A stretch of 64,000 nucleotides of DNA. Source: Gemmatimonadales bacterium (GTDB lineage Bacteria > Gemmatimonadota > Gemmatimonadetes > Longimicrobiales > Gaopeijiaceae). The notes below the pieces were generated by a model. It made no database searches. It was not told the origin of the DNA and saw only the letters and a list, made by a program, of their open reading frames with translations. The stretch lies in NCBI GenBank assembly GCA_007692665.1, contig REBP01000074.1, positions 1 to 64,000 of the forward strand. Reading direction: 5' to 3'. Made by a program: the position numbers and the translations under genes. Of the stretch, positions 1 to 64,000 are shown piece by piece (position 1 is the stretch's first letter; every line of letters starts with the position of its first letter).

Positions 1-2977
1 GATAGTTCACGGCCGGCTGGGTGTTGATGAGCACATCGAGAACCCGGTAGGTGCGGTCGTTCTGCGACACCTGGGCAACCCGGGACTCGGGATCCCGGAT
101 GTTGCCGAAGACGATGGCCTCGGCGGGGCAGCTCTGCTGACAGGCCGGCACCACGTCACCTTCCGCCAGGTCCCTGCCCTCGGCCGTGGCGCGGTTCTCG
201 GCGCCGCGGATGCGCTGGACGCAGAAGGAGCACTTCTCCATGACGCCCTCGGAGCGCACCGTCACGTCCGGGTTGTAATGCCAGTTCAGCGGCTCCGGCA
301 CGTCCGAGTATCCGTACCAGTTGAAGACGCGAACCTTGTACGGACAGTTGTTCGCGCAGTACCGGGTTCCGACGCACCGGTTGTAGATCTGCCCGTTGAG
401 GCCGTCGGGCGTGTGGTACGCCGCGTAGACGGGGCAGACCGGCTCGCACGGGGCATTTCCGCAGTGCTGGCAGAGCATGGGCATGAAGCGGATGTCCACC
501 GGTCCGGGCTGCGTGGCGTCCACCGTCTCGTAGTAGCGCTCGAGCCGGATCCACTGCAGGTCCCGCCCCATCATCATCTGGTCTTCGCCCACAATGGCCA
601 CGTTGTTCTCGGACTGGCAGGCCGTGATGCAGGCCGAGCAGCCCGTGCACTTGTCCAGGTCGATGGCCATGGCCCAGCGCGCGTTGGTCGCCGGGTCGTA
701 GTCGCCGTAGCGGGCTCCCTCGAGGGGGAAGTCCTCGGGGCGTCCGTCGGTGGGGACGGGGACGAAGCCTCCCATCCCCTGCAGCTCCATGAGCTGGCCA
801 TGGCCGCCGGGATAATCGTCGCCGTGCGCCTGCCCCATCATCCCCAGCTCGACCGCAGGCACGATGGGACGATCGAAGGTCTGGCTCTGCCCCTCGATGG
901 TGGCGAGGCGCCGGTGCCGGCCCGTGGGTTCGACTTCGACCCGGGTGGCCAGGTGGACCAGCGCTCCGGAAGCCTGTTCGGTCACGGCTGGCAGGAGCAC
1001 CATGGGGTTCACGCCCCGGCCATCTGCCCAGCGCCCGGTATTCTCGTGACCTCCGCCCATGGCGATGGCCACCGTGTCGGCGCGGATCCCGGGGTAGGTC
1101 CAGACCGGGACTTCCAGTTCGCCGTGCGGCGAGGTCACGCGGACGATCTCTCCCTTCCGGAGACCGCGCTCCCGCGCCGTGTCCGGGTGCATCTCGACCC
1201 ACGAATGCCAGCCGATCTTGGCCACCGGATCGGGGAGTTCCTGGAGCCAGGTCCGGTTTGCTCCGCGGCCGTCGCCGAAGCGCGACGACGGGTAGACCAT
1301 GAGGGTCAGGCCGCCCTCCTCGCCGTCGAGCACCGGGGCATCGAAGCCGAGGGCTCGATCGGGCGCCTGAAGCGACCCCTCCGCCTGCTGCCCGCCTCCC
1401 ATCTCCACCACACCGGTGCGAAGGACCTCGCGCCAGTACTCCGAGAAGTTCGCTTCGCCGGTCCCGGCGGCCGCGTGGCGCTCGCTCCAGCGATTCCGGA
1501 GGTAGTCGTGAAAGGTCTCGGCGCCGAAGTCCTGGCCGAGGGCCCGCGCCGCGACGAGGAGGATATCTCCGGCGGGGCGGGAATCGAAGTGCGGAACCGG
1601 CCGCATGGCAGGCTGCTGGATGGCCCAGAGGCCCGGACGGGGATTGGAGTCGCCCCAGCACTCGAGGGGGTGGCGCTCCGGAAGGACCAGGTCGGCGAGC
1701 GCAGCCGTCTCGTTCATCTGCGGAGTGATGACCACCGTGAAGCCCACACCCTCCATGGCCGCGGCAAAACCGGCCGCCGGGGGAAGGGTGTAGGCGGGGT
1801 TCGTCCCGTGGACGACCAGGGCGCTCACCGTGCCGGCCCCCATCTGGTCGATGGCTTCGGCCAGCGACGCGAACGACGTCGTGGGCTGTCCGTTGACCGG
1901 CGAAGCAAACCGCACGGTCTGGCCGATGGCGCCGGACACGGCGTTCAGGACCATGACGCCGAGGTTCGCCGCCGTCGCGTTCCGATGCTGCCCGGCCACA
2001 CCAGGCCCCAGGACGAGCGGCGAGGACGCCTGGGCAAGGTGATCCGCGAGTTCCTCCAGCGAGGCGACCGGAATGCCGGCTTCCCGCGCGGCGGTGTTCA
2101 TGTCGTAGGCCGCCAGGAGGTCACCGTAGGGACCGGGATCTCCGCCACGCCCCGCAACCGCTCCCGCCAGGGCAAGCGCCACGACCCCTTCGGATCCGGC
2201 CCGGATCGGGAACCACTCGTCGGCGTTCTGCCCGGTGAGGGAAAGGCGGGAGCCCAGGAACACGAAGCGGGCCTTGGCGCCGTCCTCGGAGACCCCCGCC
2301 GAGCGGGCGAAACCGCGGGACTGCTCCACTGGCGAGCCCCACGTCTCGAGGAAGTCGGCGCCGAACGATACCACCAGGTCCGCCGCCTCGAAGTCGAAGG
2401 TCGGGATCTCGTCGCGACCGAAGGCGATCCGCGAAGCCTCGCGCAGCGGTGCATCGGAAAGCGCCTCGTACTCGACCCGCCGGCCGCCCAGGGCCTCGGC
2501 CACCCGGTCCATGAGCTCGCCGAGGGTGGGTCCGGCATGCCCGGTCATGAGCAGCGTCCCGGTCCCGGCCCCCTGCAGTTCCCTTGCAAGGAGGGCCTCG
2601 GCATCGGCCCAGGAGATCGGCTCGAACGCGTCGTCCACCCGGCGCATGGGCTGGGTCAGGCGGTCCGGGTCGTAGAGGCCCTGCAACGCCGAGTGCCCCC
2701 GGGCGCAGAGGGCACCCCCGGACACCGGGTGATTGGGGTTCCCCTCGAGCTTGATCGCCCGCCCTTCCATGGTCTTGACCCAGACCCCGCACCCTGCCGG
2801 GCACTCGCCGCAGGCAGTGGCATACCAGGTCGCCACCCCGGGGGTGATCTCCTCGGGAGGAACCACGTAGGGAATGAGTTTGTTCACCTTGTCGGTGGAA
2901 CAACCCACGAGCCCGGCCCCGGCGCCGGTAACGCCGAGGACCTTCAGGAAATCACGCCGCTTGATGCCATCACTCAT
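1..2977 (-). CDS. actB: Alternative complex III subunit ActB (Fe-S / molybdopterin-like subunit), C-terminus cut by window edge
   Basis: Large iron-sulfur subunit of alternative complex III, which oxidises quinol and feeds cytochrome c or a terminal oxidase from the periplasmic face of the membrane. The 992 visible residues start with a twin-arginine leader (RRDFLK at 7-12) that runs into a lipobox-like GLVGC (Cys26). A molybdopterin-oxidoreductase-like half follows, with CGECPAGC at 56-63. From about residue 770 there is a ferredoxin half with several four-cysteine groups (CTGCSACITAC, CGNAPCEPVC, CANNCPYK, CSFCVQR, CQQSC). This order, MopB-like then NrfC-like in one chain, is diagnostic of ActB; the family is known to lack a functional Mo cofactor. 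It follows actA by 91 bases on the same strand, as in act operons. The reading frame is still open at base 1, so the C-terminus and the downstream actC and later genes lie outside. Confidence 0.93.
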   Translation of the reverse strand, partial: MSDGIKRRDFLKVLGVTGAGAGLVGCSTDKVNKLIPYVVPPEEITPGVATWYATACGECPAGCGVWVKTMEGRAIKLEGNPNHPVSGGALCARGHSALQGLYDPDRLTQPMRRVDDAFEPISWADAEALLARELQGAGTGTLLMTGHAGPTLGELMDRVAEALGGRRVEYEALSDAPLREASRIAFGRDEIPTFDFEAADLVVSFGADFLETWGSPVEQSRGFARSAGVSEDGAKARFVFLGSRLSLTGQNADEWFPIRAGSEGVVALALAGAVAGRGGDPGPYGDLLAAYDMNTAAREAGIPVASLEELADHLAQASSPLVLGPGVAGQHRNATAANLGVMVLNAVSGAIGQTVRFASPVNGQPTTSFASLAEAIDQMGAGTVSALVVHGTNPAYTLPPAAGFAAAMEGVGFTVVITPQMNETAALADLVLPERHPLECWGDSNPRPGLWAIQQPAMRPVPHFDSRPAGDILLVAARALGQDFGAETFHDYLRNRWSERHAAAGTGEANFSEYWREVLRTGVVEMGGGQQAEGSLQAPDRALGFDAPVLDGEEGGLTLMVYPSSRFGDGRGANRTWLQELPDPVAKIGWHSWVEMHPDTARERGLRKGEIVRVTSPHGELEVPVWTYPGIRADTVAIAMGGGHENTGRWADGRGVNPMVLLPAVTEQASGALVHLATRVEVEPTGRHRRLATIEGQSQTFDRPIVPAVELGMMGQAHGDDYPGGHGQLMELQGMGGFVPVPTDGRPEDFPLEGARYGDYDPATNARWAMAIDLDKCTGCSACITACQSENNVAIVGEDQMMMGRDLQWIRLERYYETVDATQPGPVDIRFMPMLCQHCGNAPCEPVCPVYAAYHTPDGLNGQIYNRCVGTRYCANNCPYKVRVFNWYGYSDVPEPLNWHYNPDVTVRSEGVMEKCSFCVQRIRGAENRATAEGRDLAEGDVVPACQQSCPAEAIVFGNIRDPESRVAQVSQNDRTYRVLDVLINTQPAVNY

Positions 2978-3068
2978 GGAGTCTCTCGGTATTCCGTTGT
3001 TCCGGATCACGCTCCGGCACGCCTACAGCCCGAAGGAGCAGAAGCGTCCGTCGGGCCGTGCAGCACGG

Positions 3069-3644
3069 TCAGTAGTGGCAGACGGTGCAGTCGCGGGACG
3101 CACCCATCTCGAGATGGCAGGTCAGACACCATCCCATGGTAAGGGGCTGCTCCACCCGCTGGATCACCCCCATCTCCTGCACCTGCCCGTGGCAGGCGGT
3201 GCAGTCCACACCCGCTGAAATGTGTCGCATGTGGGGAAACTGCACGTGGTCCGCCACCCGGTAGATGCGGTTCCAGGGGATGGGCTCCTGCCGATCCCAG
3301 AATCCGCGGACCTTGTCGATCTCCGGCGACGGACCGCCCTCGGGTCCCTCCCCGCGAATCACGCTGTGACACCCCATGCACGATGCAACGGCGGGAAGCC
3401 CGGCGCTGGGGGAACGCTCGGCAGAGAAGTGGCAGTACATGCAATCGATCTGGTACTGCCCCTCGCCGGCCCCGGCGTGGACATTGTGGGGAAAGGCCAC
3501 GGGCTGGCCCTCTGGCCCGTATTCCACCTCCTGCTGCGCGATATCGGAGGTGGCTGCGTCGTCACCGCGGGCCTGGACGAAGGCGACCGTGACGAGTGCC
3601 ACGGCGACCACGGCCATTGCGAGGATCCATTGCTTCTTGATCAC
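3069..3644 (-). CDS. actA: Alternative complex III subunit ActA, pentahaem cytochrome c
   Basis: Membrane-anchored multihaem cytochrome c that passes electrons from the quinol-oxidising core of alternative complex III to the periplasmic acceptor. The 191-residue protein has one N-terminal hydrophobic helix (about 6-24) and five haem motifs: CMYCH (68-72), CMGCH (89-93), CTACH (148-152), CLTCH (173-177) and CTVCH (186-190). Five c-type haems is the usual ActA count. I chose the GTG at 3644 because GAGAG sits seven bases upstream and the protein then begins directly with the charged-hydrophobic anchor. An in-frame GTG at 3668 would add eight residues. It is the first gene of the act operon here, and a sigma-70-like promoter lies about 60 bases upstream. 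Confidence 0.93.
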   Translation of the reverse strand: MIKKQWILAMAVVAVALVTVAFVQARGDDAATSDIAQQEVEYGPEGQPVAFPHNVHAGAGEGQYQIDCMYCHFSAERSPSAGLPAVASCMGCHSVIRGEGPEGGPSPEIDKVRGFWDRQEPIPWNRIYRVADHVQFPHMRHISAGVDCTACHGQVQEMGVIQRVEQPLTMGWCLTCHLEMGASRDCTVCHY

Positions 3645-3705
3645 CGGTAACTCTCGATGGGAGGGCACATCAGGGGTGGGGTCTGTTCCGGGTTGGAGCG
3701 GGGGG

Positions 3706-3735
3706 AACTTACCCGCGCGCGGGAGTTCCTGTCAA
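3706..3735 (-). promoter_or_regulatory. Putative sigma-70 promoter of the act operon with a palindrome in the spacer
   Basis: On the minus strand a perfect TTGACA (3735-3730) is followed after 18 bases by TAAGTT (3711-3706). The predicted start of transcription would leave a leader of about 55 bases before actA. The spacer contains the perfect 12-base palindrome CCCGCGCGCGGG (3712-3723), and flanking GGAACT/AGTTCC extends the dyad to 3704-3729. A repressor or activator bound there would sit between the -35 and -10 elements. The promoter match is direct; its use is inferred. Confidence 0.5.
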
Positions 3736-3879
3736 CGGAGTCGCTGCTGCACTCTTCCTTCCCGGCCTCCCGGCGGAGATCCGGGGGGGTCCCGAACCCG
3801 GGTGGCGCCGAGAACCCACGATCCCCGTGCAGGTTCCCTCCCCGTTGTTCTCCACCCCGCGCCTCCCCACATTTGCAGC

Positions 3880-4716
3880 ATGAAGACCGCCGCCGAACCC
3901 GTCCACCTCGATGCCCCCTGGGGGGAGATCCCCCTCGACACCGGCCGCCCCGTCGGCCGACGAATCGGCCCGCGGGAACTCTGGGTCGACATGGTGCAGG
4001 GGGAGATCCGCCTCGCCGACCGCAAGGTCGCCCCCGGCTTCGACTCCCCCCCGGACGAGCCCGATGCGTGGTCCCGCTGGGCCCTCCCGACGATCCCGCA
4101 GGCTGGAGGGGGGCAGGCCGGACCTCCCTTCAGGCTGAACCTGCGTCCCAGTCTGCCGGACCGCGCGGTCATCGTGCAGCCCGAGGTTCCCTTCTCCCTC
4201 GTTCCCCGGGCCGAGGCGCGCATCTTCGTCCGCATCCCGCTGACGATCCGCGTCGACCTCGACCTGCCCGGTGACGCGGCTCCCGTGCTCCTCAGGACGC
4301 TGCCGACCCTGGAACTCAGTGACACCTGGTGGGGCAGCTTTCTCGACGGGGAACTCTGCTACTGGCTCCACACCACCGCCCGCAGAGCGGTAGGTCCGGA
4401 ACTCCTGGAGCCCCACCTCGTGATCTGCCCGCTTCACCTGGTCAACCAGTCCCGAAGCGACCTCAAGGTCGAGAAACTGTCCTTCCGCGTCGAGCTCCTT
4501 TCCCTCTATGCGGACCGGACAGGCTTCTGGGCCGACGAGTCCCGCGTCCGCTACCAGGGCGACTCCGAAGGGAGCCAGATCGACATGACCGGACGGCCCC
4601 CGGAGGAAGCCGTCGCGCCCCGACGCATCTTCGCGCCTCCCTCGGCGGCTCGCGGCATCCGCGCCCTGACCTTCAAGGGGTTCAGGGGGTTCTCGGGCAT
4701 CGGCGGGGGTACATGA
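3880..4716 (+). CDS. DUF432 family protein, partner of the MscS channel gene
   Basis: A 278-residue soluble protein without signal peptide or membrane segment that matches the pattern of DUF432: a middle region rich in charged beta-strand-like stretches (RIFVRIPLTIRVDL), then WGSFLDGELCYWLHTTARR and CPLHLVNQSRSDLKVEKLSFRVELL, where the family is best conserved. Its stop overlaps the start of an MscS-type channel gene (ATGA, 4713-4716), so the two are translationally coupled. DUF432 genes are known to sit beside mscS homologues, which suggests a cytoplasmic accessory or regulator of the channel, but the biochemical role is not established. The start is the first ATG after the intergenic region; the 208 bases upstream carry no other gene. 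Confidence 0.78.
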   Translation: MKTAAEPVHLDAPWGEIPLDTGRPVGRRIGPRELWVDMVQGEIRLADRKVAPGFDSPPDEPDAWSRWALPTIPQAGGGQAGPPFRLNLRPSLPDRAVIVQPEVPFSLVPRAEARIFVRIPLTIRVDLDLPGDAAPVLLRTLPTLELSDTWWGSFLDGELCYWLHTTARRAVGPELLEPHLVICPLHLVNQSRSDLKVEKLSFRVELLSLYADRTGFWADESRVRYQGDSEGSQIDMTGRPPEEAVAPRRIFAPPSAARGIRALTFKGFRGFSGIGGGT

Positions 4717-5750
4717 TGGACGTCGCCGGCCTTCCTGTCGCGCTCCTCCTCCAGGCGGCTCAGCCCGACACGGTGGTGACGGGGTTCGACTTCCTCTCCG
4801 AAACGCTGGCCCGCATCGACATCCCCGCGCTCATCCGCGCGCTCCTCTGGCTCTTTGTCGGAATCCCGCTCCTTCTCGCCATCTCGCGCTGGCTCAAGCG
4901 GTGGGTCACGCGGCAGTACTCGGCGCAGCAGGCCATGGTGGTCGGGAAACTCGTCGTGTACCCCGGGGTGCTCCTGATCCTGGTGCTCACCCTGATGGAG
5001 CTGGGGTTCAACCTCGCCCCGCTCCTGGGCGCGGCAGGCGTGGTCGGCATCGCGGTGGGCTTCGCCTCCCAGACCTCGGTCTCGAACGTCATCTCCGGCT
5101 TCTTCCTCATCGGCGAGAAGCCCTTCGAGGTGGACGACGTGATCCAGGTCGGCGAAACGGTGGGCAGGGTCCTCTCCATCGACACGCTCTCGGTGAAGCT
5201 GCGTACCTTCGACAACCGGTTCATCCGCATCCCCAACGAGACCATCGTGAAGTCCCAGGTGACCACCATCACCCGCTTCCCGATCCGGCGTCTCGACCTG
5301 AACATCGGCGTCGCCTACAAGGAGGACATCCCCCGGGTCCGCACGGTCCTCATGGAGGTGGCCGGGGCCAACCCCCGCGCCCTCATGGAGCCCGAGCCCA
5401 CGGTCTTCTTCGACGGCTACGGGGACTCCTCGCTGGACCTCCGCCTGGCGGTCTGGACCATGCGCGAGAACTTCTTCTCCCTGAGGAACACGCTCCTGGA
5501 GGAGATCAAGGCGCGCTTCGACAGCGAAGGCATCGAGATCCCCTTCCCGCATCACTCCCTCTACACGGGCGAGGCCACCGAACCCTTCCCGATCCGCATC
5601 GTGGCGGACCGGATTCCGGAGGATGCGGGGGTTGCCACCGAGGCGGAGGAAACGGTTCCCCGGGGGGCGGACTCCGACGCGCCCGACGCACCCCCGCACG
5701 AGGCTCCGCCCCCCGCCACCGCAGATCCGCTGGAGGACGAACCCCGATGA
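4713..5750 (+). CDS. Small-conductance mechanosensitive channel, MscS family
   Basis: Mechanosensitive ion channel that opens under membrane tension to release solutes on osmotic downshock. The 345 residues hold three membrane helices (about 38-62, 78-104, and the pore-lining helix about 106-134 with the Gly/Ala-rich GAAGVVGIAVGFASQTSVSN). Next come the MscS beta domain (about 136-200, with FEVDDVIQVGETVGRV and the FIRIPNETI segment) and the alpha/beta cytosolic cage (about 205-285). The last 45 residues are an acidic Pro/Ala-rich tail, probably disordered and not part of the core family. The start ATG overlaps the DUF432 stop (ATGA); a second ATG follows immediately. Length is somewhat above that of E. 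coli MscS. Confidence 0.9.
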   Translation: MMDVAGLPVALLLQAAQPDTVVTGFDFLSETLARIDIPALIRALLWLFVGIPLLLAISRWLKRWVTRQYSAQQAMVVGKLVVYPGVLLILVLTLMELGFNLAPLLGAAGVVGIAVGFASQTSVSNVISGFFLIGEKPFEVDDVIQVGETVGRVLSIDTLSVKLRTFDNRFIRIPNETIVKSQVTTITRFPIRRLDLNIGVAYKEDIPRVRTVLMEVAGANPRALMEPEPTVFFDGYGDSSLDLRLAVWTMRENFFSLRNTLLEEIKARFDSEGIEIPFPHHSLYTGEATEPFPIRIVADRIPEDAGVATEAEETVPRGADSDAPDAPPHEAPPPATADPLEDEPR

Positions 5751-5757
5751 TGCGCTC

Positions 5758-6045
5758 ATGACCCCGAACCCCTCCGAACCCCGACCTTCCGCCGGACAGC
5801 ACCTTGCGACGGTAAGCCACGACGGCCGCTTCTGGGAGGTCTACCTCGAGTTCGAGGACACGCCCCGCGGCTCGGATCGCTACCGTGCCCTGCTGGCCTT
5901 CTCACCCGTGGACCGCGGGTCCGGCGAGGAGACCATGCGCACGATCCCCCTCCTCATCGAGGAATCCTACGAGGAGGTTCTCCAGCGGGCCCGGCGCCTC
6001 GACGAGCACCAGCTCTCGGCCATGCTCCGGTCCCTCCTGCCCTGA
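5758..6045 (+). CDS. Conserved-looking hypothetical protein, 95 residues
   Basis: I do not recognise a named family. The protein is small, soluble and acidic, with a beta-rich first half (FWEVYLEFEDTP, YRALLAFSPVD) and a helical second half (IEESYEEVLQRARRLDEHQLSAMLRSLLP). There is no signal peptide or cysteine motif. It starts eight bases after the mscS stop, so it is probably co-transcribed with DUF432 and mscS. The pattern of strand, strand, acidic linker and amphipathic helices would suit a small binding module. It is convergent with the ABC permease gene that ends at 6092. Confidence 0.6.
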   Translation: MTPNPSEPRPSAGQHLATVSHDGRFWEVYLEFEDTPRGSDRYRALLAFSPVDRGSGEETMRTIPLLIEESYEEVLQRARRLDEHQLSAMLRSLLP

Positions 6046-6091
6046 GGCGGGTCCCGAAACCCGTCCTGCCCCCGGCCCTCCCGGCCCGGCC

Positions 6092-7357
6092 CTACCCGTA
6101 CCGGACCCAGCGCCAGAGTTCGGGAAGCGTGGGCCGTTTCCCCTGCATCAGGATTCCGGTCCTGTAGATCCGTCCCGCGACCCACGCCGTTCCCATCAGG
6201 GTGGCCAGCATGAGCACGACGGAGAGGGCTGCCTCCCATACCGGGGCGGCCCCCGCCGCCACCCGCGCGAACATCAGGATCGGCGAGAAGAACGGGAAGA
6301 GCGACAGTCCCATGGCCCACGAGGTGGTGGGGTTGTCCAGCACCGGGGCCAGGAAGACGATGGGGACCACCACCAGCATGACGACGGGGAACTGCAGCTG
6401 CTGTGCCTCCTCCTCCGTGGAGCACATGGCCCCCACGGCGGCGAAGAGCGAAGCGTAGAGGAAGTACCCCACCAGGAAGCACAGTCCGAAGAAGGCGAAG
6501 ACCCCGGCCCCGGGGAGGTGAGCCCGGAGGTCGAAGCCCAGGCCACCCTCCGGAAAGAAGGGGAGCATGGCGGGGATGCCGGTGCCGAGCAGGATGGCAC
6601 CGAAGAGGATCCAGGCCGCCAGCTGGGTCAACCCCACGGCCCCCACCCCGACGATCTTGCCGAGCATGAGCTGCCCCGGGCGCATGGAGGAGAGGATGAT
6701 CTCGGCAATCCGCCCGGTCTTCTCCTCCAGCACCGCGCGCAGGACCATGGTCCCGTACACCAGGAGCACCACGTAGAGGAGAAACGCTCCGGCGAACCCC
6801 GCGACCATGGCGGTGGTCCCGTCCTCGTCGGCAGTGTCCTCCCGCCCGGCGCCCACCGTCTCCAGGTGCAGCTCCCCACCCGAGAGCAGAGCGGCCAGCG
6901 CAGGGCCCTCCTCCGAGGCCACGAGCCTCACCTCCAGAGCGGTCTGGCTTACCGCCTGCTGGATCCCGATTCGACGCAGGAGGCTGGGAACCGATACGCC
7001 GCGCAGTCGGGCGGACCCGACTTCGAGCGTCCCGCTCTCGAGAAAGAGGGCACCCCCCAGGCTCCCGTCCAGCAGGCGGGATTCGAGCTCCTCCTCGGCC
7101 ACGGACCCGGGTTCAACGGACTCCACCTCGAACCCTGCGGCGGCGAGGCGGGCCGCAACGCCGGACTCCAGCACCCCCGTCCGGTCCACCAGGGCCAGGC
7201 TCCGCTCTGCCGAGCCACCGCTCCCGGCCATGAGCGCCGACACGACGAAGAGGGCCAGCATGAGCAGGGGCAGCCCGATGGTCCCGACCAGGAAAGTCCG
7301 GGTCCGAACCCGCTGGAGGTATTCCCGGGCGATGACGGCACCGACGACAGAACTCAT
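6092..7357 (-). CDS. ABC-2 type transporter permease (NatB-like)
   Basis: Membrane subunit of an ABC exporter. The 421 residues show an N-terminal membrane helix (about 24-45), a periplasmic domain of roughly 140 residues, and a C-terminal block of five or six helices (from about 210), the layout of NatB / ABC2_membrane_3 permeases. The N-terminus (VIAREYLQRVRTRTFL) is typical of the group. Its start overlaps the stop of the ATPase gene upstream by four bases (ATGA, 7354-7357), so subunits are made in a coupled way. Family members export Na+, antibiotics or other small molecules; the substrate here cannot be read from sequence. Confidence 0.87.
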   Translation of the reverse strand: MSSVVGAVIAREYLQRVRTRTFLVGTIGLPLLMLALFVVSALMAGSGGSAERSLALVDRTGVLESGVAARLAAAGFEVESVEPGSVAEEELESRLLDGSLGGALFLESGTLEVGSARLRGVSVPSLLRRIGIQQAVSQTALEVRLVASEEGPALAALLSGGELHLETVGAGREDTADEDGTTAMVAGFAGAFLLYVVLLVYGTMVLRAVLEEKTGRIAEIILSSMRPGQLMLGKIVGVGAVGLTQLAAWILFGAILLGTGIPAMLPFFPEGGLGFDLRAHLPGAGVFAFFGLCFLVGYFLYASLFAAVGAMCSTEEEAQQLQFPVVMLVVVPIVFLAPVLDNPTTSWAMGLSLFPFFSPILMFARVAAGAAPVWEAALSVVLMLATLMGTAWVAGRIYRTGILMQGKRPTLPELWRWVRYG

Positions 7358-8331
7358 GGAAGTGCTCCCGGGTGGACGGCGGCCTCGGCGGGTCGAGCGG
7401 CCGCTCCCTGCGTTCCCGGAGCCGAACCGACCCGGGAACCGGCGTGGCGAACGAAGATCTCGTGCAGCCGGGGCTCCTCCACCTGGAAACGTCGGATCCG
7501 GGCGCCTGCGGCCACTGCCCGTTCCAGGAGGGGTTGCGGGTCGGCTCCGGCCTGGAGCTGGATCCGGACCCCGGCGCCTGCGACCTCGGACCGGAGGACC
7601 TCGGGCCCGCCGATCCAGGCGTCCGGCCCCTCGAAATCGATGGCGACAATCCCGTCGGCCTCGTTGCGCTTGAGTTCCTCGAGGGGGCCATCCAGCACCT
7701 TCCGGGCGTTCGAGATCAGGCAGACCCTCTGGCAGAGCCGTTCCGCCTGGTGCATGAGATGGGTGGAGAAGAGAATGGTGGTCCCCTTCCGGTGATACTC
7801 GAGGACGATTTCCTCGAGCACGTCCTGGTTGATGGGATCCAGCCCACTGAAGGGTTCGTCCAGGACCAGCAGCTCCGGGTCGTGGAGCACGGTGCCGATG
7901 AACTGCACCTTCTGCTGCATGCCCTTCGAGAGGTCTTCCACCCGCTTCTGTGCGCGGTCTCCGAGACCCAGTCGCTCGAGCCAGTCGGTCGCCTTTCGCG
8001 ACGCCGCCCTGCCATCCACCCCGCGAATGCGACCGAGGAAGACCAGGTGCTCCAGCACCTTCATGCGGCGGTAGAGCCCCCGCTCTTCCGGAAGGTAGCC
8101 CACCTTCTCCCGCCGGGTCCGGGCCGGATCGTCGCCGAAGAGTTCCACGCGGCCGGTGTCGGGCCCCAGGATGCCCATGATCATGCGGATCGTCGTTGTC
8201 TTCCCCGACCCGTTGGGACCCAGGAGCCCGTAGATGGAGCCTCGCGGGACCTCCAGGTCCAGGGCGTCCACGGCCCTGAACGTTCCGAAGTCCTTCGTGA
8301 CGGCATGGAGTCGGAGTGCTGCGTCCTGCAT
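7354..8331 (-). CDS. ABC transporter ATP-binding protein (NatA-like, with DUF4162-type C-terminus)
   Basis: ATPase that powers the adjacent permease. In 325 residues it has Walker A (GPNGSGKTT, about 39-47), the signature LSKGMQQK, and Walker B with VLDEPFSGLDP (about 157-167). The segment GYLPEERGLY between Walker A and the signature is typical of the NatA group, and the last 90 residues form the DUF4162-like C-terminal domain. It is the first gene of the two-gene unit. A four-copy 14-base direct repeat lies 21-75 bases upstream of its start, exactly where a promoter or operator would be. Confidence 0.88.
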   Translation of the reverse strand: MQDAALRLHAVTKDFGTFRAVDALDLEVPRGSIYGLLGPNGSGKTTTIRMIMGILGPDTGRVELFGDDPARTRREKVGYLPEERGLYRRMKVLEHLVFLGRIRGVDGRAASRKATDWLERLGLGDRAQKRVEDLSKGMQQKVQFIGTVLHDPELLVLDEPFSGLDPINQDVLEEIVLEYHRKGTTILFSTHLMHQAERLCQRVCLISNARKVLDGPLEELKRNEADGIVAIDFEGPDAWIGGPEVLRSEVAGAGVRIQLQAGADPQPLLERAVAAGARIRRFQVEEPRLHEIFVRHAGSRVGSAPGTQGAAARPAEAAVHPGALP

Positions 8332-8351
8332 GGAGACCTCTTCGGGCTCGG

Positions 8352-8406
8352 GGTGTGGTCCCTGGGGTGCGGTCCGGGAAGTGCGGTCCTGGCGGTACGG
8401 TCCTGG
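8352..8406. repeat. Four degenerate 14-base direct repeats upstream of the ABC ATPase gene
   Basis: Units are GGTGTGGTCCCTGG (8352-8365), GGTGCGGTCCGGG (8366-8378), AGTGCGGTCCTGG (8380-8392) and CGGTACGGTCCTGG (8393-8406). They share the core GGTCC every 13-14 bases, a spacing near 1.3 helical turns. Position within 75 bases of the ATPase start suggests a multi-site operator, but random low-complexity drift in GC-rich spacer DNA is possible. Confidence 0.5.
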
Positions 8407-8622
8407 AATCAGGATGACGGCCGGCGACGACCCTCTCTTCGTCTACGGCTCAGGCCGTCGAACCATTCACGCGAGGGGCTCCGCGACCCCGACAGGGTGG
8501 GCGCGGCGCTGCACCATCTGGTCAGCGGGTGGAGGCTCCCCTAGATTCAATTGCTTCGAACACCTTTCGGTCACGGCGGCGCCCCGCGTCTTCCTGACCT
8601 GGACCCTGAGTGAGGACACTCG

Positions 8623-8814
8623 ATGGCCATCTACCGCACCCGGTATTTCGGCGAAGTGACCGTCGGAGTCGGCGGCCGCATCACCATTCCCCAGGACATG
8701 CGCGACGACCTTGGGATCGAGGAGGGTGACGCCCTCACCGTCCGGGTGGAGGAAGACTCCACGGGCCACCGGCAGATGGTGGTCTGGCGCTCCGAGCAGC
8801 AGGCGGAGGAGTAG
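8623..8814 (+). CDS. AbrB/MazE/SpoVT-type DNA-binding protein
   Basis: A 63-residue swapped-hairpin DNA-binding protein. The characteristic AbrB core is present: VTVGVGGRITIPQDMRDDLGIEEGDALTV is spread over residues about 12-41, with GRITIP and the L-G-I-x-x-G-D turn. Such proteins act as dimeric transition-state regulators or as antitoxins. No toxin gene follows: the next gene is on the opposite strand and ends 20 bases away, so a stand-alone regulator is more likely. The 290 bases upstream contain no gene. The AT-richer patch CTAGATTCAATTG near 8541 may be part of its promoter. Confidence 0.85.
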   Translation: MAIYRTRYFGEVTVGVGGRITIPQDMRDDLGIEEGDALTVRVEEDSTGHRQMVVWRSEQQAEE

Positions 8815-8833
8815 GCCGGCCTCGAAGCGCGGT

Positions 8834-10309
8834 TCATTCCGGCGCCGCCGGCTCCAGCGTCGCCCAGCGGACCAGTGCCCGGAGGGGCCCTCCGCCGTCG
8901 TGTTTCCACCACGCCGGGGGCCAGGGCTGGTCCCGGAAGGTGGTCACGCGCGTCACTCCCGAGCGTGCCAGGATCATGGCCGTCGTGGTTCGACCGGGCT
9001 CGGACCCCTCCACGGCGACCCCCTGGATCAGGTGGCGAACGGGCTCGAGGACCTCGCCCAGCCTTTCCGGATCCGGAAGGGGCCTGACGCGCACCGTCCG
9101 GCCCAGGCAGGAGGGTTCGAACGGGCGCGCCCCGCCGTCCGGGTGCGCAGGCTCGTAGAGCACCATCCATCCGCGGCCGGGACCCCCGAAGACCCGGTCC
9201 CCGGATCCCGATGCGGCGCTGAACTCCGCGGCGTCCCGGAGTGCGCGCATCCGCCCCCGGGTCTCGAGGGACGCGGAATTCGCCGCCTCTCCCGCCGGCC
9301 CACCGCTCCCCCGGCTGCGCACTGTCCCCGCTCCGGCGCCGGGCTCGTCGCCGGGCTCGTCGCCGGCCACCTCCGCGGCGAGGGCCAGGGCGAGCGCTTC
9401 GGCCCACTCCTCCGGCGTTCTGGCGCCGCCCTCCTGGACCCAGACCAGGTGGGGCGACACACATCCTCGCTGGGCGTAGGCCGCGACGGCAGCCGCCGCG
9501 TGCCCAATGGCGGCATCGGAGCCCGAGGCATCCCGAAGCACGAGCCCCGCGCTTACCCTGGGGCCGTAGACGACCAGGGGCGTGAGGGGACCGATGGAGG
9601 CCCGGACCCCGACCACCGCTTCCTCGCCCCCGTAGACCACGACCCGCTCTGCCCGGGCCAGGGCCATGCGTTCCCGTTCGGAGCCTTCTCCACCCGTCCA
9701 GTTCACCACCGCCAGACCCTCGGCCAGCTCCGGAGACTCCTCCCGGATGGCCCGCGCGAGAAGCTCGGGGAGGACCGTGTCACCGGTGCCGGGCTTGAGG
9801 AGGGTGGGCGCCCCCACCAGGAGCCCCCGGAGAAGGGCGGTCGCCCCGGTCCCCGGCACGTTTCCGGCTCCCACCTGCACCAGCAGTCGCGGCGGGACGA
9901 CCCGAATGCGCTCGCCCCGAATCCCAGGCCGGAATCCGTCCAGCACGTCGGGGTCGGGGAAATCGGCGCGCACCGCGCCGGCCAGCCGCTCGGCGGTCCA
10001 GTCCCGGGCCATCCCCTCGATGACCTGGCGGACTCGCCGCTCCTTGAGGTCGGCGTCTGCCGGGAGGCGGGCCTCGGCCTCCTGCCGGAGCGGATCCCCG
10101 GGATCCAGGAACCGCTCGCCCGCCCTCCCCAGCGCCTGGAGGCGCGTGCGGAAGCCCAGGGTGCGCAGCGAAGGCCCGCCCACCTCCACCAGGTGGTCCA
10201 GGAGCTGCACCGCGGAGGGATCCGCCCCCAGGGAGGTGGGGACAATCGCGCCGGCATCCGGGGCGGCCAGGGGAGGCCGGGAGGGGGGCACTTCCTGCTC
10301 GGGCGTCAT
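8834..10309 (-). CDS. LuxC-like acyl-CoA/acyl-protein reductase (fatty aldehyde forming)
   Basis: NADPH-dependent reductase of the LuxC family, which reduces an activated fatty acyl group to the aldehyde. The 491-residue chain has the aldehyde-dehydrogenase-like fold markers: QVGAGNVPGTGA (145-156), LLKPGTGD (170-177), and QRGCVSPHLV with the predicted nucleophile Cys283. It begins with an ATG overlapping the stop of the LuxE-like gene (ATGA, 10306-10309). In luminous bacteria LuxC works with LuxE and LuxD to supply luciferase with aldehyde; no luxA, luxB or luxD is present here, so the aldehyde must have another fate. A low-complexity Glu/Gly/Ala stretch near residues 310-345 may be an insertion. 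Confidence 0.82.
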   Translation of the reverse strand: MTPEQEVPPSRPPLAAPDAGAIVPTSLGADPSAVQLLDHLVEVGGPSLRTLGFRTRLQALGRAGERFLDPGDPLRQEAEARLPADADLKERRVRQVIEGMARDWTAERLAGAVRADFPDPDVLDGFRPGIRGERIRVVPPRLLVQVGAGNVPGTGATALLRGLLVGAPTLLKPGTGDTVLPELLARAIREESPELAEGLAVVNWTGGEGSERERMALARAERVVVYGGEEAVVGVRASIGPLTPLVVYGPRVSAGLVLRDASGSDAAIGHAAAAVAAYAQRGCVSPHLVWVQEGGARTPEEWAEALALALAAEVAGDEPGDEPGAGAGTVRSRGSGGPAGEAANSASLETRGRMRALRDAAEFSAASGSGDRVFGGPGRGWMVLYEPAHPDGGARPFEPSCLGRTVRVRPLPDPERLGEVLEPVRHLIQGVAVEGSEPGRTTTAMILARSGVTRVTTFRDQPWPPAWWKHDGGGPLRALVRWATLEPAAPE

Positions 10310-11577
10310 CCGACGGCCTCCACCCAGCGCTCCATGCTGAGCGAGCAGCCCCGTGGCTCGGCACCGGGGCTTCGGCCCAGCACCCGGAACCCACCCAGGT
10401 GGCGGGGAGTCGGGCCGGGCACAGCCACGCCCAGGTCCTCGGTGAGAAGGAGAGCCGCGCTGTAGAGGTTGGCCAGATCAAGATGACAGAGCAGCCCCGG
10501 GGAACCCTCCGGAACCGGGTCGAGCGAGTCCGGGTCCAGGATGCGGGTTCGTACCCAGGGCGGAGCCACGTGTCGTCGCGCCGCCGGATCCGCCGGGCCC
10601 CCTTCCTCGAGCACGGGCTCGTAGAACTGGGAAAGCATCTCGGTCATTCCGTATTCGTTCACGATCCGGTCGCCGGGCACTCCCAGCGCGGCGGAGAGCC
10701 GCCGGTAGAGTTCCCCGCGCTCGAGCTCGCGGCTTCGCCCCTTGAATCCACCCGTCTCCATGATCCGGGACCCTGCCGGGAGGCGGATGCGGCCACCATG
10801 GGCAGCGAGGCCGGACCCGGAGCCGGGGCCGGAGCCGGCGTCCAGCCAGTTGACCAGGGCGAAGGCGGTGGCCAGGAGGAGAACCGGAACCCCGTCGATG
10901 ACCGCCTCCCCGAGTGCGCCCCTGAAGGCGTCCGCCCTGACCTCCCAGTGATCCGTGACGAAGTACCCTCCGCGGCCATCGTCGAACCGGTCCAGCAGGA
11001 CCCCGGCCATGTGCGCCAGGGAGGACTCCGGATGGTCCTTCGGCGAGGGAAGCAGGGCCAGGACCCGGGTCGTGGTCCCATGTTCACCGGGCCCCCCGAG
11101 CTGGAGATGCCGCCGCGCCGGCGGGAGGAGCGAGGCCTCGTAGAGGGAGAGGTCCCGGACGTGGTGGAGCCCGGGACTCCCCGTGGTACCGGAGGTCCGG
11201 AACGTCGCCTGGGGTGGGTGTGGGACGCCCCGAGCGCCCGGTGCGTCGGGGGCGGGCGGCGCGATGTACGGGGGCGACTGCCGGAACGCCCGGGCCGGCA
11301 CGGGTGGGAACTCGCTCCAGTGGCTCAGCGTTTCCGGCCGCAGACCCCGGCCCTGGACAAAGGCGCCATACACCGGGCTGGCACTCGCCTGGAAGCGGAG
11401 GACCCGGAGCGCAAGCGCGTCGAACCGGGCGCCGGAGCGCGCCGCGTCCACCCCGGCATCGGATTCCATGGAGGGATCCGGGGCCCGCATGAAGGCCAGG
11501 AGGTCCTCCCGGAGTTCACGACCCTCGGCGTCGACCCCAGCCACGGACTCGGCGGCCTCGGAGGAGTCGGTGGTCAC
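10306..11577 (-). CDS. LuxE-like acyl-protein synthetase
   Basis: ATP-dependent synthetase that activates a fatty acid as acyl-AMP and transfers it to a protein cysteine for the LuxC partner. In 423 residues the adenylate-forming signature TFRTSGTTGSPG (125-136) and a later NEYGMTEMLSQFYEP motif identify the LuxE family. The N-terminal extension of about 60 residues is acidic and poorly ordered. The GTG start overlaps the stop of a small upstream gene (GTGA, 11574-11577), and the stop overlaps the LuxC-like start, so three genes form one coupled unit. A Gly/Ser/Pro-rich insertion (SGPGSGSG) lies in the middle of the chain and looks like repeat expansion. Confidence 0.82.
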   Translation of the reverse strand: MTTDSSEAAESVAGVDAEGRELREDLLAFMRAPDPSMESDAGVDAARSGARFDALALRVLRFQASASPVYGAFVQGRGLRPETLSHWSEFPPVPARAFRQSPPYIAPPAPDAPGARGVPHPPQATFRTSGTTGSPGLHHVRDLSLYEASLLPPARRHLQLGGPGEHGTTTRVLALLPSPKDHPESSLAHMAGVLLDRFDDGRGGYFVTDHWEVRADAFRGALGEAVIDGVPVLLLATAFALVNWLDAGSGPGSGSGLAAHGGRIRLPAGSRIMETGGFKGRSRELERGELYRRLSAALGVPGDRIVNEYGMTEMLSQFYEPVLEEGGPADPAARRHVAPPWVRTRILDPDSLDPVPEGSPGLLCHLDLANLYSAALLLTEDLGVAVPGPTPRHLGGFRVLGRSPGAEPRGCSLSMERWVEAVG

Positions 11578-11837
11578 GTCGAGGAGCGGCGTACCCGGCC
11601 GGGCTCGAGGCCCCCGGCCTGGAGGATCTTGTTCTGGAGGCGCCGGCCTTCCTCGTGCACGAACTCGGTGACGAAGTCCAGCTGGTCGGCGACCTCGTCG
11701 TAGCGATCAGTGGGAAAATCGTCGCCTTCGGCATGACGGATCGCCGCTGCCAGCGATTCCATCTCGCGGCGGCTCTTCTCGACCGCCCGAAGGAGTCGGT
11801 TGAGGGCCTTCCTGGCCTCGGATTCGGGGCTCGTCAT
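11574..11837 (-). CDS. Small coiled-coil hypothetical protein, 87 residues
   Basis: Not recognised. The protein is almost entirely helical and highly charged (KALNRLLRAVEKSRREMESLAAAI, then DQLDFVTEFVHEEGRRLQNK), with no cysteine and no membrane segment. I start it at the ATG at 11837; an upstream in-frame extension to 11987 would run through a strong hairpin and has no coding character. Its stop overlaps the LuxE-like start (GTGA), so it is the first gene of the LuxE-LuxC unit. A carrier or scaffold for the acyl-transfer pair is conceivable, but nothing in the sequence proves it. Confidence 0.6.
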   Translation of the reverse strand: MTSPESEARKALNRLLRAVEKSRREMESLAAAIRHAEGDDFPTDRYDEVADQLDFVTEFVHEEGRRLQNKILQAGGLEPGRVRRSST

Positions 11838-11940
11838 GAGTTCATGTCCCGCGGCAGAGAGTTCGAGAACAATGGTGCAGGCTACTCCACACGATCGGGA
11901 AAGAGGGGGGCCGGAGCAATGGGCGCCGGGGCCGCCGACC

Positions 11941-11963
11941 CGTGTCCCGCGCCGCGGGACACG
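11941..11963 (-). terminator. Strong hairpin after the zinc-ribbon membrane protein gene
   Basis: CGTGTCCCGC (11941-11950) and GCGGGACACG (11954-11963) are perfect 10-base arms around a three-base loop, about 30 bases past the stop of the gene ending at 11994. A second palindrome, GGTCCGGACC, lies at 11973-11982. There is no T-run, so it may stop transcription only partly, or protect the 3' end. Confidence 0.5.
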
Positions 11964-11993
11964 TGGCGTGACGGTCCGGACCTTCACCGGGGA

Positions 11994-13046
11994 TCACCCG
12001 CCGCCGCCCCTCCACCCCTCGATCCGGCGCCGGACCCACTCCGGGACCAGGAGGTCATCGGAGATGGCGGCAAGTTCCTCCGCCTCCCGCCACTCCAGTT
12101 CGAGGAGGTGGAGTTCCCCCTCGAGGGCCACCCGCTCCACCTCGTCGTTGGCCGCGATCTCGAGGGCCAGGCGGAGCACCGGGTCTGCCCGGTTCAGGGC
12201 GCTCTGGTCTCCAAAGGGCCAGCCCACGTGGCTCTCCCATGCCTTCCCCTCGGCCATTGCTCGGGCGGCGAGCCCGCCGAGGCGCTCGGGGTCCCCGGCC
12301 TTCACCACCCGGTCCAGTGCCTTCTCCAGGTGCCGGGCATTCCCGATGTCATGGTTCAGCTCGAGAAGTGACATGCGGAGGGCGCGGTTCCTGAGCCCCC
12401 GGGGGACTACCAGCGCCCCCCGGTAATCGCGAACCTCGAGGCCCCATCCGTCCGGTCCGGCTTCGTCGTCGAGAGGGACCAGGTGAAGGTTCCGCAGCTG
12501 GTTCCGATCGAGGCGATGGACCCGGGGTGGACCGCCGGCATCGCCAATGCCCTCGAACTCGAGACGTCGACCTCGCTTACGGAGGTGGCCGACGGCCGAG
12601 TACCCGAGCGCCCCGGCAAGCACGAAGGGAAAGAGCCCGACCCCGAGCCCCATGGGACCCGCCAGGACGAATCCCGTGGCCATGAGTCCTCCCACGCGGC
12701 GATGCTTCCGGAACCGACCCTCGATACGCCGGGCATACCGCCACCCCGCGAGCTCCGGCGCCGCCGCGCCACCGATCCGGATGAGCTCGGTCCCGTCGGC
12801 CAGGCGCCCCAGGGCCACGTGCTCGGTGGCGAGGCCCTGCTCCGCCTTCTGGAACCGGATCTCCGCCTCCTCCACCGCCTCCCAGCGCTCCTCGATGGGC
12901 GCCAGGTTCCAGGCCCGGCAGCGCGGGCAGAGGACCCAGAGCCTCCCCCGTTCCAGGTCGAAGGCGAGGCGCCTCCCCACCGGAAAGCTCTCGAGTGCCT
13001 CGTTGGCCCCGAGATCCCTGGTGCAGGACGGACAGTGACGGTACAT
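11994..13046 (-). CDS. Zinc-ribbon membrane protein of unknown function
   Basis: No named family recognised. The 350 residues begin with a two-part zinc ribbon (CPSC at 6-9 and CPRC about 40-43), continue with a helical segment (about 50-80), and contain two adjacent hydrophobic helices (about 122-150: ATGFVLAGPMGLGVGLFPFVLAGALG). The second half is a soluble domain rich in helices (EEVEA-like and LELEWREAEEL segments). The layout, ribbon then hairpin membrane anchor then cytosolic domain, suggests a cytoplasmic-side sensor or assembly factor. It is divergent from ypdA, with a 172-base spacer containing a duplicated 24-base element. Confidence 0.7.
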   Translation of the reverse strand: MYRHCPSCTRDLGANEALESFPVGRRLAFDLERGRLWVLCPRCRAWNLAPIEERWEAVEEAEIRFQKAEQGLATEHVALGRLADGTELIRIGGAAAPELAGWRYARRIEGRFRKHRRVGGLMATGFVLAGPMGLGVGLFPFVLAGALGYSAVGHLRKRGRRLEFEGIGDAGGPPRVHRLDRNQLRNLHLVPLDDEAGPDGWGLEVRDYRGALVVPRGLRNRALRMSLLELNHDIGNARHLEKALDRVVKAGDPERLGGLAARAMAEGKAWESHVGWPFGDQSALNRADPVLRLALEIAANDEVERVALEGELHLLELEWREAEELAAISDDLLVPEWVRRRIEGWRGGGG

Positions 13047-13090
13047 GGGGCGGGGGCGCGACGGGGACGTGGCCGCACCCGCGGCGGCGG

Positions 13091-13138
13091 GGCGGCGAGA
13101 TCACGGGGCGGGCGGGCGGTGCGATCACGGGACGGGCG
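13091..13138. repeat. Duplicated 24-base element in the ypdA / zinc-ribbon divergent spacer
   Basis: Two adjacent 24-base copies, 13091-13114 and 13115-13138, differ at only three positions and share the core GATCACGGG followed by CGGGCG. They lie between two divergent genes, so they could bind a regulator of either gene. They may instead be a simple tandem duplication in GC-rich spacer DNA. Confidence 0.45.
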
Positions 13139-13218
13139 GGAAGGTCCGGGAACGCCCGCCGCGGTGCAAGGTACCGACCGTCCCGTACCTCCGCATCCCG
13201 AAAGAGAATACGAACCTC

Positions 13219-14358
13219 ATGGCCGAAGCCGTCACGACGCCCGCCTCCTCCCCGTCGGTTGCGCCTGCGGCCGGGCCCGAGTCCGACACCGTGGACCTTG
13301 CCGTGGACCTTGCCGTGATCGGGGCCGGTCCCTGCGGGATCGCGGTGGGGGCCGCGGCGCACCGGGCGGGGCTCTCGTCGGTTCTCGTGGACCGGGGGCC
13401 GCTCTGTGCCGCCATCGTCGGATACCCGTGGTACATGCAGTTCTTCTCCACCCCGGAGAAGCTCGAGATCGAGGGGCTCCCCTTCGTGACAGCGGAGAAG
13501 AACGCCACCCGGCGCGAGGCCCTCACCTACTACCGGCGGGTGGCCGAGTACTTCGAGCTGGACACGCGGCTCTACGAGGACGTGGAAGCCGTGGAGGGAA
13601 AGGCGGGGGAGTTCCGGCTCCGGACCCGCCGCCAGGGAGAAGCGCCGGGGGACGCCGCCGAGCGGACGCTCCGGGCCCGCAACGTGGTCGTCGCCACCGG
13701 CGGATTCCATGCCCCGAACCTCCTGGGCGTGCCGGGCGAGGACCTGCCCCAGGTCTCCCATCACTACCGGGAGCCCCACCCCTACTGGCGGCGCGACGTC
13801 GTGGTGGTGGGCGGATCGAACTCGGCAGTGGAGGCGTCACTCGAGCTCTTCCGCGCCGGGGCCCGGGTGACGCTGGTCCACTTCCTCCACGACTTCGACC
13901 GGGGGGTGAAGCCCTGGGTTCTCCCCGACATCCGGAACCGGGTGGAGAAGGGCGAGGTGGCCGTGCGGTGGGGTCACCGGGTGGAGGAGATCGCCCCGGG
14001 GCGGGTGGTCCTTCGCGACGAGGCGACGGGCGTTCTCGAGACCCTGCCCAACGACCATGTGCTGGCCCTCACCGGGTGGCGCTCGGACCCGAGCCTCCTC
14101 CGGTCGCTCTCGGTGGACATCGATGCGGAGACCGGGGTGCCGGCGCATGACCCGGGGACCATGGAAACCCCGGTGCCCGGGGTCTTCATCGCGGGCGTGC
14201 TGGCGGCGGGCAACGACGCCAACCGGATCTTCATCGAGAACGGGCGGTGGCACGGGCGATCCATCGTCCAGGCCATCGCGGGGCGCCCCGGATCCGGAAC
14301 AGGATCCGGATCCGGGGCCGAAGACGTCAGGGAAGGGGCGTCGCCGGCTGCCCGGTGA
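13219..14358 (+). CDS. ypdA: YpdA-family bacillithiol disulfide reductase-like flavoprotein
   Basis: FAD- and NADPH-dependent oxidoreductase of the YpdA (Bdr) family, which reduces bacillithiol disulfide in low-molecular-weight-thiol redox control. In 379 residues it has an N-terminal FAD site (VIGAGPCGIAVG, about 33-44), the family segment GYPWYMQFFSTPE, a second dinucleotide site (VVVGGSNSAVEASLELF, about 195-211), and a C-terminal GVFIAGV...ND segment. It lacks a CxxC pair, as YpdA does, unlike thioredoxin reductases. The first 25 residues are an unordered Ala/Pro-rich extension and the last 25 a Gly/Ser-rich tail. The 3' end overlaps mgtE by 32 bases in convergent orientation. Presence implies the organism uses bacillithiol or a similar thiol. 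Confidence 0.87.
   Translation: MAEAVTTPASSPSVAPAAGPESDTVDLAVDLAVIGAGPCGIAVGAAAHRAGLSSVLVDRGPLCAAIVGYPWYMQFFSTPEKLEIEGLPFVTAEKNATRREALTYYRRVAEYFELDTRLYEDVEAVEGKAGEFRLRTRRQGEAPGDAAERTLRARNVVVATGGFHAPNLLGVPGEDLPQVSHHYREPHPYWRRDVVVVGGSNSAVEASLELFRAGARVTLVHFLHDFDRGVKPWVLPDIRNRVEKGEVAVRWGHRVEEIAPGRVVLRDEATGVLETLPNDHVLALTGWRSDPSLLRSLSVDIDAETGVPAHDPGTMETPVPGVFIAGVLAAGNDANRIFIENGRWHGRSIVQAIAGRPGSGTGSGSGAEDVREGASPAAR
14286..14317 (-). terminator. Hairpin just past the mgtE stop, inside the ypdA 3' end
   Basis: CCCCGGATCC (14286-14295) and GGATCCGGGG (14308-14317) are perfect 10-base arms with a 12-base loop that itself repeats GGATCC. Read on the minus strand it starts ten bases after the mgtE stop. 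It encodes the Gly/Ser tail of YpdA on the plus strand. A terminator role for mgtE is inferred; no T-run follows. Confidence 0.4.
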
Positions 14359-15739
14359 GGAGGGGCTCGAGCACCCAGATCACGACCCGGAAGTAGATCA
14401 GGAGCCCCACCACGTCCATGACGGTGGTGATCCCCGGCGAGGAGGTGAGGGCCGGGTCGATCCCGAACCGCCGGAAGAGGAAGGGAAGGCTCGCCCCCAC
14501 CAGGTTGGCGCAGAGGGAGATGAGCACCATCGTGATCCCCAGCGCCACCGCCACCAGGGGCTCATCCTGGAAGAAGTACACGTACCCGGTCATGAAGGCC
14601 CCGAAGGCCAGGCCCAGCAGGAGCCCGGTCTTGAGTTCCTTCCAGAAGACCTTGAAGTAGTCCCGGAGCTCCAGCTCCCGGGTCCCCAGCGCACGCACCA
14701 CCAGCGTGGCCACCTGGGCCCCCACGTTCCCCCCGGTCCCGATGAGGAGGGGGATGAAGGCCGCCAGGATGGCGAGTTCCACGATGAGGTCCTCGTAGTG
14801 GTTGATGACGTTGAAGGTGAGCGTCATGGACACCACCAGGAGGATCAGCCACGACGAGCGCTTCCTGAAGAGGAGCCAGGGCGAGGCCCGCGCGTAGTCG
14901 ATGTCGATGGGCGCCGCACCCATGCGGTGGATGTCCTCGGTGGCCTCCTCGGTGACCACGTCGAGGACGTCGTCCACCGTCACGATCCCCACCAGCCGGT
15001 CGTCGCCGTCCAGCACCGGCAGGACCGAGAGGTCGTAGTCCGCCATGATGCGGGCGACCTCCTCCTGGTCGGTGTCGGTGTGGATGGAGACGATGTCGGG
15101 GTTCATCATCTCCTGCACCCGCTGCTCGGGGTCCGACACGATGAGCTGCCGCAGCGAGAGCACCCCCTTGAGACGCTGCTCCGCATCCACCACGTACAGG
15201 TAGTAGATCGTCTCGGCGTCGGGGGCCGCCCGCCGGAGGAAGGCCATGACCTGCGCCCCGGTCATCGTGGCCCGGACCGAGATGAACTCCGGGGTCATGA
15301 GCCCCCCGGCCTCCTCCTCGTCGTAGCCGGTCAGCGCATCGGCCACCGCCAGGGTGCCCGGGTCCAGCAGCCCCCGGACCTCTTCGGACTGCTCCCGGTC
15401 GTAGGCCTCGAGCGCCTGCAGGGTGTCGGCCAGGTCGTCGGGGGAGAGCTCCTCGAGGACACCGGCCACCTGCGGGGGGGTGAGCCCCTGGAGCACCTCC
15501 GGCTGTTCCTCGGCGGAGAGGTTCGACAGGAGTTCGGCGCCGGCCTCGGGAGGGAGGGTCGACAGGACCCGCTCCCGTTCCTCCGCATCGAGTTCGTACC
15601 AGTGCTCGAGAAGCGCCTGGGTCCGGTAACCGGAAAGGACCTCCGCCAGCCGTACCGGATCACCTCTGTCGAGTGCGTCCCGGAGGAGGGGGAGGAGGTC
15701 CGGTGCCTCCTGGGAGGTCTCGCTACGCATGGCAGTCAT
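14327..15739 (-). CDS. mgtE: Magnesium transporter MgtE
   Basis: Mg2+-gated Mg2+ channel/transporter of the inner membrane. The 470 residues follow the family order: a helical N domain (about 10-135; LLSNLSAEEQPEVLQGLTP), two CBS domains (about 140-265; MTPEFISV and MMNPDIVSIHTDTDQEEVARI), a connecting helix, and five membrane helices (about 290-465) with the FIPLLIGTGGNVGAQ segment that lines the pore. Length matches the usual 450-480. A second ATG three codons in (15730) is equally possible as start. It stands 51 bases downstream of ygfZ on the same strand. Confidence 0.94.
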   Translation of the reverse strand: MTAMRSETSQEAPDLLPLLRDALDRGDPVRLAEVLSGYRTQALLEHWYELDAEERERVLSTLPPEAGAELLSNLSAEEQPEVLQGLTPPQVAGVLEELSPDDLADTLQALEAYDREQSEEVRGLLDPGTLAVADALTGYDEEEAGGLMTPEFISVRATMTGAQVMAFLRRAAPDAETIYYLYVVDAEQRLKGVLSLRQLIVSDPEQRVQEMMNPDIVSIHTDTDQEEVARIMADYDLSVLPVLDGDDRLVGIVTVDDVLDVVTEEATEDIHRMGAAPIDIDYARASPWLLFRKRSSWLILLVVSMTLTFNVINHYEDLIVELAILAAFIPLLIGTGGNVGAQVATLVVRALGTRELELRDYFKVFWKELKTGLLLGLAFGAFMTGYVYFFQDEPLVAVALGITMVLISLCANLVGASLPFLFRRFGIDPALTSSPGITTVMDVVGLLIYFRVVIWVLEPLLTGQPATPLP

Positions 15740-15790
15740 GGGCCGGGGCCGTCGGGGTCCGGGAATGTCCGGATCGGAAAAGGTTGTGTG

Positions 15791-16987
15791 TCACGGAGAT
15801 CCAGGGGCCGGTCCCGGTCCCGATCCCCGGGCCCAGTCGCCCTCGCCCAGGGCCCGCACCTGGGCCTCGAGTCCGTCCGGGGTGCCCAGGCGCACGGAAG
15901 TCCCCGGTTCCGCCTCCCGCCGGACGTACGCCAGGGCGATCCACTGCCCGAGGCGGGGCGAGAAGGTCACACTCCGCACCGCTCCTGCCTCCCGGTCCCG
16001 ACCCTCGATCCAGACGGGCGTCCCGTCGTCCGGGGCCGGACCGTCGCCGAGGAGGAGTCCGCGAAGATGGCGGTTCACGTGCCCCCGGTCCCGGATCCGG
16101 ACGATGACTTCCTGCCCCGTGTAGCACCCCTTGGCATGGTCGATGTGGCTCCGCTCGAGCCCTGCCTCGGGGGGGATGACGCCCTCGTCGAGCTCGTGGC
16201 CGGTCTCGGGAGTGCCCTGTTCGATGCGGAGGATCTCCCAGGCCGGCGCTCCCGCCGGGAGGACCCCGGCCGCGAGCAGGTGCGCCTCGATGGGAGCGAT
16301 GGACGCCGGGGTCCCGACCAGGTCCCAGGCCGGCGGCCCCACCGCATCGGTCCGGAGGACCACGAGAAACGGCGCCCCCGAACCGGAAGGCGTGCCGCTG
16401 AACCGGGCCTCGCCGGCGGCCATGTCCCGGAGGCCGGCGGCCAGGTCCCGAAGGGCAGGCGCCCCGGCGCCCGGGGCCGCCGCCAGGGCCGCGGCGAGCA
16501 CGTCGGCGGCGCCGGGACCCACGAGGGTGAGCATCCGGGTGTCGGCCGAGATGTCGGCAGGGCGGGCGAAGCGGGGTGGGAGATACCGACCGAAATGAGC
16601 CGTGAGCGGCCCCGCCCCGGCCGCCGGAAGCTCCAGAAGAAAGGGTGCGTCCTCCCCCCCGGGGAGGCGAAGGAGCCGGAGGTCGCTGACGATCCGGCCC
16701 TTCGGCGTGAGGACCAGGCTCGGGGATGCGCGCGTGGCCCACGCGGTGGAGGTCTCCCCCGCCTCCGATCCCGGCGGCAGCGGAACGGGCGGGCCGGGGA
16801 TGGTCCCGGTGACGAGGCCATGGAGCATCTGGGCCGGCGCCCTCCCCTCGAGGAGGATGCGGACCCGGTCGGACCGGTCGAAGAGCGCGGCTCCCCCCGG
16901 GGCGCCCGATGGGTCCCCCGCGGGCCGGGTGGCGGCGGCGTGCTCCCGCGCGGTGGCGGCTGGCAAGGCGGTCTTCCTGTCGGCCAT
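15791..16987 (-). CDS. ygfZ: YgfZ/GcvT-family folate-binding protein
   Basis: Folate-dependent protein that supports maturation or repair of certain iron-sulfur enzymes. The 398 residues show the GcvT-like fold and the family signature KGCYTGQEV followed by RDRGHVNRHLRG near residues 285-310. The cysteine of KGCY is the conserved one. I start at the ATG at 16987; a longer reading to 17134 would run into the upstream gene and has no coding character. It lies four bases after the SirB1-like gene, so the two are one transcript. With many Fe-S proteins encoded in the window (ActB, GlcF, MutY, ETF-QO), its housekeeping role fits. Confidence 0.86.
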   Translation of the reverse strand: MADRKTALPAATAREHAAATRPAGDPSGAPGGAALFDRSDRVRILLEGRAPAQMLHGLVTGTIPGPPVPLPPGSEAGETSTAWATRASPSLVLTPKGRIVSDLRLLRLPGGEDAPFLLELPAAGAGPLTAHFGRYLPPRFARPADISADTRMLTLVGPGAADVLAAALAAAPGAGAPALRDLAAGLRDMAAGEARFSGTPSGSGAPFLVVLRTDAVGPPAWDLVGTPASIAPIEAHLLAAGVLPAGAPAWEILRIEQGTPETGHELDEGVIPPEAGLERSHIDHAKGCYTGQEVIVRIRDRGHVNRHLRGLLLGDGPAPDDGTPVWIEGRDREAGAVRSVTFSPRLGQWIALAYVRREAEPGTSVRLGTPDGLEAQVRALGEGDWARGSGPGPAPGSP

Positions 16988-16991
16988 GGGG

Positions 16992-17822
16992 CTAGCGCGC
17001 ACCCCGAAGTTCGTCGACCATGGCCTGGATGCGCCCGACGTCGCTGGCATCGGGCGCCGCGCCCAGGTACCACTCCAGCTGTTCGATGGCCTCGAGGTTC
17101 CGGCCCATCCGCGCCAGCAGGAAGCCCCGGTCACGAATCTCGGACTGGGCGGTCGGGTGGATCACGAGGATCCGCTCCACCGCCGAAAGCGCTCGGGGCG
17201 AGTCCTGCACGTTCAGGTAGATGCCCTTCAGGTTCGTCAGGAGCCGGACCAGCATGTCGCGGCGACGGGCAGTGCGAAGAAACTCCGGTCGGACCCGCAC
17301 CATGCCGCCGTAGGCACGGTCGAGGAGCGACTGGGCCTCGTCCTCGAAGAGCGTGCGCCCCCCGTCGAAGGGGTCCACGAGGAGGCGAAGGTCCTCCCCC
17401 TCGAAGCGGACCAGGAAGTGGCCCGGGAAGTTCACCCCTGCCAGGGGGAGACCCAGGCGCCAGCCCACCTCCAGCGTGATGATGCCCAGCGTGAGGGGAA
17501 TCCCCGTCTTCCGGTCCAGCACGTCGTTCAGGAAGGAATTCCTCGGGTCGTAGTAGGATTCCCGGTTGCCGCGGAAGCCCACGCGCCTGAAGAGCGTGTC
17601 GAGGAGTTCCTGGAGCACGATGAGGGGTGCGTTCTCGTTGTCGAGGCGGTCGCGCACCATCTCGGCAAGTTCGTCGAGACGCGCCAGGTAGGGCTCGACG
17701 GGAAGCTGGGGATACTCTTCCCCGGCGATCAGCAGGGCGGCGCGGGCCAGGTCCACGCGGTCATCGCCCCGGTCCACGGCTTCAATGAAGCGGCGGCGGG
17801 AGGGAGATGGCATTGTCGACAT
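16992..17822 (-). CDS. SirB1-family protein (transglutaminase-like plus TPR)
   Basis: Cytosolic protein of the SirB1 family. In 276 residues it has an N-terminal transglutaminase-like domain with DRKTGIPLTLGIITLEVG (about 106-123) and GVNFPGHFLVRF (about 128-139), then an all-helical TPR-like C-terminus (LLTNLKGIYLNVQD... and ERILVIHPTAQSEIRDRG). The function is not firmly known; members are often placed near rRNA methylase or peptide-release genes. Translation signal is excellent: AAGGAGGT sits five bases before the ATG. It heads the three-gene minus-strand run with ygfZ and mgtE. Confidence 0.85.
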   Translation of the reverse strand: MSTMPSPSRRRFIEAVDRGDDRVDLARAALLIAGEEYPQLPVEPYLARLDELAEMVRDRLDNENAPLIVLQELLDTLFRRVGFRGNRESYYDPRNSFLNDVLDRKTGIPLTLGIITLEVGWRLGLPLAGVNFPGHFLVRFEGEDLRLLVDPFDGGRTLFEDEAQSLLDRAYGGMVRVRPEFLRTARRRDMLVRLLTNLKGIYLNVQDSPRALSAVERILVIHPTAQSEIRDRGFLLARMGRNLEAIEQLEWYLGAAPDASDVGRIQAMVDELRGAR

Positions 17823-17976
17823 TGGACCTCCTTCGTGCTGCAGTGCAGTCGGTACCGTTTCCCCGCGAGGGGGAGGAACCTACATTGGCCATGCGCGAGC
17901 CGGCCGGAAACCCCGGAAGTTGACGCGTTACAAGCCCCGATCCGGCCCGACACCGGACGAACGACGGAGATCGACG

Positions 17977-18795
17977 ATGCGCCGAAACGGAGCGTGGATG
18001 GCAGTCCTGGTTGCCCTGACCGCCTGCGGGGAAGCTACTCCTACCCCGGAGGCCACGGAAGAGCCGGGGATCCGGGACCACCAGTTCGAGGACGCCGACG
18101 TGACGCGCATCCACCGTCGCATGATCGACGAGATGGCGCCGGACAACGGGTGGGAGCGGAGCCGGTACCTGGAGTTCGACTGGGCGGTGAACCGGGCGGA
18201 CGGCGGCGAACCCACGATCCGGGCCCACCGCTGGGACCGCTGGGAGGGGGAAGCCCGGGTGGAGGCGCCCACGCAGGACGGCGGGTCGTACATCGCGATC
18301 TTCAATACCTCGGACCCCCAGGCCGGCCGGGTCTGGGTGGACGGCAACGAGCTGGAGGGCGAGGAGGCCGCGACCCGGCTCCAGTCCGCCTACTCGGCGC
18401 ACATCAATGACAGCTACTGGCTGATCATGCCCTACAAGTGGACCGATCCCGGCGTCACGGCGCGCTACCTGGGCGAGGAGACCGACGGGGAGAACCAGGT
18501 TCGGTGGGAAAGGGTCGAGCTCTCCTTCGACGACGTGGGGCTCACGCCCCAGAACGTCTACCGCGCCTGGGTCAACAGCGAGACCGGGCTCATGGAACGA
18601 TGGGAGCACCTCCGCACCGCCGACGCGAACCCCTCCCCCTCCGACTGGACGGACTGGGTTCGCGCCGGCCCCATCTCGCTGGCACTGAACCGGCGTTCCG
18701 ATGGACAGGTGCGGATCTTCTTCTCCCACGTGCTTGCGGCGGAGAGCGTGCCGGATGACGCGTTCGCTCCGCCCGCAGCCGACGGGGCCGACTGA
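17977..18795 (+). CDS. Lipoprotein of unknown function
   Basis: A 272-residue secreted lipoprotein: signal peptide MRRNGAWMAVLVALTAC with the lipobox cysteine at 17, a short acidic Pro/Thr/Glu spacer, then a beta-rich domain (YLEFDWAVNRADGG, RAHRWDRWEGEARVE, VRWERVELSFDDVGL, QNVYRAWVNSETGLMERWEH). The pattern of paired strands with conserved Trp resembles the LolA/LolB-like or DUF6503-type curved-sheet proteins, but I cannot assign it surely. GGAG lies seven bases before the ATG. It is divergent from sirB1 and convergent with lon. Confidence 0.68.
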   Translation: MRRNGAWMAVLVALTACGEATPTPEATEEPGIRDHQFEDADVTRIHRRMIDEMAPDNGWERSRYLEFDWAVNRADGGEPTIRAHRWDRWEGEARVEAPTQDGGSYIAIFNTSDPQAGRVWVDGNELEGEEAATRLQSAYSAHINDSYWLIMPYKWTDPGVTARYLGEETDGENQVRWERVELSFDDVGLTPQNVYRAWVNSETGLMERWEHLRTADANPSPSDWTDWVRAGPISLALNRRSDGQVRIFFSHVLAAESVPDDAFAPPAADGAD

Positions 18796-18840
18796 CCCGG
18801 GTTCCGCAGGTCGCTGCAGCCGCCGCCGCGGTGGCCGCCG

Positions 18841-21630
18841 TCAGTTGACCTGAACCTCCTCGACCCCGCGCCCGGCCACCCTCGGGATCCGGGGTGGATC
18901 GGCGGCCCCCTCGGCAAGGGCGTATTTCAGCACGTCGTCCAGCATCTCCACCAGGTGGAAGGTCATGGAGTCGCGAACCTCGGCGGGGAGGTCCTCCAGG
19001 TCCACCTCGTTGTCGGCGGGCAGGATCACCTCGCTGATGCCGGCGCGCACGGCGCCGAGGACCTTCTCCTTCACGCCGCCGATGGGAAGCACCCGTCCGG
19101 TGAGGGTGAGTTCGCCGGTCATGGCCACGTCCCGGCGGACCTTCCGCCCGGAAAGCGCCGAAACCAGGCTGGTGGCCATGGTGATGCCGGCGGAGGGACC
19201 GTCCTTCGGGATGGCACCTGCCGGCACGTGGATGTGAACCTCGACCCCCTTCATGAGCTCCAGGGGGATCCCGAAGTGCTCGCGTCGTGACTTGGCGTAG
19301 GTCCAGGCCGCCCGCCCGGACTCCTTCATGACGTCGCCGAGCTGTCCGGTGAGAACCAGCCCACCGTCGCCCGGGGCCACGCTCGCCTCCACGAACATGA
19401 TGTCCCCGCCCATGGGCGTGTAGAACATGCCGGTGGTCACGCCGACGGTGTCGTCGACCCGCATCTTCTCGGGGTGGACACGGGGTCGACCCAGGAGTTC
19501 GCGCACCTCGTCGGGTCCGACCTCCAGTGCCTCCGGCTCGTCGGCGGCGACCTTGCGGGCCACCTTCCGCGCCACCTTGCCCAGCTCCCGCTCGAGCTGG
19601 CGGACCCCGGCCTCGCGGGTGTACTGGGTGATCACCGACCGGACGGCGTCGTCGGTGAGCTGCAGTTCCTCGTCCTTGAGTCCCGCCTCCTCGCGCTGCC
19701 GCGGAAGGAGGTATCGGCTGGCGATCTCGAGCTTCTCGGCCTCGGTGTACCCGGAGAACTCCACCCGCTCCATCCTGTCCAGCAGTGGCGCCGGGATCCG
19801 GTCCACGTAGTTGGCCGTGGCGATGAACAGGACTTCCGACAGGTCGAAGGGGATCCCCAGGTAGTGATCGGTGAAGCTCGAGTTCTGGGCGGGGTCCAGG
19901 ACCTCGAGAAGGGCGCTCGACGGGTCCCCCTGGAAGGACACGCCGAGCTTGTCCACCTCGTCGAGGAGGAAGACCGGGTTCTTCGTCTTCGCCTGCCGCA
20001 TTCCCTGGAGAATCCGCCCCGGCATGGCGCCCACGTAGGTACGCCGGTGCCCGCGGATGTCGGCCTCGTCGCGGGCTCCGCCCAGCGAGATGCGCACGTA
20101 CTTCCGTCCGAGGGAGCGTGCGATGGACTGGGCGATGGAGGTCTTCCCCACGCCGGGAGGCCCGGCGAAGAGGAGGATCGGACCACGTCCCACGGAGCGC
20201 TTCGGGCGGTCGGTCACGGGTCCCGGGAGGTCGTCGTCCGGGTTTACCGGGGGGTCGATGGCCGGGCCCGGGTCGCCCTCGGATTCCGGGTCGATGGCCG
20301 GGTCGATGTCGGGGCCCGGCTCGGGGTCCGGCTCGGGGCCCGCCTCCGCGCCGTCCGAACCGCCGAGCACCACTCCGATTGCAGAACCATTGCCGGATCT
20401 TGCCGTGGCTGTCGGGGGCGAGACGCCTTCGGCGGCGGCAGACTCCGATCCCGAACCGGCGGATCCGGTCACCGGCTCCGGATTCGGGGCCTCTCCCGCG
20501 GGCACGACACGGTCGGTCGCGGGGGCTGCCGGTCCTTCACCCTCCGGCCCGCCGGACTCCGTTCCGGAAGCTCCGCTGCCGGGCTCGAGTTCCGGTGAGC
20601 GCTCCATCTGGAGCTTCCGCACGGCCAGGAATTCGATGATCCGGTCCTTCACATCCTCCAGACCATAATGGTCCTCGTCCAGGATGCGCTGGGAGACGCC
20701 CAGGTCGATCCTGTCATCGGTGCGTTCCGACCAGGGGAGTTCGGTGATCCACTCCAGGTAGGTGCGGATGACCTGGTACTCGGCGGACTGGGGCGACGTC
20801 CGCTCGAGGCGCCTCAGCTCCCGGTCCACCTCGGTCCGGGCATCGGGCTCCAGGTTGAGCGCCTCGATGCGCTTCCGGAGCTCCTCCACCTCCTTCCGGT
20901 CGTCCTCGTCACCGAGCTCCCGCTGGATCTGCTTCATCTGCTCGCGGAGGAGCATCTCGCGCTGGCGCTCCCCCAGCTCCTCCTGGACGCGCGCCTGGAT
21001 TTCCTCCTGGGCATCGAGCCGGGCGAGTTCGCGCTCCACGGCCACCAGGGCACGGCGCATGCGCTCCTCGTCGTCCAGCACCTCCAGAAGCTTCTGCTTG
21101 TCGGCGGTGGGGAGGTCAAGGTAGAAGGCCACCAGGTCGGCGAAGGAGCCGGGTTCGCCCACCCCGCTGATGAGCTGGTTCAGGGCCTCCGCAGGGACCC
21201 CGCGGCGGGTGCCGAGTTCGGCGGCGCGGTCGCGAAGCTCCTTGTCGAGAGCCTGGAAGGCGGGATCCTCGGGGTTTCTCGGGGGAAAGCGCGTAAGCGG
21301 AATGAGGGAGGCCTGGAGCATGTTGCTCCCGGCCTTCTCGATGGTCACGGCCTCGGCCCGGTCCTCGCCCTGCACCAGGAGCTGCATCCCGCCCCGGACC
21401 CGGTGGGTCTGGAGGACCCGGACCACCGTCCCCACGGTGTAGAGGAGATCGGAGGTCGGTTCGTCGACGTTCTCCCGCTGCGCGACGGCAAAGAGACGAC
21501 GATCACCGTCGATGGCAGCCTGCACCGCCTCCACCGTGCCGGGGCGCCCTGCGGAGATGGGAACCGCCACGCCGGGGTAGACCACGGTGTCGCGGAGGGG
21601 AAGTATCGGGAGGGTAAATCGCTCGCCCAT
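18841..21630 (-). CDS. lon: ATP-dependent protease Lon with a large disordered insertion
   Basis: Cytosolic AAA+ serine protease that degrades misfolded and regulatory proteins. The 929-residue chain has the LonN substrate domain (1-200), coiled-coil helices (200-340), an AAA+ module with GPPGVGKT (490-497) and FLLDEVDK (554-561), and the protease domain with catalytic Ser813 in PKDGPSAG and Lys854 in GGVKEK. Typical Lon is about 800 residues: here about 138 residues rich in Gly, Pro, Asp, Glu and Ser (342-480; bases 20191-20607) separate FLAVRKL from GPILLFAGPPG, where the family has fewer than ten. The frame is open through the insertion. I start at the ATG at 21630, which has GAGG just upstream; longer in-frame readings have no coding character. 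It is divergent from the M50 protease gene. Confidence 0.93.
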   Translation of the reverse strand: MGERFTLPILPLRDTVVYPGVAVPISAGRPGTVEAVQAAIDGDRRLFAVAQRENVDEPTSDLLYTVGTVVRVLQTHRVRGGMQLLVQGEDRAEAVTIEKAGSNMLQASLIPLTRFPPRNPEDPAFQALDKELRDRAAELGTRRGVPAEALNQLISGVGEPGSFADLVAFYLDLPTADKQKLLEVLDDEERMRRALVAVERELARLDAQEEIQARVQEELGERQREMLLREQMKQIQRELGDEDDRKEVEELRKRIEALNLEPDARTEVDRELRRLERTSPQSAEYQVIRTYLEWITELPWSERTDDRIDLGVSQRILDEDHYGLEDVKDRIIEFLAVRKLQMERSPELEPGSGASGTESGGPEGEGPAAPATDRVVPAGEAPNPEPVTGSAGSGSESAAAEGVSPPTATARSGNGSAIGVVLGGSDGAEAGPEPDPEPGPDIDPAIDPESEGDPGPAIDPPVNPDDDLPGPVTDRPKRSVGRGPILLFAGPPGVGKTSIAQSIARSLGRKYVRISLGGARDEADIRGHRRTYVGAMPGRILQGMRQAKTKNPVFLLDEVDKLGVSFQGDPSSALLEVLDPAQNSSFTDHYLGIPFDLSEVLFIATANYVDRIPAPLLDRMERVEFSGYTEAEKLEIASRYLLPRQREEAGLKDEELQLTDDAVRSVITQYTREAGVRQLERELGKVARKVARKVAADEPEALEVGPDEVRELLGRPRVHPEKMRVDDTVGVTTGMFYTPMGGDIMFVEASVAPGDGGLVLTGQLGDVMKESGRAAWTYAKSRREHFGIPLELMKGVEVHIHVPAGAIPKDGPSAGITMATSLVSALSGRKVRRDVAMTGELTLTGRVLPIGGVKEKVLGAVRAGISEVILPADNEVDLEDLPAEVRDSMTFHLVEMLDDVLKYALAEGAADPPRIPRVAGRGVEEVQVN

Positions 21631-21854
21631 GGGACCTCGTAGACTGTGAGAACCGGTCAGCCGGGCATGTGCAGGCCCGGGGGTCGGAGTGGATGCACGA
21701 AGCCTGCCACCTCGGGTGCGGGGTGAATCGGTGCCGGAGCGGCACAACTCGGGGGGGAATCCTGCCAGTTTGGCTGTCTCGGTCCGGCCCTGTCGGTACC
21801 GGGCGCGATTCCGGTCCCTACCCCACATCCACACACGTACATAGCTTCTCCCAC

Positions 21855-22997
21855 ATGACACCTTCCCCGCACGGAATGTCGGTGGGCCGTCTCGGCGGCA
21901 TCGAGATCAGCCTCGACTATTCCTGGTTCATTCTTCTCTTCGTGATCCTGGGGACCCTGGCTGGGGCACTCTTTCCGGCGTACGCCCCCGAGGTATCCCG
22001 CCTGGGCCACCTGGGCATGGGGCTGGCGGGCACCTTCCTGTTCTTTGCCTCGCTCCTCCTGCACGAGCTCGGTCACGCGGTCATGGCACGGGCCCGGGGG
22101 ATGGAGGTGGAAGGGATCACCCTCTTCATCTTCGGGGGGATGGCCCGGACGCGGCGGGAACCCGAGTGGCCGGGAGACGAGTTCTGGATCGCGGGCATGG
22201 GCCCGCTCGTGTCCCTGCTGCTGGCGGCGGGGTTCTACCTTGTCGCGGCGCTGGGGATGCGGTGGGGGGCCGGCCCGGCTGTCACCGTCACCGCCGAGAC
22301 GCTGGGGTACCTGAATCTCCTCCTGGCGCTCTTCAACCTCCTCCCCGGGTTTCCACTGGACGGCGGACGGATGCTCCGGGCGGTGCTCTGGAAGGGAACG
22401 CGGAGTCTTCGGAGCGCCACGCGGATCACCGCCGGGGTGGGTCGCGTGCTGGGGTGGGCGATCATCGCCATCGGGATCTGGTCGCTCCTGTCGGCGGGGG
22501 CCTTCGTGGCAGGGCTCTGGATGGTCTTCGTGGGGTGGTTCCTGACCCAGACCGCCCGCTCGGCCTACCAGACCGTGCTCCTTCAGCAGCTCCTGGCCCC
22601 CCTCACCGCCCGTGAGGCCATGAGCCCCGATCCCGAGACCGTCGGACCGGATCTCACGGTGGACGAGCTGATCCATGACTATGTCCTCCGCCGTCCCTAC
22701 AACGCGTTTCCGGTGGTCCAGGACGAGGTGGTCGTGGGCATGGTGACGCTGAACGGCCTGCAGGAAGTCCCCCGGGAGAAGTGGAAGGAACTGGTGGCGG
22801 CCGAGGTCATGATTCCCCTGGCCGAACTCGTGCTGGTGGAGCCGGAAACCCCGATGGTCCGGGTGCTGGACAGGATGCAGGAATCCGAGGTCCGCCGCGT
22901 GCTGGTGGCCCGGGACTGGGAGCTTCTGGGCATCATCTCGTCTTCGGACATCGCCCGCTGGCTGGACCGGGTGGCGCTCATGGATCGGGACGCGTAG
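21855..22997 (+). CDS. Site-2 protease family (M50B) metalloprotease with two CBS domains
   Basis: Intramembrane zinc protease. The 380 residues have six hydrophobic helices in the first 235, with the zinc motif HELGH (70-74) in the third and the second ligand motif FPLDGGRML (about 168-176). The last 140 residues are a CBS pair (AMSPDPETVGPDLTV and MIPLAELVLVEPETPM starts), probably sensing adenine nucleotides. Members of this subfamily cleave membrane-bound factors or small membrane peptides; the target here is unknown. It is divergent from lon across 224 bases that hold no other gene. Confidence 0.88.
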   Translation: MTPSPHGMSVGRLGGIEISLDYSWFILLFVILGTLAGALFPAYAPEVSRLGHLGMGLAGTFLFFASLLLHELGHAVMARARGMEVEGITLFIFGGMARTRREPEWPGDEFWIAGMGPLVSLLLAAGFYLVAALGMRWGAGPAVTVTAETLGYLNLLLALFNLLPGFPLDGGRMLRAVLWKGTRSLRSATRITAGVGRVLGWAIIAIGIWSLLSAGAFVAGLWMVFVGWFLTQTARSAYQTVLLQQLLAPLTAREAMSPDPETVGPDLTVDELIHDYVLRRPYNAFPVVQDEVVVGMVTLNGLQEVPREKWKELVAAEVMIPLAELVLVEPETPMVRVLDRMQESEVRRVLVARDWELLGIISSSDIARWLDRVALMDRDA

Positions 22998-23154
22998 AGT
23001 CGGAGGAGGCGGCACGAGTGGACCCGCAGGGGAGGGGTTCGGTGTAGGAACGCCCAGGGCGCCAACCTGCTTCCTCGTCGCTTCCCGGTTCGCGTTCCCC
23101 CGAGTTGTTCCGGTCCGCCCCCGCGCCTTGCCTCGTACCACGGGACCCCTGCCA

Positions 23155-25410
23155 ATGCGGCATTCGACCACCCCCTGGCCACTCCTCGCCGCATTCCTCG
23201 TCGCGCTTTCCGGTTGCGCCGAGCCCGCAGAGAGCGCGCAGCCGGAGTCCGACACCCCGGACGGGGTTGCAGACGGAGCGGCCCATGGCGGCGAAATGCT
23301 TCCGGATCCCCTGGCCACCTTCCTTGTCCTCCAGGGTCCGTCGGCGGTCCGGGAGACGGAGATCCTCGACGCGCTCCGGGAGGCTCTCCAGGCCGCGCGC
23401 GAGGAAAGGGCGCCCCGGGAGCGGCGCAGGGAGGCCGCGGCCCGCGCGGACGGCCTGGTTGCGGAGCTGGCCGTCGCCGAGGACTGGCGACCCCTCCTGG
23501 CAGCCGAACTGCTTGCTCCCCTGGGCGATACGGCGGCGGTCGACCGGGCGCTGGATGCACTGGATCCGGGCACGGGGATCGGGGCCCGCTGGGGGTGGCG
23601 TTTCCGGGTGGACGCCTACGAGGCCGCCGGTGACTCCGCGGGAGCCCGCCGGGTCGCGGAGGCCGAGGCCGCCCGTTCCCGCACGGTGGAGGAGGCTGCG
23701 TCACCCTGGGCGGAGGCGGGAGCGCTGGCCCTGGCCCTGGGCGACACCGCCGGTGCCCGCGACGCACTCCTGCGGGCCATGGAAGCCGGCGTCGAGCACC
23801 CCGGTGCGCTTGACGCCGCCCGGTCGCTGGACCGGATCCGCGACGTTGCGCCGGGTGACCAGCTTCGGGTCGGGCGCGCCCTTCTCGCGGCAGGCTCGTG
23901 GGACGCTGCCCACAGGAGACTCGCCCCCTTCGTGCACGGGCAGGGTCCCGGGTCCACGGCATCCCTCTCGGCGGCCGAGGAGTACGCGCTCCGGGCGGAT
24001 CTCGGTCGTGCCCTCGTCGAACTCCGCCGACCGGGGGATGCCCGGGCCATGCTGGAGCCGGCGACGCGGGACGGCGTGGAGGTGGACGTCGCGGCCCCGG
24101 CACTCTACTGGACCGGGGTTGCCGCCCTCCAGTCGAACCGGGCCCCGGAGGCCGAGGCGGCCTTCAGGGAGCTTGCCCGGCGGGCGCCGACGAGCCCCCT
24201 TGCCGAGGAGGGCCTCCTCCGGCTCGTCGAACGATCCATCGAGGCCGGGAGGCAGGACCGTGACGCGGAACTCTTCCGCGAGTTCTTTCGGGTCGGCGTC
24301 AATTCGACGGCAAGTGAACTCCTGGCCGTGCAGTTCGGAACGCGCCAGTACCTTGCCGGCGACTGGCAGCGGGCGGCCGAGACGTTCGACCGGTACCTGG
24401 ACGGCGCCCGACGGACCAGTCCCAGGCAGCAGGCGGCGTACTGGGCAGCGCTCTCCCACGCACGGCGTGGAAACGCGGCGGTTGCCGAGGACCGGCTTCG
24501 AACCGCGTGGAGCGAGGACCCCCTCTCCTTCTACGGAATCCTTGCCGGCGAGCGACTGGGGGCCGCGGTGCTCGAGCCGGGCATCCCTGCGGGCCCCGCA
24601 CCGGTGCCGGGACTCGCGCGCGAGATCGAGAGCGCCATGACCCGCCTCAGGCTGCACCAGGTGGTCCCGACTGCGGGCTCCTTCGTCTTCGAGCTGGAGC
24701 GTCTGCAGCAGCACTTCTTCACCCGGGGGGACGGTGCCTACGATTTCGCGGAAGCCCTCCTGGAAGCAGGATTTCCCATCCAGAGCGTCGTCCTGGGCCG
24801 GGAGATCCACCGGAACGAGGGGGGCGCCTGGAACCTCCGGCTCATGCGCATCGTCTTTCCCTTTCCGTTCCGGGACGTCATCGTCCGCGAGGCCCGGGCC
24901 CAGGGTCTCGACCCGTTCTTCGTTGCGGGGCTCATCCGGCAGGAGTCCATGTTCCACGCCTCCATCGCCAGTTCGGCCGGCGCCATCGGACTCATGCAGC
25001 TCATGCCCGGAACGGCGCAGGAAGTGGCCCGGTCCCTCGGGATCCGTTACGACCGAGGCCGGCTGGTGGACCCCGAGTACAACGTCCGGCTCGGCACCCG
25101 GTACCTGTCCACGATGCTCTCCCGCTACGGCGGCCGCGCGGAGGATGCCCTCTCGGCCTACAACGCCGGCCCCGGCCGCATCAACCAGTGGCGGCAGCGA
25201 CCCGAGTACCGGGATCGTGACGTGTTCGTGGAACACATCCCGTTCCGGGAGACCCGCCACTACGTGAAGGTGGTACAGCAGTACGCCCGGATCTACACCG
25301 TGCTCTACGGCTGTCCCGGCTACCAGCCCTGCCTGGGGGATTCGTATCTTGCCGCCGTGGCAAGAAGCCCCTACGCAGGCGGTCAGCCCGGATCGTCGCT
25401 GGCGCGGTAG
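23155..25410 (+). CDS. Slt-type lytic transglycosylase lipoprotein
   Basis: Periplasmic murein hydrolase that cleaves the MurNAc-GlcNAc bond with formation of an anhydro sugar. The 751-residue chain begins with a lipoprotein signal (FLVALSGC), continues with about 480 residues of TPR-like helical repeats (the ring of Slt70), and ends with the SLT domain: RQESMFHASIASSAGAIG with catalytic Glu597, LMQLMPGTA, and ALSAYNAGPGR. I chose the ATG at 23155, which places the lipobox at the normal distance; a TTG nine codons earlier is possible. Two cysteines near the C-terminus (CPGYQPC) could form a disulfide. The next gene follows after 51 bases. Confidence 0.9.
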   Translation: MRHSTTPWPLLAAFLVALSGCAEPAESAQPESDTPDGVADGAAHGGEMLPDPLATFLVLQGPSAVRETEILDALREALQAAREERAPRERRREAAARADGLVAELAVAEDWRPLLAAELLAPLGDTAAVDRALDALDPGTGIGARWGWRFRVDAYEAAGDSAGARRVAEAEAARSRTVEEAASPWAEAGALALALGDTAGARDALLRAMEAGVEHPGALDAARSLDRIRDVAPGDQLRVGRALLAAGSWDAAHRRLAPFVHGQGPGSTASLSAAEEYALRADLGRALVELRRPGDARAMLEPATRDGVEVDVAAPALYWTGVAALQSNRAPEAEAAFRELARRAPTSPLAEEGLLRLVERSIEAGRQDRDAELFREFFRVGVNSTASELLAVQFGTRQYLAGDWQRAAETFDRYLDGARRTSPRQQAAYWAALSHARRGNAAVAEDRLRTAWSEDPLSFYGILAGERLGAAVLEPGIPAGPAPVPGLAREIESAMTRLRLHQVVPTAGSFVFELERLQQHFFTRGDGAYDFAEALLEAGFPIQSVVLGREIHRNEGGAWNLRLMRIVFPFPFRDVIVREARAQGLDPFFVAGLIRQESMFHASIASSAGAIGLMQLMPGTAQEVARSLGIRYDRGRLVDPEYNVRLGTRYLSTMLSRYGGRAEDALSAYNAGPGRINQWRQRPEYRDRDVFVEHIPFRETRHYVKVVQQYARIYTVLYGCPGYQPCLGDSYLAAVARSPYAGGQPGSSLAR

Positions 25411-25461
25411 GTCGGGGTTTCGTGGGCTCCGTCACGATGATGCGCGCGCGGATCCGGGGCC

Positions 25462-26328
25462 ATGCCTGAGCGGGTGGAGCGGTGGATCGCCGAACTGACC
25501 GGGGACCTTGTCTCGAGCCCCTGGTTCGACCGTCTCGCCCGCTTCGGGTACGCCTCGAAAGGTGCGGTCTTCGGGATCGTGGGTGTCCTGGCCATTTCCC
25601 GCGGGCTGGGGAGCCATGGCGATGCCGAGGACACGCCCGGGGCGCTCGAGGCGCTCCAGGAACTGCCCCTTCACGAAGGTCTGCTGGTGCTTCTGGCGGT
25701 GGGGCTGGCCGGCTACGCCCTCTGGCGCATGGTGCAGGCGCTTCTGGATTCGGAGGGGGAAGGCCTGGGGTGGGTCGGTCTGGCCAAGAGGTCCATCTAC
25801 CTCGGCATCGGGATCTTCTACGGATACCTGGCCGTCTTCGCCATCGGCATCATGTTCGGCATGCGCGGCGAGGACAACGGGGTTCAGGACTTCACGGCCA
25901 CGGTGCTCGCCTGGCCCGGCGGCCGGATTCTCGTGGGCCTCGCCGGGGTCGGGGTGGCCCTGGGGGGGCTGAACGAGATCGTGTTCGCCCTGCGCGGGAA
26001 GTACCGGAGCGAGTTCGAGCGCCGGGAGATGCCCACCTGGGAGCGCTTCGCCATGAAGGGGGTCGGCTGGTGGGGCCATGTCGGCCGGGGTCTGGTCTAT
26101 GGCCTCATCGGGTACCTTGTCGTCAGGTCGGCCGTCACGATGGACCCCGACGACGGCGGCGGCCTGGCCCAGGCCTTCGAGACCCTGGAGGACTGGTCGT
26201 ACGGCTGGATCCTGCTCCTTCTTGCCGGGGCGGCCTTCTTTGCCTTCGGACTCTACTGCGCCCTGCTTTCGATCCACCGCGAGATCGACAGCGAGGCTGC
26301 CGTGCACGGGAGCCTCGAGGGGTCATAG
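25462..26328 (+). CDS. DUF1206 family membrane protein
   Basis: Inner-membrane protein of 288 residues built from three similar two-helix units, each opening with a pattern like LARFGYASKGAVFGIVG (units near 25-80, 105-165 and 195-270). This triple repeat with RxGYxxKGxxY-like starts is the mark of DUF1206. Function is not known; members are frequent in actinobacteria and other GC-rich phyla. There is no signal peptide. The 3' end overlaps the serine hydrolase gene by six bases in convergent orientation. Confidence 0.85.
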   Translation: MPERVERWIAELTGDLVSSPWFDRLARFGYASKGAVFGIVGVLAISRGLGSHGDAEDTPGALEALQELPLHEGLLVLLAVGLAGYALWRMVQALLDSEGEGLGWVGLAKRSIYLGIGIFYGYLAVFAIGIMFGMRGEDNGVQDFTATVLAWPGGRILVGLAGVGVALGGLNEIVFALRGKYRSEFERREMPTWERFAMKGVGWWGHVGRGLVYGLIGYLVVRSAVTMDPDDGGGLAQAFETLEDWSYGWILLLLAGAAFFAFGLYCALLSIHREIDSEAAVHGSLEGS

Positions 26329-27459
26329 CCTCCCGGTACCCGCTGCTCCCTTCCGGGCTGCGGGGATCAGAACCTCCTGGAGCAGGTCGTGGAGCGCCCG
26401 GGTCGGGGCCCCCTGGCGACCGCCTGCCGGGTTCGTGGTGGCAACCACGACCAGCTCCAGGTCGGGAATCACGAACACGTACTGGCCGCCGTGGCCCCAC
26501 GCGAAGAAGACGTCGTGGCCGGCGTATTCACGGATCCACCACCCCAGCCCGTGGCCGTGCCCGTTGAAGCGCGAGGTGCCACGCTGCACCCAGGAGTCCT
26601 CGATCCACTCGGCGGGAAGCAGCCGGGTGCCCTCGTGCCTGCCCCCGTTCCGATACAGTTCGCCGTAGACCAGCATCTCCCGGGGGCGGAGCCCCATTTC
26701 ATTGCCACCCAGGTAGACGCCCTGCGGGTCCCGGGTCCAGGGACTCAGCGTGATGCCCATGGGCCGGAAGAGAACGCGCCGCGCATACGCGAGGGTGCTC
26801 TCGCCGGTGGCCCGCGTGAGGATGGCCGAAAGGATGTGGGTGTTGCCGGTACTGTATACCATCGTGCCGCCGGGCTCTTCCACGAAGGGGCGCCGCAGGG
26901 CATCGCGCACCCAGTTGCCGCTGGCCGCCCAGGCCCCGTAGTTCCGGGACGAGGTGGACTCGAGGCCTGCCCGCATGGACAGGAGGTCCCCGATGGTGAT
27001 CCGGTGAATGCGGGGATCCGGGTTCACGTCGGCCAGCTCCGGGAAGAAGGGGAGCACCGGCTGGTCCAGCCCTTCCAGGTGGCCTTCCTCGATGGCGATG
27101 CCGATGAGCGTCGAAATGACGCTCTTGGATGCCGACTTGATGTTCGCGACCCGCTGGGCGGAGGCGCCGTTGTAGTACTGCTCGCCGAAGATCTCCCCGT
27201 GCCTTGCGACGAGAAGGCTCTGGATGCGGGGGAGCCGCGCTGCACGCTCGTACGCTTCCGCGAGAAGTCGGGGATCAAGCCCGCGTGGTTCCGGCTCCAC
27301 GGCGGACATGGCGAGTGCGCGATCCGCGTCCGGGATCCGATCCGGGACCCGATGCGTGATCCGGTCCGCCGCCATGACGCCGACGGCAAGGGCAGCGAGA
27401 AGCGCCGCGGTCCGACGGAGGGGGGAGCCCCGGAGGCCGGTCTCCCGGACCCGGATCAG
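26323..27459 (-). CDS. Serine hydrolase, beta-lactamase / penicillin-binding-protein-like family
   Basis: Secreted or membrane-anchored serine hydrolase of the class C beta-lactamase-like superfamily. Active-site motifs are present in order: SASK (S-x-x-K), YSTGN (Y-x-N) and HGGQ. Substrates of this group range from peptides to esters. The start is uncertain: a hydrophobic N-terminal anchor (LRRTAALLAALAVGV) lies upstream of the first ATG (27375), so the true start must be earlier. A CTG at 27459 overlaps the upstream amidohydrolase stop (CTGA) like the other coupled pairs here, and I use it. The only earlier in-frame ATG (27579) would overlap the amidohydrolase by 124 bases. Confidence 0.75.
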   Translation of the reverse strand: MIRVRETGLRGSPLRRTAALLAALAVGVMAADRITHRVPDRIPDADRALAMSAVEPEPRGLDPRLLAEAYERAARLPRIQSLLVARHGEIFGEQYYNGASAQRVANIKSASKSVISTLIGIAIEEGHLEGLDQPVLPFFPELADVNPDPRIHRITIGDLLSMRAGLESTSSRNYGAWAASGNWVRDALRRPFVEEPGGTMVYSTGNTHILSAILTRATGESTLAYARRVLFRPMGITLSPWTRDPQGVYLGGNEMGLRPREMLVYGELYRNGGRHEGTRLLPAEWIEDSWVQRGTSRFNGHGHGLGWWIREYAGHDVFFAWGHGGQYVFVIPDLELVVVATTNPAGGRQGAPTRALHDLLQEVLIPAARKGAAGTGRL

Positions 27460-29072
27460 TACCTCGGAAGGGGAGCGTCCGGATCCATGCCCCGCTCCAC
27501 CTTCTGCTGACGCACCATCTCGGCCACGTCTTCCAGCAGCTGTTTCGCGTCGTAGACGATGCCGTCCTTGATGGTCCATCTGATGCCTCCCACGCGAACC
27601 GCGTCACCGGTCTCGTCGTCGAGTTTCACGGCGCCCGTGCCGTACAGCACCTTGAGGTTCGCGAGGGGATTCTCGGAGACGATCACCAGGTCGGCGAGCT
27701 TCCCGGGCTCGATGGTTCCGATGGGAGGCTCCTCGCCCCTCACCTCCCAGATCTCCTGGGCGGCGTACATCGTGGCCGCGCGAATGACCTCGAGGGGATG
27801 AAGGCCTACCTCCCGGAGCAGTTCGAGTTCCTCGATGTACCCGAAGCCGTAGTTCTTGTAGATGAAGCCGGCGTCCGCCCCGGCGGTGATCCGTCCGCCG
27901 GCACGGTGGAAGTCGGCGAGAAAGTCCATCCACTTCCGGTAGAAGGCCCGCCACTCCGCCTCTTCCTCCGTACCCCAGTAGAACCAGTACGAACCGTGGG
28001 CCCGCCGGTTCGGCCGGTAGAAGTCCCACATGGACGGCAGGGTGTAGCGGTCATGCCACTCCGCAGCCCTGGACCGCATGACGTCGCGGTTCGCCTCGTA
28101 GATCGTCATGGTCGGGTTGATGAAGAACCCGCCATCCACGAGCTCCCGCACGAGTTCGTTCCACGGCTCGCTTCCCCGGTCGTGACTCAGGCGCCAGAGC
28201 TGGGCGACCTCGGCGAACCGGTGCTGCTCGTCCTGGTAGTTGTAGTCCAGCCGGTAGGGCTGGGACTGGTGGTCCTTGAGCAGGCTCTCGAAGAGGCCAT
28301 AGAAGTGGGTCATGCCGGTGAGGCCGGCCCGGGCCGCATCCCGGACGTTCATCTGGGCAACGCGCGGCTGGGACAGGTGCGCGGTGGTGCCCATGCCCAG
28401 CTCGTTGGCCTCCTCGACGATGGCGGAGAAGAGATGCGGCTCCATGGCCTGGGTGTGGAACTTGATGCCGTCCACGCCCCTGGAGTGCGCCCACCGAACC
28501 CACTCCCGTCCCTTCTCGGGGGTGTCGATGCGCCCCTCGTCCCAGCCGCTCCCGGGGCGCTGGAAGTTCACGATCCGGGGCGCAACGATCTCGTTCGCCG
28601 CACTTCGGGCCTGTTCGGCCAGGGACAGGTCGAAACCGGTGAGCCCCACCCCCCGCACCGTCGTGATGCCGTGGGCCAGCCAGAGCTTGTAGGCGTACGA
28701 GAGTTCCGGATTCTTCGGAGCGCCGCCGGCGTGGGCGTGGTTGTCGATGAAGCCCGGAAGCACGTACATGCCGTGGGCGTCGATCTCGCGGTCGGCTCCG
28801 CCGGGGCGGCTTCCCTCGTTGATGGGGACCCCGGGGTAGCCCACGGTCTGCACCGAGACGATCCGGTTCCCCTCGATGACGATGTCGGTCGGCCCTCCCG
28901 GCGGCGCGCCCGTGCCGTCGATGACCGTGGCCCCCCGGATGATCAGGCGCTCGTGGGGGCCGTCGCCCTCTCCTGCCTGGCGGTCGGGAGCAGGGATCGT
29001 CTGGGCGGAGGTGCCCTGGGCGAACCCGAAGGTGGCCGTGGCGGCAAGGAGTGCCAGCATGAATCTGCGCAT
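27456..29072 (-). CDS. Secreted metal-dependent amidohydrolase (imidazolonepropionase-like)
   Basis: Periplasmic hydrolase of the amidohydrolase superfamily. The 538 residues begin with a cleavable signal peptide (ending near ...TSAQT) and have the TIM-barrel metal motifs: GFIDNHAHAGG (HxH), a later TAHLSQP, and the C-terminal GADAGF aspartate. The IRGATVIDGTG N-terminus and the GTIEPGKLADLVIV C-terminus are the usual beta-sandwich caps of this group. The substrate is unknown; related secreted enzymes are often prolidase- or dipeptidase-like. The ATG at 29072 is chosen because it gives the signal peptide. It is coupled to the serine hydrolase downstream. Confidence 0.83.
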   Translation of the reverse strand: MRRFMLALLAATATFGFAQGTSAQTIPAPDRQAGEGDGPHERLIIRGATVIDGTGAPPGGPTDIVIEGNRIVSVQTVGYPGVPINEGSRPGGADREIDAHGMYVLPGFIDNHAHAGGAPKNPELSYAYKLWLAHGITTVRGVGLTGFDLSLAEQARSAANEIVAPRIVNFQRPGSGWDEGRIDTPEKGREWVRWAHSRGVDGIKFHTQAMEPHLFSAIVEEANELGMGTTAHLSQPRVAQMNVRDAARAGLTGMTHFYGLFESLLKDHQSQPYRLDYNYQDEQHRFAEVAQLWRLSHDRGSEPWNELVRELVDGGFFINPTMTIYEANRDVMRSRAAEWHDRYTLPSMWDFYRPNRRAHGSYWFYWGTEEEAEWRAFYRKWMDFLADFHRAGGRITAGADAGFIYKNYGFGYIEELELLREVGLHPLEVIRAATMYAAQEIWEVRGEEPPIGTIEPGKLADLVIVSENPLANLKVLYGTGAVKLDDETGDAVRVGGIRWTIKDGIVYDAKQLLEDVAEMVRQQKVERGMDPDAPLPRY

Positions 29073-29170
29073 GGTCTGGTCCGAGGCGTTGAGAATCCGG
29101 AAGGTGCGAAGTGCTGCGCGAGATTGGGGGCAACAACCCGTGGAGCGCAACCCGGGCGATCCTCGCAATC

Positions 29171-29212
29171 GGCCCGCGACCGGCCCGCGACCGGCCCCGA
29201 CCGGCCGCAACC
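29171..29212. repeat. Short tandem repeat upstream of the amidohydrolase
   Basis: Two perfect copies of GGCCCGCGACC are followed by the shortened copies GGCCCCGACC and GGCCGCAACC. The run lies about 100 bases before the amidohydrolase start and 43 bases before the ETF-QO stop. No function is apparent. Confidence 0.5.
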
Positions 29213-29254
29213 TTTCTCAACCCCCGGGGCGGCTGTCTTTCGGTCACATGGCGT

Positions 29255-30970
29255 TCACATGCGGCGGTAGGAGGGGCCGCTGCCGCCCTCGCGGGGGGTC
29301 CAGCGCGGTCCGACCACGTCGGTGGCCTTGCAGTCCACACAGTTCGGGGCGTTCACGACCAGGCGGTCCCCATCGCGCTCGTAGACGCCGGCGGGACACA
29401 TGCAGGCGAGGAACTCGGCCATGGCGGGGGAGACGTCCTCCCCGACCAGCAGGTGCGACGGGATGTCGTCCCGGGTCGCGTTCCCGGACTTGTAGACCGC
29501 GTCCAGCTTGGAGAAGGTGAGCTTTCCGTCGGGAACAAAGGGGCGCTCCGGCGCCGGGCCCAGCTCCCGGTGCTCGGCGGCGTCCTCCTCGACGGCGATC
29601 CGCTTTCCGGGAAAGCGCCCCCCGGTGAGCGTCATGATCCCGGCCCGCGCACCGCCCGAGACGAACCCCGACTTGAAGGCGAGGCGCATGTTCCGGGTCT
29701 TCTTCATGTCGGAGGCGATGAACGACGCATCCACGGCCTCCGTGTAGGAGCGCAGTGCCGATTCCGAGGTGTCGTCGGTCTTGAGCGCGCTGAAGATGGT
29801 GCGGGCTGCGAGAATCCCGGAGTGGACCGCGTAGTGGATTCCCTTGAGCGAAGGAACGTCAACGTATCCCGCCGAGTCCCCGACGACGAGGCATCCGTCG
29901 CCGTGCCGTCGGTCGGCCAGGGAGTAGAACCCCCCTTCCGGAATGGTCTTGGCGCCCCACTCCACCATCTCGCCGCCCTCGAGGATCTCGCGGAAGAGCG
30001 GATGCAGCTTCATGCGCTGCAGGAGTTCGTGCACGTCGAGGCGGGCATCCGGGTAGTCGAGGCCCACCACGAGGCCCAGGGAGACGAGGTTGTCTTCCAT
30101 CGGATACATCCAGGAACCCCCGAAGGCGCTCCCCGGGAGGGGCCAGCCGAGGGTATGGATGATCCGGTCCAGCGGCTGCTTCGTCTCCCAGAGTTCCTTG
30201 ACTCCGAGGGCGTAGATCTGGGGATTCGCCGACGTCGTGCCCTGCCACTGGTTCCACCCCTGGGTCAGGAGCCCCCGGGTCCCCTCGGACAGGACGGTGA
30301 CCCGTGCGGTCAGGTCCATGGCGGGTTCGTGGCCGGCGCCGGGCTCACCGTCGCGCCCGAGCCCCGCCGGCGTGGTCCGCACGCCCACCACCCGCTTCTC
30401 CTCGGCAAGGAGGCTCGAAACGGGGAAGCCCGGGAAGACGTTCACCCCCGCTTCCTCGGCCCGCTCTCCCATCCAGCGCACCACCTCGGACAGGGAGGCG
30501 ATCCAGTTCCCGTGGTTCCGCATGCTCGGCGGGGTGGGGATCCGGGTGGACCCGTTTTCCCGGAGGAAGTAGACCCCCTCCTTCGAGACGGGACGCCGGA
30601 AGGGAAAATCCTCCAGGGCGACATCGGGAAAGAGCTCCTGGAACGGCCCGGGATTGAGGACCGCCCCGGAGAGGCTGTGCTCCCCAAGGGCGGCGGCCTT
30701 CTCCAGGACGCCGATCTCGATGTCGCCGATCCCGCCCCCCGACTCGTTGTCGGCGGCGACAAGGCGTGCCAGCTCGATGGCCCCCGCGAGCCCCGCCGGA
30801 CCCCCACCGACGAAGAGCACGTCCATGGGAACGGCCTCGTCGTCGGGCGCCTCGTGCAGGATCACCCGCTCCCGGGGCAGGTCGGGCTGTTCCGAGAGGG
30901 GATGGATGCGACCGGTGGGGGCGGAGCCGCCCGCCACGGCGGGGGGGTTGCTGCTCGGGGTATCGCTCAT
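29255..30970 (-). CDS. Electron transfer flavoprotein-ubiquinone oxidoreductase (ETF-QO) with an altered Fe-S motif
   Basis: Membrane-bound FAD and 4Fe-4S enzyme that takes electrons from ETF (fatty-acid and amino-acid oxidation) to quinone. The 571 residues show the FAD site (VLFVGGGPAGLAGAIELARL, near 51-70), GEHSLSGAVLNP, VVGDSAGYVDVPSLKGIHYA, and a ferredoxin-like C-terminus ending EGGSGPSYRRM. The usual cluster ligands are one Cys in CPAGVYE plus three in CxxCxxC. Here Cys525, Cys544 and Cys547 are kept, residue 550 is Thr, and an extra Cys523 appears in CMCP. The cluster may thus be ligated differently. GAGGAG lies nine bases before the ATG. No etfA or etfB is in the window. Confidence 0.9.
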   Translation of the reverse strand: MSDTPSSNPPAVAGGSAPTGRIHPLSEQPDLPRERVILHEAPDDEAVPMDVLFVGGGPAGLAGAIELARLVAADNESGGGIGDIEIGVLEKAAALGEHSLSGAVLNPGPFQELFPDVALEDFPFRRPVSKEGVYFLRENGSTRIPTPPSMRNHGNWIASLSEVVRWMGERAEEAGVNVFPGFPVSSLLAEEKRVVGVRTTPAGLGRDGEPGAGHEPAMDLTARVTVLSEGTRGLLTQGWNQWQGTTSANPQIYALGVKELWETKQPLDRIIHTLGWPLPGSAFGGSWMYPMEDNLVSLGLVVGLDYPDARLDVHELLQRMKLHPLFREILEGGEMVEWGAKTIPEGGFYSLADRRHGDGCLVVGDSAGYVDVPSLKGIHYAVHSGILAARTIFSALKTDDTSESALRSYTEAVDASFIASDMKKTRNMRLAFKSGFVSGGARAGIMTLTGGRFPGKRIAVEEDAAEHRELGPAPERPFVPDGKLTFSKLDAVYKSGNATRDDIPSHLLVGEDVSPAMAEFLACMCPAGVYERDGDRLVVNAPNCVDCKATDVVGPRWTPREGGSGPSYRRM

Positions 30971-31152
30971 GGGAGAAAGCTCCTCGGGAATCGTCGGATG
31001 CCGTCGGGATGTCCGCTCGCGTGCCGGTGAAAGTGCCCACCGGGGAACCCCCGGAGGAGAGGACGGTATCCCGCACTCCCTCGGGCCGCGAGCCCTTCGA
31101 TTCTAGCGGTTCGCCCCAAACCCGTCACCCCGGTTCACCGGCTGGAGACCCC

Positions 31153-32649
31153 ATGAGCGAAGCCCGTCCGACCACCCTTGGCGCCCTCCGGGCCTCGGAA
31201 TGGAGACCCCGCTCCGTCAAGGCCGAGATGCGTTCCAACCTGGTCCGGAAGCTGAGGGCCGGCGAGACCCTCTTTCCCGGAATCCAGGGATACGAGGAGA
31301 CCGTGGTCCCCCAGATCGTGAACGCCATCCTCGCCCGGCAGGACTTCATCCTCCTGGGGCTGAGGGGCCAGGCCAAGACCCGGATTCTCCGGCAGCTCAC
31401 CTCCCTCCTCGACGACGAGATTCCCATCATCGCCGGGAGCGAGGTCAACGACGACCCCTTTCATCCGCTTTCCAAGGATGGCCGACTCCAGGTCGAGGAA
31501 AACGGCGACGCAACGCCCATCGAATGGATTCCCCGGGAGCGGCGGTACGTGGAGAAGCTTGCCACCCCCGACGTGACCATCGCGGACATCATCGGAGACG
31601 TGGACCCGATCCGGGCCGCCCGCGGGGGTCACACGCTGTCGGACGAACTCACGATCCACTACGGCCTTCTCCCCCGCGCGAATCGTGGCATCTTCGCCAT
31701 CAACGAGCTCCCCGACCTGGCCGGGAAGATCCAGGTGGGGCTCTTCAACATCCTCCAGGAGGGGGATGTCCAGATCAAGGGCTTTCCGATCCGGCTGTCG
31801 CTGGACGTCTTCCTGGTCTTCACCGCGAACCCGGAGGACTACACGGCCCGGGGAAAGATCATCACCCCGCTCAAGGACAGGATCGGGGCCGAGATCCGGA
31901 CCCACTACCCCGCCACGGTCGAGACCGGCATGTCCATCACTTCGGCAGAGGCCTGGACCGATCGGGATTCGGTCCCGGTCGACATGCCTGACTTCGTCGC
32001 GGAAACGGTGGAGCGCGTGGCCTTTCTCGCCCGGGGCGACAAGCGCGTGGACTCTCGCTCGGGCGTGAGCCAGCGCATGCCGATCTCGGTTCTCGAGGGG
32101 ATCGTGTCCAACGCCGAGAGGCGGGCGTTCCGGCTGGACGAACCCCGGGTCGTTCCCCGTGTCGGCGACCTCTACGCCGCGCTCCCGATGATCACCGGAA
32201 AGATGGAACTCGAGTACGAGGGTGAGCTCCAGGGCGCGGACCGGATCGCCCGCGAGCTGGTGGCCCGCGCGGCCGCCGAGACCTTCGAGGCGCGGGCGGG
32301 CGGTGTCGACGTGGACGATGTCATCGAGTACTTCGAGCAGGGAGGGGCCCTCCAGGTGTCCGACGACGCCAGCGCCGAAGCCTGCGTCAAGGGATTCCGC
32401 GTCGTTCCGGGGCTGCTGGAGGCGGTGGAGTCGACGGGCCTCGCCTCTCCCTCCGTGGGCGACGGCATCCGGGCCGCCGCCTGTGAACTGGTGCTCGAGG
32501 CCCTTGTCGCCAGGAAGAGGATCTCCCGCTCCGACCAGGGGCGCTACATCCGATCGCCCCACGAAGGCCCGGGCCCGGGCGGAGCCGGGGGAGGCAAGGG
32601 AGGGGCCATGGGTCAGGGGTTCAAGGGATTCGACCCCACCGATTTCTGA
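31153..32649 (+). CDS. MoxR/magnesium-chelatase-like AAA+ ATPase
   Basis: AAA+ ATPase of the group related to ChlI/BchI and MoxR, thought to remodel or activate a partner that carries a VWA domain. In 498 residues it has a Walker A variant (LRGQAKT), a Walker B region (GIFAINELPDL), the segment FTANPEDYTARGKIITPLKDRIGAEI as sensor and arginine-finger region, and a Gly-rich C-terminal tail. GGAG sits seven bases before the ATG. The likely partner, a VWA protein, is encoded at 36040 on the same strand, with three minus-strand genes in between. Its 3' end overlaps a universal stress gene by 37 bases. Confidence 0.85.
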   Translation: MSEARPTTLGALRASEWRPRSVKAEMRSNLVRKLRAGETLFPGIQGYEETVVPQIVNAILARQDFILLGLRGQAKTRILRQLTSLLDDEIPIIAGSEVNDDPFHPLSKDGRLQVEENGDATPIEWIPRERRYVEKLATPDVTIADIIGDVDPIRAARGGHTLSDELTIHYGLLPRANRGIFAINELPDLAGKIQVGLFNILQEGDVQIKGFPIRLSLDVFLVFTANPEDYTARGKIITPLKDRIGAEIRTHYPATVETGMSITSAEAWTDRDSVPVDMPDFVAETVERVAFLARGDKRVDSRSGVSQRMPISVLEGIVSNAERRAFRLDEPRVVPRVGDLYAALPMITGKMELEYEGELQGADRIARELVARAAAETFEARAGGVDVDDVIEYFEQGGALQVSDDASAEACVKGFRVVPGLLEAVESTGLASPSVGDGIRAAACELVLEALVARKRISRSDQGRYIRSPHEGPGPGGAGGGKGGAMGQGFKGFDPTDF

Positions 32650-33581
32650 CGGTCCGAATCCCCCACGCCGGCCCCCACGGCGAGCACGGGAACGACGGCC
32701 CCCCGAATGATCTTGTCGCCCACACTTCCGAACATGGTGCGCCCCAGTCCCGAGCGTCCCTGGGTCGACAGGGCAATGACGTCCACCCCGTTCACACGGG
32801 CGGCTTCGAGCACCCCCTCGGCAGCACTCGATGCTTCCACGACCCGGAGCTCGGGGGGAGGGCCGTTTGTGCCTCCGGCCTCCAGCCTGGCCGCCACCTC
32901 CTCGAGGTATTCTCGGGCCGCATCCCGCTGGAGCCGGTGCCCGTCGCCCTCGACCCGCACCGACGGGATGCCGTAGAGGGATCCCACCTCCAGCGGCGAC
33001 GGCACCACGCGAACCAGCACGAGGCTGGAGTCGTTCTCCTCCCGGAGCCACCGTGCATGCGGGAGGACCGCTTCCGAGGCGGGGGAGCCGTCCAGGGGGA
33101 CGAGGACCTTTCGGAAGCGGGGCTGGGCAGTCTCGCGGTCCGACGTATCGTCCCACGGCCGAACCAGAAGTACCGGGGTCTCTCCGCGACGGAGCAGGGC
33201 GTCGGCGACGCTTCCGAGCCACCACCGGCGGAACCCGCCGGCTCCGTGGGTCGTGAGAACCAGCAGATCTGCCTCGTGTTCCCGGGCGCACTCCAGGATC
33301 GCTTCCACGGTCCTCCCCTCACGGACCTCCGCGTGGGCGGTCACTCCGCCCTTCCGCAGTCCGGCAGCCAGCTCCCCGAGAGCGGACGAAGCTGCCTCCC
33401 GTACCTGGGTCCGCCAGGCCAGGTCCTCTTCGGGGGTCTTGAAGTCCACGTCGGGCGCGGGCCGGATCACGTGCACCAGGTGGAGCTTCGCCCCCGCCCC
33501 CAGCGCGAGCCGGGCAGCCAGGGGAAGGGCTTCTTCCGCAAAGGAAGACCCGTCGAGAGGGAGGACGATGGAACGATACAT
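32613..33581 (-). CDS. Universal stress protein with two UspA domains
   Basis: Cytosolic nucleotide-binding stress protein. The 322 residues contain two UspA folds (about 1-145 and 155-300), each starting with an I-V-L-P-L-D-G-S or V-L-V-P-L-D-G-S strand. Each carries an ATP-binding glycine motif: THGAGGFRRWWLGS and TQGRSGLGRTMFGS. Both match G-2x-G-9x-G-S, so both domains probably bind ATP. The ATG at 33581 has GGAG six bases upstream; longer in-frame readings cover the spacer and are not coding. A second two-domain Usp gene lies just upstream, and the two may be co-transcribed. Confidence 0.88.
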   Translation of the reverse strand: MYRSIVLPLDGSSFAEEALPLAARLALGAGAKLHLVHVIRPAPDVDFKTPEEDLAWRTQVREAASSALGELAAGLRKGGVTAHAEVREGRTVEAILECAREHEADLLVLTTHGAGGFRRWWLGSVADALLRRGETPVLLVRPWDDTSDRETAQPRFRKVLVPLDGSPASEAVLPHARWLREENDSSLVLVRVVPSPLEVGSLYGIPSVRVEGDGHRLQRDAAREYLEEVAARLEAGGTNGPPPELRVVEASSAAEGVLEAARVNGVDVIALSTQGRSGLGRTMFGSVGDKIIRGAVVPVLAVGAGVGDSDRQKSVGSNPLNP

Positions 33582-33723
33582 ATGGATCTCCGTCACCGGG
33601 ATTGGGATTCGCGAGCCGACGCCCTTTCCCGGCTCTGCAAGGACGCTGCCACGCCGAACCCCCGCTCCCCGGTCCCAGGGACTGCCCCTCGGGACGCTAC
33701 TGCCCAAATCCATCCCCCGTGAG

Positions 33724-33738
33724 GGGACGATTCGTCCC
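33724..33738. promoter_or_regulatory. Perfect 7-1-7 palindrome between the two usp genes
   Basis: GGGACGA (33724-33730), one central T, and TCGTCCC (33732-33738) form a perfect dyad about 145 bases upstream of the downstream usp start and 48 bases past the upstream usp stop. It could be an operator, or a weak terminator stem of six pairs with a three-base loop. Confidence 0.35.
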
Positions 33739-33786
33739 GGGGGTCGCTCCGACGGGCGAATCGCCATCCCCGGCGGGCGGCCGTCG

Positions 33787-34743
33787 TCAGGCGTCCTCGG
33801 GCGTCCTGGACAGCAGGACCGGGCAGGGAGCGCCCCGAACGACCTTGTCGGCAACGCTCCCCAGCAGGAGACGGGCGGCTCCCCCTCGTCCACTGGTGGA
33901 CATGGCGATGAGTCCCGCACCCAGCGATTCGCTCGCCCTCAGGATCGCCACGGCGGGCTGGCCCCCGGTGACGACCTCGGGTTCCGCCACGAAGCCGGAC
34001 GCTTCCACGCGTCCCCTGAAACGGTCCAGGTACTCGGCAGAAGCCCGCCGGACCATCTCGTGGTCCTGGGCCTCCCGGACGGTGTGGGGAAGATAGGGCG
34101 ATCCACCGGCCACGAAGGGCGCCACGATGCGCAGAAGGTGCGCCGTCGCGCCCTCGGCGAGGAGGGGCGGAAGCGAATCGAAGGCCCGCTCTGCCGCCTC
34201 CGACCCGTCGAGGGGGATCACCACCCGGGAGAACGGCCCGGGGCGGGCCGAGAGGTCGATGGGTGGGCGATCCTCGGGCTCGGTCTCGGCCAGTGCGTCC
34301 GGCGGGCGCACGAGAAGGACGGGGCAGGGGCTTCTCCGGATGACCCCGTCCGCCGTGCTCCCGAGCCACGCGCGCTGAAGTGGCCCCCGCCCGTGGGTGG
34401 TCATGATCACGAGGTCCGCCTCCACCTCGGCGACACGGCGGACGATGGACCGGGCCGCGTTCCCCGGTGAGATGACATCCCGAACCAGCGCGCCCTCATA
34501 CCCGGCGACCCGGATCCGATCCGCCACCTCATCCAGGTAGGCGCGCGCCCGGACCTCGCCGCGGTCCCCGGAGTCGTCCCCCGTGACCGCCGCGTCGCGG
34601 CCCCCCGCGGACTGGACGACGGGCACGGCGATGGTGATCAGTTCCAGCGAGCCCCCCGTCCGCTCGGCCACCGAAAGCGCCAGGGGAAGGGCCCGCTCTC
34701 CGAAGCGGGATCCGTCGAGGGGAACGACGATGCGGTAGGGCAC
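33787..34743 (-). CDS. Universal stress protein with two UspA domains (second copy)
   Basis: A second tandem UspA protein, 318 residues, with domains about 1-150 and 165-315. ATP-binding motifs THGRGPLQRAWLGS and TSGRGGAARLLLGS are both intact. I start at the GTG at 34743, which puts the first beta strand (YRIVVPLDGS) at the N-terminus as in the family and has GGAG nine bases upstream; the longer reading to 34857 would overlap mutY. It is similar to its neighbour in plan but clearly diverged, so the duplication is old. It follows mutY by 88 bases. Confidence 0.87.
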   Translation of the reverse strand: MPYRIVVPLDGSRFGERALPLALSVAERTGGSLELITIAVPVVQSAGGRDAAVTGDDSGDRGEVRARAYLDEVADRIRVAGYEGALVRDVISPGNAARSIVRRVAEVEADLVIMTTHGRGPLQRAWLGSTADGVIRRSPCPVLLVRPPDALAETEPEDRPPIDLSARPGPFSRVVIPLDGSEAAERAFDSLPPLLAEGATAHLLRIVAPFVAGGSPYLPHTVREAQDHEMVRRASAEYLDRFRGRVEASGFVAEPEVVTGGQPAVAILRASESLGAGLIAMSTSGRGGAARLLLGSVADKVVRGAPCPVLLSRTPEDA

Positions 34744-34831
34744 AGGCAGGTCTCCGGTACGGGTGCCGGCAGGGAGAGCGGCCAGGGGAAGGCTGGTGCC
34801 GAGTCTCCCCCTGCCGGGGTCGAAGGGAAAA

Positions 34832-35977
<1,146 letters not shown>

Positions 35978-36039
35978 GACACCCAAGATACGCCCAGTGC
36001 CACCCTCGGACACGCCTTCCTCCCACGCGGGGCTCCTCC

Positions 36040-37350
36040 ATGCGCACCACCTACACCAAGTACCGGGGCAGCTTTCTCGATGCCCTGAACCTGGAGTCGC
36101 TGCTCGAGCACCTGTCGGATTTCCTGCTGGACGGCGGGTTCGCCGGGGGTCCCCACTATCACCCCTGGTGGGGATGGTCGGGAGACGACGACACGAACTC
36201 CACCGATTCGCTGAAGGAGGCTCTCCTCCGGGCACTCCTCGAGACCGGGCAGCTCACCCCCGAAATGCTGGATGAACTGCGCGGGGAGGGTGAGGGGGAT
36301 GCGGATCTGCGGGCGGCTATCGCCCAGATGCTCGACGACCTGATCGAGCGGCTCGAGGCGGAAGGTTTCCTGACCACGGATCCGGGCCCGGGGGGCCCGG
36401 GCACCCCGCTCGATCCCGAGGGGAAGGGCGGCAAGATCGACGAGGCGCGGGAGGCGGCCAGGAGCGTGGACTTCAACCTGACCCGGAAGGGGATGGACTT
36501 CCTGGGCTACCGGGCGCTCCGCGGGCTCCTGGGGGCCATGGGGCAGGGGAGCGCCGGGTCCCACGACACACCGGCCCTCTCCACGGGGGTGGAGGCCGGG
36601 GCGGCGAGCCGTCCGTACGAGTTCGGCGACACCATGAACCTGGACCTGCCGGGCACGCTGAAGCGGGCCATGGCGCGGGCAGCGGCCGAGGGCAAGACCG
36701 GCATGCCCACGCTGCCGCTGGAGCTGGACTACGGCGACCTGATGGTGAACCAGGCCGAATTCCGGTCCTCGTGCGCCACCGTGCTCATGCTCGACATCTC
36801 CCACTCCATGGTGCTCTACGGCGAGGACCGCTTTTCGCCGGCCAAGCGGGTGGCGCTGGCGCTCTCGCACCTGATCCGGACCCAGTACCCGGGGGACACC
36901 CTCCGGGTGGTGACCTTCGGGGACCGGGCGCAGGAGATCCCCCTCTCCCGGCTGGGGAAGGCGCAGGTGGGGCCCTTCCACACCAACACCGCCGAAGGTC
37001 TCGAGGTGGCGCGGCGCATCCTCCTCTCCGAGGGGAAGGAGATGCGGCAGATCATCATGGTCACCGACGGGAAGCCCTCGGCCATGACGCTCCCCGACGG
37101 CCGGGTCTACACGAACTCGGGCGGGCTCGACCCCAGGATCCTCCAGGCCACCTACCGGGAGGTGGCGGCGTGCCGGAAGTCCGGGATCCTCATCAACACC
37201 TTCATGCTGGCGGAGGACCCGTACCTGGTGCAGTTCGTCGCGAAGGTCTCGGAGATCGCCCGGGGGAAGGCCTACTTCACCAGCACGCTGACGCTGGGGC
37301 AGTACATCATGATGGACTTCCTCAAGGGGAAGCGGAGGCGCGTCGGTTGA
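36040..37350 (+). CDS. VWA-domain protein, probable partner of the MoxR-like ATPase
   Basis: A 436-residue cytosolic protein with a helical N-terminal half and a C-terminal von Willebrand A domain. The metal-ion site is complete: DISHS (252-256), a conserved Thr in NTAEG, and the Asp of VTDGKPS. A Gly/Pro-rich linker (about 114-135) separates the halves. Such proteins act with MoxR/ChlI-type ATPases in metal insertion or protein activation; the ATPase gene lies 3.4 kb upstream on the same strand, with unrelated genes on the other strand between. Its stop overlaps the next start (TTGA). Confidence 0.85.
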
Positions 37351-38276
37351 GCGCGGGAGAGGCGAAGGCCGGCCGGGAGGGCGGCCGGGAGGGCGGCCCG
37401 GAGGCCACGGGCGTCCAGTACCGGGTGGTGGACGCCTTCACCGACCGGCCCTTCGCGGGGAATCCGGCGGCGGTGGTCCTGGACGCGGATGGCTTCCCGG
37501 ACGAGCTCTTCCAGTCCGTCGCCACCGAGATGAACCTGTCCGAGACGGCGTTTCCCCATGCGGCGGGACTGGACGGCGTCCGCGTCCTCCGGTGGTTCAC
37601 GCCGACGACGGAAGTGTCCCTCTGCGGGCACGCCACGCTGGCCGCGGCCCACGCCCTCCTCGAGGCAGGGGCAGCGCCGCCCCTGCGCTTCCTCTCCCGA
37701 TCCGGGCCGCTCAACGTGGAACGGGATGAAGACGGACGGCTGAGACTGGATTTTCCTGCCGATCCGCCCGCGGAGGGACCTCCCCCCCACGGCCTCCTCG
37801 ACGCGCTGGGGGTGCCGGAGGGCACCCGGGTCCGGTTCGCCGCAGGCACCCGGTGCTCGCTCCTGGAGCTCGTGGAGCAGGATGCCGCCTTCCTGGCATC
37901 CCTTGACCCGGACATGCGCGCCCTTGGCCGGGTCGACCTCCCGGACGGGGTCATGGGCGTCTCGGTCACCACACGGCTGGGACTTCCCGCCCCTCTGGAC
38001 TTCGCCTCGAGGTTCTTCGGGCCCTGGGTGGGCGTGGACGAGGATCCGGTGACCGGAATGGCGCACTGCCTGCTCGGTCCCTGGTGGGCGGCGCGCCTGG
38101 GGCGAGAGCCGGACGGGGCGGGACTCGAGGCCCTCCAGGGCGGGGTGCGGCAGGGTCGGCTGAGGGTCGAGATGCGTGGGGCCCGGGTTCACCTGGTGGG
38201 GCAGGCCGTCACGGTGGCCGAGGGGGTGCTTCGGGTCGGACGTGGCCAGGGGGTCAGAAGCGCGCCACCAGCGTGA
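37347..38276 (+). CDS. PhzF-family isomerase-like protein
   Basis: Member of the PhzF fold family, which includes phenazine isomerase and many enzymes of unknown substrate. The 309 residues show the paired-domain plan: N-terminal VVDAFTDRPFAGNPAAVV, NLSETAF with the catalytic Glu66, WFTPTTEVSLCGHATLA, and C-terminal GVDEDPVTGMAHC. No phenazine genes are nearby, so the name marks only the family. I start at the TTG overlapping the VWA stop (37347), with GGAGG eight bases upstream; the first 20 residues are an Arg/Glu/Gly repeat. The 3' end overlaps the DUF481 gene by 23 bases. Confidence 0.85.
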   Translation: MSAGEAKAGREGGREGGPEATGVQYRVVDAFTDRPFAGNPAAVVLDADGFPDELFQSVATEMNLSETAFPHAAGLDGVRVLRWFTPTTEVSLCGHATLAAAHALLEAGAAPPLRFLSRSGPLNVERDEDGRLRLDFPADPPAEGPPPHGLLDALGVPEGTRVRFAAGTRCSLLELVEQDAAFLASLDPDMRALGRVDLPDGVMGVSVTTRLGLPAPLDFASRFFGPWVGVDEDPVTGMAHCLLGPWWAARLGREPDGAGLEALQGGVRQGRLRVEMRGARVHLVGQAVTVAEGVLRVGRGQGVRSAPPA

Positions 38277-39054
38277 TCTGGATCTGGCCGTCGCGATTCG
38301 TCTCGGCTCCTCGCTCCTGCGCGCCTGAATCGAAGTCGGTGATGACGGTAAGGCGGAGGGCCACGACCTCGGTCAGGCTGTACGAGAACGCGTTCCGGGT
38401 GGAAAGCGTGTAATTCCCGAACGAATCGAAGACCGGCCGGTACGAGTTGTTCGAATCCAGCGTGAACCGATTGTCGAGGTAGGCACGCCGGATCCTGAGG
38501 TTCGACGACCATCGGGCCAGTCCGACGTCCTCTTCGGTGCCCCGCCCGCCCTCCCGGGCATACGTCCGTTCCGCGAGGATGGAGGCGGAAAGGTCGACCC
38601 GGTTGCGCCGATCCCGATCCCAGCTCACCCGAAAGCCGGCTCCCGCGTTGTACCGGAGCGCGATGCGGCGTTCGAAGGCCGATTCCATGCGTCCGGACAC
38701 GAAGGGCCGGTAGCGTTCGGTGGGGCGAAAGTCCAGGGATGCGCTGGCGGCCCAGTTCCGCCGGTTCACCTCGCGGATGCCGTCCCGGTCCGTGGCCTCT
38801 CCGTAGGCGAAGCGGAATTCCGAGGCTGATTCGAAGAGGGAATCGGCCCGTTCCACCAGGACGCGGGAACTCACCTGCGTCTGCTCCCGGTTTCCGAAGA
38901 AGAAGTTGCCACCCAGTTCTCCCTCGGCCTTCCAGTCCCGGTCCTGGCTCTGGGCAACGGCGGCGTCGCCCCCGGCGGTCAGCCCGGCCGCGAACACGAG
39001 GGCCGACACCAGGGCGCGCCAGGGCCCCGATCCTCCCCGGCGTGGCGATGTCAC
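38254..39054 (-). CDS. DUF481-type outer-membrane beta-barrel protein
   Basis: A 266-residue secreted protein with a signal peptide (ending near AAVAQSQ) and a series of amphipathic beta strands of about ten residues each, separated by short turns (WKAEGELGGNFFFGNREQTQ, FRFAYGEATD, LTVITDFDSGAQ), ending in aromatic Phe. This fits DUF481-like barrels. The GTG start overlaps the ctaG stop (GTGA), so it is translated as the last gene of the cytochrome oxidase run. Its role there is unknown; an outer-membrane pore or anchor for the envelope is possible. Overlap with phzF on the other strand is 23 bases. Confidence 0.75.
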   Translation of the reverse strand: MTSPRRGGSGPWRALVSALVFAAGLTAGGDAAVAQSQDRDWKAEGELGGNFFFGNREQTQVSSRVLVERADSLFESASEFRFAYGEATDRDGIREVNRRNWAASASLDFRPTERYRPFVSGRMESAFERRIALRYNAGAGFRVSWDRDRRNRVDLSASILAERTYAREGGRGTEEDVGLARWSSNLRIRRAYLDNRFTLDSNNSYRPVFDSFGNYTLSTRNAFSYSLTEVVALRLTVITDFDSGAQERGAETNRDGQIQITLVARF

Positions 39055-39881
39055 GGCCCCGTCTCGCCGGTGGGAAGAGCCTCCGGGTCCTCGCGCCAGC
39101 TCCGGTACTCGTACGAAGTCCACCGGAAGAACACCACCGTGATGGCGATCCAGAAGACCAGCATCCCCGGAATCCACATGATCAGGCCGCCGAGCCGCTG
39201 GTCATCGAGGGGAGAGAGCGCCGTGATGCGGGGGGCTGCAGCGTACCAGGTGTAGAGCACTTCGTTGGACAGCGTGATCAGGGCCGACACCACGGTGCCG
39301 GGAATCCCGAACAGGAAGATCCACGCCATGAGGAAGGGCCCGGTGGGAATCCGGACGAGCTCCCGAACCGGCGACATGATGGGCCACCACATCATGACGG
39401 CCACGACCATGAAACTCAGGTGCTGGACGATGTGAACCGTGTGGTCCATCAGCGCCATGTTGTACCAGTGCGGGAAGTGCCAGAAGATGAACACCACGTT
39501 GTAGGCGACGTACGCGATGACCGGGTGGGTCAGGAACCGACCCACGGCCAGCACAGGGCGGTACTGGAGCGCCTTCCGGATCAGTTCGGGGGGCAGGCCC
39601 CAGATCAGGAGGGGGGGCATGAGCAGCATCAGGAGAAGATGCTGGACCATGTGGGCCGTGAAGAGGTAGCCGTCGGCCCATTCGTGGAGTGGGCCGTTCA
39701 GCGAGAAGAAGATGACGAGGACGGCCGCGGTCCAGGATGCTGCCCGGCGGAAGCCGGGGCGCACGTCGTCCGACCAGCCCAGCCGGCGCCGCGCGGGCCC
39801 GGTGGCCAGCCAGTACACGCCCAGGAGGTAGACGCACCCGATCAGGATGCTGGGGAAAACCTCGAATCCGTGGAAATCCAT
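39051..39881 (-). CDS. ctaG: Cytochrome c oxidase assembly protein CtaG (caa3 type)
   Basis: Membrane protein needed for assembly of caa3-type oxidase, probably copper delivery. The 276 residues have seven hydrophobic helices and the family motifs LHEWADGYLFTAHMVQHLLLM and FWHFPHWYN with several conserved histidines. It is the Bacillus-type CtaG, not the Cox11-type. It stands after the structural genes coxBACD, with a hairpin in the 78-base gap before it, and is coupled to the DUF481 gene behind it. Confidence 0.9.
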   Translation of the reverse strand: MDFHGFEVFPSILIGCVYLLGVYWLATGPARRRLGWSDDVRPGFRRAASWTAAVLVIFFSLNGPLHEWADGYLFTAHMVQHLLLMLLMPPLLIWGLPPELIRKALQYRPVLAVGRFLTHPVIAYVAYNVVFIFWHFPHWYNMALMDHTVHIVQHLSFMVVAVMMWWPIMSPVRELVRIPTGPFLMAWIFLFGIPGTVVSALITLSNEVLYTWYAAAPRITALSPLDDQRLGGLIMWIPGMLVFWIAITVVFFRWTSYEYRSWREDPEALPTGETGP

Positions 39882-39908
39882 GGTGTGCAGCCCTCGGGTG
39901 ACTGCCGT

Positions 39909-39944
39909 CGGGGCCGGGGAGGTCGCCGCCGACTCCCGGCCCCG
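39909..39944 (-). terminator. Strong hairpin between coxD and ctaG
   Basis: The 13-base arm at 39909-39921 pairs with the 12-base arm at 39933-39944 (CTCCCGGCCCCG) with one bulged G and an 11-base loop. It lies between the stop of coxD and the start of ctaG and has no T-run. It may reduce expression of the assembly genes relative to the oxidase subunits, or act as a processing site. Confidence 0.4.
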
Positions 39945-39959
39945 TCATTTCCGACCCGG

Positions 39960-40295
39960 CTAGTGGAACCGGGGAAGGACCTGGTAGAGCACGATGAGGG
40001 CACTGACCATGAACACCGCCAGGACGACCCCGGACATGAAGAGCCAGGTAAGGGCCCGGTGGTCCATCTTCAGGTGCATGAAGTACATGACCACGAGGAT
40101 GAGTTTCGCCGTCGACAGGATGATGAGGATCGGGACCTCTACGGCCTCGAACGCCTCGATGAGGTAGACCGCGACCTCGACGAAGGTGAGCACGGCCAGG
40201 ATCACGCCGATCCAGACGTACATGGCCACCGAGCCCTGTTTCTCGCCGTGTGCGACGTCGGGCTTGGAATCCGTGACTCGGGTAGACTCGCTCAT
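39960..40295 (-). CDS. ctaF: Cytochrome c oxidase subunit IV (CoxD/CtaF type)
   Basis: Small membrane subunit of caa3 oxidase, 111 residues with three helices (about 26-47, 54-74, 84-105). The segment AKLILVVMYFMHLKMDHRALTW is the conserved mark of prokaryotic subunit IV. It begins ten bases after the subunit III gene and is part of the cox operon. It stabilises the complex and is not catalytic. Confidence 0.9.
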   Translation of the reverse strand: MSESTRVTDSKPDVAHGEKQGSVAMYVWIGVILAVLTFVEVAVYLIEAFEAVEVPILIILSTAKLILVVMYFMHLKMDHRALTWLFMSGVVLAVFMVSALIVLYQVLPRFH

Positions 40296-40305
40296 GGGGG
40301 CGTCC

Positions 40306-40926
40306 TTACGGAATCAGGTACACGAGGGTGAAGATCACGATCCAGATGATGTCCACGAAGTGCCAGTAGAGCCCGGCGACCTCGACCTGGTCCGACTTCG
40401 AGGGGGGGATCTTTCCCTGGTGGATGCGCCAGGCCAGGATCGCCATCCAGATCATGCCCACGGCCACGTGGGCCTTGTGCGTCCCGGTGAGCACGTAATA
40501 AGAGGAGCCGAAGGTACTCGACCCCAGCGTCAGCCCGTACCCGATGTACTTGAGGTAGCTCTGGAACTCGAGGTACAGGAACGCGCCGCCCATGGCGATG
40601 ACCGCGAAGAGCCACCCGATGGCCACGTTCCTCTTCGCCTCGTGCACGTAGTGCAGCGCGAGCACCATGGCCAGCGACGAGAAGAGGAGGATCGTGGTCG
40701 ACAGCGTCGTGTGCAGGATGTCGAACAGGTCCGCCGGGTAGGGGCCGACGATGGCCGACCCCTTGTACACCATGTAGGTGGAGATCAGGGTCCCGAAGAA
40801 GAGGCACTCCGACGCGAGGAAGGTCCAGAATCCCAGCTTGAAGTTGGAGATGCCCGTGTTCGTGGCGTGGGCGTCATGGGACGCGTGCGCGTCGGGCGAA
40901 TCGTGCACGGCGGCGGTGTGGGCCAT
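40306..40926 (-). CDS. ctaE: Cytochrome c oxidase subunit III
   Basis: Membrane subunit III of the caa3 oxidase, 206 residues with five helices. The conserved segments FLASECLFFGTLISTYM, VYKGS, GTHKAHVAVGMIWM and YWHFVDIIWIVIFTLVYL (split by short gaps) identify it. It is the short form that lacks the first two helices found in mitochondrial subunit III, as in other caa3 oxidases. The start ATG at 40926 lies two bases after the subunit I stop; a longer in-frame start is a shadow. Confidence 0.93.
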   Translation of the reverse strand: MAHTAAVHDSPDAHASHDAHATNTGISNFKLGFWTFLASECLFFGTLISTYMVYKGSAIVGPYPADLFDILHTTLSTTILLFSSLAMVLALHYVHEAKRNVAIGWLFAVIAMGGAFLYLEFQSYLKYIGYGLTLGSSTFGSSYYVLTGTHKAHVAVGMIWMAILAWRIHQGKIPPSKSDQVEVAGLYWHFVDIIWIVIFTLVYLIP

Positions 40927-40928
40927 GA

Positions 40929-42767
40929 TCAGTGCCCCTCCGGGAAGGCGGGCTCGAAGGCCCACATCAGGACGCAGAAGAAGACCGGAACGATCCCGAG
41001 AACGATGACCCACCAGATGCCGGTCATGACGAGAGCCCAGGCCAGCGTGATCGCGAAGGCGAGCAGGATGGGCCAGTAGGAGGGAACCGGCATGACGGGC
41101 TCTTCTGCCGGGTCCGGCATGGTCACGGCCAGGACCTCTTCCCGCTCACCGGCGTTCCACAGCGGCTCGCGGCTCCGGACCACGGGAATCTCGGGGAAAT
41201 TGTAGTGATGGGGCGGCGAGGGGATCGACCACTCCAGCGTCGCCGCGTTCCAGGGGTTCGGTCCGGCCGGCGCACCCCTCCTTGCGCTCCTGTAGATGTT
41301 CCAGGCCATGATCAGGGCGGAAATCCCGAAGATGAACGCGCCCACGGTGGAGAGCTGGTTGTAGAGGTCGACGTTCAGTTCGGCCGAGTAGGTGTAGATG
41401 CGGCGCGGCATTCCGAACAGCCCCGAGAAGTGCATGGGGAAGAAGGTCAGGTTGAACCCGACCATCGTGGTCCAGAAATGCCACTTGCCGAGCGTCTCGT
41501 CGAGGAATTTCCCCGTGACCTTGGGAAACCAGTAGTAGAGCCCGGCCCAGAGCCCCATCATGGCGCCACCCACGATGACGTAGTGGAAGTGCGCCACCAC
41601 GAAGTAGGAGTCATGCTGCTGCAGGTTCACCGGGGCGGAGGCGTGCATGATGCCGGAGAGCCCGCCCACGGTGAAGACCGCCAGGAGACCCACCGAGAAG
41701 AGCATGGCCGTGGTGAATTGCACGCTCCCCCCCCACATCGTCGCGATCCAGTTGAAGATCTTGACCCCGGTGGGGATGGCGATGATCATCGTCGCGGCCA
41801 CGAAGAACGAGTCGGCGATGGGGCCGAGTCCCACGGTGAACATGTGGTGGCTCCAGACCCCCCAGCCGATGAAGCCGATGAGGATCCCGGCATAGACCAC
41901 GATGGGATACCCGAAGAGCGGCTTCCTCGAGAACGTGGGGATCACGTCCGAGATCACCCCGAAGGCCGGGAGGATCAGGATGTAGACCTCGGGGTGTCCG
42001 AAGATCCAGAAGAGATGCTGCCAGAGCACCGGGTCGCCGCCCATGGCCGGTTCGAAGAAGACCGATCCGAAGGTGCGGTCGAAGCCCAGGAAGATCAGGG
42101 CCACGGCGATGACCGGAATCGCGGTGATGAGCAGGAAGCTCGTCACGAAGGTCATCCAGGTGAACAGCGGCATCCGCATCATCTTCATGCCGGGCGCGCG
42201 CATGTTCACGATGGTGGTGATGAAGTTCACACCACCGGCAATGGACGCGATGCCGATGATCGAGAGCCCGATGAACCAGAAGTCCGTGTTGAGCCCGGGA
42301 GAGTAGGCCGAGGAGGTGAGGGTGGAGTACCCGACCCAGCTCGCGTGCGGTGCCTGGCCGATGAACCAGCCCAGGTTGATGTAGATCCCGCCGAACAGGA
42401 AGATCCAGTACGACAGGGCGTTCAGCCGCGGGAAGGCCACGTCCCGCGCCCCGATCTGGAGGGGCACGACGTAGTTGAAGAATGCCACCGCCATGGGCAT
42501 GGCCACGAGGAAGACCATCGTGGTGCCATGCATCGTGAAGAGCTGGTTGTAGAGCTCCGGCGAGATCAGCGACTGCTCGGGGTTCCACAGCTGCATCCGG
42601 ATGATCAGTGCCTCGACCCCGCCCACGAAGAAGAAGAACGTGGCCGTGATGAAGTACATGATGGCGATCCGCTTGTGATCGACCGTCGTGATCCAGCTCC
42701 AGAGCCCCGTGGGCTCGTCGTGCGTCGAATGACCCGCGTGGGCCTGATCGATGGTTGCCGTCGACAT
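40929..42767 (-). CDS. ctaD: Cytochrome c oxidase subunit I
   Basis: Catalytic haem-copper subunit that reduces oxygen and pumps protons. In 612 residues the ligands are all present: His80 (MHGTTM) and His395 for low-spin haem, His393 for haem a3, and CuB ligands His258 (GHPEVY, cross-linked to Tyr262), His307 and His308. GHPEV with Glu260 places it in the A1 type of oxidases, which use a D-channel glutamate. There are 12 core helices plus C-terminal extra helices that correspond to part of subunit III in fused forms. It lies 23 bases after coxB. Confidence 0.96.
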   Translation of the reverse strand: MSTATIDQAHAGHSTHDEPTGLWSWITTVDHKRIAIMYFITATFFFFVGGVEALIIRMQLWNPEQSLISPELYNQLFTMHGTTMVFLVAMPMAVAFFNYVVPLQIGARDVAFPRLNALSYWIFLFGGIYINLGWFIGQAPHASWVGYSTLTSSAYSPGLNTDFWFIGLSIIGIASIAGGVNFITTIVNMRAPGMKMMRMPLFTWMTFVTSFLLITAIPVIAVALIFLGFDRTFGSVFFEPAMGGDPVLWQHLFWIFGHPEVYILILPAFGVISDVIPTFSRKPLFGYPIVVYAGILIGFIGWGVWSHHMFTVGLGPIADSFFVAATMIIAIPTGVKIFNWIATMWGGSVQFTTAMLFSVGLLAVFTVGGLSGIMHASAPVNLQQHDSYFVVAHFHYVIVGGAMMGLWAGLYYWFPKVTGKFLDETLGKWHFWTTMVGFNLTFFPMHFSGLFGMPRRIYTYSAELNVDLYNQLSTVGAFIFGISALIMAWNIYRSARRGAPAGPNPWNAATLEWSIPSPPHHYNFPEIPVVRSREPLWNAGEREEVLAVTMPDPAEEPVMPVPSYWPILLAFAITLAWALVMTGIWWVIVLGIVPVFFCVLMWAFEPAFPEGH

Positions 42768-42790
42768 CGAGCTTGATTCCTGGCTGCGGG

Positions 42791-44035
42791 TTACCTGAGG
42801 CTCAGCAGGTAGGCGGATACCGCCCGCACCTGCTCATCGTCGAGGCCGGTGGCCGGCCAGAAGAAGGGGGAGCCGGCCACGATGCGGGACTCCATGTTGT
42901 AGCCGGTGCCCGGCATGTTCACCCCGGGCTTGAACCTCTCGGGGTCGATGATCCATGCCGCCAGGTTCTCCGGCGTGTTCTCCATGATCCCGGCCGCGAG
43001 GGACGTCCGGAGCCCGAACAGCGTGAGGTTGGGCCCGATATCACCCTGGGCCGCCGTCCCCGTGATGGCATGACAGGCACCGCATGCGGCCTGGTTCAGG
43101 AAGATGTCCCGCCCGGTGGCCACCAGGTCGTCGTCAGCCGCATCACCGGCCTGCGCCGTGGCCATGCCGGACTCGACCTCGTCGTCGCGGGGGCCCACGG
43201 CGGTTCCGGCTTCCGGATCGGCGCCCTCGATGACGCCCGGGTCCCCGGGGATCGCGGCGCCGCTCGAGTCGAACCACCCCGCGACCCAGGCGTCGAAGTC
43301 GCCTTCCGTCACCACGTTCACCCGCATGCTCATGAACGCATGCGACTCACCGCAGAATTCGGCGCACTGCCCCATGTACAGTCCCGGCTCGTTGGGAGTG
43401 AAATAAAGCCAGTTGTACCGGGGATCCTGGCCTTCCCGAACAGCACGCACCGGGTTCACGTCGCGCTTCCCTCCCAGGAGGGGCACCCAGAAGGAGTGGA
43501 TGACGTCCACAGAGCCGAGGCGCAGGCTCACCGGTCGATCGACGGGCAGCCAGAGCTCGTTCGCGGTGGTGACCCCCTGTTCCGGATAGTGGAATTCCCA
43601 CCAGAAGCGGTGACCCGTCACCTCGACGACGATGGGGTCCCCCTCCAGCGGACGCTGGGTTGCAAACACGGCCTGGATCGTGGGAATCGCGATGGCCACC
43701 ACGATGAGTGCCGGCCCCACCGTCCACCCGATCTCGAGACCCAGGTGACCCCGGATCTGTTTCGGTTTCGGATCGTCCGGCCGAGCCCGGAACTTCACGA
43801 GCGTCCAGCTCAGTGCGATCCAGACCACGGCGAGGATCAGCATGGTCCACCAGAAGATGCTCACGTAGAGACCGTGAATGATCTCGGCGAAGTCGCTTCG
43901 GGGGTCGATGGTGGACTGGGGGTACTCGACGCCGCAGCCGGTGGCCAGGGCGAGGAGCAGGATCGGGAGGAGCGCCCGGAGAGGGGCGCCGACTCGGGGC
44001 CTCACTCCTGACTTCCAGTTCGGGAGCACGCGCAT
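42791..44035 (-). CDS. ctaC: Cytochrome c oxidase subunit II with fused cytochrome c (caa3 type)
   Basis: Lipoprotein subunit that accepts electrons through CuA. In 414 residues: lipobox LATGC (Cys34), two membrane helices (about 55-80 and 102-122), the CuA domain with His180, Cys224, Cys228, His232 and Met235, an acidic Ala/Asp linker (about 255-305), and a fused cytochrome c with CGACH (318-322) and Met in VNMPGTG. The fused haem domain makes this a caa3 oxidase, so alternative complex III may pass electrons straight to it. It heads the cox operon. Confidence 0.95.
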   Translation of the reverse strand: MRVLPNWKSGVRPRVGAPLRALLPILLLALATGCGVEYPQSTIDPRSDFAEIIHGLYVSIFWWTMLILAVVWIALSWTLVKFRARPDDPKPKQIRGHLGLEIGWTVGPALIVVAIAIPTIQAVFATQRPLEGDPIVVEVTGHRFWWEFHYPEQGVTTANELWLPVDRPVSLRLGSVDVIHSFWVPLLGGKRDVNPVRAVREGQDPRYNWLYFTPNEPGLYMGQCAEFCGESHAFMSMRVNVVTEGDFDAWVAGWFDSSGAAIPGDPGVIEGADPEAGTAVGPRDDEVESGMATAQAGDAADDDLVATGRDIFLNQAACGACHAITGTAAQGDIGPNLTLFGLRTSLAAGIMENTPENLAAWIIDPERFKPGVNMPGTGYNMESRIVAGSPFFWPATGLDDEQVRAVSAYLLSLR

Positions 44036-44069
44036 GATTTCAGACCCTGGCGTGGTCGTTGCGAGCAGC

Positions 44070-44106
44070 CCCCCCTCGACCCTGGCTTCTCTCGAAGGTC
44101 GGGGGG
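44070..44106 (-). terminator. Hairpin between the Trm112-like gene and coxB
   Basis: GGTCGGGGGG (44097-44106) pairs with CCCCCC...GACC (44070-44081) with a two-base bulge and a loop of about 15. It starts nine bases past the Trm112-like stop and ends 35 bases before coxB. It could end the short transcript and leave coxB to its own promoter. There is no T-run. Confidence 0.4.
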
Positions 44107-44114
44107 AGATCCGC

Positions 44115-44372
44115 TCAGGAAAATGCGTCGAGAGGGATCGCCTCGTCGATGAGCATCACCGGGATGTCATCGCGAATCGGGTAGAGAAGAAGACCGTCTT
44201 CCCGGACAAGAGCCGCATCAAGGGCGCCTCGCACCGGGGTCCCCTCCCTGTTCAGCAGGGTACCTTCCGAAATCGCCCTGTTCACCTTCGCAAGGAGATC
44301 GGCGTCGGCGAGTCGCACCGGCGTCCTGGTTTCCGGGCAGACGAGGATATCGAGAAGTTCGGAGTTGACCAT
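44115..44372 (-). CDS. Trm112-family protein
   Basis: Small protein of 85 residues in the Trm112p/UPF0434 family. The N-terminus LLDILVCPETRTPV and the C-terminal block LLLYPIRDDIPVMLIDEAI are characteristic. The usual bacterial form has CPxCxG; here only the first cysteine is kept, so zinc binding is doubtful. In other organisms Trm112 proteins are activators of methyltransferases; no such partner lies next to it. The region upstream holds a TGTCAACC palindrome. Confidence 0.85.
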   Translation of the reverse strand: MVNSELLDILVCPETRTPVRLADADLLAKVNRAISEGTLLNREGTPVRGALDAALVREDGLLLYPIRDDIPVMLIDEAIPLDAFS

Positions 44373-44390
44373 CTAAAATCCCCAGGGCGG

Positions 44391-44409
44391 TGTCAACCAG
44401 GGGTTGACA
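44391..44409. promoter_or_regulatory. TGTCAACC-AGG-GGTTGACA palindrome in the Trm112 / DUF192 divergent spacer
   Basis: Perfect eight-base arms with a three-base centre. Each arm contains TTGACA, the consensus -35, on one strand. The minus-strand copy lies 19-24 bases upstream of the Trm112-like ATG, too close for a normal leader. The site looks more like an operator than a promoter pair. Confidence 0.4.
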
Positions 44410-44470
44410 GTTCTTGCCGAAGCCCCCCACTTGGCAGCACCTTCGGCGAGTCATTCGAGGGGCCTTCCGT

Positions 44471-44499
44471 TTCCGCACAAAGGCGGCGCAATCTAGCAT
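44471..44499 (+). promoter_or_regulatory. Possible promoter of the DUF192 lipoprotein gene
   Basis: TTCCGC (44471-44476) and TAGCAT (44494-44499) are 17 bases apart and lie about 50 bases before the ATG at 44553. The -35 match is weak (TTxxxx), the -10 match is fair. No other candidate in the 180-base spacer is better. Confidence 0.3.
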
Positions 44500-44552
44500 C
44501 TTTCGCCCGCAGATGCGAGATCCCGCTTCCTCTCACGACCCGGTCCGCCGCC

Positions 44553-45113
44553 ATGCTCCCCTCACGCCGCAGACTGCCCTCCCCCCCCATCTCCCCCGGG
44601 ATCCTCGGGCCCGTCCTGCCGGCCCTGCTGGCCCTGCTGAGCGGCTGCGGGGCCGATCTGAACGGCGAGGGATCCCCGGCCACCTCTCCCGGCGACGGAG
44701 CGGCCCGTGAGACCGCCACCCCGGCCGGCACCCGGGATCGCCCCATGCAGGGCATGGCATGGGTCATCATCGCGAACGATACCGTTCACGCCGAGGTCGC
44801 CGACACCCCCGAGTCCCGGGAGCGGGGACTCATGTACCGGACCGAGCTCGAGGACGGACAGGGCATGCTCTTCGTCTATTCCTCGATGGCCACCCGGTCG
44901 TTCTGGATGAGGAACACCTTCATCCCGCTGGACATTGCCTTCCTCGACGACCGACAGGTCATCGTGGACATCCAGCAGATGGAACCGGAGACCGAAACGC
45001 TCCACGAGTCCGGCTCACCGGCCATGTTCGCCCTGGAGGTTCCCGGCGGGTGGTACGCCTCCCGTGGCATCCGGATCGGTGCCCAGGCCCGAATCGTCTT
45101 CGGGCGCCGCTGA
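44553..45113 (+). CDS. DUF192 family lipoprotein
   Basis: Exported protein of 186 residues: signal peptide with lipobox LLSGC, a low-complexity linker, and a C-terminal DUF192 domain (about 70-186). The domain has VHAEVADTPESRERGLMYRTEL, GMLFVYSSMATRSFWMRNTFIPLDIAFLD and EVPGGWYASRGIRIGAQARI, broken here by gaps. This domain is common in archaea and bacteria and its function is not known. The gene is monocistronic, with a weak promoter candidate upstream and a convergent neighbour 43 bases downstream. Confidence 0.85.
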   Translation: MLPSRRRLPSPPISPGILGPVLPALLALLSGCGADLNGEGSPATSPGDGAARETATPAGTRDRPMQGMAWVIIANDTVHAEVADTPESRERGLMYRTELEDGQGMLFVYSSMATRSFWMRNTFIPLDIAFLDDRQVIVDIQQMEPETETLHESGSPAMFALEVPGGWYASRGIRIGAQARIVFGRR

Positions 45114-45156
45114 AGGAGCCGTCCGGCCGCCCCGGAACTCCGGCGAGCCGCGGCGC

Positions 45157-46269
45157 CTAGCGGGCCGCTGCGGAGGTGCCCAGCAGCGCCGGCCAGACGA
45201 TCCAGGCCGTGAAGGCCTCGCCGCGAACGCGAGCGCCCACGGCTCCCGTCTCCACCGCCTCGCCCGGCATGACCTGCCCCCACGCCCGGGCCACGATGGC
45301 CGCCGCCGCCTGAAGCCCCACACCCTGCCCCCCGCGGGTGGATCCCCCCAGGAAAAGCCGCGACACCTCTCCTTCCGTCTCCTGCTCGATCCAGCTGCCC
45401 TGTGCCGCCTCGATGGAATTGGCCACGGCGATTCGGACCGTGGTCGGGGTCACGAGCTCCACGAGGAGACGGACGCGCCCGTCGGAGGTGAACCGGGCTG
45501 CGTTGTTGATCATGTTGTAGAGCACACGATCCAGCGCCGCCGCCTCGAGGCAGCGAGCCGCAAGGGCACCTCGCCACGCCGCGTCCACTTCCACGGTCGC
45601 CGGCCGGATCCGCCCCGCGCCGTCGTCCTCGACACCGGGAAACTCGAAGCCGTCCCACTTGTCGACCAGTTCGTCCATGCCGTGGGCCTTCTCCTCCCGG
45701 TCTCTCCGGTGTCCCTCCGGATCAATCTGCGGAACCAGGCTCCTGACAAGCTTGGCCTGGTCGCGGGCAAGGAGCACGGCCGGCTGGACAAGCTCCTCCG
45801 AGGGCACCTCGTCGGCCAGGAGGGTCCCGTACATTCGCAGGGCGAAGAAGGCGCCTCCCCGCAGGTCGTGGAGGGCCCGCCGCAGAACGGGGGATGCGTC
45901 CGGGTCACCAAGGGTCACGAGCCCCAGCCGCTCCAGCGCCTCCCGCAGGGGAGACTCGTCGAAGCCCTGGATCCGTCTGGCGAGTTCCGCCCAATCCGGA
46001 GAGGGCCTCCCCTCCAGCCAGCGTTCGTAGCAACCGACAAGGGCCCCATAGAGGAGCTGCAGGTCTTCCAGGTCCCGCTGCATGATGGCTCCCGCCGGGA
46101 TCTCGAGGCCGTCGCCAAACCAGCGCATCGTCGGCGGGGTGGCGAGCGAAGGTTCGGGCAGATCGACGAAAAAGGGCTCGGGATTCATGCAGGCGCAGGG
46201 GTTGGTCCTCCGCCTCGCGCCCCCCTGGCTGGAGGACGGCAGACTGCGGACAGGAACTGGATCGGGCAT
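45157..46269 (-). CDS. Histidine-kinase-like ATPase domain protein, atypical
   Basis: About 370 residues with a C-terminal HATPase_c-type domain: an N box (LYNMINNAARFTSDG) and a G-rich lid (GGSTRGGQGVGLQAAAAIVA) near the end. The middle holds a helical region with RALHDLRGGAFFALRMY, where the His in HDLRGG stands as a phospho-acceptor would. No membrane segment, PAS or HAMP domain is visible, and no response regulator is adjacent. The start is uncertain: ATGs at 46386, 46269 and 46188 are in frame, and I use 46269. It could be a cytosolic kinase or an anti-sigma-like ATPase. Confidence 0.65.
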   Translation of the reverse strand: MPDPVPVRSLPSSSQGGARRRTNPCACMNPEPFFVDLPEPSLATPPTMRWFGDGLEIPAGAIMQRDLEDLQLLYGALVGCYERWLEGRPSPDWAELARRIQGFDESPLREALERLGLVTLGDPDASPVLRRALHDLRGGAFFALRMYGTLLADEVPSEELVQPAVLLARDQAKLVRSLVPQIDPEGHRRDREEKAHGMDELVDKWDGFEFPGVEDDGAGRIRPATVEVDAAWRGALAARCLEAAALDRVLYNMINNAARFTSDGRVRLLVELVTPTTVRIAVANSIEAAQGSWIEQETEGEVSRLFLGGSTRGGQGVGLQAAAAIVARAWGQVMPGEAVETGAVGARVRGEAFTAWIVWPALLGTSAAAR

Positions 46270-46511
46270 GATGGGTCCAAGATACAATGGTCCCTCCTGA
46301 ACGACGGTTTCGCAAGGCATCCCTGGGAAGGGGGAGGCAGGCAGCCGCTCTGGTCCGGGAGGGGGCGCCTCGTTATCGTGCGTCATGGGGAATCGGCCGG
46401 GTTGGCCGCCCTCCACCAGAGGCCGCCGGCCAGCCTGTGTTCCGACCGTGAACCGCATGTCCGACCCGCCGGGAAGGTGTTCCGGCACGAACCGCCAGTC
46501 AGGAGTCCACC

Positions 46512-47066
46512 ATGAGTTTCCGCACCAATCCGGATCGAATCCTCGACTCCATCGACCGGTCCCGGACGCGTGACGACAGTGGACTCGACTTTGTACGGGA
46601 AGCGTCCGCCCGGGTTCTGGACACCGAACCGCTCGGCTCCGATGCCACGCAGGCGGAGCGCATCCGGCGGATCTTCGCCGCCGTCGAGAAGGCCTACGTG
46701 AGCACCGCCGGCGCTTCCGAAATGCGGCGTCTGGCCGAGAGGTTCCAGACGGTGGGTGACATCAACGGCCTCAAGGCTCGCGGAGACGTGGCCGTGGCCA
46801 TCCACTGGCTGGACCATGATCGCAGCGATGACATCGGCACCTCTCCCTTCGAGATCCTCCCCGCACGCTTCGAGGCGATCCGGAAGGTCACCCAGTCTTC
46901 CCGCCCCGATGCCAACGCCCTCCGAATCCTCCGGGAGGAGCTTCGCGACGGCGTGCTGGCGGCCTACGGAAAGATCGAGCCCCGGGTCCGGGAAGCCGTG
47001 CGCGAACGCGCCGATCTCGGTCACGTGGCTGCACACGTGACCCTGGACCTGCGCCCCGGGGGGTGA
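46512..47066 (+). CDS. Hypothetical protein, 184 residues, coupled to the phosphatase-superfamily gene
   Basis: Not recognised. The protein is soluble, mostly helical and highly charged, with VAVAIHWLDHDRSDD in the middle and a long amphipathic helix (ALRILREELRDGVLAAYGK). There is no cysteine and no signal peptide. GGAG lies six bases before the ATG, a clear start. The stop overlaps the next start (GTGA, 47063-47066), so its product is probably needed together with the downstream enzyme. It is divergent from the kinase-like gene across 242 bases without another gene. Confidence 0.7.
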   Translation: MSFRTNPDRILDSIDRSRTRDDSGLDFVREASARVLDTEPLGSDATQAERIRRIFAAVEKAYVSTAGASEMRRLAERFQTVGDINGLKARGDVAVAIHWLDHDRSDDIGTSPFEILPARFEAIRKVTQSSRPDANALRILREELRDGVLAAYGKIEPRVREAVRERADLGHVAAHVTLDLRPGG

Positions 47067-48115
47067 TCGGGCGCCCGGCGGCGGTCGCGCATTCCCCGTC
47101 ACTCCCGGACCCCGCTGAACCGCCCCGCATCCTCCTCCTCTTCCTGGACGGTGTCGGAATCGGGCCCCCCGACCCCGACGTGAACCCGTTCTGCAGGGCC
47201 GACCTCCCGGTTCTCGCGCGGTGCCTGGGGGGCGGAATTCCCACGCTGGACGGTCCGGCGCCCGCCGGATCCCTCGGGAGGGCCTTCCCCCTGGACGCCA
47301 CCCTGGGCGTGCCCGGACTCCCCCAGAGCGGAACGGGCCAGGTTGCGCTCTTCACCGGCGAGAACGCGCCGCGGCTTTTCGGGAGCCATTTCGGACCCTG
47401 GCCTCCGGTTCGCCTCCGGCCCCTGCTGGCCGAGCGAAACCTTCTTCTCCTGGCGAAGCTGGCCGGACATGGCGTGGCGTTCGCCAACGCCTACCCTGCC
47501 GGCTGGCCCGGTGCGCTCCCCACCCGCCGCCACGCCGCGCCTCCCCTCGCGGCGAGGGCAGCCGGCGTTCTCTCGAGAGATGTGGAGTCCCTGGCAAGGG
47601 GGGAAGCGGTGGCTTCGGAGATCGTGAACGACGGCTGGCGGCGCTACACGGGGCGAACCGATCTCCCCCGGGTCACGCCCCGCGAAGCCGGCGTCACGCT
47701 GGCCGGGATTGCACGAGGCTCGCAGCTGACCCTCTTCGCCCACTACCAGACCGACCACGCCGGTCACCGCGGGGGCATGGTCGGCGCCGTTTCGGCGCTC
47801 GAGCGCGTCGACGCCTTCCTGGGAGGAATTCTCGACGGGGCGAGGGGCGGTCCCCCGCTCTGGGTGGTGGGATGCAGTGACCACGGCAACATCGAGGACG
47901 TTCGGGCCGGACACACCAGGAACCCGGCGCTGGGATTCGTGGTGCGCGCAGGTGGCGCCGACGGGGTCGCCCGGGGCGCCCCGGACTCCCCCGGTTCCCA
48001 GGCCTCGAGGGGCCCCCGTGACCCCATGGAGGGGGTCAGGGACCTGACCCGGCTGGCCCCGGCCATTCTGGCGTGCCTCTCCGCGACGCCGTCTGCGGAC
48101 GTGGTGCCAGGCTGA
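47063..48115 (+). CDS. Alkaline-phosphatase-superfamily metalloenzyme
   Basis: A 350-residue protein of the alkaline phosphatase superfamily metalloenzyme domain, as in phosphopentomutase and cofactor-independent phosphoglycerate mutase. The metal-site strand LLLFLDGVGIG (about 25-35), QSGTGQVALFTGENA with a Thr/Ser-type nucleophile position, HYQTDHAGH, and SDHGNIEDVRAGHTRNP are present in order. Length is shorter than true phosphoglycerate mutases, so another phosphotransfer or phosphatase substrate is likely. It has no signal peptide and is coupled to the unknown gene upstream. The short gap before the gspE-like gene (48 bases) suggests transcription into that operon. Confidence 0.78.
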   Translation: MIGRPAAVAHSPSLPDPAEPPRILLLFLDGVGIGPPDPDVNPFCRADLPVLARCLGGGIPTLDGPAPAGSLGRAFPLDATLGVPGLPQSGTGQVALFTGENAPRLFGSHFGPWPPVRLRPLLAERNLLLLAKLAGHGVAFANAYPAGWPGALPTRRHAAPPLAARAAGVLSRDVESLARGEAVASEIVNDGWRRYTGRTDLPRVTPREAGVTLAGIARGSQLTLFAHYQTDHAGHRGGMVGAVSALERVDAFLGGILDGARGGPPLWVVGCSDHGNIEDVRAGHTRNPALGFVVRAGGADGVARGAPDSPGSQASRGPRDPMEGVRDLTRLAPAILACLSATPSADVVPG

Positions 48116-48163
48116 CCCGGCAGGCCATGGAGGCGCCCATGACGGCGTGAGAGCTTGAGGGCC

Positions 48164-50056
48164 ATGAAGACACGCCCCCGCACTCCTCCCTCCGCATCCC
48201 CGGTCGAATCCCGTGCCGGTTCCCGCGGCGCCGCCTCGTCCGGGGCTCCGTTCTCCGACGGGAGACCCAGGGGCGGGGGCACCGCGCGGCTCCTTGGAAC
48301 GCTCCTGGTCGAGGCCGGCGTGCTGACAGCCGACGATCTCGGTCACGCCCTCGTCGCCCAGCAACGCACCGGAGAACGACTCGGTGAACTGGTCGCGCGG
48401 CTCGGCCTGGCCTCGGAGGAGGCGGTGGCGGAGTCCCTCGCCCGGCAGCTGGGGCTCGAGTACGCCGCGCCTCCACTCCTCCCGGACCCCGGGGCCGTGG
48501 CCCTGGTGCCTTCGGGCCTCGCCCTCCGCCGAAGGATCCTGCCCCTTTCGGTGACGCCGCGGGGTATCCGGGTGGCCATGGTGGACCCCCTGGATCTCAC
48601 GGCGGTGGACGACCTCCAGTTTCACACCGGGCGGCGGGTTACCGCGGCAGTGGCCCCGGCCTGTGCCCTCAGGGAGGCCATCCGCCTGACCTACGGCCTC
48701 CCGCCGGCACCTTCGTCCGAGCGGCGGGAGGCGCCGGAGCCGGACGGGGTCCGGACGGAGGGAGAGCCCACCGCTGCCGAAGAGCTCGGCTCCCTTGCCG
48801 CAGACGGACCGGTGGTCCGCCTCGTGGACCAGCTGCTGGGGGATGCGGCGGAGGCGGGTGCAAGCGACCTGCACCTGGAGCCCCGGGGATCGGGGCTCGT
48901 GATCCGGGCACGGGTCGACGGCATTCTCCGCATGGTGACCGAAGTCCCGGGCACGGAGCGGGCTTCGGTGCTTTCGAGGATCAAGGTCATGGCGGGAATG
49001 GATATCTCGGTGCGCATGCGTCCGCAGGACGGAGGCTTCCGCCTCGTGCGCGGTTCGCGTCACCTGAGTGTTCGGGCCTCGACGCTGCCGGTGGAGGAGG
49101 GAGAGAAGGCCGTCCTCCGCATTCTGGATCCGTCCCAGGTTCCGTCGGGGCTCGACGAGCTGGGGCTCTCCCCTGACGACCTGGCCCGGCTCCGCGCCGT
49201 GATCCGGATGGGACGGGGGGTCGTCCTCGCGGCGGGGCCCACCGGGAGCGGAAAGAGCTCGACGCTCTTCGGGGCCATGGGGGAGGTGGACCGGAGCCGT
49301 CAGAACGTCGTGACCCTGGAGGATCCCATCGAGTACAGGGTGGTCGGCGTCAACCAGGTCCAGGTGCATCCGAGGGCAGGGCTCACCTTCCCGGCGGCTC
49401 TCCGGGCGGTCCTCCGGCAGGACCCGGACGTCATCATGGTGGGGGAGATCCGTGACCGAGAGACGGCGGAGATCGCCATGGCGGCCGCAGTCACCGGTCA
49501 TCTGGTTCTCTCGACGATCCACACCACCGACGCGCCGGGAGGAATCACCCGCCTCCTCCAGATGGGCGTGCCTCCCCACCTGGTGGCCGGGGGGCTCTCG
49601 GGAATCGTCGCCCAGCGGCTGGTGCGGGTGCGTTGCGGCGACTGCGGGGGCCGTGCCGACGGGTGCCCCTCGTGTCATGAGGGCTACCGGGGGCGCACCG
49701 GGGTCTTCGAGCTCCTGATCATGGACGAGGCTCTCAGGGACGAGGTCATGCGCGGCGCGGGCACGGAGATCCTGCGCAAGCGGGCACGGGAGGGCGGAAT
49801 GGGATCCATGGCTTCGGACGCCCGCAGGAAGGTCGCCGAGGGCGTAACGACACCGCACGAGGTTGCGAGGGTGCTGCACCGGGACCCCGGGAGCCGCCCC
49901 CCGTGCGCCCGGTGCGGGAATGAGCTCAGTCCGGGAGCCCGGGGGTGCCCGGCCTGCGGGAAGGAGGCAGAAGCGGTGTGCCGCTGCGGAACACGGCTTC
50001 AGGGCGACTGGCGATTCTGCCCGGAGTGTCTGAGGCCGGCGACGCCTCCCTGCTGA
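48164..50056 (+). CDS. GspE/PilB-type secretion or pilus ATPase with extra zinc-ribbon tail
   Basis: Hexameric ATPase that drives type II secretion or type IV pili. In 630 residues: a MshEN/PilB N-terminal domain (about 40-180), the GspE core with Walker A GPTGSGKS (358-365), GEIRDRETAEIA (Asp box), STIHTTDA (His box), and the C4 zinc element CGDC...CPSC near 495-510. Beyond the normal end are about 50 residues with three more Cys pairs (CARCG, CPACG, CRCG and CPEC), a double zinc-ribbon-like tail. GAGG lies five bases before the ATG. No other secretion or pilus genes are in the window. Confidence 0.88.
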   Translation: MKTRPRTPPSASPVESRAGSRGAASSGAPFSDGRPRGGGTARLLGTLLVEAGVLTADDLGHALVAQQRTGERLGELVARLGLASEEAVAESLARQLGLEYAAPPLLPDPGAVALVPSGLALRRRILPLSVTPRGIRVAMVDPLDLTAVDDLQFHTGRRVTAAVAPACALREAIRLTYGLPPAPSSERREAPEPDGVRTEGEPTAAEELGSLAADGPVVRLVDQLLGDAAEAGASDLHLEPRGSGLVIRARVDGILRMVTEVPGTERASVLSRIKVMAGMDISVRMRPQDGGFRLVRGSRHLSVRASTLPVEEGEKAVLRILDPSQVPSGLDELGLSPDDLARLRAVIRMGRGVVLAAGPTGSGKSSTLFGAMGEVDRSRQNVVTLEDPIEYRVVGVNQVQVHPRAGLTFPAALRAVLRQDPDVIMVGEIRDRETAEIAMAAAVTGHLVLSTIHTTDAPGGITRLLQMGVPPHLVAGGLSGIVAQRLVRVRCGDCGGRADGCPSCHEGYRGRTGVFELLIMDEALRDEVMRGAGTEILRKRAREGGMGSMASDARRKVAEGVTTPHEVARVLHRDPGSRPPCARCGNELSPGARGCPACGKEAEAVCRCGTRLQGDWRFCPECLRPATPPC

Positions 50057-50105
50057 CCTCCCCTCCCCGACTTGCCGGGGGCCATCGGGGGTGGGAGCTT
50101 CGTGC

Positions 50106-51362
50106 ATGCTTCGTCGTCCCAACTTCCGATCCCTTCGCGGCCGCCTGTTCCTGGCGCTCTTCCTCACGGCGGCGGTCCCCACCATCCTCCTCCTCGTCGG
50201 GGGGAGCCTGGTGCTGCGGGAAGTCGTCATGGGGACGGGAAGCGCCGGGCCGTGGGACGAGGTGGCAGAGTCCGGGCAGGAACTGCTCGGTCGCATTCTC
50301 GATGACCCGGAAGCCGACCCGGCCCTGAGGGCGTCGGCCGAGCGGCACCGGGGACTCCTCTCCGAGTCCCTCCGCTTCTCGCGAATCTACGCCTTCCTGG
50401 GCGACAGGGTGCTCCTTCTCCTCCCCCTCGTGGCCGGTGGGATCTTCGTGTTCGCAGCGGGACTTTCGCTCTGGTCGGCCAAGCAGGTTTCCCGATCCCT
50501 CTCCCGTCCGGTTCGCGACATCGTGCTCTGGACCGAATCGCTGGGCCGGGGGGAACCGCTCCCGGTGCAGGATCCGGATCGGGAGGGGAGGGAAATCCGG
50601 GAAGTTCGCGCGCTGCGCAGCGGGCTCCGCGCCATGGAGCGCGAGCTTGCCCTGGCCCGCGCCAGGGACCTGCGGGAGGCCCGGCACCGGAGCTGGACCG
50701 AAATGGCCCGGCGGATCGCCCATGATCTCAAGAACCCGCTGACTCCGATGCAGATGGCCGCCAGGACGGCCGCCCGCTCCAGCGACCCCGCCGCCGCCCA
50801 GGCCGGGCAGGTCCTCCTGGAGGAGATCGCCCGACTCGACGAGCTCTCACGCTCCTTCGCCCAGTTCGGCCGCCCTCCCGAGGGCCCTCCCTCCCTGGTG
50901 GACCTGGGAGAGCTTCTCGTTCACCTGGGCCGGCGCATCGACCCCGAGGGCACGCAGCTCAGGCTCCACGGCGCCGGCTCGGAGGTCTTCGTCCGCGGCC
51001 ATCCGGTCGCCCTGGAACGAGTGGTTCGAAACCTCGTGGCGAATGCGCTGGATGCCCAGGTCCTGACGGGCTCCGGACCGGAGCCCGATCCGGTGGAGAT
51101 CGTCCTGGAGACGAGCGGGGACCGTGTCCTGCTCCGGGTGATGGACCGGGGTCCCGGGCTTCCCCCGGGCGCCGCCGACCAGATCTGGGAACCCGAGTTC
51201 ACGACGAAGCGGCGGGGGACCGGCCTGGGCCTGCCCCTGGTGCGGCAGGTCGTCGAAGCGCATGGGGGCAGGGTCACGGCCCGGCAGCGAGAGGCCGGCG
51301 GTGCGATCTTCGAGGTCAGCCTGCCGATGATCCACGAACCCTCCGGAGAGTCCGCATCATGA
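50106..51362 (+). CDS. NtrY-like sensor histidine kinase
   Basis: Membrane histidine kinase of 418 residues: two helices (about 12-34 and 101-123) around a short periplasmic part, a HAMP domain (about 123-185), an H box IAHDLKNPLTPMQ with phospho-acceptor His206, and an ATPase domain with RNLVANALDAQ, DRGPGLPPG and RGTGLGLPLV. The H-box form LKNPLTPIQ-like is typical of NtrY/NtrB. The start at 50106 has GGAG nine bases upstream. The stop overlaps the sigma-54 activator gene (ATGA), so it is the cognate kinase. Confidence 0.9.
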   Translation: MLRRPNFRSLRGRLFLALFLTAAVPTILLLVGGSLVLREVVMGTGSAGPWDEVAESGQELLGRILDDPEADPALRASAERHRGLLSESLRFSRIYAFLGDRVLLLLPLVAGGIFVFAAGLSLWSAKQVSRSLSRPVRDIVLWTESLGRGEPLPVQDPDREGREIREVRALRSGLRAMERELALARARDLREARHRSWTEMARRIAHDLKNPLTPMQMAARTAARSSDPAAAQAGQVLLEEIARLDELSRSFAQFGRPPEGPPSLVDLGELLVHLGRRIDPEGTQLRLHGAGSEVFVRGHPVALERVVRNLVANALDAQVLTGSGPEPDPVEIVLETSGDRVLLRVMDRGPGLPPGAADQIWEPEFTTKRRGTGLGLPLVRQVVEAHGGRVTARQREAGGAIFEVSLPMIHEPSGESAS

Positions 51363-52825
51363 CCATTCTGCTCATCGACGACGAGGGAAACCTCCGCCGC
51401 ATGCTTCGGGCCCTTCTCGAGTCCGAGGGGTATGTCGTCGTCGAGGCGTCGAACGGAGCCGAGGGCCTCAGGCAACTCGCCGAACATCGCCCGGAGGCGG
51501 TTCTGCTCGACCTCGTCTTTCCCGGTGAATCCGGTCTCGACCTCCTCCCCCGCCTCCTCGAGCGGGCGCCGGGGACACCGGTGATCATGATGAGCGGTGA
51601 GGCATCGCTGGGAGACGCGATGGAGGCCACCCGGCGCGGTGCCTTCCACTTCCTCGAGAAGCCGCTGACCCCGGAGGCGGTGCTCGTCACCCTCAGGGGG
51701 GCTCTCGAGGTCGGACGCGCCCGAGACCTCACCCGCGCCCTTCAGGAGGAGATGGGGGCGGGCAACCAGCTCGTCGGCGAAAGTGCCGAGATGGAGCGGT
51801 GCCGGGAGGTGATCCGGAGGGCCGCGCCCTCGGAGGCCAGGGTTCTCATCACCGGCGAGAGCGGGACCGGCAAGGAGCTGGCGGCCTCGGCCCTGCACGC
51901 CCTGTCCCCCCGGGCGGGTGGACCCTTCGTGCGGGTCAACTCGGCCGCGATCCCGAGGGAACTCGTGGAAAGCGAGATGTTCGGGCACGAACGCGGCGCA
52001 TTCACCGGGGCGACCCAGCGCAGGCGCGGCCGGTTCGAGATGGCCCACCGTGGTACCCTCTTCCTCGATGAGGTCGGTGACCTGGGCCCCGAGGCGCAGG
52101 CCAAGCTCCTCCGCGCACTGGAAACGGGAACGATCCAGCGCGTGGGCGGATCCGAGTCGATCCAGGTCGACGTGAGGGTGGTGGCCGCCACGAACCGGGA
52201 CCTCCGGGAGGAAACCGCTGCCGGGCGCTTCAGGGAGGATCTTCTCTTCCGTCTCGAGGTGGTGCCGCTGCGCATGCCGGCACTCCGGGAGCGGCCCGGT
52301 GACATTCCCGATCTTCTCGAACACGCCCGCGAGCGGCTCCGTCAGCGGCAGGGGCTGTCCTCGCCGGAGTGGAGCCCCGGGGCGGTGCAGGTGCTTCGCG
52401 AGCATCCGTGGCCCGGGAACGTCCGCGAGCTGATGAACCTGGTGGAGCGGGTGGCCATCCTCCTCCCCGACGCGGAGGTGGATGCCGACGAGGTCCGGGC
52501 CCTGCTCTCCGCCGGAGGAGGCAGATCCGGCCCTCCACCCGGCTTCGGGTGGGGCGAGGCGGTGTTCAGGGTCTCGGATCCCCGTCCGCTTCGGGACCGG
52601 CTCGACGACCACGAGCGCAGCCTCCTCGAGGGCGCCCTCCTTGCCGCGGAAGGAAACGTGGCGGAGATGGCGCGTCTCCTGCAGACCGATCGGGGCAATC
52701 TCTACCGGAGAATGCGCCGGCTGGGCGTCGGTCCGGGAGACGAGGACGACACCGGCGACCCGTCCCCGCCCTCCGCCCGGACCCGTGCCCCCGATACCCC
52801 CTCCCCGAGCACGCCGGAGAACTGA
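51359..52825 (+). CDS. NtrC-family sigma-54-dependent response regulator
   Basis: Two-component activator of sigma-54 RNA polymerase. The 488 residues hold a receiver domain (1-120; phospho-acceptor Asp51, Lys101), an AAA+ domain with Walker A GESGTGKE (166-173), the sigma-54 contact loop GAFTGA (213-218) and FLDEVGDL, and a Fis-type helix-turn-helix (about 415-460; LLEGALLAAEGNVAEMARLL). The tail is Pro/Ser/Thr-rich. It is coupled to the kinase upstream and followed after four bases by the outer-membrane gene. Targets may include this operon, but no clear -24/-12 site was found by eye. Confidence 0.93.
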   Translation: MTILLIDDEGNLRRMLRALLESEGYVVVEASNGAEGLRQLAEHRPEAVLLDLVFPGESGLDLLPRLLERAPGTPVIMMSGEASLGDAMEATRRGAFHFLEKPLTPEAVLVTLRGALEVGRARDLTRALQEEMGAGNQLVGESAEMERCREVIRRAAPSEARVLITGESGTGKELAASALHALSPRAGGPFVRVNSAAIPRELVESEMFGHERGAFTGATQRRRGRFEMAHRGTLFLDEVGDLGPEAQAKLLRALETGTIQRVGGSESIQVDVRVVAATNRDLREETAAGRFREDLLFRLEVVPLRMPALRERPGDIPDLLEHARERLRQRQGLSSPEWSPGAVQVLREHPWPGNVRELMNLVERVAILLPDAEVDADEVRALLSAGGGRSGPPPGFGWGEAVFRVSDPRPLRDRLDDHERSLLEGALLAAEGNVAEMARLLQTDRGNLYRRMRRLGVGPGDEDDTGDPSPPSARTRAPDTPSPSTPEN

Positions 52826-52829
52826 CCCC

Positions 52830-54554
52830 ATGAAGCTCCTGCTCCTCCCCCTGCTCCTCTCCCTCCTCCTTGCCGTCGCGCCGCCGGTGCTCCCGGGGGC
52901 GCTGGAGGCACAGACCCCCGGACCCACCGGGGGGCGGCAATCCCGGGACCTGCAGCCCGACCTCCTCCGTTTCCTGAACGACCCCGGCACGATCCGGCTG
53001 GTGGGTGGAGGGCGGATTCCCGCCGGAACCCGCGTGGAAGCGCCCGTGGGGGTGCTCGGGGGTTCCCTTCTTCTCGGGGGTACCATCATCGGCGACCTGG
53101 TGGTGGTCAACGGCGACCTCCGGGTCGAGGCCGGAGCGCGGGTGGAAGGCGACGTGACGGTGGTCGGGGGTTCCATTCTGGGAGGGAGCGGCGAGCCCTG
53201 GGTCACAGGCACGCTTCGCCTGGATCCCGCCCCCCTCCGGTACCGGATCCGGGATGACAGGGTGGAGTCCGAGCCGTCTCCCTCCGAGCTTCCACGCATC
53301 CTCGTTGCGGACTTCGGGGCCTTCGAGATTCGACCCCTCCTCAGGGCCTCCGGTGCCTACAACCGGGTGGAAGGCCTCCCGGTCGAGGTCGGAGCGACGC
53401 TGGAACTCCGAAGCCGGAACCCCCTCCGCGTGGACGCCGGGGCGATCTGGCGATCCGCCTCCGGGCTCGAGGTGGAGCGGGAGAACCTGGGCTACCTTTT
53501 CCGGGCGGAACAGTCCATGGGAGGAAGGGGCGAGGCTCGTTTCGGCCTCACGGCACACCGGCAGATCTCGCCCATCGAGAGCCGGGACATGTCCAACCTG
53601 GAATCGGCGCTCTCGACCTTCCTGCTCCGGCGTGACCTGCGGGACCACTACGCCCGCGAAGGCTGGTCCGTGTACCTGGAGGGAAGCCCGGTGGACCTTC
53701 CGATCCGTTCCCGCTTCGAGTACAGGGAAGAGGACCACGGGGGGGCGGACGTCCGGGCCCCATGGACCCTGCGGAGTGCCGAACGGGCATGGCGGCCCCA
53801 GCCGGCAGTGGCCGAGGGAGCGGTTCGGACACTGGCCATGAGCATGTCCCTCGATACCCGGGACGACCCCGTGGACCCCAGCGATGGATGGTGGGTGCAG
53901 GGACAACTCCGGCGGCAGGTCGGAGGGAACCCGGCGCTTCCCGAGGCCGTCGCCACCACCGGCGCCGGAGAGTTCGACCTGGCGACCGACGGCCATCTCG
54001 ATGTCCGGCGCTACAACCGGATCGGACCGGAAATGCGGCTCAATTCCCGGCTTCTCGTGTCCGGGGCCCTGAACGGGGTCGCCCTTCTTCCCCAGCACCA
54101 GCGGGCGCTGGGCGGCGAAGGCACGCTCCCGGGCCATCCCCGGTTTGCCCTGGATTGCGGGGCTCGACGCGAGGTGGTCCAGGTGAACGGGCCCGGCGGA
54201 GACCTCGAGAATCCGACCGCCTTCTACCCTGCCTACGGGTGCGACGGCGTGGCGCTGGCCCGGATCGAGTTCCAGGGACCGCTCCCCGTGTCCTGGCGCC
54301 CCGGGGAGTCTCTCGGGGACTGGGAGCTGGCCTCGCTCCTGGAGCTTCGCCCTGCCTGGAGCCTCTTCCTCGGGGCCGGGACGGGGTGGAGCTACCCGGA
54401 CGCGACAGGCGGGGACGCGCGGGTCGATGCCCCGTTCCGGACCGACATGGGCGTGGGAATCTTCGTGGGACCCCTCGGCCTGTACTGGGCATGGCCCCTG
54501 AATCGACGGGACCAGGGGGTCAACTTCTTCGTCCGGCTCTCCCACCTCTTCTGA
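52830..54554 (+). CDS. Omp85-like outer-membrane barrel with bactofilin-like N-terminal domain
   Basis: A 574-residue outer-membrane protein. After a signal peptide (ending near LEAQT) comes a repeat-rich segment (about 45-115) of hexapeptide-like strands with periodic Gly and Val (TRVEAPVGVLGGSLLLGG, TIIGDLVVVNGDL, EGDVTVVGG), as in bactofilins. The rest is a barrel with the Omp85 hallmark SLDTRDDPVDPSDGWW and GGEGTLPGHPRF, ending in Phe. POTRA domains of normal Omp85 proteins are not visible. Its start lies four bases after the NtrC-type gene, and DUF4390 follows, so the group is one transcript. Confidence 0.78.
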   Translation: MKLLLLPLLLSLLLAVAPPVLPGALEAQTPGPTGGRQSRDLQPDLLRFLNDPGTIRLVGGGRIPAGTRVEAPVGVLGGSLLLGGTIIGDLVVVNGDLRVEAGARVEGDVTVVGGSILGGSGEPWVTGTLRLDPAPLRYRIRDDRVESEPSPSELPRILVADFGAFEIRPLLRASGAYNRVEGLPVEVGATLELRSRNPLRVDAGAIWRSASGLEVERENLGYLFRAEQSMGGRGEARFGLTAHRQISPIESRDMSNLESALSTFLLRRDLRDHYAREGWSVYLEGSPVDLPIRSRFEYREEDHGGADVRAPWTLRSAERAWRPQPAVAEGAVRTLAMSMSLDTRDDPVDPSDGWWVQGQLRRQVGGNPALPEAVATTGAGEFDLATDGHLDVRRYNRIGPEMRLNSRLLVSGALNGVALLPQHQRALGGEGTLPGHPRFALDCGARREVVQVNGPGGDLENPTAFYPAYGCDGVALARIEFQGPLPVSWRPGESLGDWELASLLELRPAWSLFLGAGTGWSYPDATGGDARVDAPFRTDMGVGIFVGPLGLYWAWPLNRRDQGVNFFVRLSHLF

Positions 54555-54564
54555 CGCCGGGATC

Positions 54565-55233
54565 GTGAACCCATCTCCCCGCCCCTCCCGGAACCGTTCC
54601 GGGATGCGCCTCTTCCTCACAATGGGGATGGGGCTGGCCCTGCTGTGCCAACCGGCCTCGGCGCAGCAGGCCGGTCCGCTGCTCCGGGTCGGGGTGATGG
54701 AGGCGGGCGGGGCGCCCCGGGTGACGCTGGGCCCGGTTCTCACGAACGAGGGGGTGAGATCCAGCCTCGAATCGGGGCTGCCCGTGCGAATCAGGGTCGT
54801 CACGGAGCTCTGGCGGGACCGCACCTTCGACGCACTCGAGGGGCGGCACGAGTGGCGGGCCACCGTCCGGCTCGACCCCCTCACCTCCCGCTACCTTCTC
54901 GACACCTCGCAGGGTGAGGGCGCCGAGGCAGCCTCCCCTGCGGCGGCCCGGAGTTTCCTTCAGAACCGGCTCGTGCCGCCTCTTGCACCGGACCGGAACG
55001 GTCGCTTCTACTACATCGCGAAGATCGAGATCGAGACGCTGTCGCTGTCGGACCTCGACGAACTCCGCCGGTGGCTCCGCGGGGACATGGGTGCGGCAGT
55101 CGGTGGACAGGAGGAGGCTGGAAGCCTGCTGGGGCGAGGGCTCCGCCGCCTCCTGGTTCGTGCCCTCGGGCTCCCGGTTCAACGCTACGAGACGCGGACG
55201 CCGGCCTTCGTGGTCACGGACCTCCCGGGCTGA
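54565..55233 (+). CDS. DUF4390 family secreted protein
   Basis: A 222-residue exported protein of the DUF4390 family. After a signal peptide ending near PASAQQ comes the conserved ESGLPVRIRVVTELWRDRTF and the HEWRATVRLDPLTSRYLL region (about 70-115), then EIETLSLSDLDELRRWLRG. In beta-proteobacteria this family sits beside NtrY/NtrX-type genes, as it does here. Function is unknown; the fold is probably a periplasmic binding or envelope-contact module. The GTG at 54565 is used; an ATG at 54604 also gives a signal peptide. Confidence 0.82.
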   Translation: MNPSPRPSRNRSGMRLFLTMGMGLALLCQPASAQQAGPLLRVGVMEAGGAPRVTLGPVLTNEGVRSSLESGLPVRIRVVTELWRDRTFDALEGRHEWRATVRLDPLTSRYLLDTSQGEGAEAASPAAARSFLQNRLVPPLAPDRNGRFYYIAKIEIETLSLSDLDELRRWLRGDMGAAVGGQEEAGSLLGRGLRRLLVRALGLPVQRYETRTPAFVVTDLPG

Positions 55234-55296
55234 CACGGCGCAGGCGCCCGGGACGGCCGCCGATGCGGCCACCGGCCCGGGCGGCGGGGCCCGGCT

Positions 55297-57066
55297 TCAG
55301 CGACCGGGGTGGGGCAGCACCGCCCCGGGGCCGCGCACGAAGCGGCCCGGGCGCGCGTCGGTGGCCTCGCCGGAGCGAATCACCCCCACCCCGTTCACGA
55401 GGACGTGCACCATGCCTTCCGCGAGCTGGTGGGGTTGCTCGAAGGTCGACCGCTCGGCCACCGTTTCCGGGTCGAAGACCACGACGTCGGCGTAGAATCC
55501 CTCGACGATGAGGCCCCGCTCGGCAAGCCCGATGCGCTCCGCCGCGGCCCACGAGGACTTCCTCACCGCGTCCTCCAGCGTGATGACGCCTTCCTCGCGG
55601 ACGTACTGCCCGAGGATCCGGGGGTAGGTCCCGTAGGCCCGGGGGTGCGGCTGCCCGCCGGCGCCACGGGGATTCCACCCCGAGCCGTCGGTCCCGAACT
55701 TCATCCAGGGGAGGGTCAGCTTGCGCCGGACGTTGTCCTCGTCCATGGCGAAGTAGATCATCCCGACCCGGGACCGGTCGGCGAGCACCAGGTCCATGGC
55801 CACGTCCACCCAGTCGACGCCCCGTTCCTGCGCCACGTCGGCCAGCGACTTCCCGATCCAGCGCATGTGGTCCCGATTGGACACCGAGGCGATGCGACTC
55901 CCCTCCGGCGTGGCCAGCCGGCACCAGTTCTCCCACCGGGTGGGGGGGCCCGTCATCTCGGCCCGGATCCTCGCCCGCGCCCCCGGGTCGGCCAGGTTCC
56001 GGTAGAGGTTGCCGTCGGCCTGAACCCAGGGCGGGAAGCAGGCCGTGAGCCCCGTGGACGCGGCCGTGTACGGGTACATGCCGGCGCTCACGTCGATCCC
56101 CCGGGCCCGGGCGCCCTCGATCTTCTCCACCACCTGGTCCGTGAGCCCCCAGTTGTCCACCCCGGCCAGCTTCAGGTGGTAGATCTCCACCGGGACCCCC
56201 GACCGCTCCCCGATCTCGATGGCCTCGTCCAGCGCCTCCAGGATGAAGTAGGACTCGCTCCTGAGGTGGGTGATGTACACGCCGCCGTACTCCGCCACGA
56301 CCCTCGAGACCTCGACGAGCTCATCGGTCTGGGCGAAGGCACCCGGCGCGTAGATCAGCGCCGTCGCCACCCCGAAGGCCCCCTCTTCCATGCTCCGCCG
56401 CGTCACGGCCCGCATGGAGTCCACCTCCGCCGGGGTGGGGGTCCGCTCGGACATCCCCAGCGCCCACCGCCGCACCGTCGTCCCGCCCAGGAAGGAACCC
56501 ACGTTGAGCGCCACACCGCCCCGCTCCATCTCCTCGAGCCAGGCGTCGAACCGCACCCACTCGCGGGCCCGCCTGACCGCCGTCGTGTCGGAGGCATCCA
56601 CACCCCCCGTCACGTTCCGGTTCAGCGGCGCCGGCGTGTTGGACTCCCCCATGATCTCGGTGGTCACACCCTGGAAGATCTTGGAGAGCGCGGATCCATC
56701 CGTCATGTACATGCCGTCGGACTGTCCGTTCAGGTCGATGAACCCCGGGGCCACCACGAGCCCGCTCACGTCCACCACCTCGAGGGCCCGCGACCGATCG
56801 AGCCGTCCGGAAGGTGCGACGGCCGTGATCCGGTCCCCGGCGATCCCCACGTCGGCGTAGCGCCACGCGTTCCCGGTGCCGTCCACCAGTCGCCCCCCGA
56901 CCAGGAGCAGGTCGAACGGCCCGTCCCAGTGTTCGGGATCGGGTGACTCGGCAGCCGCCACCGGCGACGCCCCGCCCGCCTGGAAGGGGAAGGTTCCGCC
57001 GGCGGCCCCGAGGGCCAGGGCCAGCAGCACGACTGAAAGGAGAATCACGGGAAGGGTACGGCGCAT
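55297..57066 (-). CDS. D-aminoacylase-like amidohydrolase with altered metal motif
   Basis: Secreted amidohydrolase of the N-acyl-D-amino-acid deacylase group, 589 residues with an N-terminal signal or anchor helix. Conserved parts are GFID, KIFQGVTTEIMGES, ITHLRSES, EIYHLKLAG and the FGTDGSG aspartate. The usual HxH after GFID is replaced by NGQSD (113-117), and the metal cysteine of the NCG loop is absent, so the metal site must be reduced or different. It follows the racemase gene by 133 bases on the same strand, in a group suited to N-acyl and D-amino-acid use. A dipeptidase or peptidoglycan-fragment activity is an alternative. Confidence 0.82.
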   Translation of the reverse strand: MRRTLPVILLSVVLLALALGAAGGTFPFQAGGASPVAAAESPDPEHWDGPFDLLLVGGRLVDGTGNAWRYADVGIAGDRITAVAPSGRLDRSRALEVVDVSGLVVAPGFIDLNGQSDGMYMTDGSALSKIFQGVTTEIMGESNTPAPLNRNVTGGVDASDTTAVRRAREWVRFDAWLEEMERGGVALNVGSFLGGTTVRRWALGMSERTPTPAEVDSMRAVTRRSMEEGAFGVATALIYAPGAFAQTDELVEVSRVVAEYGGVYITHLRSESYFILEALDEAIEIGERSGVPVEIYHLKLAGVDNWGLTDQVVEKIEGARARGIDVSAGMYPYTAASTGLTACFPPWVQADGNLYRNLADPGARARIRAEMTGPPTRWENWCRLATPEGSRIASVSNRDHMRWIGKSLADVAQERGVDWVDVAMDLVLADRSRVGMIYFAMDEDNVRRKLTLPWMKFGTDGSGWNPRGAGGQPHPRAYGTYPRILGQYVREEGVITLEDAVRKSSWAAAERIGLAERGLIVEGFYADVVVFDPETVAERSTFEQPHQLAEGMVHVLVNGVGVIRSGEATDARPGRFVRGPGAVLPHPGR

Positions 57067-57160
57067 CTCGGTATCCGTCTGAAGTGAAAATGGTCGGGCC
57101 GCGTCCTCGGTGGACGCCCCCGGGTCAGGGTCCCGCCGGAGATCCCTTCCGGGGTTCCGC

Positions 57161-57210
57161 CAGGGCCCATCAGGGCCCGTCAGAGTTCGTCAGGGCCCAT
57201 CAGGGCCTGA
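57161..57210. repeat. Five 10-base tandem repeats across the racemase stop
   Basis: CAGGGCCCAT, CAGGGCCCGT, CAGAGTTCGT, CAGGGCCCAT and CAGGGCCTGA follow each other without gap. The last unit contains the stop codon of the racemase gene. The run may form small hairpins because GGGCCC is self-complementary. No function is apparent. Confidence 0.6.
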
Positions 57211-58324
57211 TCAGCGTTCCGCCGGGAAACTCGACGCGGCGGCGCGTGAGCGCCTCGATCCGGTCCATCCGGAGCTCCACCCCGATCCCGGGGCCGTCGA
57301 CGGGTCCCATGTACCCGTCCACCGGTTCCCACTCCGGCGACACGATATCCTCCTCCCAGTACCGTCGGCTCCCGGAAAGATCACCGGGCAGCGTAAACCC
57401 GGGAAGCCCCGCCAGGGCCACGTTGAAGGCCCGCCCGATTCCCGACTCGAGCATGCCGCCGCACCACACCGGAACCCCCGCCTCCCTGCACACGTCGTGG
57501 ATCGCCCGGGACTCCGCCAGCCCCCCCACCCGTCCGGGCTTGATGTTGATGATCCGCCCCGCATCCAGGTGAAGCGCCAGCCGGACGTCGCCCACCGACC
57601 GGATCGATTCGTCCAGGCACACCGGGGTCCGAAGCTCCGCCTGGAGCGCCGCGTGGTCAAGCAGGTCCTCGTGCCCGAGGGGCTGCTCGATCATCAGGAG
57701 CTCCAGGTCGTCCATCTCCTTCAGCATGGGCAGATCCCCCAGCGTGTAGGCCGAGTTCGCATCCGCCATGAGCGGCACATCCCCGAACCTGTCCCGCACC
57801 GCCCGGAGCATCGCCACGTCCCGCCCGGGCTTCACCTTCACCTTGATCCGCCGGTACCCCTCCTCCAGGTACCCCTCCACCTTCCGCAGCAGCGCGTCGT
57901 TCCCCGCCTGGAGCCCGATGCTCACGCCCACCGGCACCGGCGCCCCCGAACCCCCCAGCATCTCCCAGAGCGGCACGCCGACCGCCCGCGCATGGAGGTC
58001 CCAGACCGCCATCTCCATGGCCGCCTTCGCCATCCGGTGTCCCCGCACGTGCGGTGCGTGGTCCAGAACCTCCCCGGGTCCCATGACCTCCCGCCCCACC
58101 AGCCCGGGAAGGAGGTGTTCGGTGAGAACGTGCCAGGCGGTCTCGCTCGTCTCGTACGAGTACCCCGGATCCTCCGCCGCGACACACTCCCCCCATCCCT
58201 CGAGCCCCTCCCCCCGCACCCGCACCAGCAGGATACTCCGGATGTGCCACCGCCCCGAGCTCGTCACGAAGGGCTCCCGGAGCGGCAGCCGGATCTCGCG
58301 CAGTTCCACCGAATCGATCTTCAT
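57200..58324 (-). CDS. menC: N-succinylamino-acid racemase / o-succinylbenzoate synthase family (NSAR/OSBS)
   Basis: Enolase-superfamily enzyme of 374 residues. The two-base mechanism is complete: Lys163 in KVKVK and Lys262 in IKPGR, with metal ligands Asp188 (DANSAY), Glu213 (IEQPL) and Asp238 (LDESI). CGGMLESGIGRA near 300 is typical of the NSAR/OSBS branch. No other menaquinone genes lie here. The start overlaps the stop of the GNAT gene (ATGA, 58321-58324), which is followed upstream by an M20 peptidase, the known set for turning D- into L-amino acids through N-succinyl intermediates. I therefore favour the racemase role, although both activities often coexist. Confidence 0.88.
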   Translation of the reverse strand: MKIDSVELREIRLPLREPFVTSSGRWHIRSILLVRVRGEGLEGWGECVAAEDPGYSYETSETAWHVLTEHLLPGLVGREVMGPGEVLDHAPHVRGHRMAKAAMEMAVWDLHARAVGVPLWEMLGGSGAPVPVGVSIGLQAGNDALLRKVEGYLEEGYRRIKVKVKPGRDVAMLRAVRDRFGDVPLMADANSAYTLGDLPMLKEMDDLELLMIEQPLGHEDLLDHAALQAELRTPVCLDESIRSVGDVRLALHLDAGRIINIKPGRVGGLAESRAIHDVCREAGVPVWCGGMLESGIGRAFNVALAGLPGFTLPGDLSGSRRYWEEDIVSPEWEPVDGYMGPVDGPGIGVELRMDRIEALTRRRVEFPGGTLIRP

Positions 58325-59169
58325 GGCCGATCTCCGTTCCCTGGTTCGTTCCTGCCTGAAAGGTTCTCCCCTGTCGGGGGATGCGAGGCACCTGGCGGAG
58401 GCACGACCAGCAGCGCGGGGGGGGCTGGCGCACCCGGGTCCTCGAAGCCCCGTACCTCCCCCCCTTCGGCCAGGAGGGGGACCAGCGCATCCCGCACGCG
58501 GATCCTCCACCGCCGGGCCTCGTCCGGATCCCGGGCCTTGAGGTCCTGCACGTTCCGCGGGATCGGCACCCGCACCACCCGCGTGTCCGGGTCCGTGTCC
58601 GGGTCCGCGCCCGGCACCCAGGGCGCCCGCGCCTCGGCATCCAGCTTCCACGACACCACGAGCCGGTCCGTCCCGATGCCCGCATGAAGCGGCGACGACG
58701 GGACCCCGTACATGTCCTCCTCGTACCACCGCCCCACGGCACCGAGGCGGGCCAGATTGAGCGCGGCGTTTCCGGCCTCCAGCGGGTCGAAGCTCCACCG
58801 CATCTCCCCGACCCCCAGTTCCAGGAGGCGAGCCCGCTGCCACGCCTTGAGGGCGGTCCCCACGCCCCGGCCACGCCACGGGGGAAGCACCGCGAGCATG
58901 TCGGACCAGTGGACCGGGCGACCCCCGTCGAGGCCGGTGAGCCCGAACACGAATCCGATCATCTCTCCCTGCGCCGCAGCGGGACCGCCCCCGGCAAACG
59001 CTCCGGCGATGACGCCGCCGTACCGGCTCGCGACACGAAGGATGGCCGCCGGGACCGATTCGCCGAATCCCTCGCCCCAGGTGGCCTGCTGCAGCCGGAC
59101 GCACGCCTCGAACTCGGGCTGGGTGCGCAGGTCGCGGATCCCGATTCCGGCGGGCAGCGTGACCTCCAT
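58321..59169 (-). CDS. GNAT acyltransferase, likely the N-acyl (succinyl) transferase partner of the racemase
   Basis: Acyl-CoA N-acyltransferase of 282 residues, GNAT fold with the CoA motif PWRGRGVGTALKAWQ near 92-107 and RWSFDPLEAGNAALNLARLGAVG, typical of the COG3375-like group found beside NSAR/OSBS genes. In Geobacillus-type pathways such an enzyme succinylates D-amino acids. The C-terminal third holds an Asp/Pro repeat (DPDTDPDTR) coded by a perfect 12-base duplication at 58583-58606. It overlaps the racemase gene by four bases and lies 27 bases after the M20 peptidase gene. Confidence 0.82.
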   Translation of the reverse strand: MEVTLPAGIGIRDLRTQPEFEACVRLQQATWGEGFGESVPAAILRVASRYGGVIAGAFAGGGPAAAQGEMIGFVFGLTGLDGGRPVHWSDMLAVLPPWRGRGVGTALKAWQRARLLELGVGEMRWSFDPLEAGNAALNLARLGAVGRWYEEDMYGVPSSPLHAGIGTDRLVVSWKLDAEARAPWVPGADPDTDPDTRVVRVPIPRNVQDLKARDPDEARRWRIRVRDALVPLLAEGGEVRGFEDPGAPAPPALLVVPPPGASHPPTGENLSGRNEPGNGDRP

Positions 59170-59196
59170 CAGGCGGCGTCCATCAGGCGGCCTTCA

Positions 59197-60360
59197 TCAG
59201 GATTCGCTTCCCACGCGGGCCAGCAGGTCGGCGAGAAACCCGATCCTCCACCCCAGGTCCTCCAGCTGGATGTGCTCCTCGTGGGTATGCGCCCCGTCGC
59301 CATTCACCCCCAGGCCGTCCAGAACGGGGCAGCCGGCGGCGGCCAGGAAGTTGCCGTCGCTTCCCCCACCGGTGGCACCGCCGTCGAACCCGGGGCGACC
59401 GTGGAGTGCGGCCACCTCCGCCGCCACCGCGAGGAGCTCCCGACTCCGGGGGGTCGGTTCCAGGGGCGGACGTCCGATGCCGCCCTCGACCCTGAACGCC
59501 ACTCGGGGGGCAGGGGAGCCGAGCGCCGCCACCTCCGACTCGATCCGCTCCGCCTCCTCCGATGTCGAGATTCGGACGTCCACGACGAGGTGGACCTCCT
59601 CGGCCACGACGTTCACCGCCGTTCCACCCCGAACGGTCCCGACGTTCAGCGTGGTGCCCCGCTCCGGCGCCGCCAGCGCCAGGAGGCGCGGGAGGAAGGT
59701 CCCGAGGGCGTGAATCGCGCTGGCCCCCCGTTCGGGCTCGATGCCGCTGTGGGCGGGCACTCCCGTCAGCGTGATCCGGAACTGCCCGACCCCCTTCCTG
59801 CGGATCTTCGCGTGCCCGCCGGGCATGGGGGGCTCCAGAACCAGGGCGCCGAAAGCCTGGCGGGCCTCCTCTTCAAGGAGCCCGCGCGAGCTCGGGGCGC
59901 CGATTTCCTCGTCGGGGGTGACGAGGATCCTGAGGGTGCGGGCGGGTCGCTCCCCACGCGCCCGTAGGCGGTTCAGGGCCCCGACAAGCACGGCCAGCCC
60001 CGCCTTCATGTCGTACACCCCCGGGCCGAAGAGGCGTCGTCCCTCCTCGCGGAGCGGGAGGGGCCCGATGAGCGTACCGACGCGGTGCACCGTGTCCAGG
60101 TGGCCCACCACCAGGAGGGGGGGTGCCGACGGGTTCGCTCCCGGCACCCGAGCCACCAGCGTCGGGGGGGGCACGACCTTCCGGTCGGGAGGAAAGTCCA
60201 CCTCGAGTTCGGCGCCCGCATCCTCGAGTGCGTCCGCCAGGACCCCGAGGGCGAGGGTAACCGCCGCCGGGTCGGAGCTGGGGGATTCGATGCGGACCAG
60301 CGTCTCCAGGAGCGTGCGCACCTCCCGGATCTCGGCCTCGTTCACGTTGTTCACGTCCAT
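59197..60360 (-). CDS. M20-family metallopeptidase (carboxypeptidase G2 / desuccinylase-like)
   Basis: Zinc peptidase of 387 residues. Ligand motifs GHLDT, YDMKAG (bridging Asp), PDEEIG (catalytic Glu and ligand) and a C-terminal HEEHIQ are intact, and the dimerisation domain (about 180-290) is in place. Related enzymes remove N-acyl or glutamyl groups; next to NSAR and GNAT genes the expected role is release of L-amino acids from N-succinyl-L-amino acids. I start at the ATG at 60360. The stop of glcF upstream overlaps it by ten bases, so it is co-transcribed. Confidence 0.87.
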   Translation of the reverse strand: MDVNNVNEAEIREVRTLLETLVRIESPSSDPAAVTLALGVLADALEDAGAELEVDFPPDRKVVPPPTLVARVPGANPSAPPLLVVGHLDTVHRVGTLIGPLPLREEGRRLFGPGVYDMKAGLAVLVGALNRLRARGERPARTLRILVTPDEEIGAPSSRGLLEEEARQAFGALVLEPPMPGGHAKIRRKGVGQFRITLTGVPAHSGIEPERGASAIHALGTFLPRLLALAAPERGTTLNVGTVRGGTAVNVVAEEVHLVVDVRISTSEEAERIESEVAALGSPAPRVAFRVEGGIGRPPLEPTPRSRELLAVAAEVAALHGRPGFDGGATGGGSDGNFLAAAGCPVLDGLGVNGDGAHTHEEHIQLEDLGWRIGFLADLLARVGSES

Positions 60361-61760
60361 CCTGCCCTCCGGTAGCTTTCCGCCAGAAGTTCGACAGGGT
60401 GGGCCACCCCGATGGTGTGCCCCCCCAGCCGGATCCCCGCCCCGATCTGCATCTGGCACCCGGGGTTCCCCGTGGCCACCAGGTCACAGCCCGAGTCCAC
60501 CACGGCGTCCACCTTGTCCCGCCCGATGCGCCCCCCCAGGTCAGGGTGCGTGATCCCGTAGATCCCCGCGCCCCCGCAGCAGCGCTCGGCATCCCGCAGC
60601 GCGACGAGCTCCACCCCGGGAATGGACTCGAGGAGCCGGCGGGGAGGCTCCACCACGCGCTGGGCGTGGAGGAGGTGGCAGGGGGGGTCGTAGGCCACCC
60701 GAAGCGGAAGGGGTGCGCCCGTCACCGGCTCCCGCCCGTCCCCGGCGAGGATCTCGGAAATGTCACGGACCCGGTCCGACAGCGCCCCGGCGGGTCCCTC
60801 CATCCCGTCCCTGCCCCCTTCCTCGCCCAGGAGTTCGGGGAGCTCCCGAAGCAGTGCGCCGCATCCGGCGGCATTGACCACCAGGAAATCGATCCCGCCC
60901 GGCGCCTCCGAGAAGGCCCGGATGTTCCTTCGCGCGAGGGTTCGCGCCTCCCCGAGGGCCCCCGCGTGAGCGTGCAGCGCTCCGCAGCAACCCTGGTCCT
61001 TCACCTCCACCACCTCCCACCCGTTGACCCGCAGGGCGAGGCGGGTGGCCTCGTGGACCCGGCGGAAGAGCTGGTCCTGCACGCATCCCGCCAGGAGGGC
61101 CACCCGACCCATGGACCCCGGGGCAACGCCGACCGGCGCGGCCGGAGCGTTGGACTCGCCCCGTTCGGCCGGTTCGAAGCGGGGGGCTCCGGATGCGGCG
61201 AGCATCCCCATGGCGAGGCGGGGCGCATCCGAGAAGCGACCGGCCGGGAGGGCGCGGGCCGCCAGCGCGGGGAGGCCGGTGGCGCGGAGGGTGCGGCCTC
61301 CCGCACCGAAGACGTGGCCCAGGACCGGCGACGCCATGGTCGCCAGGAGCGCCCGTGTGAGGAGCCCCGCGGGCCTGGCCTCGATGGCCACCGATCGGGC
61401 CCGCTCCAGCAGCAGACCGTACTCCACGCCCGAGGGACAGACGGGCTCGCAGGCCCGGCACCCGAGGCACCGGTCCATGTGGCGCTGAAAGGCGTCGCCC
61501 CCCGGATCCAGGCGTCCCTCCACCACGGCCCGCATGAGGTGGAGGCGACCCCGCGGGGAGTCGGCCTCGTCGCCCAGTTCCTGGTAGGTCGGGCAGGCGG
61601 GAAGGCAGAAGCCGCAGTGCACGCAGTGCCCGAGGAGTTCCTCCCGCTCCGAGAGGGCCAGGGCCAGGGCCCCGCCGGGCGAGGTGGCAGGCGTGGTGGC
61701 GGGCGTGGAAGCGGCCATGGAACCGGGCGCAGGACCGGGCGCAGGACCGGGTGATGTCAC
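60351..61760 (-). CDS. glcF: Glycolate oxidase iron-sulfur subunit GlcF
   Basis: Fe-S subunit of glycolate oxidase, linking glycolate oxidation to quinone. In 469 residues: two 4Fe-4S motifs (CVHCGFCLPAC and CLGCRACEPVC) in the first 110, and two cysteine-rich CCG domains (DQGCCGALHAHAG and ERCCGGAGIYG) in the second half. The GTG start overlaps the aldehyde dehydrogenase stop (GTGA, 61757-61760). Residues 3-30 are a Pro/Ala/Thr repeat, coded in part by two copies of a 12-base unit (61728-61751), not seen in normal GlcF. It lies between the dehydrogenase and the M20 gene. Confidence 0.9.
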   Translation of the reverse strand: MTSPGPAPGPAPGSMAASTPATTPATSPGGALALALSEREELLGHCVHCGFCLPACPTYQELGDEADSPRGRLHLMRAVVEGRLDPGGDAFQRHMDRCLGCRACEPVCPSGVEYGLLLERARSVAIEARPAGLLTRALLATMASPVLGHVFGAGGRTLRATGLPALAARALPAGRFSDAPRLAMGMLAASGAPRFEPAERGESNAPAAPVGVAPGSMGRVALLAGCVQDQLFRRVHEATRLALRVNGWEVVEVKDQGCCGALHAHAGALGEARTLARRNIRAFSEAPGGIDFLVVNAAGCGALLRELPELLGEEGGRDGMEGPAGALSDRVRDISEILAGDGREPVTGAPLPLRVAYDPPCHLLHAQRVVEPPRRLLESIPGVELVALRDAERCCGGAGIYGITHPDLGGRIGRDKVDAVVDSGCDLVATGNPGCQMQIGAGIRLGGHTIGVAHPVELLAESYRRAGWT

Positions 61761-63529
61761 CGAATCTCCTTCGACATGAGGCGCACGAGCACCGCCACGA
61801 GTCCGCGCAGACCCCGGTGCTGTTCCCATCCCAGCAGCGCACGCGTGAGCTTCCGCCCCCGGGGCCCGTAGGGGAACCACCACGGGTCCGGGCGTCGCCC
61901 CCCCCGCCGGACGAGGATGCTCCGGCTCCGGCTGAAGGCCAGGAGCCCTTCGCCACCCCGGGCACGGGACCAGCCGGATTCCCCCACGCCCCCCATGGGA
62001 AGCCCGGGAATCGCCCACTGGGAAAGCGTGTCGTTCACGGACACGCCTCCGGCCCTGATCCGGTGGGCCAGTGCCCGCCCCCGCGCCAGGTCCCGGGTCC
62101 AGATCGAGGCATGAAGCCCCATGGGATGCCGGTTGGCCAGCAGGATGGCCTCGTCGGCGCCCTGCACGGACACGACGGGGAGGAGCGGTCCGAAGGTTTC
62201 CTCCTCGAGCACGAGCGCCCCTTCGGGCACGTCGGCGAGGACCGTGGGGAGGAAGATGTTCGAGGCCGGATCGGCGCGCGTACCTCCGCAGAGGATCCTG
62301 GCCCCCCGATCCACGGCATCGGCGACCTGGGCTTCCACGGTCTCGAGCCCCGCGCCGAGGACCATGGGCCCGATCTCGACGTTTCCGCCGGTCCCGGCGC
62401 GCAGTTCCGACGTCACGCGCACCAGGATGCGGAGGAACTCCTCGTAGACCGGGGCCTCCACGTAGACCCGCTCGGTGGAAATGCAGGTCTGTCCCGCGTT
62501 GTAGAAGGCACCAAAGGCGATCCCCCGGGCCGCGGTCTCCAGCTCCGCATCGGCGAGGACCAGCGCCGGGTCCTTCCCGCCCAGCTCCACCGAGACCGGG
62601 ATCAGGTGCTCCGCGGCCCGGGCAAGGACGGCACGCCCGGTGACGGGGCTTCCCACCAGGTGGACGTGGTCCGGGCGGGCGTCGACCAGGGCGCTCCCCG
62701 TGAGGGCCCCACCCTGGACCACGACCACGAGGTCCTCGGGGAGACCGGCCTCCTCGCAGATCTCCGCCACGATGGCCCCGGTGAAGGGGGTGTGCTCGGA
62801 GGGCTTGAGGACCACCCCGTTTCCGGCGAAGAGGGCCGTGATGACCGGTTCCATCGACAGCGTGAACGGGTAGTTCCAGGGCGCCAGGACGGCGATCACG
62901 CCCAGGGGCTCGTGGAAGATCCGGGCCGATCCCCCCGGGAGGAGACCGGCCCCGATGCGTCGGGGGGCCAGCACCTTCCGGGCGGTCCGTTCGTAGTGCC
63001 GAAGCAGGCGAAGCACGACCAGGACCTCGGTGAGGGCCTCGTCCTCGGGCTTTCCCGTCTCGGCAATGATCCTGTCGGCGATGTCGTCGGTCCGACGCCC
63101 GATGACCCGTCTGAGCGCCACGAGCCGCGCCGTCCGCTCCTCCACGGCCAGGGCACCCCAGACCGCCTGGGCGTTCCGGGCCCGGAGTACCGAGGCTTCC
63201 ACCACGGCCACCGGGTCCACGGGCATGACCCCCACCAGCCCCCGGTCCGCGGGTCGACGAATCCGGAGCTCGGTGAGGGGGGGCGGGGGCTCCGGGTCCG
63301 CGCCCGGTTCCGTGTCCACATCCGGCTCTCGGTCCCTCCGAATCCGTTCGGGGAACGGTCTCGACCGGTCTGGATCGCCATGCACGTCGAGCCGCCGGGA
63401 CAGTCGGGTGCTCTCCTCCGCCGCCTCCGCCGCCGCCGCAGATTCCGGACCGGCCTCCCGGCGAGCCCGGACTTCCGGGGAAAGCTGGGCCCCCCGGGCG
63501 CCGGCCGAGGCCGTCGGTGAGCGATTCAC
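61757..63529 (-). CDS. Aldehyde dehydrogenase with a long disordered N-terminus
   Basis: NAD(P)+-dependent aldehyde dehydrogenase of 590 residues. Active-site features are complete: PWNYPF (218-223), Glu315 in VELGGKD and Cys349 in AGQTCIS. About 95 residues rich in Ala, Arg, Pro and Glu precede the catalytic domain, beyond the family norm; the C-terminal end KLTRALLGWEQHRGLRG resembles membrane-associated fatty or short-chain dehydrogenases. The GTG start overlaps the GlcE-like stop (GTGA), which supports the long form. Between glcE and glcF genes it may supply glycolate from glycolaldehyde, but other aldehydes are possible. Confidence 0.87.
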   Translation of the reverse strand: MNRSPTASAGARGAQLSPEVRARREAGPESAAAAEAAEESTRLSRRLDVHGDPDRSRPFPERIRRDREPDVDTEPGADPEPPPPLTELRIRRPADRGLVGVMPVDPVAVVEASVLRARNAQAVWGALAVEERTARLVALRRVIGRRTDDIADRIIAETGKPEDEALTEVLVVLRLLRHYERTARKVLAPRRIGAGLLPGGSARIFHEPLGVIAVLAPWNYPFTLSMEPVITALFAGNGVVLKPSEHTPFTGAIVAEICEEAGLPEDLVVVVQGGALTGSALVDARPDHVHLVGSPVTGRAVLARAAEHLIPVSVELGGKDPALVLADAELETAARGIAFGAFYNAGQTCISTERVYVEAPVYEEFLRILVRVTSELRAGTGGNVEIGPMVLGAGLETVEAQVADAVDRGARILCGGTRADPASNIFLPTVLADVPEGALVLEEETFGPLLPVVSVQGADEAILLANRHPMGLHASIWTRDLARGRALAHRIRAGGVSVNDTLSQWAIPGLPMGGVGESGWSRARGGEGLLAFSRSRSILVRRGGRRPDPWWFPYGPRGRKLTRALLGWEQHRGLRGLVAVLVRLMSKEIR

Positions 63530-64000
63530 CGGGATCCTCCCGCGGTGGCCGGGGGAACTGCCCCGAGAAAGACGGTGTCGATTTCAGCCAGGATGCGGGC
63601 GCGGACCGGATCGTCGGGGCGCCGGGCCTCCCCCTGGACGACGAGGTGCCCGCCTGCGCTGCGCACGGCCTCCTCGAACGGCGCCCTCCCTGCCTCCCCG
63701 GGACCGGGAATGCCGCCCGCGGGGATGCGGGCCTCCACGCCACCGTCCATGAGATGGGCGGCCAGCCAGCTCCCGGTTCCGCGGCCTTCCCCCCGTCCCA
63801 CCAGGGGTCGGAAGGCCTCCAGCAGCGCCCCGGATGCGGCGGGCATGCCCGCGCTCCGAAGCGACAGGGTTCCCTCCAGCCGGGGGGTCAGGCCGCCGGC
63901 CTCTCGCGCCCGTTCTTCCCACCACGCCGCGCCTTCGGTGCCCTCGAGTTTCCGGGGGCCGATCCTCGAGGTCCCGCTGCCGCCCAGGCCGGCGGCGGCG
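63526..64000 (-). CDS. glcE: GlcE-like FAD oxidase subunit, N-terminus outside the window
   Basis: The last 157 residues of a protein that runs off the right edge. The visible part has an alpha/beta pattern ending in GGHLVVQGEARRPDDPVRARI, similar to the C-terminal cap of FAD-linked glycolate oxidase subunit GlcE, where a GGH-type strand precedes the final helix. The FAD-binding domain would lie outside. The assignment rests mainly on context: it overlaps the aldehyde dehydrogenase gene (GTGA) and is followed by glcF. An internal ATG at 63846 is not the start, because the frame stays open to the edge. Confidence 0.6.
   Translation of the reverse strand, partial: AAAGLGGSGTSRIGPRKLEGTEGAAWWEERAREAGGLTPRLEGTLSLRSAGMPAASGALLEAFRPLVGRGEGRGTGSWLAAHLMDGGVEARIPAGGIPGPGEAGRAPFEEAVRSAGGHLVVQGEARRPDDPVRARILAEIDTVFLGAVPPATAGGSR

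Follow-up and report, generated by a model that had tools for sequence, protein, structure and literature searches.

Can a single enolase-superfamily gene serve D-amino-acid salvage and menaquinone synthesis alike? The question is raised by a locus in the window (the whole stretch of 64,000 nucleotides analyzed here), where a gene for an N-succinylamino-acid racemase/o-succinylbenzoate synthase (NSAR/OSBS; hereafter, the racemase) lies behind the genes for an M20 metallohydrolase and a GNAT acyltransferase. The NSAR/OSBS subfamily is promiscuous, combining N-acylamino-acid racemization with the OSBS reaction (PMC1431709; PMC4215206), and for the enolase superfamily it has yet to be settled whether OSBS-like enzymes put their NSAR activity to use or show it as a side reaction, and which of these was the earlier. 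The reading we prefer, with a probability of roughly 0.6, is that one NSAR/OSBS enzyme would serve both purposes and that the M20, GNAT, and racemase genes would encode a three-step salvage route. It is based on gene order, co-occurrence, catalytic residues, and the presence of men genes without a menC. All the activities named are deduced from sequence and gene context, and so are the succinyl donor, the use of one enzyme for two purposes, and the substrate of the amidohydrolase encoded behind the racemase.

Organization of the Gene Run

The run begins upstream of the M20 gene, and all its members lie on the minus strand. It opens with a fused gene that we labeled GlcDE-like from its sequence, the scanned fragment giving no Pfam match; only its end is in the window (63526-64000), and it runs on to the contig end at 64892. 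Then come an aldehyde dehydrogenase gene (61757-63529; Pfam Aldedh, 2e-120), which is part of the same run as the M20-GNAT-NSAR genes, and a gene for a GlcF-like Fe-S subunit (60351-61760), which shares 10 bp with the start of the M20 gene. The carboxypeptidase-G2-like M20 metallohydrolase (59197-60360, with its ATG at 60360; Pfam Peptidase_M20 and M20_dimer) is followed after 27 bp by the GNAT acyltransferase (58321-59169; Acetyltransf_1), whose stop codon is overlapped by 4 bp (ATGA) by the ATG of the racemase gene (57200-58324; MR_MLE N and C domains). After a gap of 133 bp lies the gene for an exported amidohydrolase (55297-57066; Amidohydro_3), the N-terminus of which is signal-peptide-like. 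ORF positions and Pfam domains agree with the original prediction, which had placed these last four genes here, the M20, GNAT, and racemase genes as adjoining or overlapping and the amidohydrolase gene behind them. All three gene kinds of the proposed route, GNAT, NSAR, and M20, are thus together at this locus, and the gene-order comparison that had been suggested along with the prediction showed that the M20-GNAT-NSAR order recurs in other genomes. As the same order is found in many of them, chance adjacency of the genes is ruled out.

The Racemase Belongs to the NSAR/OSBS Subfamily

Against the TIGR01928 model the racemase scored 358.6 bits, above the curated cut-off of 200.65, which places it in the subfamily. 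The nearest solved structures, and its closest structural relatives, are the N-acylamino acid racemases of Thermus (2zc8), Deinococcus (1r0m), and Amycolatopsis (1sja), at 1e-109. In the alignment, the catalytic K161, K163, and K263 and the metal ligands D189, E214, and D239 are all kept, as is the second-shell residue R266, which the literature associates with NSAR activity; the Thermus enzyme and the window's racemase have all the catalytic residues and R266 in common. Among full-length genes, R266 is altered only in those of genomes G004 and G098, both without GNAT, besides one unrelated gene (L177). The closest named relatives are from Gemmatimonadetes MAGs, at 61-67% identity, which assigns the window to the Gemmatimonadota. 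The NCBIfam name of the gene is o-succinylbenzoate synthase.

Is the Racemase Also MenC?

The menaquinone genes are elsewhere in the assembly: contig C1 carries menD, menB, menA, and a MenE-like gene, the match of the latter being under its curated cut-off. No menC was found in or beside this menD-menB-menA-menE group, the racemase being located on contig C48, and MqnC was not found in the window's genome, which rules out the futalosine route there. In profile searches, the racemase was the sole strong MR/MLE or MenC match in the assembly. A second, gamma-type MenC was discarded, as a TIGR01927 search of the genome matched only the racemase gene, and a weak second MR_MLE match on contig C49 is an enolase, judging by its sequence. 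A separate menC could be missing because the assembly is 95% complete and in 258 contigs, but single-contig relatives present the same picture, with the men operon and the racemase at separate places (L147/L148, L149/L150, and L153/L154). We compared 99 genomes of the order, 69 in the window's family and 30 outside it (f1, the window's family, f2, f3, and g2 are working codes). Of the 69 f1 genomes, 67 encode MenD, and none of these lacks a TIGR01928 gene, 63 having a single copy; the set with menD and one racemase includes the single-contig genomes G002, G017, G032, and G035. Because the men genes come without a menC, the racemase is the only candidate, and the f1 relatives are alike, the racemase is very likely needed as menC in the window's genome, and probably does not serve salvage alone. 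A menaquinone operon that lacks menC and needs this gene was what the original prediction had set against salvage. We did find half of this, namely menD-B-A-E without menC and a sole candidate, but such a need does not exclude a salvage role, for which the support described below still stands.

There are exceptions to the pattern. G004 has menD and, as its sole candidate, an enolase-superfamily gene without K263 and R266, and thus no evident OSBS; G065 has menD with only a racemase of the other clade (see below); and G093 and G098 keep the racemase gene with neither menD nor GNAT. The case of G004 would suit an arrangement in which the racemase is dedicated to D-amino-acid salvage and the OSBS step falls to an unrecognized, unrelated enzyme, and so would the cassette order, the co-occurrence, and the D-amino-acid setting of GNAT in genus g2. 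We regard this as unlikely, however, since 63 of the 67 f1 genomes with menD have just one NSAR/OSBS gene and enzymes of this subfamily are known to catalyze both reactions (PMC4215206; PMC1431709).

Co-occurrence and Gene Order Point to Salvage

Across the 99 genomes of the order, M20, GNAT, and NSAR genes co-occur. GNAT (aligned family A1) is present in 60 of the 69 f1 genomes, and an M20 orthologue in 68. Outside f1 (n = 30), 10 genomes have both GNAT and racemase, 17 have neither, and 3 have one of them (Fisher 2e-5), while GNAT tracks M20 (Fisher 2e-4), both values being indicative only, as kin genomes are not independent and no kinship correction was applied. A TIGR01928 gene is also kept in seven f2 genomes that have the futalosine route but lack menD (G001, G007, G013, G016, G019, G022, and G031), six of which have GNAT. 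That these menD-less genomes keep the racemase indicates that it has a job outside menaquinone. As for gene order, GNAT is beside the racemase in about 50 of 80 named loci, ten Bacillota loci have the M20-GNAT-NSAR order of the window, and M20 adjoins GNAT in f2 genomes whose racemase is elsewhere (G010, G016, G019, and G031). Many relatives have a gene for a flavin/NAD(P) oxidoreductase-like protein of ~410 aa between GNAT and racemase (L175:8126-9352 and equivalents), which is absent from the window, and most f1 genomes keep GlcF and M20 adjacent.

These observations bear on the possibility that the racemase gene is a plain menC that has become unlinked from the men operon, with GNAT and M20 as neighbors that are incidental or there for something else. 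The gene is indeed the sole MenC candidate in a menD-B-A-E genome and bears the matching NCBIfam name, seven f1 menD genomes keep the racemase without a GNAT match, and there is the precedent of the Amycolatopsis enzyme, which was called a racemase at first and judged an OSBS later (PMC4215206). Nevertheless, a plain menC seems to us quite unlikely, considering that the seven menD-less futalosine genomes keep the racemase, that its pairing with GNAT is kept across phyla, and that R266 is present. A further explanation would be an operon that breaks down some other N-acylated compound with the help of glcDE, the aldehyde dehydrogenase, and glcF, the substrate of racemization being non-succinyl or non-amino-acid. 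The GlcF-M20 adjacency, which in f1 is tighter than that of M20 and GNAT, and the flavin-oxidoreductase-like gene of many relatives speak for it, but no glc genes were detected near the trio in the futalosine relatives or the Bacillota loci, which makes such an operon decidedly unlikely.

Where GNAT has moved away from the racemase, its new neighbors are informative. In 20 genomes, mostly of genus g2, a basic protein of ~150 aa without a Pfam match is encoded between M20 and racemase, in GNAT's place (L149:10699-11169 and equivalents), and 19 of the 20 still encode GNAT elsewhere. It heads a cluster of an S9 peptidase, an M19 dipeptidase, and two amidohydrolases in G017, G023, and G074; a D-amino-acid-dehydrogenase-like gene is part of its cluster in G002, G017, and G074; and a D-aminoacylase-like gene lies no more than about 10 kb from the relocated GNAT in ten such genomes. 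No solved-structure relative of GNAT was found; we propose that it is a succinyl-CoA:D-amino-acid N-succinyltransferase. The D-to-L amino-acid route put forward in the original prediction is backed by the arrangement and joint occurrence of the genes, by the catalytic residues, and by the D-amino-acid context of GNAT where it is unlinked, but probably not in the form of a racemase that works for salvage only. In G037 (L155), GNAT and the amidohydrolase each appear to be split over two distant places, perhaps through rearrangement or an assembly fault.

A Proposed Three-Step Route with a Shared Enzyme

In the shared-enzyme reading, GNAT would put a succinyl group on a D-amino acid, the racemase would turn the N-succinyl-D into the N-succinyl-L form, and M20, our proposed N-succinyl-L-amino-acid desuccinylase, would take off succinate, pulling the conversion toward the L form. 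On the menaquinone side, the racemase would dehydrate SHCHC to o-succinylbenzoate for the menD-menB-menA-menE route, a step that we propose for it since it is the sole MenC candidate of the genome. A GNAT/NSAR/desuccinylase route of Geobacillus kaustophilus, described by Sakai et al. 2006, reportedly converts D- to L-amino acids irreversibly. It comprises the same three enzyme kinds as the window, and the M20-GNAT-NSAR order is that of the Bacillota loci. Unlike that route, the window has glc and aldehyde dehydrogenase genes before the trio and an amidohydrolase gene after it, and its M20 is carboxypeptidase-G2-like rather than of the Bacillota type. PMC8762209 refers to Sakai et al. 2006 for the succinylating GNAT. 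The enzyme kinds are ordinary and their arrangement is partly known; the dual use of one enzyme appears well supported but is unproven.

The nearest solved structure to M20 is carboxypeptidase G2 (4e-35), and the metal-ligand positions are kept. The M20 proteins of the window and of the Bacillota loci share 16-21% identity and have different motif types, which rules out orthology. Since the Bacillota M20, in the same gene order, is of another subfamily, M20 enzymes seem to have been enlisted twice for the same function. Furthermore, genomes that lack GNAT (G005, G049, G061, G062, G081, G093, and G098) also have M20 next to glcF or the racemase, and because it keeps its neighbors there, its role may be wider than, or independent of, that of GNAT.

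The Exported Amidohydrolase

The last gene of the run had been predicted to encode a D-aminoacylase-like enzyme. The overall match to the D-aminoacylase AfDam (1m7j) is strong (1e-84) and His220, His250, and Asp366 are kept, but the metal site differs: where the D-aminoacylase has HxH, Cys, His, His, and Asp, the window's amidohydrolase has NxQ, Glu, His, His, and Asp. NxQ thus stands in for HxH, and the Cys ligand is missing; a conserved Glu (MGE) lies close to where the Cys would be, an assignment that is tentative because the alignment around this Glu is gapped. The distinction matters, as Cys/His/His sites define subtype V amidohydrolases, to which AfDam belongs, and Glu/His/His sites subtype IV, and as PpOngB loses activity with the loss of either His of HxH (PMC12017989). 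In the mononuclear E. coli NagA, QxN replaces HxH at a single-metal site (PMC6016474). The window's enzyme resembles NagA in this type of motif and in its subtype IV Glu/His/His site, but its motif reads NxQ, it sits in the D-aminoacylase branch, and the nagA model gave only 31 bits. In L182, L183, and L006 the racemase gene is immediately followed by an amidohydrolase gene of this kind. The enzyme may yield D-amino acids from extracellular N-acylated D-amino acids, but with the Cys and HxH ligands of D-aminoacylases missing this role is unproven, and for the suggestion that it delivers D-amino acids from peptidoglycan fragments we found no link.

Two Racemase Clades

In a tree of 128 racemase sequences, the window's gene falls in the main f1 clade, and a second clade holds f2, one f3 sequence, and the second copies of G066, G078, and G092. 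This split is compatible with a gene that is shared between both pathways in f1 and used for salvage in f2, without fixing the direction of change. Compared with the promiscuous NSAR/OSBS enzymes, what is particular here is that genome comparison parts both roles, into a clade of menD genomes and a clade of mostly futalosine genomes. The order consequently offers a comparison set, with one racemase clade in genomes that need an OSBS and another mostly in genomes without that need, together with a short list of positions, the few that sharply separate the clades (142, 172, 242, 246, and 249 in TTH numbering). A fuller account, to which we would give slightly less than an even chance, is that in f1 one gene serves menaquinone and salvage, that in the sister futalosine family it serves salvage only, and that the amidohydrolase is a D-aminoacylase-branch enzyme rebuilt around a NagA-like single-metal site. 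If so, the two families would constitute a natural split of NSAR and OSBS activities. Labeling such a gene as menC only, or as racemase only, is likely to be incomplete annotation.

Two minor observations concern the racemase itself. All 71 racemases of genomes without a GNAT-less flag have Ser22 (TTH numbering), and it is altered in 5 of the 10 that come from GNAT-less genomes, a signature of GNAT loss to be taken as a lead only, as it comes from few lineages and one of the genes is not an OSBS. Finally, Gemmatirosa kalamazoonensis, a named Gemmatimonadota species that might be convenient for testing, has a relative of the racemase (54% identity) on its 1.04 Mb plasmid NZ_CP007130.1.
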